20,959 bases of DNA from a virus. Every line of letters begins with the position of its first letter. Position 1 is the stretch's first letter. Location: positions 1 to 20,959 of the IMG/VR virus record IMGVR_UViG_3300032288_002779; one strand, written 5' to 3'. The position numbers and the translations under genes were made by a program. The notes below the pieces were generated by a model. The model saw nothing but the letters and a program-made list of their open reading frames with translations, did not search any database and was not told the origin of the DNA. Below, piece by piece: positions 1 through 20,959 of the stretch.

Positions 1-39
1 ATGACGAAATCAGTAGTAATGCTACTTAAAAACAAATAA
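1..39 (+). other. Possible 3' end of an upstream gene (partial)
   Basis: Only the first bases of the window precede the first complete gene. Frame 1 reads through to a TAA at 37-39 and frame 3 to a TAA at 27-29. Either could be the tail of a gene that begins left of the window, and the piece is too short to decide. The A-rich stretch around 29-41 also serves as leader for the gene at 42. Confidence 0.25.
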
Positions 40-41
40 AT

Positions 42-248
42 ATGAACAATCCAAAAGAAAAAGCAGAAGAGTTATTTGAAAAAATGTTATATAATGATGG
101 AGATAAATACCACCATTGCAGCCATTATGTAGGAAAAAACTGTGCTTTAATAGCAATAGACGAAATATTAAAATATTCTAAAGCACACGGATTTATTGGT
201 TTAACAGATGAATATTTAGAAATTAAAAAAGAAATAGAAAAACTATGA
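42..248 (+). CDS. Small unknown phage protein (68 aa)
   Basis: This is a 68-aa charged, mostly helical protein with no signal peptide or membrane segment. It starts with Lys/Glu-rich helices, has a central segment with Cys and His (residues about 25-35, including HHCSHY), then an 'ALIAIDEI' helix and ends in a Glu/Lys helix (KKEIEKL). The CALIAIDEIL and EIKKEIEKL pieces resemble a group of small uncharacterised proteins common in Bacteroidota phages and prophages; this is recalled, not searched. The ATG follows an A-rich leader (AAAACAAATAAAT). The TGA stop overlaps the ATG of the next gene (ATGA at 245-248), so the two are probably translationally coupled. The function is unknown. Confidence 0.8.
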   Translation: MNNPKEKAEELFEKMLYNDGDKYHHCSHYVGKNCALIAIDEILKYSKAHGFIGLTDEYLEIKKEIEKL

Positions 249-451
249 AAACAGCAATGCAAGAATTAATTGAGTATGCACACGACTTAGATTTTGGAGG
301 ATGGGAAGATGTCTTTATCCAAAAAGCTACCGAATTACTTGAAAAAGAAAAAGAGCAAATAATAGATGCTTATATTAATGGATATACAAGCTATGATTCC
401 GAAATGTCAGGATTGGAATACTACACACAAACTCATAACAAAAATAAATAA
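245..451 (+). CDS. Small unknown phage protein (68 aa)
   Basis: This 68-aa soluble protein opens with an MKTAMQELIEY helix, has a central KATELLEKEKEQIIDAY helix (residues about 27-43) and an aromatic tail (EYYTQTH). The core resembles small proteins seen repeatedly in Bacteroidota phages near replication genes, where it carries no assigned function. It begins inside the stop of the preceding gene (4-base ATGA overlap) and ends 2 bases before the next ATG at 454. It therefore sits in a tightly coupled early operon. The helix-loop-helix pattern could suggest a small regulator or adaptor, but nothing in the sequence shows this. Confidence 0.8.
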   Translation: MKTAMQELIEYAHDLDFGGWEDVFIQKATELLEKEKEQIIDAYINGYTSYDSEMSGLEYYTQTHNKNK

Positions 452-453
452 CT

Positions 454-687
454 ATGCCGGATATAACAAAATGCCACGGACAAATAGAAGAACTAAATTG
501 TCCATACAAAGAAAATTGCTACCGATTTACTGCAAAGGCTGATGAATATGCTCAGAGTTATTTTATGGAGTTACCTTTGAAAAATGGTAAGTGCGACCAT
601 TATTGGGGAGATAACGGAGAAAATATTTGGAATAAAACTGAAACAGATGATAATACAAACGATACACGAAATATTAAATCCTTTTGA
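454..687 (+). CDS. Small cysteine-containing protein, probable metal-binding knuckle (77 aa)
   Basis: The protein has four cysteines in an ordered pattern: C7 (KCHG), C16 and C22 (CPYKENC) and C47 (GKCDHYW). This could hold a zinc ion, but the metal is inferred. The run CPYKENCYRFTA, then QSYF and a G-x-CD-x-YWG block, matches a small uncharacterised protein type I recognise from Bacteroidota phages. After about residue 57 the tail (TETDDNTNDTRN...) is low-complexity and overlaps the next gene in another frame, so it is probably not part of the fold. The gene ends with TGA at 685-687. The function is unknown. Confidence 0.75.
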   Translation: MPDITKCHGQIEELNCPYKENCYRFTAKADEYAQSYFMELPLKNGKCDHYWGDNGENIWNKTETDDNTNDTRNIKSF

Positions 688-865
688 TGTAGAAACACCA
701 TTAGGATATGGAGTGGCAATATTTATGATTACAGGTTCTATTCATTCTAATCCACAATTCATCATCAGGCTGTATAATACAGGAGATGTTAGGACAGTGG
801 ATCAAAATGATATTAAGATATATGGGAACCCAAGTACAGGAGAATCTTTAACACCATCAAAATAA
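647..865 (+). CDS. Small unknown beta-rich phage protein (72 aa)
   Basis: The frame is open from an ATG at 584, but I place the start at the ATG at 647. This gives 72 aa, reduces the overlap with the preceding gene to 41 bases and follows an A-rich leader (AATAAAACTGAAACAG). The stretch before residue 1 of this model lies wholly inside the Cys-containing gene and looks like its shadow. The product (NPFDVETPLGYGVAIFM, then RLYNTGDV and QNDIKIYGNP) reads as a small beta-barrel-like protein. It resembles short uncharacterised proteins of flavobacterial phages that carry a 'DTPLG-G-A' start and an 'NDI-VY-NP' end. The function is unknown. Confidence 0.65.
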   Translation: MIIQTIHEILNPFDVETPLGYGVAIFMITGSIHSNPQFIIRLYNTGDVRTVDQNDIKIYGNPSTGESLTPSK

Positions 866-870
866 AGTGT

Positions 871-1194
871 ATGATAAAATGTATATGCATTAACGACAAG
901 GGTAAACCTAATGATATACCACAAAGTAAATGGGTGAAAAAAGGGCAAGAGTATACTATTATATTTACTATAATGGTTCTCCCACAGGAAACTTTAGCTG
1001 TACAATTGGAGGAGATTGACTTAGATGAGAGCTGCAGTCCGTACGAATACTTTTTAGCAGAAAGGTTTATGTTTGACCTAGATGACATACAACAGTTCAT
1101 AGACTTCATTGAAGAGTGTACCGATATCAATATGTCCATCAAAGAATTAATGGAACAAACCAATATTAATGAAAGAGCAGCAGATACAGTCTAA
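871..1194 (+). CDS. Unknown phage protein (107 aa), beta N-terminus plus acidic helical C-terminus
   Basis: The 107-aa protein has two parts. Residues 1-50 are beta-like, starting IKCICINDKGKPNDIP and continuing with WVKKGQEYTI, which resembles a small SH3-like barrel. Residues 55-107 are acidic and helical (DLDDIQQFIDFIEEC, SIKELMEQT). The N-terminal KC-x-x-NDKGKP-DIP pattern is familiar from small Bacteroidota phage proteins of unknown role. It begins 5 bases after the previous stop, and its last 26 bases overlap the start of the VRR-NUC gene, so it probably belongs to the same early operon. No catalytic motif is visible. Confidence 0.75.
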   Translation: MIKCICINDKGKPNDIPQSKWVKKGQEYTIIFTIMVLPQETLAVQLEEIDLDESCSPYEYFLAERFMFDLDDIQQFIDFIEECTDINMSIKELMEQTNINERAADTV

Positions 1195-1411
1195 AAAAAT
1201 CAAAGAACTAGAAGCTCAAGGATACTATGTAATCAAACTGATCAACACCAATAAAAATGGTATACCTGACCTGATAGCCATACCACCAAATTGTGACGTG
1301 CTATTTGTTGAAGTAAAAAAGCCGGATGGTAAATTATCAAAACTACAAGAGTTCAGGCTCAAAGAACTTGAGAAACACGGAATCAAAGTAGAAATATTTA
1401 AAGGAAACTAA
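1169..1411 (+). CDS. VRR-NUC domain nuclease (80 aa)
   Basis: This is a compact single-domain protein of the VRR-NUC branch of the PD-(D/E)XK nuclease superfamily. The expected core is visible: G31-I-P-D34, then strand V-L-F-V-E48-V-K50 and a helix with Q60 after a KLSKLQ turn. D34, E48 and K50 are the likely metal-binding and catalytic residues. The length of about 80 residues is typical of stand-alone phage VRR-NUC proteins. The family includes Holliday-junction and flap-type nucleases, so a role in processing replication or recombination intermediates before packaging is plausible but inferred. It starts inside the 3' end of the preceding gene (26-base overlap) and is followed 11 bases later by the DnaA-like gene. 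Confidence 0.88.
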   Translation: MKEQQIQSKKIKELEAQGYYVIKLINTNKNGIPDLIAIPPNCDVLFVEVKKPDGKLSKLQEFRLKELEKHGIKVEIFKGN

Positions 1412-1422
1412 AATCAAATCAA

Positions 1423-1935
1423 ATGAACGAAATGCAAGAACTAACGGAAATAATCAAATCCGTATTTAATGAAGATGTAAAAGACAAAACACAAAAACGT
1501 GAGATTGTAGATGCAAGAATAATATTCTCTAAAATTCTTAGGGAAAGAGGGTATACCTACTCCTCCATTGGCAGGTTTTTAAGGAAAGACCACTCTACTA
1601 TTATAAGTTATATGCGTAATGTACACGCTTTACTTACTCAGGTAGATGGATTAATGCAAAAGTATAAGGTTTGCAAAGACTCATTTTTAGCAAATAAAGA
1701 GGAACTTGTAGTAGTTAAACCACAAAATGAAAAAGAAATGTCTATTATTAGTTTAAATAATCAAATAGAAAAGCTAATTTTGGAAAGGAAATCAGTATTA
1801 GAAATGGAAGAAAAATACACAAGGCTTTCCACTATACTTGAAATGATAGATAAAAGAACACCAAAGGGGAAAGAAAAATTGGTATTGAAAAATATCAACC
1901 TAATGTTTAATGATATAGCTAACTATGGAAAATAG
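1423..1935 (+). CDS. DnaA domain IV-like DNA-binding protein (170 aa)
   Basis: Residues about 26-67 read as the C-terminal DNA-binding domain of the initiator DnaA: a helix REIVDARIIFSKIL, the turn with YTYSSIGRFL, and the signature K55-D56-H57-S58-T59-I60-I61, matching the G-x-R-D-H-[ST]-T motif that contacts DnaA boxes. There is no AAA+ ATPase part, so the protein cannot be a complete initiator. The rest (residues about 70-165) is Lys/Glu-rich and probably coiled coil, suggesting a dimer or a partner-binding arm. Such orphan DnaA-like domains occur in Bacteroidota phages and prophages. It could mark the phage origin, recruit host replication proteins or compete with host DnaA; which one is not shown. 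The ATG follows an A-rich leader. Its last 11 bases overlap the next gene. Confidence 0.85.
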   Translation: MNEMQELTEIIKSVFNEDVKDKTQKREIVDARIIFSKILRERGYTYSSIGRFLRKDHSTIISYMRNVHALLTQVDGLMQKYKVCKDSFLANKEELVVVKPQNEKEMSIISLNNQIEKLILERKSVLEMEEKYTRLSTILEMIDKRTPKGKEKLVLKNINLMFNDIANYGK

Positions 1936-2110
1936 TGAAAATTTAAGGGCAGAACGGATTTCATTTAGAATAAATGAACATCACCTTCTATTGGCAAATA
2001 TTTATGAAAATTTGGTGGACAGGGATTTCGTGCCTGTGGAAAAAGATATACGAAACCTAATTATAGATTTACGGTTAATCTTAAAATCAATGGAAGAAGA
2101 TGATTTTTGA
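1925..2110 (+). CDS. Small unknown helical protein (61 aa)
   Basis: This 61-aa, mostly helical protein (RISFRINEHH, then LANIYENLVDRDF and a C-terminal IRNLIIDLRLILKSMEEDDF) has no recognised domain. It overlaps the end of the DnaA-like gene by 11 bases and the start of the nuclease gene by 11 bases. It is therefore probably translated in step with both and may be an accessory to one of them. The arrangement of an R-rich strand followed by two helices is weakly reminiscent of ribbon-helix-helix regulators, but the match is too loose to name it so. Confidence 0.65.
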   Translation: MENSENLRAERISFRINEHHLLLANIYENLVDRDFVPVEKDIRNLIIDLRLILKSMEEDDF

Positions 2111-2513
2111 AAAGGAAGCAGACCTAGTTAGAGAAAAAAGAGCAATAGATTTATTCACAAGCACGTTCGGTTGTACATACAAAAAGTTAGATCCTCAAGA
2201 TATTGATTTCAAAATATTCGACAAGGATGAAAAACTGATAGCTTACGCAGAGGTAAAAGGACGTATCCGGACACTATATGATGCGTACCCTTTACCTATA
2301 TCAGCACATAAATTGGTGAAGTTAATAGATAAACGCCTTGTGCCTCTTATAATATGGGCGTGCGAGGATGGTATTATCTATGGCAAAGCCAATGAGTTGA
2401 AAGGGGAAATAAGGTGGGGAGGAAGACCTCCCCGTATTGATTCCTATTCAGATTCAGAGATGATGGTTTATTACGATAAGCAAAAACCATTAAAGTATAT
2501 AAGGTTTATTTAG
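2100..2513 (+). CDS. PD-(D/E)XK-like nuclease (137 aa)
   Basis: The protein starts with a helix carrying E4/E6 and R11/E12 (KEADLVREKRAIDLF). It then has the strand-turn-strand core D36-F-K-I followed by a beta hairpin and A-E51-V-K53, the D...ExK pattern of the restriction-endonuclease-like fold. A positive R55/R57 follows, and later strands (LVPLIIWACEDGIIYG) fit the rest of the fold. This makes it a likely DNA nuclease, different in sequence from the VRR-NUC protein upstream. A role in host DNA degradation or in resolving replication intermediates is an inference from its neighbours. It is the last gene of the rightward arm. Its TAG stop at 2511-2513 lies inside the 3' end of the oppositely oriented giant gene. 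Confidence 0.7.
   Translation: MIFEKEADLVREKRAIDLFTSTFGCTYKKLDPQDIDFKIFDKDEKLIAYAEVKGRIRTLYDAYPLPISAHKLVKLIDKRLVPLIIWACEDGIIYGKANELKGEIRWGGRPPRIDSYSDSEMMVYYDKQKPLKYIRFI
2506..2513. other. Tail-to-tail overlap of the two transcription arms
   Basis: The + strand nuclease gene ends with TAG at 2511-2513 and the - strand giant virion gene ends with TAA at 2508-2506, so their coding ends overlap by 8 bases. There is no room between them for an intergenic terminator. I saw no convincing hairpin with a T-run directly at the junction. Confidence 0.9.
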
Positions 2514-5500
2514 AACCAAATTTTGATGACCCAAATCCTTCTTTAGATTTCTTTTGACCTTCTCCAAATTTCGATGAGCCAAATCCTCCTTTAGATTTCT
2601 TTTTAGGTACATAGTCATACATTTCATCTTTCATTTCTCTTTCTAACTTATCTTTTTCTCTCTTCAAATTTTTCTTTGCTTGCTCTTCATCATAGTCAGG
2701 AGAGTTTGGACCGTATGTTTCATCCCAAAGTTTAGGATCATATCGTTTCATATCCTCTTGATTTTTATATCCCTGTAATTTTTCTTGTTCGACTCTTTTT
2801 TTATCTGCTGCACTTTCTTCGGCATCTTTAATTCCGCTATACATATCTTTTAGTACAGCTTTTCTAATATCTTTATATAAAGGCACAAATCCTAAAGTAC
2901 CCAAAATCTCTAGAGGGATACGAACATTAATCTCTTGTTGTTGTCTATCGTATGCTTCATCATCTTCTTTTTCTTTTTCTCTAGCTTTCTTGTATAGAAA
3001 ATTAGCAGTTTTTAATGTAGGTCCAAATACGCCACCCATATTAAATAATAAGTCAGACAAATCATTTTTTTCTCCTTCTTTTTCAGGAGGAACAATAGAA
3101 TATTGAATGGCATCTTTATATGGATCGTAATCTCCTTCTCTTAAAAAATCAAGATAATTTTCATTTACACGTTCTATGCCAATATTTAACATTTGTTTAG
3201 TAGCATTACCAAAATCTCTTCCAATCACCATTGATGTAAATGTAGAAGCAAATGCTTGACCAAGTTTTTGCATAAATGATTTCTCATCTTCTTCTTCATC
3301 ATCACCACCAATAACTAATCCCATAAGACCTGTTCCTATCATCTGAGTAAGTAAAGTATAAACAACCATCCTTGTGGTAACAGCACCAAGTACTGCAGCA
3401 CCTTGTTTTTTACTTAACGAGCCATTACCCATAGCTGCCATAATACCTGTGCGAGCAGTAACATATTCAAAAATCAAAAACCTAGTCATAAAGTTGTTGA
3501 AATTATTAAATGCCGTTGGTAAAAATTTTTGATCAGGTTTTACAGTGCCTTTAAGTATTCCCATAAAAGGATTATCTGTAGCACCTGTCATAATAGCTCT
3601 TTCATCTGCAGTTGTTTTTGCTTTTTCAATAGCTTCTTTATTTTGCTCCATATACTTCTCATCATTGGATGCAATTTTATCAAAGTCTACTTTCTCACCT
3701 GTAATTTTTTTAAATTCATTTGCAAATGAACCAAACCACATTGGTCTCATTACAAGTTTATCAGGGGTTGATATTAATGCATCAGCAGTTAACTCAACTA
3801 TGTTAAGATATTTTTTACCTGACAAATTCCATATCTGTTGTATTTTATTTTTTACAGGATTTTTTGATTTAGCTCCTCTGATACCACTTGTTTGTTGAAG
3901 TATATTGGTATCTATCAATTTACCTGACAAAGTATCTGTAGGAAATATTCTATTAGTTTGTTTACTATTTACATTCTCCATAACAAGTGGAGCATCTGCA
4001 GACATAATAAATCCTTTATTTGCTACTCCTGTAGAAAATGCTTTAGGGTCAGATATAACAGCAAAGCCTATGTTCGAAATTAACTCTGACACAAATCTTG
4101 ATGTACCGGCAAGAACTGCACGATACCCTTGTTTATTTATATAATCAACAGCATCGTCAACTAATGAATTATTTACAAAAGAATTAGTTAAAACATTTTC
4201 TGTAGCTTCTTCAAAAGCAGAATCAATGGCATTAATAATTTGTCTTTTTTCCTTTGGTATTCTTCCTTGTTCTTCAAAATTTGCAATGGTTTGTTTGATA
4301 GTTTTACGAGCAGTACGAATAGGTGCAGTTAAATTATAATCCATCAAAACAAATTTTGCTCCACGTTGTGCAGAAGCAAATACATCAAAATTTAAAGGAG
4401 ACACCTTCCCTGTTCTTTCTATCAAAGATTTTGCCTTTGTAGATGGTCTCATTGAGTTATTGTAATCATTCACAAATGCAACGCCTGACGTTAAATCATT
4501 AGGTTTATGTTCGTGAAGAACATTTAGGTGCACATAATTGGATAAAGGATTAATCCTATCACCACGAATAATTGCTGCAGTGTATTCAGCTTTTTCTTTT
4601 AGAGATTCATTTATACCACGAATATCTTTAATTGCTGATTTCTCTGCTTCATTAAATGAATTGTATAATTTTTGATTATCAATGTCACCATTTGAATCAG
4701 TATACTTGTCAAGTATTTCTTGTAACATATCTGAATCTCTTTGTCCAAACTGAGACTTTCCTTCATCAATATGTTTTATAGTTGCTTTTAAATAATCAGC
4801 AGCAGGATTAACTTGTTTACTTCCCTGATTAGAATCATTTTCGAGCTGAACCATATAAGTCATCATTTTAAACTTAGACATCAATGTTTTATTTGCATTA
4901 AGTTTAAATGATTTTGCAACTCTTTCTTCTGCTTTTTCTAATATATTTTGTACTCGTTTTAAGTCTGCTTTAAATTTTGATTCTCCTTCTGATACTTTAT
5001 TTAAAATAGAATTAAATATATCTTTTGTTTTAAAATCTCCAAATAATTGATCTACATAAAACAATGGGTTCCTTCTTATCATTTCAGATATCCCTGTACG
5101 TCCTGACCTTGTAACAATAGCTTTTATTCTTGAATAAAGTCCTGATATAGGAGCAACAACCGCTCTTTTAACTGCAGAAGTTAAAGTTTTTGCATCATTA
5201 ATAGCGTTTAATTTCTCTACCATCAATTCTGCGTAGTGTGGTAAATAATTATTATTTATGTTATCAAATACTTTTAATAGATTTTTTAAATCTGTATTGT
5301 TAAGTTTTTCAATAGCATCAGTAGAAGCTAAATCTTTTAATTGTTTAGCTAATTTACGCTCATCTTGAGTAGGTAAATCTTTACTATTTACTTCTGTTTG
5401 TTTTAATGTATTTATCAATTGCTTTTTTTCTTCTGCAATCTCCTCCTCAGTCATTTTTGCTTTTTCTACTTGAGGGATAATATCTGATTTATATTTACGC

Positions 5501-8500
5501 ATTATATCAGCATCATCTTCTGTTATTTCTTCTTGCTTAACCATCTGCTTTAAAGAGGCTGCGTAATCTAATTTACCATCTTCATCAAAGACCCTGTTTT
5601 CAGATGCATTAAATCTATCTGATAACTCGTCAACTAATGACTGCTCTACTTCAATAGCTTTAAGAATATCCTGAGTGGTTTTTGTTACTTCGGATTTTTC
5701 ATCAAGAGCTAATACAGCTTGTTTTTTGCCAAACATATCAACTAATGATAAATACTTATCAAGTACAGACTCAGGTATAAGATTTGGATTTATAGAAAAT
5801 AATTTTTGTAATGGAAGAATTAACCCATCAGATATACCAATCTTAGTTCCTATATTCTTTTTTGCAGTAGTTAATAAGTTACGAGCAATATCAATCTTAT
5901 TGGCATATTCTGCATCTTCAAATACATTTGACATATACCCTACAAACTTTTCTACTGACTTTTCATTTAATACATTTACTGAAGAAAATCTTCTTAAAAT
6001 AGAAGACATTTGCTTTACAGTAACTTTGCCGGAAGAAACCAACTCTTGTATTTCTTTTGAAAGTAAATTACTAGCTTTCATAAAAGCCATCTTAGCATCT
6101 TTTGCACCCCTTGCTAAATCTTTTATTTGTTTTACAAGCCCTTGCTTCTCAGTCATTGTTATTTTGGTAACATCTTTAATGTCTCCAATAATCTTTTCTG
6201 CTGATGGAGCTGATTTTTCTTTTACTCCAAACATTTTATTTACATCACGAACTAATTTCTCACGCTGTACATCAGTTGCTCTTTCGTATACTGATGATTT
6301 TGTGACATAGTTCATCACGCTTTCTTTTATCTTTTCATTGGATGCACCACGCTCTCGTGATCTTTGAATTATACCATCTACTTCTTGCATCATCCTATCG
6401 TATCCCGGCAACACCTCTTCAGATAACTGTACTTTCTTTGCTGCCTCTATCGGCTTTTCAAATGCAGATGTTATTTCTTGTTCACTAAAATTTTTATCTT
6501 TAAGAACTTTTGTTATTGCCTCTTCAGATATACCATTAGCTCTTCCTATTTTTATTATTTCATTTATATCTGTAATCGCAGACATCCTAGCTTTAAATGC
6601 AGCATCTGAAAGTTCAGGAGCAAATTTAGCAGAAACTTCTTTTCCTGAAAATAAATCAGCTAATCCTGTATTAATAAAGTCTTCTAGTTTAATTTTAGAT
6701 ATTTTATTTATATCTAAATCTTTAAACGTAATAAATTTTTCTTGTATATATTTAAATACAGCATTCAACCAAGATTTAAATTGTGACTTTTTAGCAGCAT
6801 TAATAATGGTTGAACCTTTATTTGCCATTAATTCTACCAATGCTTCCTCTAATGCTAAATCATTATTACCATATTTTTCAATTGCTCTTTTATGTTCTTC
6901 TGTATCTTTAATTAATTCTAATCCTTTATCTAATAAATCAGTGCCTTTTTTGCCTGATTCATCTGATCTTAAAAAATCAATCCATATATGACCAAATTCG
7001 TGTATTGGAGTTTTTAAAGAAGCCATCTCAGGATTTAAATATATCTTACCATCTTTTGTAACACCAAGTATTATCTTACCATTTGACACTTGAGTTCTTA
7101 CGTCAGGACTATTGACTATATTGTTAAACTCTTCTTGTGTTGTTGAAACACTAACACTTGGAAAAGCAAATCTTAACTTGCCAATCAATAAATTTAAATC
7201 ATCTATTAGTCCTACAGAAACTTTTGATCCTTTAAATGCTTTATCAGTAAAAAATGCTCCACCTGTTTGTATTGCTACACTTTCAGGTGATGGAACTTTT
7301 CCTGCTTTATTTTCTTTAAACACCCTTGATGTTTTTGCTTTCCATTCAGGGAATACATCTATGCCGTGTGTAGGATTTTCAATTAATGCAATTGTTTTAC
7401 CTTTAGGACCAAAACCGTAATTGCCGTGTTCTACAGGTATTACTCCTCCATTTTTTACATCTATACCTACCACACTAACAACTTCACCCTGTTTAGTCTT
7501 TAACATTGATGGTTCTCCTACAGCACTATAAATCACATCAGAAGTAAATAATTTATTTTTAGAATTATCTGTACCACTTAATAATGCTTTAACAGTTGGT
7601 TTACTAGCTGTTCTTATTCCTTTTGGAGCAAAAATTAAATCATATATCATTGATCTATTGTCAAGTTTTAATTTAGACTCAACATTTCCTTTTGCTCTAT
7701 TATTAGAATCTGAAATAATTTCTTTTAAAAATTGATTAAGTGATGTTATTTTTTTCTCCTTAATAAAATCTAATATTCTTTGTGCAGATGCTGTGTCTGC
7801 TTCACTTTTTGTATTTAATTTTTCTTTAACAGATTCAATAAATGCTTTCATAGCATTTACATTATTCTTTTTAGAAAATTTTTCTACTGTTGGAAGTATC
7901 CATCTAAATACAGCCTCGTTTGAATTAACTGCTGTATCAGCCATTCTCATAATAGCCATTGGTATATGTCCATCAGGTAACTTTCCCTCAGACCAAAGTC
8001 TATCAAATAGTTCTTTATTTGATTCATATAACTTAACAGCATTGTCATATTGTGCTTGAGCACTTTCTTTATTTACACCTGCCCAAGCTGCTTCTTTATT
8101 TTTACCTAATACATTAAATAATAAACCGCCTTCAACATCCATTTCATTTCCTTCAGAGTCTTTTATTTTTCCTGCAGACAACATATCAGACATACCCGTT
8201 ATCATAGGTATACCATTAAAGGATTGTATTGGTTTCAATAAATCTTTACTTGTTTTTTCATCAATTTTAACTGTTGAATTTGATTCAGCTACCGGATTTA
8301 CTTTTAATCCTTTTTGTGAAACTTCAGGTTCAGTGAAATTAAGTTCAACTGCAGGCATATTGTTCATCTCTTTCTCAATAACCTCTGTATCAGTTGTAAG
8401 TGGTTTCTCTGTTTCTTCAGCCAACCTAAATTTAGGTTCTCCACTTGGTGTACCTAATAAAGCGTGTAACTTTTCTGCTTCAGCATCAATTTGTTCTTTT

Positions 8501-10527
8501 GTCTTTACTTCCTCTTTAACCTTAGCAGGGATGGCTTCTTTGGTCCTTGTGGTAGTGACTTCAGGTTGGACGTTTCCTTTGCCCACTTCTTGCAATCCCA
8601 CTTCGGGTTGCCCTGTGCGTAACACGCCTTCATTTGTTGTTTGTTTTTGAATGGCATCTTGTTCTGATTTTATAGTTTCTAATGTAGCTTCTTCCTGTAT
8701 TTGATTCTCTTGAATACCTTTAATCTGAGTTCTAATTGCAGCAGCTTTATCTTTACCTGTTTGGGTAGTATTGCCTTCTAACTTTCTTAGTTGTAATTCT
8801 AAATCTGTGATAGCATTTAAACTTGGTTCATTTAAATCAGGGTTCCCTTGTCTTACTTGTTCTTTAACTGAATTAGTTACAATTTTATCTTGAATTTTAA
8901 ACTCTCTTCCTTCATAATCATTTTTTATATCAATCTTAGTTTGTTGTAATTGATCAGGAGTCATTGTATTAATAAGCTCATCCACTTGTTCTACAGTAGC
9001 TTTAGCACCATTTACTTTATAAGATGGTTTAGTTAATCTTGCCTGAAGTGTTGACCTGATACCACCCGGTAACTCAGCAAGACCTTCTAATGCAATATCA
9101 GATACATCCATTTCTTGACCAATAGCACCTCTTGCAGCAGCTTCACCTGCTGAACCACCTACTGCTTCAATACCTGCACCTGCTGCTGTAGCTCTTGTAA
9201 TTGCTCCTTTAGTAACTGCACCTGTTGCTGATTTTGCTGCAGATTTGCCTATTATTTTAGCACCAACTCCTGATGCTAATTTACCTGTAAATGCATCAAC
9301 CGTACCAATAATTGCACCTCTTGCAATGGCTTTATTTCTTATACTTTGTAATTTCTCAGGATTTTCAAGAATGGCTTTTACATTCTCTTTAGTCATTTCT
9401 TTTCCATTCAATTCATCTGTAAGTAATTCTCCAAATGTAGATCCCATTTCAACAACACTACTTGCTAATCCAAATGCATAAGGGATTGAAGCTTGTGCTC
9501 CTGCCAATGCCCCTGCTGCTGTACCTGCTACAGGAACAACTGCTGTACCTCCTGCTGCACCAATACCTGCCCCTGCAACAATTGCTGCTGCACCTGCTTT
9601 TAATGCATCTGTATTTGTAGCCATTGCTACTAAAGAACTTGAAAGAACTTCAGGAATAACTGTTGGATTTTTCACTAAACCTTTTATTACACCCCAAAAA
9701 CCTTTACCTTCTTCTTCATAAACTTTTTGGTAATCTAACATTTCTTGAGAAGGTCCCATTAATTGAGCATTCTTATTTGCATCAATAAATTTTTGTATTT
9801 GTTCAGGAGTAGCTTTTGTTCCTTGTAATAATAAATTATCAGCTTCTTGTGCAGCAGTCCCTTGTCTATAACCTGAAGCCACACTACGTGCAATATCGTC
9901 AACAAAATCACCTATTCCAACAGGAGAAATTTTATCAAATCCTCTTAATACATCACCAAATGCTCCTGTAAAATAATCTGCTTCTTCTTTTTCTTCTTCA
10001 ACTTTTACAAATTCACCGTTAGCTAACATTTCATCAAACTTAGCTCCGTAGTAACCTTTTAATTCTTGTTCAGTTGCTATGGCTCCATTTGCTGTTTTAT
10101 ATTTAGCAGAAGGGGTAGGTTGTTTTATTTTTACTGTACCTGCTTGCTCATCAGGAGTTAACGCATTGTAATTAGGATCTGCTATCTTTTGATTAAAAAC
10201 TCCAAGTGGCGGTTGGTCCATTTGTTGTCTAGTATCAGGAACGTCAGTTGGTCTAACAGGAATTGCATTACTTTGAGAAGATTGCGAAACCGAAGAAGTA
10301 TTTTCCGAAGGAGACCCCGTATAAGGTTGAACTCCGGGTATTGCGCTTGGTGCTTGCTCTTGCTGAGGAGCCATTGGAAGTATGGGGACTTTTTTTTTTA
10401 ATTCTGTACCATCTTCAATTTTTACAAACGCCCCACTAGCTAACATTTCATCAAACTTTGCTCCATAATAACTTCTTAACTCTTGTTCAGTAGCTATAGT
10501 GCCGTTTGCTGTTTTATATTTATTCAT
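2506..10527 (-). CDS. Giant virion / ejected polyvalent-type protein with zincin motif (2673 aa)
   Basis: No full-length homologue is recognised. Visible layout: two copies of a ~35-residue motif (4-38 and 143-177) joined by a Gln/Pro/Ser-rich linker; a Gly/Ala hydrophobic stretch (about 311-355); a low-complexity charged region (about 500-750); a globular region (about 760-1105) beginning IQSFNGIPMITG; a zincin-type motif H1176-E-F-G-H1180 with acidic residues E1227/E1228/E1232 downstream that could supply the third metal ligand; about 1000 residues of helical, Lys/Glu-rich sequence; a second hydrophobic segment (about 2377-2403) before an acidic DDEEEDE run; and a basic tail with repeated SSKFG. 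This multi-domain architecture fits the phage 'polyvalent' proteins that are packaged and injected with DNA. Being last and largest in the late operon after two internal-virion-like genes suggests a gp16-like ejection or crAss-like cargo protein. Peptidase activity is predicted only. A virion RNA polymerase is unlikely, as no DxDGD motif was found. Confidence 0.8.
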   Translation of the reverse strand: MNKYKTANGTIATEQELRSYYGAKFDEMLASGAFVKIEDGTELKKKVPILPMAPQQEQAPSAIPGVQPYTGSPSENTSSVSQSSQSNAIPVRPTDVPDTRQQMDQPPLGVFNQKIADPNYNALTPDEQAGTVKIKQPTPSAKYKTANGAIATEQELKGYYGAKFDEMLANGEFVKVEEEKEEADYFTGAFGDVLRGFDKISPVGIGDFVDDIARSVASGYRQGTAAQEADNLLLQGTKATPEQIQKFIDANKNAQLMGPSQEMLDYQKVYEEEGKGFWGVIKGLVKNPTVIPEVLSSSLVAMATNTDALKAGAAAIVAGAGIGAAGGTAVVPVAGTAAGALAGAQASIPYAFGLASSVVEMGSTFGELLTDELNGKEMTKENVKAILENPEKLQSIRNKAIARGAIIGTVDAFTGKLASGVGAKIIGKSAAKSATGAVTKGAITRATAAGAGIEAVGGSAGEAAARGAIGQEMDVSDIALEGLAELPGGIRSTLQARLTKPSYKVNGAKATVEQVDELINTMTPDQLQQTKIDIKNDYEGREFKIQDKIVTNSVKEQVRQGNPDLNEPSLNAITDLELQLRKLEGNTTQTGKDKAAAIRTQIKGIQENQIQEEATLETIKSEQDAIQKQTTNEGVLRTGQPEVGLQEVGKGNVQPEVTTTRTKEAIPAKVKEEVKTKEQIDAEAEKLHALLGTPSGEPKFRLAEETEKPLTTDTEVIEKEMNNMPAVELNFTEPEVSQKGLKVNPVAESNSTVKIDEKTSKDLLKPIQSFNGIPMITGMSDMLSAGKIKDSEGNEMDVEGGLLFNVLGKNKEAAWAGVNKESAQAQYDNAVKLYESNKELFDRLWSEGKLPDGHIPMAIMRMADTAVNSNEAVFRWILPTVEKFSKKNNVNAMKAFIESVKEKLNTKSEADTASAQRILDFIKEKKITSLNQFLKEIISDSNNRAKGNVESKLKLDNRSMIYDLIFAPKGIRTASKPTVKALLSGTDNSKNKLFTSDVIYSAVGEPSMLKTKQGEVVSVVGIDVKNGGVIPVEHGNYGFGPKGKTIALIENPTHGIDVFPEWKAKTSRVFKENKAGKVPSPESVAIQTGGAFFTDKAFKGSKVSVGLIDDLNLLIGKLRFAFPSVSVSTTQEEFNNIVNSPDVRTQVSNGKIILGVTKDGKIYLNPEMASLKTPIHEFGHIWIDFLRSDESGKKGTDLLDKGLELIKDTEEHKRAIEKYGNNDLALEEALVELMANKGSTIINAAKKSQFKSWLNAVFKYIQEKFITFKDLDINKISKIKLEDFINTGLADLFSGKEVSAKFAPELSDAAFKARMSAITDINEIIKIGRANGISEEAITKVLKDKNFSEQEITSAFEKPIEAAKKVQLSEEVLPGYDRMMQEVDGIIQRSRERGASNEKIKESVMNYVTKSSVYERATDVQREKLVRDVNKMFGVKEKSAPSAEKIIGDIKDVTKITMTEKQGLVKQIKDLARGAKDAKMAFMKASNLLSKEIQELVSSGKVTVKQMSSILRRFSSVNVLNEKSVEKFVGYMSNVFEDAEYANKIDIARNLLTTAKKNIGTKIGISDGLILPLQKLFSINPNLIPESVLDKYLSLVDMFGKKQAVLALDEKSEVTKTTQDILKAIEVEQSLVDELSDRFNASENRVFDEDGKLDYAASLKQMVKQEEITEDDADIMRKYKSDIIPQVEKAKMTEEEIAEEKKQLINTLKQTEVNSKDLPTQDERKLAKQLKDLASTDAIEKLNNTDLKNLLKVFDNINNNYLPHYAELMVEKLNAINDAKTLTSAVKRAVVAPISGLYSRIKAIVTRSGRTGISEMIRRNPLFYVDQLFGDFKTKDIFNSILNKVSEGESKFKADLKRVQNILEKAEERVAKSFKLNANKTLMSKFKMMTYMVQLENDSNQGSKQVNPAADYLKATIKHIDEGKSQFGQRDSDMLQEILDKYTDSNGDIDNQKLYNSFNEAEKSAIKDIRGINESLKEKAEYTAAIIRGDRINPLSNYVHLNVLHEHKPNDLTSGVAFVNDYNNSMRPSTKAKSLIERTGKVSPLNFDVFASAQRGAKFVLMDYNLTAPIRTARKTIKQTIANFEEQGRIPKEKRQIINAIDSAFEEATENVLTNSFVNNSLVDDAVDYINKQGYRAVLAGTSRFVSELISNIGFAVISDPKAFSTGVANKGFIMSADAPLVMENVNSKQTNRIFPTDTLSGKLIDTNILQQTSGIRGAKSKNPVKNKIQQIWNLSGKKYLNIVELTADALISTPDKLVMRPMWFGSFANEFKKITGEKVDFDKIASNDEKYMEQNKEAIEKAKTTADERAIMTGATDNPFMGILKGTVKPDQKFLPTAFNNFNNFMTRFLIFEYVTARTGIMAAMGNGSLSKKQGAAVLGAVTTRMVVYTLLTQMIGTGLMGLVIGGDDEEEDEKSFMQKLGQAFASTFTSMVIGRDFGNATKQMLNIGIERVNENYLDFLREGDYDPYKDAIQYSIVPPEKEGEKNDLSDLLFNMGGVFGPTLKTANFLYKKAREKEKEDDEAYDRQQQEINVRIPLEILGTLGFVPLYKDIRKAVLKDMYSGIKDAEESAADKKRVEQEKLQGYKNQEDMKRYDPKLWDETYGPNSPDYDEEQAKKNLKREKDKLEREMKDEMYDYVPKKKSKGGFGSSKFGEGQKKSKEGFGSSKFGSK
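2516..2603 (-). repeat. 48-base tandem repeat encoding the SSKFG tail of the giant protein
   Basis: Two 40-base units at 2516-2555 and 2564-2603 differ at only three positions and are offset by 48 bases (16 codons). They encode KKSK-G/E-GFGSSKFG twice, at residues about 2643-2655 and 2659-2671. The unit keeps the reading frame, so copy-number change would lengthen or shorten the basic Gly/Ser/Lys/Phe tail without breaking the gene. Confidence 0.9.
9997..10518 (-). repeat. Duplicated 105-base motif at the N-terminus of the giant protein
   Basis: The segments 10414-10518 and 9997-10101 encode near-identical ~35-residue units (YKTANG-x-IATEQEL ... YYGAKFDEMLA-x-G-x-FVK). They are similar at the DNA level too, which points to a duplication rather than convergence. 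The copies are separated by about 104 residues of Gln-, Pro- and Ser-rich linker. The unit looks like a small helical module and may be a virion-binding or packaging tag; that role is a guess. Confidence 0.88.
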
Positions 10528-10539
10528 ATTTATAAATTA

Positions 10540-12366
10540 TTAATCTATACAATTTCCAAATTTATCTCTACCCTTACCACTCTTACAAGGTGGTAGTTGA
10601 TGTCTTTCTATAAATTGTTGTAATCCTTCAACTGCATCTTTTGATTCTTTTGTTGATAAATCTGTATCAAAAGGATATGTTTTTCCATCAGGAGCAGTAA
10701 TTAAAATACTGTTTCCAAATGTTCCTCCTGTATCTTTAACCACAAATCCTTGAGGCAAAATATCATCAAGTTTTACTTTTGCATCTTGTGATTTTGCAGA
10801 GAATATGTCAGGAGTTACTACAATTTGTTGTACTTTAGGAGCTGCTCCTTGCCTAATTGATTTAATATCTGTATAATCAGTATCTGCTATTGCTCCGTAT
10901 CCTGTTCCACCACCACCTGCTTTTACTGCTTGGTCTCTATCTACTACACCGTGAAGTTCAACTCCTTTTGCTGCAAAATCAGCTATGCTGATTGGGTTTT
11001 TATCTTTATCAAAATAAGAAATATCTCTATTTTTAGTAGGATCAGCATAAGTAAGTTTAATAATACCCGGAGAACTTGCATCAAGACCAATTAATCCTGC
11101 TTCTTGTGCTTTTGGTGTTCCTAATAATATATCTGTTGCTGCTTTTTTCTCTGCTGCTGTTTTACCTGTATATATTTGATTCCAAGCACCTGCTGCAGCC
11201 ATACTATCTTTCTTATCTTGACCTGCTTTAAATTTATATTCAGGTTCCGGAGGTGCGTAAGGAATAGTTGAAGTAACTTTAATATTTCTTTCTTGGTCAA
11301 ACTTATTTAGTAATGATGTTCTAATCCAATCCTCTGCTTCTTTCTTTTGTTCTTTATAATGTGGTGCATTTTCATCTAAAGTAACAAGTCCTGTTAAAGG
11401 GTCAACTTTTTTAAGTATTTTAGTCTTATCTGCTTTTGCTATATTTTCATCCCAAATATAAGAATCAGCATTATATTTACCTCCTAAGTTCTCAGTTAAT
11501 ATAGAACCAACTTGATATGGCGTTGGCAACCAAGCTTGTATTTGTTGAGTTAGTGATAAATTAAAATCATCAATTACTTTTTTATAATCTCCTAATTTAC
11601 CTTTTAATTCAGGGTGTTCTTTTTCAAGATTGTCTAATGCACCAACTCCCATTAGTTCAACAATACTACCTGCTTTTGAGTTATTAGCTATTTGATATAT
11701 GTAATCTTTTTGAGTTCCAACTGTAGGTACCCATTTGTTCATTATTTCCTCAATTTGTAATGTAGGGATTTTTTGAACAATTTGTCCCATTAAAACATTT
11801 ACAGGAGTACTCTTTTTTAAAACACGAACAGTCTTGCCATCTATTACTTTATCTTCATACAATCCCATACTAATATTAGCAGATAAAGGATCTATTATAG
11901 CTTTTGAATCTTTAAAAATTTTATATGCTTCTACATCAGCTTGATTGGATATATTTAACGCTTGTATTTTTCCTTTTTGATATAAATCTATTGTATTTTC
12001 TCTTTCAGCTTGAAGTGTTTTTTGCAAATCAAATAATATCTTTGTTTGAGAGTTATAATTTGCATCCCTTAATGTATAATCTCTAAGTTTCATTTTACCA
12101 CTTTTCAAAAGTCTATTATCAATTAATTTTTGCTCCATCATATCGTGAGCAAAATTATTAGTGGTAGCATTACCATCTTGCCATTTACCTTGTGGGGCAT
12201 TAGCAAGTTGTTCCATATCATCTTGGAATGCTTTTTGGATAGCAGCTTTTTTTTCTTCCCTAATCTTTGTCTCATCATCAAGCATAGTAGTAATGTCCCT
12301 ACCTACTTCTGCCCAATTTACTTGACTTTCTACTGTTCGTTCTACGTATTTATAAGCTGTTGACAT
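10540..12366 (-). CDS. Putative internal virion / ejection protein (608 aa), gp15-like by position
   Basis: This is a 608-aa hydrophilic protein with no recognised domain. The first ~140 residues are charged and helical (EEKKAAIQKAFQDDMEQL, LQKTLQAERENTIDLYQKG) and probably coiled coil. The middle (about 150-370) is mixed. The C-terminal third is beta-like, with ILITAPDGKTYPFDTD, and ends in a short Cys-containing tail (PPCKSGKGRDKFGNCID). No signal peptide, membrane segment or catalytic motif is evident. It lies between a 182-aa hydrophobic/helical protein and the 2673-aa protein, an order and size trend matching T7 gp14-gp15-gp16, so I infer an ejection protein that forms a conduit or rides in the capsid. 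It starts after an A/T-only leader and ends 12 bases before the giant gene. An ordinary tail or capsid accessory protein is an alternative. Confidence 0.75.
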   Translation of the reverse strand: MSTAYKYVERTVESQVNWAEVGRDITTMLDDETKIREEKKAAIQKAFQDDMEQLANAPQGKWQDGNATTNNFAHDMMEQKLIDNRLLKSGKMKLRDYTLRDANYNSQTKILFDLQKTLQAERENTIDLYQKGKIQALNISNQADVEAYKIFKDSKAIIDPLSANISMGLYEDKVIDGKTVRVLKKSTPVNVLMGQIVQKIPTLQIEEIMNKWVPTVGTQKDYIYQIANNSKAGSIVELMGVGALDNLEKEHPELKGKLGDYKKVIDDFNLSLTQQIQAWLPTPYQVGSILTENLGGKYNADSYIWDENIAKADKTKILKKVDPLTGLVTLDENAPHYKEQKKEAEDWIRTSLLNKFDQERNIKVTSTIPYAPPEPEYKFKAGQDKKDSMAAAGAWNQIYTGKTAAEKKAATDILLGTPKAQEAGLIGLDASSPGIIKLTYADPTKNRDISYFDKDKNPISIADFAAKGVELHGVVDRDQAVKAGGGGTGYGAIADTDYTDIKSIRQGAAPKVQQIVVTPDIFSAKSQDAKVKLDDILPQGFVVKDTGGTFGNSILITAPDGKTYPFDTDLSTKESKDAVEGLQQFIERHQLPPCKSGKGRDKFGNCID

Positions 12367-12393
12367 TGATAATTTTTTTTAATTTTAACTCTT

Positions 12394-12942
12394 TTATCCA
12401 AATAAAGGTGCTGCTTTATATAACTGTTTTCCAAAACTTGTAAGACCTTCCATACCTTGTTTCAATGATCTAGCACTTAATTCTTCAGTATTTGCTGCTT
12501 TTAATTGTTGACCTGCAACTTCTTCCAAATCTAATTGAGTACCTACATCACGAAGTCTACTTTCTTCTTGAGCACTTGCTTTTGCAAGATCACTTAATTC
12601 TTGACCCATTAATGATCTTACACCGGCTTGTGCATCATTCATACTCATTTGTATTCTTCCTGCAGTTGCTGATGCACCTCTTTCACTTTCTACACCTGCT
12701 TGTACAGCTAAAGCACCTTGAGAAAGAAGAGCTTCTCTTTGTAACTCATATGGTTCTTTTTGTATAGATAATGTGTCATAATAATTTACTTCAAGTTTTT
12801 GCTTAGCTGCTTGCATAGCTCTATCAGCATCAGCCTCAGCTTGACGTTGTGCTTTTTTTTGCTTACCTGCTTGTACAAATGACATAGCACTTGACCCCAC
12901 TGCTGCTGTCATACCTATTATTGCTGCTGTTGTAATTGCCAT
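12394..12942 (-). CDS. Putative internal virion protein, gp14-like (182 aa)
   Basis: This 182-aa protein begins with a hydrophobic Ala/Ile/Thr stretch (residues 2-24). A basic turn follows (KQKKAQRQ), then long Ala/Gln/Glu-rich helices up to about residue 160 and a Gly/Phe-containing end (KAAPLFG). The same layout, a hydrophobic N-terminus then Ala/Gln-rich amphipathic helices in about 190 residues, is seen in T7 gp14, the outer-membrane-side ejection protein; similarity here is of architecture and composition, not demonstrated homology. The gene starts one base after the acetyltransferase stop and precedes the 608-aa gene by 27 bases, the largest gap in the late operon. It could insert in the host envelope on ejection. 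Confidence 0.72.
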   Translation of the reverse strand: MAITTAAIIGMTAAVGSSAMSFVQAGKQKKAQRQAEADADRAMQAAKQKLEVNYYDTLSIQKEPYELQREALLSQGALAVQAGVESERGASATAGRIQMSMNDAQAGVRSLMGQELSDLAKASAQEESRLRDVGTQLDLEEVAGQQLKAANTEELSARSLKQGMEGLTSFGKQLYKAAPLFG

Positions 12943-12943
12943 A

Positions 12944-13354
12944 TTATAAAATTTTAACCATTTCTGTTGTATAAGTACTTCCTTTTATATATCCTATATC
13001 TTGGTATATATTTATAAGACTTTCGCTTTTAATTAATGCGTATATGTATTTATTTCCTGCTTTTTCACAAATACTTGTAAGTGATGATACCAATAACTTA
13101 ATGGCATCCTTTCTTTGTGGTTTTTTCGTATATTCCTTGTTCGATATTATCCAATCTACCCAAGCTGCTTTTGAATTGGTTATGTACATAAACCCTGCAC
13201 ATACCGGCACATCTTGGTCAAATACTATAATACCACCCTTCCCATTATCAGGGAGAAAATCTCTTTTAGGAGGTACCCATCCCCACTGTTTCCACCATAC
13301 CACAAGAATCTCATCATAATCATTTTCGTTCAGTTCTCGTATATATAACTCCAT
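12944..13354 (-). CDS. GNAT-like N-acetyltransferase (136 aa)
   Basis: The fold order of a GNAT enzyme can be followed: an N-terminal strand and helix (YIRELNENDYDEILVVW), a central strand pair with the V-x-AGF-x-Y-x-TNS block (residues 51-61), a strand WVDWIIS (65-71), the helix after R81 (AIKLLVSSL), a strand YIYALI and a C-terminal N114-I-Y-x-x-x-GY motif. The loop that normally binds the acetyl-CoA pyrophosphate (Q/R-x-x-G-x-G/A) reads KKPQRKDA and lacks the glycines, so activity or cofactor use may differ. Small GNAT-like proteins of this W-rich type are familiar in phages of this kind, often among structural genes. The substrate is unknown; acetylation of a virion or host protein is possible. 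It follows the 261-aa tail gene by 12 bases. Confidence 0.72.
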   Translation of the reverse strand: MELYIRELNENDYDEILVVWWKQWGWVPPKRDFLPDNGKGGIIVFDQDVPVCAGFMYITNSKAAWVDWIISNKEYTKKPQRKDAIKLLVSSLTSICEKAGNKYIYALIKSESLINIYQDIGYIKGSTYTTEMVKIL

Positions 13355-13366
13355 ATTGTCACAAAT

Positions 13367-14152
13367 TTAAGGAAAACTTTTCATTACTTCTGACTGAACT
13401 GCAAATAACTCAATTTTATCACTAGAAGTGTTCTCAATACTAAATGTACAATAATGTCCTAATACCCCGTGAGACTCAGCTACTGAATTTTTTATATATA
13501 AGAAAAATGCGTTTTGTATAGGTATTGGAGTAGCTCCCGGAACGGTGGTGTCAATAGTTAATTGATTTATACCATTGGGCAAGTCTACCGTAATAGCTGT
13601 AACTTTTCCTGCTAAAACAGGAACAGTATAAGGAGGCAGTGAAAAATATAATATATCTCCCACACTTATTATACTTCCTATAGCAATTAATGGAGAAACT
13701 GAAAATTTAACAATTACTGCTGAGCCACTTCCTGTAACTTGATAACTTCTTCCTATACCATTTACACTTCTAAGAGCAAGTTCACCTAGTGAATTGTTTC
13801 TTATAAATGCAAAATAAGAGGCTTCTTTTTTCTCAAACCAAGAAGCTTGAATAAATCCTGAATATTGCAGGTCTGTTTCTAACGCTGCGGACCAACTTGC
13901 ATCTCCTTGAAGATTAATGGTTTTAAATAATTTGTTCTCTAAAGGAGCTGTATTCAATACACTTTGTAATGTAGTAGGACTAAATTGTCCATAAAATGTA
14001 TTCCTAGCAGCATTTACATTGTGTCTATATAGGTTGCCTCCTTTAAAAGTATAGAAATAATTATTCATCCCAATCATCCAATCAGGGTAATATGAGTAAA
14101 AGGATACCCATCCTCCAACCATATCGCTATATGTTAATGTATAATTTGCCAT
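13367..14152 (-). CDS. Tail protein resembling the C-terminal piece of the muzzle/stabilization protein (261 aa)
   Basis: Residues 15-45 carry an aromatic block (WVSFYSYYPDWMIGMNN, then FYTFKGGNLYRHN) of the kind I know from the C-terminal portion of crAss-like and marine podovirus stabilization proteins, where it follows a beta-propeller. The remaining protein is beta-rich, with strands such as SGFIQASWFEKKE and YFAFIRN and a C-terminal half about small polar strands (VGDILYFSLPPYTVPV). Here it stands as a separate gene, two genes after the 1476-aa muzzle-like gene, which ends without this block. It probably assembles on the tail tip. The start follows the leader TAAAATAAAATAA. Homology to muzzle is from memory of the pattern and should be tested by profile search. 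Confidence 0.72.
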   Translation of the reverse strand: MANYTLTYSDMVGGWVSFYSYYPDWMIGMNNYFYTFKGGNLYRHNVNAARNTFYGQFSPTTLQSVLNTAPLENKLFKTINLQGDASWSAALETDLQYSGFIQASWFEKKEASYFAFIRNNSLGELALRSVNGIGRSYQVTGSGSAVIVKFSVSPLIAIGSIISVGDILYFSLPPYTVPVLAGKVTAITVDLPNGINQLTIDTTVPGATPIPIQNAFFLYIKNSVAESHGVLGHYCTFSIENTSSDKIELFAVQSEVMKSFP

Positions 14153-14165
14153 TTATTTTATTTTA
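14153..14165 (-). promoter_or_regulatory. A/T-only translation leader without Shine-Dalgarno
   Basis: Read on the - strand this is TAAAATAAAATAA followed by the ATG of the 261-aa gene. Comparable leaders precede the 1476-aa gene (GCAAATAAAATAAA), the 271-aa gene (AAAAAATAT), the 182-aa gene (AAAATTTTATAAT) and the giant gene (AATTTATAAAT). None has a GGAGG-like element. This is the usual start context in Bacteroidota, so it supports that host assignment and the chosen starts. Confidence 0.6.
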
Positions 14166-14981
14166 TTAAGGTACAGGACAAGTAGGATAACCGGTGCCCA
14201 TAGTCTGAACATTAGCATACGGAGTACTTGTAAAATTATTTACATAATATATAACGTCAGGAGCAATTCTATAATATAAACCAACTGAAGCACCATCTCC
14301 GGGAAGTACTACTATAGAACCTATAGGAGTGCAACTATCATCATAAATAGTACAATTAACATTTATTGCAGGAGGTTCACAAGCAGCTTCACAAGCTTCT
14401 AAGTTAATATAATCACCACCACTACCACTAACTTCTACACAAGTACCTGACTCGCAATTATATGATGTAACAGGAGTAAGACTACAAACTGCTTCACACT
14501 CTACCAATGTAGCATAGGTTCCACTTCCATCTCCCGGATCAATACAAGTTCCTGATACACAATTAAAAGAAACAGGTTCTGAACAAGGTGTTATTGAGAT
14601 AAATCCTGAATGAGGAAATCTATAGTCATAACAATTTACACCGTCACTATAAAATCCTGCAGGAGCCTCAATAGTCATAGCTTCATCTACCCATAAATAA
14701 CAATAATATAGTACAAGTTCTTCACAGTTACTATAGTAAGTGGTAGTTGTTTGTGTACAAGCATCTGTACAATCTACTGTACTATAACCTAATTCGTACA
14801 CAACAGAGCAAGATGGACAAGTTTGTTGTGGTAATAAAACACAATCTACTTGTTCCCTTGAGATTACTCCATCTGAATAGAATCCATCAAGAGCACAAGT
14901 AGTTAATGCACTATCTGTAAATACAGCAGTAGCTGACCCAAGAGATGGTGCATTTATGTAATATGATGAAGATATTGCCAT
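14166..14981 (-). CDS. Cysteine-rich repeat protein, probable tail/receptor-binding component (271 aa)
   Basis: The protein has 21 cysteines and two kinds of internal repeat. The first is a GFYSDGV block at residues 33-39 and 109-115, preceded each time by a FTDSALTT/WVDEAMTI-like strand. The second is a disulfide-like cassette C-x-SGTC ... C-EA-x-C at residues 141-166 and 176-201, period 35. Similar 'SGTC...GSGTYATL-EC-x-x-C' cassettes occur in surface and tail proteins of Bacteroidota phages. No signal peptide is seen; the MAISSSYY start fits a cytoplasmic virion protein whose Cys pairs may bind metal or oxidise after lysis. It lies directly downstream of the muzzle-like gene (9-base gap) and before the 261-aa tail gene, so a tail-tip decoration or adhesin is inferred. 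Confidence 0.75.
   Translation of the reverse strand: MAISSSYYINAPSLGSATAVFTDSALTTCALDGFYSDGVISREQVDCVLLPQQTCPSCSVVYELGYSTVDCTDACTQTTTTYYSNCEELVLYYCYLWVDEAMTIEAPAGFYSDGVNCYDYRFPHSGFISITPCSEPVSFNCVSGTCIDPGDGSGTYATLVECEAVCSLTPVTSYNCESGTCVEVSGSGGDYINLEACEAACEPPAINVNCTIYDDSCTPIGSIVVLPGDGASVGLYYRIAPDVIYYVNNFTSTPYANVQTMGTGYPTCPVP
14379..14567 (-). repeat. Two-copy cysteine cassette (105-base period)
   Basis: Copies at 14484-14567 and 14379-14462 encode residues 139-166 and 174-201 of the 271-aa protein. Both have the spacing C-4-C-15-C-3-C between the four cysteines, with a conserved SGTC, a GSG turn and a C-EA-x-C end. The surface positions between them differ, as expected for a repeat that can vary while keeping its scaffold. 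Confidence 0.85.
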
Positions 14982-14990
14982 ATATTTTTT

Positions 14991-17900
14991 TTAAGGTTCT
15001 ATTATACAATTACAACAAACGTCAAATAAATCTACATCTGAGTAACAAAGTGTAACAGGAACTGATTTTCTAAAATCCCATATCAAATATAGATAATTTT
15101 CAAGTGTTGGCACAGTAAAATCTGCATAATTATATGATCCACTACCTAAATTAGGTGTTGCAGTTGTTGCTAAACCTAACAAAGTTTCTATATCAGTAGT
15201 GGTATTATTATATAGTGTATCTGAAACCAAGTACTTAAATTTATCATTAGCAGGATCAAATACAAATGTATCTGTAGCAAATTTGTTTGAAATCAAACTC
15301 ATCACGCTTCCTGCAGGAGGGAACCCTCCTGTACCAACAAAGTCTGTAGTTACATTATATCTTGATACAAGAGGATTAGTAGTCCCGTCAGCAAAAATTA
15401 CAAAACTTGATTGTAATGGAGAAACAAATTCTCCGCTAACAAATCTATATTGAGTATGAACAGTTTCTCCTGAATTGTAATCACTTGTCAAAACAATCTG
15501 TACTATATTTAAAGACTCAGCATTACAACAATCAGCAAGCACTTGCAATGTAATATCTCCGGTATAATTTATTGTAACAGTTGAAGTCTCTACTGATACA
15601 TTATCTTTATTAAATGTTAATATACCTGAAGTGTTTACAAATCCTGTTGTATTACTACTTCCGTCATAATCAACTATTATCTCAAATTCTGCTCCTTCAG
15701 ATATAGCTATAACATCATATGTAACATCAGTTAATCCTATTGTAGGACCTAAATCAACACAATATGATGTTTGTTTTACCTCTTCTGCTACAGTTGATAA
15801 ATTAAATACTTGAGAAATACCACAGTTTATACATTGAGGGTTGGATGGTAATTGTATGTCATTAGTTGATAAAACATACTCATTCATATATGGATCAAAC
15901 CCACCCAATTTCTGAGTACTAAATGAATTGTTGAAAGTATCTCTAAACCAAGTACGCATATTCATTTCAGATATGACTTTTAATTGGTCATTTGAAACAG
16001 AATCGCCTCTTAATTGAAGAACTACACCACGCTTTACATCTGTAAAAAATCTGTCGTATCCCCACTGAATATAACTCTCAGGATTAAAACTAATTCCATA
16101 TTTTTCAGTACGAGCAATTTGGGTTCCCAATACTTCAGGAACTGAGGTTACTGCACCACCACCTGTAGAATCAGATAATAAATTTTTACCTGTTAATACA
16201 TATGATATTTTATCTTCTTGTAAAACAAGAACATCTGTTTGTCTTCCATCCATTATAAATATATCTCCAAACGATGTTTCTAAATTCTTGTAGTTTAATA
16301 ATCCTAAATTAAATTCATTTAGCTTATTTATATTTGACTCTGCATTATATACACCACTATAAGTAATGTCTGAGAATCTATCAGTTGCTTTGTAATCTTG
16401 TGCTGATACACTTGTAACTCTATTACCAAAATTAAAAGACCTTCCTATAATTGAGTCACGAATCTTATAACTTTCTGCTCCATTTCCAAATGCAAAACAA
16501 TTAAAAAACTTAGTGTCAACAATTGCAGGTGTACCCGTACCTATATTTTGGTTTTGGATATTACCCATATGATTGCCATTTTCAATAGCAAATGACATCT
16601 CGTTTTCAAAAAATACATCAGGTAAAGCATCAGATGGTTCTGTTTCAAATATTAAAGTGTTTTCAGCACGAAATACTGTAAAAGTTGCCTCAACATCAGA
16701 AGCACGACTATTTGGGAAAAGAGCACCCGGACAACTTGATGTACCGGTAATCATTAATTGTAATTGGTTAGTAGGTATATCTCTATAAAATCTATAGTAA
16801 TTTGTTACAAGATCAGTTGGTATATCTCCTGCAGTATTTGTAATTGTATTGACAAATTCGTTTTCAGGAACAGTCTCATTACAACCTGCACTTACTATAC
16901 AGTCTTTTAAAATTTGATCAATATTGTCTCCTATCCACCAATCATACATATTGTCATAATTGTTAGAAGCAGTTATTGTTTTTTCTAATATACTTGACCT
17001 TTGTTCACAATTACAACCTACTCCTATACGACTTTGTTTAATATTTATAATAATCCTACTTCCTGCAGGTACAGAATAATCTTCCCAAAGTAATGTTTGA
17101 GTATTGTAATAATTCATTGGATAATACAATATAGGAAATGTTCCCGGTAGTATTCCTGAAGAAGGGGCTCTTGTACTTCTTTTTCCCGGAGCAATAACTG
17201 CTAGCTCATCCTGAACAATAGTAAAACTATTGGGATTAACTTTCATATAAACACCTGCAGGAATTGGTATAAAAACATCAGGATCTATTTTGCTTGGTAT
17301 TTCAATAAAGTTTGATGACTCTGCAGTTTTATCTAATACAGTTGTATAAAGACAACTTGTAGTTGGTCCGTTTGAATCTGCTTTTACAATAAGTCTATCT
17401 CCTTTTTCAGCTTTTCTTGCATTCTCTCCTGCTAACAATAAATAAGCTTCATTAGTTAATGGATCCTGAAAATATATACTACAATAAATTGTCTCATAAT
17501 TCTCTTCGTCAGGTTTAATAACAAACTTGTATCTTTTTGCCCAAGCCGGAGGCAATTGTGTTGGTGGTATTGTTACTTGTATAGAGTTTTTACTAGCTGA
17601 AAATCCACAAGGAACGTGTTCAGTATTATTAGGACTTACTAAAGCAGTTGTTGCTCTATTAAATTCATCCATATATACTATACCAATTTCATAATCACGA
17701 TTGCTATGCAAACTTTGTGGGCTAGCTATTTCTTGAAAAGTGGCATTTGAGTATAATACTCTATAATATTCATAAAAAGTTTGAGTTGGAGTTGTAACAT
17801 TATCCACATACTTCATTGCAGGAAATTGTAATCCTATTATACTACTTCCCGGACTTGTTATAATTGCAACAGGTTGACCAACTGCACTAATACCACTAGC

Positions 17901-19421
17901 TACTTTTATGTATGCATCTAGATTATTTGGGAGAGCACAGTTTACTGAATCAGTAAATGTTGTTCCTAAACAAGCATTAGGTACGGTTTGTATATTTACA
18001 GCGGTACCTATTGCATTTTGAAACTCTACGCTTGTAGCTAATTCATATACTGAATTGTATGTTGTAGATAAAAAGAATCCAAAATTTAATACTATTGCAG
18101 TTGTAACTTCAACAGGAAATGGTGTATCTCCCGTAAATTGAGAGTGATCAATAGTTATATCGATATTAAAAGCAGAACCTGCTACTAAATTTTGACCTGA
18201 TAAATCAAATGTAACTGCAGCATCTGCAATAGTAACTGCTCCATCTATATTATAATTTCCTGAAATAACTGAATCTACAATCTCTGAATTCCCTATAGGA
18301 AGAGAAACTAATTCAGTTGTATATTCAAATTTAATAGGAGATCCAAACTCATCAACTAGATTGTAACCTTCTACATAATTACCATACATTAATCTATTGC
18401 CCATAATTGTTTGAGCTTTAGCGTATCTAGGTACATTATCATACAATCTTAATAATTCACTTTCAGCTAATATTGTAAAAATTTTGCTATTTGTAAATGT
18501 ATATTCATAATCTGTATCATTGGCTAATCCTAAGTTTTTTTTATTTAATTTCTCAATAACTTTAATAATATTATTATTGGATTGTTTAAATAATAAATCC
18601 ATACCAACTACAAGTGGACCTCCTGAGTTATAAGTTACTATAACAGAATTGCAAAAATTAGTCATCCCCTCATTCAGGAAATTATCTGTATTAAAACTAA
18701 AAGCATTAGGAACAAATGCAGGTTGAGACCATTGTGATGTAGCACTGTATTCTCCATCAATATACAAATACCTATATGCAAAACAAATAAACCTTGTATC
18801 TAAATAATTCTCTTGACCATTTGTTACAATAGGTTGAATAGCAGGAGATTCTGTAGGTGGTTTCTTAATGACAAGTAGAGATTCCGCACTAATTTGATCT
18901 ATATTGCTAATAGGATTAGGATAGTTCCTACCTACATTTATAAATCTAGGAGCATTATAATCATCTGTAAAAAATAATAATCCATTAATAATATTAACTC
19001 CTGTAATAAGATAACTTGGATTAAAATTTAAAGTTGTATTTAAATTACTTCCATCATTAATACTAATAACGTGATATACCCATATACCTGAAAAAACATT
19101 ATAAGAAACAATTAAATCAAGCTTACCTGTAGCTCCTATTGGAAAATCATTATCGTGAACAAACCAATATAATGTTTCATTAGCACTATCTTCAATAGCA
19201 CCAATACATCTTGCAGTTGCACTTAATGGTGTACCGTCTATATATGTTAATGATGTAAGAGGTAAATTGCCTTTTGTATTTTCAATTACACCAACTTCAG
19301 AATTTTCGGTAGAACCCATTCTGATATTCATAGCATCGACATATTCACCTTCAGGAAGAAGACGTTGATCAACAACCTTATTCATTCTTCCTGCTATAAA
19401 GTTTCTTGTAAAATTTGCCAT
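14991..19421 (-). CDS. Tail muzzle / stabilization-like protein (1476 aa)
   Basis: The N-terminus (residues 8-52: F-I-A-G-R-M-N-K, DQRLLPEGEYVDAMN, ENSEVGVIENTKGN) matches the start typical of the stabilization proteins of crAss-like phages, called muzzle in the crAss001 structure. That protein closes the tail below the ring proteins. A long beta-rich body follows, with propeller-like blades; LGGFDPYMNEYVLS at about 1172-1185 is one recognisable blade. After this, residues about 1190-1476 form a Thr/Ser/Asn-rich, beta-sandwich-like region with scattered Cys that ends in CCNC. The familiar C-terminal block of this family is missing and appears instead as the separate 261-aa gene. It starts one base after the ring-like gene's stop, following GCAAATAAAATAAA. 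The overall family call is good; domain borders are approximate. Confidence 0.82.
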   Translation of the reverse strand: MANFTRNFIAGRMNKVVDQRLLPEGEYVDAMNIRMGSTENSEVGVIENTKGNLPLTSLTYIDGTPLSATARCIGAIEDSANETLYWFVHDNDFPIGATGKLDLIVSYNVFSGIWVYHVISINDGSNLNTTLNFNPSYLITGVNIINGLLFFTDDYNAPRFINVGRNYPNPISNIDQISAESLLVIKKPPTESPAIQPIVTNGQENYLDTRFICFAYRYLYIDGEYSATSQWSQPAFVPNAFSFNTDNFLNEGMTNFCNSVIVTYNSGGPLVVGMDLLFKQSNNNIIKVIEKLNKKNLGLANDTDYEYTFTNSKIFTILAESELLRLYDNVPRYAKAQTIMGNRLMYGNYVEGYNLVDEFGSPIKFEYTTELVSLPIGNSEIVDSVISGNYNIDGAVTIADAAVTFDLSGQNLVAGSAFNIDITIDHSQFTGDTPFPVEVTTAIVLNFGFFLSTTYNSVYELATSVEFQNAIGTAVNIQTVPNACLGTTFTDSVNCALPNNLDAYIKVASGISAVGQPVAIITSPGSSIIGLQFPAMKYVDNVTTPTQTFYEYYRVLYSNATFQEIASPQSLHSNRDYEIGIVYMDEFNRATTALVSPNNTEHVPCGFSASKNSIQVTIPPTQLPPAWAKRYKFVIKPDEENYETIYCSIYFQDPLTNEAYLLLAGENARKAEKGDRLIVKADSNGPTTSCLYTTVLDKTAESSNFIEIPSKIDPDVFIPIPAGVYMKVNPNSFTIVQDELAVIAPGKRSTRAPSSGILPGTFPILYYPMNYYNTQTLLWEDYSVPAGSRIIINIKQSRIGVGCNCEQRSSILEKTITASNNYDNMYDWWIGDNIDQILKDCIVSAGCNETVPENEFVNTITNTAGDIPTDLVTNYYRFYRDIPTNQLQLMITGTSSCPGALFPNSRASDVEATFTVFRAENTLIFETEPSDALPDVFFENEMSFAIENGNHMGNIQNQNIGTGTPAIVDTKFFNCFAFGNGAESYKIRDSIIGRSFNFGNRVTSVSAQDYKATDRFSDITYSGVYNAESNINKLNEFNLGLLNYKNLETSFGDIFIMDGRQTDVLVLQEDKISYVLTGKNLLSDSTGGGAVTSVPEVLGTQIARTEKYGISFNPESYIQWGYDRFFTDVKRGVVLQLRGDSVSNDQLKVISEMNMRTWFRDTFNNSFSTQKLGGFDPYMNEYVLSTNDIQLPSNPQCINCGISQVFNLSTVAEEVKQTSYCVDLGPTIGLTDVTYDVIAISEGAEFEIIVDYDGSSNTTGFVNTSGILTFNKDNVSVETSTVTINYTGDITLQVLADCCNAESLNIVQIVLTSDYNSGETVHTQYRFVSGEFVSPLQSSFVIFADGTTNPLVSRYNVTTDFVGTGGFPPAGSVMSLISNKFATDTFVFDPANDKFKYLVSDTLYNNTTTDIETLLGLATTATPNLGSGSYNYADFTVPTLENYLYLIWDFRKSVPVTLCYSDVDLFDVCCNCIIEP

Positions 19422-19422
19422 T

Positions 19423-20346
19423 TTATTTTATTTGCTTGTCCATTCCTCTCATATTCATTAAGAGTCTACCGGGATGGATATTACTAATTCTTATTTTTGC
19501 ATTTCTAAGTAAAGCACTTTTTTCTTTACGAGCACGAGAAACAATATATTCTTGAACTCCTAATTTAGCGTTCAATATCTCATATTTAATAGATGCATAT
19601 ATGTATGCCTCAAATAACTTATTAACAGTAATCAAAGAGTTATCCCCTTGTTCCATACCATCAGATACATACTCAAGTATACAAGATTCACCTGACATTG
19701 ACGAATCAAAGTTAATAACCCCTGTCTTTCTTTCAATATTAAATGTAGGGTTAAAGTTTGCAGTCTCTGTATTTAAACCATATGCTGTGCCAATGTTGTA
19801 ATCAAAATACCACATCCCATCATAGTTCCAACCTAATTGTCCATTAAATTGACTTCCTTGATTTAAATATATACTTTTCTTTATATGAGTTAATCTATCA
19901 TAATCTATCTCAGAGTACTGAGGACTTAATGCATTTCCAAATTGGTCAAATAAAATTCTACCTGTATTATCTTGAAGGTAAGCTTTAGATGAAAGGGTTT
20001 GAATGTTCTCAGATAATGGACGTAACCAACCATTCTTATATAAAGATACACGCACCCAATTGACATAGTCAGAAGGTAATATGAATCTTAAATTGTCAGG
20101 AACCGTTAACTCTAATATCTTTATCTCTTTAAAAGCATCATAATTTAATTCTTGAATAGCACGCTTTGCGTGAAACAATACCTTAAAACGCTCCTCATTA
20201 TTTACTAATGAGTGGTTTCCTGAATACATTAATAAAAAGTTGTTTACAACATCTGTTAAACTAACGTATTGATATGAACCCCAATTTTTATCTTCAGGTA
20301 CTACGCCACCATTCTCATAATATTCATATTGTGATATATATGCCAT
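19423..20346 (-). CDS. crAss-like ring / head-tail adaptor protein (307 aa)
   Basis: The protein opens with an aromatic segment (EYYENGG), then YQYVSLTDVVNNFLLMYSG (residues 26-43), a helix HAKRAIQELNYD (59-70) and LPSDYVNWVRVSLY (90-103). The 'S-x-x-DV-NNFL', 'HA-RAI-ELNYD' and 'LPSDYVNW' blocks are those I recall in ring proteins of crAss-like phages and in related marine podoviruses, which stack between portal and muzzle. The C-terminus is basic and helical (SRARKEKSALLRNAK) and ends RGMDKQIK, similar in style to homologues. It is 11 bases downstream of another ring-like gene and 1 base upstream of the muzzle gene, the expected order. Assignment to a specific ring position is not possible from sequence alone. 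Confidence 0.82.
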   Translation of the reverse strand: MAYISQYEYYENGGVVPEDKNWGSYQYVSLTDVVNNFLLMYSGNHSLVNNEERFKVLFHAKRAIQELNYDAFKEIKILELTVPDNLRFILPSDYVNWVRVSLYKNGWLRPLSENIQTLSSKAYLQDNTGRILFDQFGNALSPQYSEIDYDRLTHIKKSIYLNQGSQFNGQLGWNYDGMWYFDYNIGTAYGLNTETANFNPTFNIERKTGVINFDSSMSGESCILEYVSDGMEQGDNSLITVNKLFEAYIYASIKYEILNAKLGVQEYIVSRARKEKSALLRNAKIRISNIHPGRLLMNMRGMDKQIK

Positions 20347-20357
20347 CTTTTAAAATT

Positions 20358-20959
20358 TTATTGTTGCATACTAAATGTAGGCTGTTCGTGTTGTTGTTGT
20401 ACCATACCAAACTGAGTAACTTCTGTTTCTCTAATTGACATACCACAATACTCAAGTATTTTAGTTACTAACTTATACTCATCTTCAGTAGGCAACTCAA
20501 AATCTTGGTAATCGGGTTGCGATTGATCAAAAACAGGCTCACCATTTGCCAAAGTAATATATGTCCATTTTGGTACTTTAGGATACCTAAAATAAGTTGC
20601 TTCTACTTGACCCTTATTACTTATTGTAACAGGATAAAAAGTTAACTCTGTACCTTGCAATGCATAAACAGGGAACTCAACTGTTGGTTTAGTTAAATTA
20701 GAATTTACTAATAAAGAAAGTTTATTATTAATTACCTTTTCAGCCTGAACAACAGTAGCAGCAGAAACAATGGTATAAGCATTTCCTACTGCTAAAAATA
20801 TATTTGAATCTAATAATAACGCTGTATTACTTAATACAGACACCACTGTAGATACTAAACCTGTAGTTAAATTAGTTACAACATCTCCTGCAGCAATACC
20901 ATATGTAGTAAATAATGCAGTTGAATCAACTAATTGTAAAGAAACTACACTTGTATTTG
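20358..20959 (-). CDS. Ring/adaptor-like virion protein, 5' end beyond the window (at least 200 aa seen)
   Basis: The frame stays open without a stop to the right edge, and reading past the GTG codons at 20841-20846 gives about 38 more residues of sensible protein (including GIAAGDVVTNLTTG). The GTGs are therefore internal and the true start lies outside the window. The N-terminal visible part is a beta-rich repeat-like segment (GD-V-N-TTG ... V-S-V-L-S-N-T-A-L-L-L) typical of phage connector proteins. The C-terminal part has YFRYPKVPKW, QPDYQDFELP and LVTKILEYCGMSI, blocks I associate with crAss-like ring proteins, and ends in a Gln-rich tail. It precedes the 307-aa ring-like gene by 11 bases. 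A head-tail interface role is likely. Confidence 0.75.
   Translation of the reverse strand, partial: NTSVVSLQLVDSTALFTTYGIAAGDVVTNLTTGLVSTVVSVLSNTALLLDSNIFLAVGNAYTIVSAATVVQAEKVINNKLSLLVNSNLTKPTVEFPVYALQGTELTFYPVTISNKGQVEATYFRYPKVPKWTYITLANGEPVFDQSQPDYQDFELPTEDEYKLVTKILEYCGMSIRETEVTQFGMVQQQHEQPTFSMQQ

Follow-up and report, generated by a model that had tools for sequence, protein, structure and literature searches.

A conserved zincin-like domain in an exchangeable cassette of a giant virion-type phage protein

Zincin-like MPTase domains in the polyvalent proteins of phages and plasmids were described in 12 clades by Iyer et al. in 2017, and no other domain is reported to be as frequent in these proteins (PMC5512222). 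Such zincins may cut the protein that carries them or proteins of the host. The window, 20,959 nucleotides of viral DNA (IMG/VR record IMGVR_UViG_3300032288_002779, positions 1 to 20,959), comes from a tailed phage that probably infects Bacteroidota. It holds an ORF for a giant 2673-aa protein (2506..10527, minus strand), and within it we confirmed an HEFGH motif at residues 1176–1180 (6988..7002, minus strand), predicted to supply two zinc-ligand His residues and a catalytic Glu. A reading made from the letters alone had taken this motif for part of a real zincin of the polyvalent-protein type rather than a product of chance. HEFGH is the sole HExxH in the protein, whose whole length met no family in a Pfam search, and a single motif in a protein of this size is what coincidence might produce. 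However, an HExxH occurs in just 0.42% of 5000 composition-preserving shuffles of the giant protein, and 0.0044 are expected by chance in a protein with that composition. Together with the invariance of the motif over 79 domains, down to about 26–30% identity, and a dN/dS of 0.07 for the surrounding cassette, these values already contradict a chance motif, which we give practically no weight. Farther along the protein, residues 1641–2622 match PHROG 32588, a family of unknown function.

The conservation data come from the window and 78 further distinct domains, which were collected in two profile scans of viral contigs and from earlier loci. N1165, P1166, T1173, H1176, E1177, H1180, W1182, G1202, E1228 and G1238 are invariant in 79/79 domains, so that the motif residues and the distal Glu all withstand the check. 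The sequence-only reading had offered E1227, E1228 and E1232 as candidates for a third zinc ligand; all three sit where it placed them, but E1227 is kept in 61 of the 79 domains and E1232 in 42. As the sole invariant one of the three, E1228 (6844..6846, minus strand) is the probable third ligand. HEFGH[IV]W served as one pattern in the viral scans, while E1228 lies outside the scan patterns, and the HExxH therefore needed a check that is independent of the motif. With patterns taken from residues 701–1050 only, 14 loci were recovered; HExxH is kept in all 13 that are complete through the site (HEFGH in 11, HEFAH in one and HETGH in one), the 14th being cut off before it. Between the window and its relative L003, dN/dS is 0.073 for the cassette and 0.12 for the zincin part, as against 0.38–0.40 in the N-terminus and residues 1336–1540. 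The cassette is under strong purifying selection.

The zincin-like domain, delimited by our alignment (A3) and an AlphaFold2 model, covers residues about 1090–1335 (6523..7260, minus strand), and at about residue 1335 similarity to zincin-lacking relatives drops sharply. The model, built with 74 sequences, has a mean pLDDT of 81.6 and a pTM of 0.81, with local values of about 95–98 near the motif. Its elements run helix-strand-helix-strand-strand (KIYL)-helix (HEFGH)-...-helix (E1228). The strand and helices that had been proposed are all there: an edge strand, KIYLN (residues 1161–1165, with the model strand at 1161–1164; 7033..7047, minus strand), which ends in the invariant N1165, precedes the predicted active-site helix at residues 1172–1187, which carries HEFGH, and a later helix at residues 1222–1247 carries E1228. 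This predicted order fits that of a zincin with high local confidence, and the conserved His and Glu residues of HExxH and the conserved distal Glu on a second helix are features of the zincin superfamily. The structure prediction agrees with the proposal in part but lacks a significant fold match in the PDB, as a Foldseek search of the model returned no PDB match at E below 1. Foldseek did match giant phage proteins, that of Tenacibaculum phage Gundel_1 at E 1e-8 and, with less support, those of crAss-like phages, Flavobacterium elemoC and Cellulophaga phi17:2.

At their cut-offs, Pfam, NCBIfam and PHROG assign no family to the domain, and its relationships were followed by profile comparison. 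By hhalign, the window zincin (A3) is firmly tied to a zincin of sister phages (A7; E 3.9e-7 in an alignment of 181 columns that takes in the E1228 region), and it also matches the A6 zincin (E 8.9e-5); against A3, no reversed profile and none of 11 unrelated blocks did better than E 0.086. The C1 region of the phage N4 virion polymerase (vRNAP) aligns with A3 in the register of the motif at E 2.1e-4 over 52 columns, though one control in which A3 takes no part, N4 C1 against a block of N4 C2, is equally good (E 2e-4), and we therefore keep the N4 relationship as suggestive only. That control corresponds to a likeness between N4 C1 and the first 250 aa of its C2 (L206:127-4257), which may be chance or internal duplication. 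A likeness to anthrax lethal factor, seen with a 4-sequence profile (E 0.26), was gone with the 74-sequence profile and was discarded. Giant proteins with the window-type zincin are also contained in bacterial genome bins (Dyadobacter, Aquimarina, Spirosoma, Runella and others), where they are presumably proviral; two more, in bins labelled Aenigmatarchaeota (L256) and Aliivibrio (L255), probably lie on mis-binned phage contigs. In a Tannerella bin, a zincin of the window family (L261:9902-10630) runs through in-frame TGA codons, one of them at the position of the invariant W1182 (HELGHL[TGA]), which suggests a recoded phage that reads TGA as Trp.

Set beside known systems, the domain resembles the polyvalent-protein MPTases (PMC5512222) in having, after short strands, an HExxH helix and a distal helix Glu, and in its place inside a giant multidomain phage protein whose sister slots hold LPD23 and a weak ART-PolyVal match. 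It differs from them in that HExxHxW is invariant and that a dedicated partner domain lies upstream, and in matching no family at cut-off. With N4 vRNAP C1 (Schitoviridae) it shares an HExxH that follows an IYL strand in the T-x-(I/L)-HE register, a large C-terminal region after the motif and the position of the giant protein as last of a trio. Unlike N4 vRNAP, the giant protein contains no T7-like RNA polymerase domain in the Pfam search, and its C-terminus and partner genes have no detectable homology to those of N4; moreover, C1 is a conserved part of the N4 architecture, whereas the window cassette is accessory. A structural protein of Gundel_1 (Pachyviridae) carries a zincin of the same family (32.5% identity, E 6e-10) with the HEFGH motif, the EEALA helix and the trio order, but by profile it has neither the partner domain nor the C-terminal backbone of the window protein. 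The structural protein of the Flavobacterium elemo phages has a C-terminal backbone about 24% related and the same trio order, but an A7-type zincin, a distant relative, in place of the window's. Zincins in polyvalent proteins are an established kind (PMC5512222), to which the window clade adds an undescribed partner domain and an unusually clear exchange slot.

This slot holds a cassette of ~640 aa (residues about 700–1335) in which the zincin follows the partner domain (residues about 735–1060; 7348..8325, minus strand). The partner domain is modelled with a pLDDT of 93.8 and a pTM of 0.90, and its model has no significant fold match in the PDB. It is never found without the zincin (58 of 58 proteins carry both), and the zincin occurs without it in 32 proteins. 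Just before the slot lies a conserved joint (residues about 615–674; 8506..8685, minus strand), which is kept in most relatives with a differing neighbor region, elemoA included. After the slot, the C-terminal backbone (residues 1336–2673; 2506..6522, minus strand) is 71% identical to that of L002, which lacks the zincin. In the zincin-bearing L003, whose structural genes and cassette match the window at about 90% DNA identity, residues 1585–2586 are missing and replaced by an unrelated block, and the middle-gene product is 41% identical to that of the window. This comparison and those with the closest backbones show that cassette and backbone recombine independently. Among the closest C-termini (up to 82% identity), the window alone bears this zincin. 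Among 45 relatives found with the whole giant protein, the window-type zincin is present in four, four others have two other zincins each, and about 36, at least one of which (L030) ends before the slot, show neither an HExxH nor a zincin profile match. Slots of sister phages contain LPD23 and SprT-like domains above cut-off and ART-PolyVal-like and GNAT-type matches below Pfam cut-offs; the giant protein thus has the variable effector-type domains within a shared multidomain architecture that mark polyvalent proteins. Because close relatives fill the slot with other modules, the zincin module looks like exchangeable cargo for delivery into the host more than like a constant component of the virion. 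Its conservation, the purifying selection, the matches to phage-zincin profiles and the polyvalent-type domains of the sister slots bear out the proposal of a real zincin of this type.

Several variants of the architecture were noted in passing. In L050:4579-13674 a 1766-aa protein terminates with the cassette, and two separate ORFs of 165 aa and 1098 aa come next, both unrelated to the other giant proteins. MW202828 (L047:12499-24078) has two HEFGH sites in a 3859-aa protein, the second belonging to the window zincin family; the annotation of this protein as "reticulocyte binding/rhoptry protein" is evidently a misnomer. The N-terminus of the window's giant protein (9994–10521, minus strand) contains two near-identical copies of ~37 aa (residues 3–37 and 142–178; KYKTANG.IATEQEL..YYGAKFDEMLA...), to both of which L003 aligns, and this repeat is a possible docking motif. 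In the C-terminal tail (2506–2590, minus strand), GFGSSKFG occurs twice in a lysine-rich context.

The giant protein is the third and largest member of a trio that begins with a 182-aa protein (12394..12942, minus strand; PHROG 13764, virion structural protein, E 4e-15) and continues with a 608-aa protein (10540..12366, minus strand). Each of these two has homologues that precede the giant gene in 65 of the 79 zincin loci, several of the remaining loci being cut off by contig ends. The small/medium/giant order (182, 608 and 2673 aa) recurs in N4, T7, Gundel_1, elemoA and MW202828, and the layout can be likened to gp52, gp51 and gp50 of N4 and to gp14, gp15 and gp16 of T7. In Gundel_1 and elemoA the genes of the trio are annotated as structural, as are the relatives of the giant protein in Gundel_1 and the Flavobacterium elemo phages. 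Gene order and annotated relatives together suggest that the giant protein is of the virion type. The N4 structure paper describes the polymerase as expelled into the host along with two further ejection proteins (PMC12633501). When the trio and the C-terminus were compared with the N4 and T7 ejection proteins, hhalign returned no E value below 0.08 for any pair, and reversed controls scored just as well; since no sequence homology to those proteins was found and only size and order agree, we infer the term "ejection protein" from the layout. Once overall relatedness was taken into account, the 608-aa protein and the C-terminal backbone covaried modestly (partial rank correlation 0.37 over 465 non-independent pairs), and this was left unused. 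A 136-aa protein among the virion genes (12944–13354, minus strand) matches PHROG 17252, of unknown function, and has homologues in the same place in many related loci; its MW202828 counterpart is annotated as an N-terminal acetyltransferase subunit.

Our preferred reading of these observations is that the zincin is a host-directed, virion-delivered and exchangeable peptidase of the polyvalent-protein type, and we hold this to be about as likely as not. The giant protein, as the largest member of an ejection trio, would be packaged, would reach the cell interior together with the DNA or before it and would then refold. H1176, H1180 and E1228 would hold zinc and E1177 would activate water, so that the zincin could cut one or more host proteins and thereby favor infection; the partner domain would select the substrate or present it. 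A host-acting accessory enzyme fits because the module is mobile, is strongly constrained and shares its slot with effector-type domains. Against an injected peptidase, ejection through a narrow tail demands unfolding and refolding. Carried further, though more doubtfully, the proposal would make partner and zincin an undescribed two-part injected protease effector, traded among the giant ejection proteins of Bacteroidota phages, that destroys a specific host protein, perhaps one of defense, early in infection.

The zincin might instead cut the giant protein itself, be it ahead of packaging, inside the head or once injected, and so free the neighboring domains. Autoproteolysis has been proposed for such domains, including that of P1 DdrB, which would be processed before packaging (PMC5512222), and the window zincin lies at a joint between separately evolving blocks. 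However, most relatives with the same backbone lack any zincin, and processing is therefore not generally needed; self-processing had been suggested earlier, and its obligatory form is thereby weakened. N4 vRNAP likewise carries an HExxH domain and goes into the virion unprocessed (PMC5512222), and in L050 the cassette stands at the end of the protein. We consider self-processing rather unlikely. Split genes in L031, L043, L037, L079 and L082 were examined as possible cleavage at domain joints and set aside as frameshifts, given their overlapping frames and indels and, for L079, near-identical intact copies.

It is improbable, to our judgment, that the site is a metal site with no peptidase function, either structural zinc or the site of a different HExxH enzyme, for example a HExxH hydroxylase that depends on alpha-ketoglutarate. 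HExxH is found in such enzymes too according to the N4 structure paper (PMC12633501), two members out of 74 have weak TIGR04267 matches (best E 0.005), and no PDB zincin fold was matched; yet the catalytic-type E1177 and the distal helix E1228 are both invariant, the pattern of zincins that use a distal Glu as ligand, and similarity runs to SprT/M78-like phage zincins. More improbable still is an entry enzyme, a peptidase that works on the envelope or on peptides of the cell wall while the DNA passes. An endolysin domain is annotated in T7 gp16, whose gene holds the corresponding position, but no cell-wall hydrolase family was matched here, and an entry step should be conserved more evenly than a variable slot. 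On whether such zincins cut their own chain or the host, close relatives that share the backbone but differ in whether they carry the module constitute a natural experiment, and the module offers one catalytic Glu for mutation and a conserved partner domain whose fold matches none in the PDB.

Finally, two plus-strand ORFs elsewhere in the window were assessed by eye only: an 80-aa ORF (1169–1411) resembles VRR-NUC-type nucleases, and a 170-aa ORF (1423–1935) contains a stretch like the DnaA C-terminus, SIGRFLRKDHSTIISYM.
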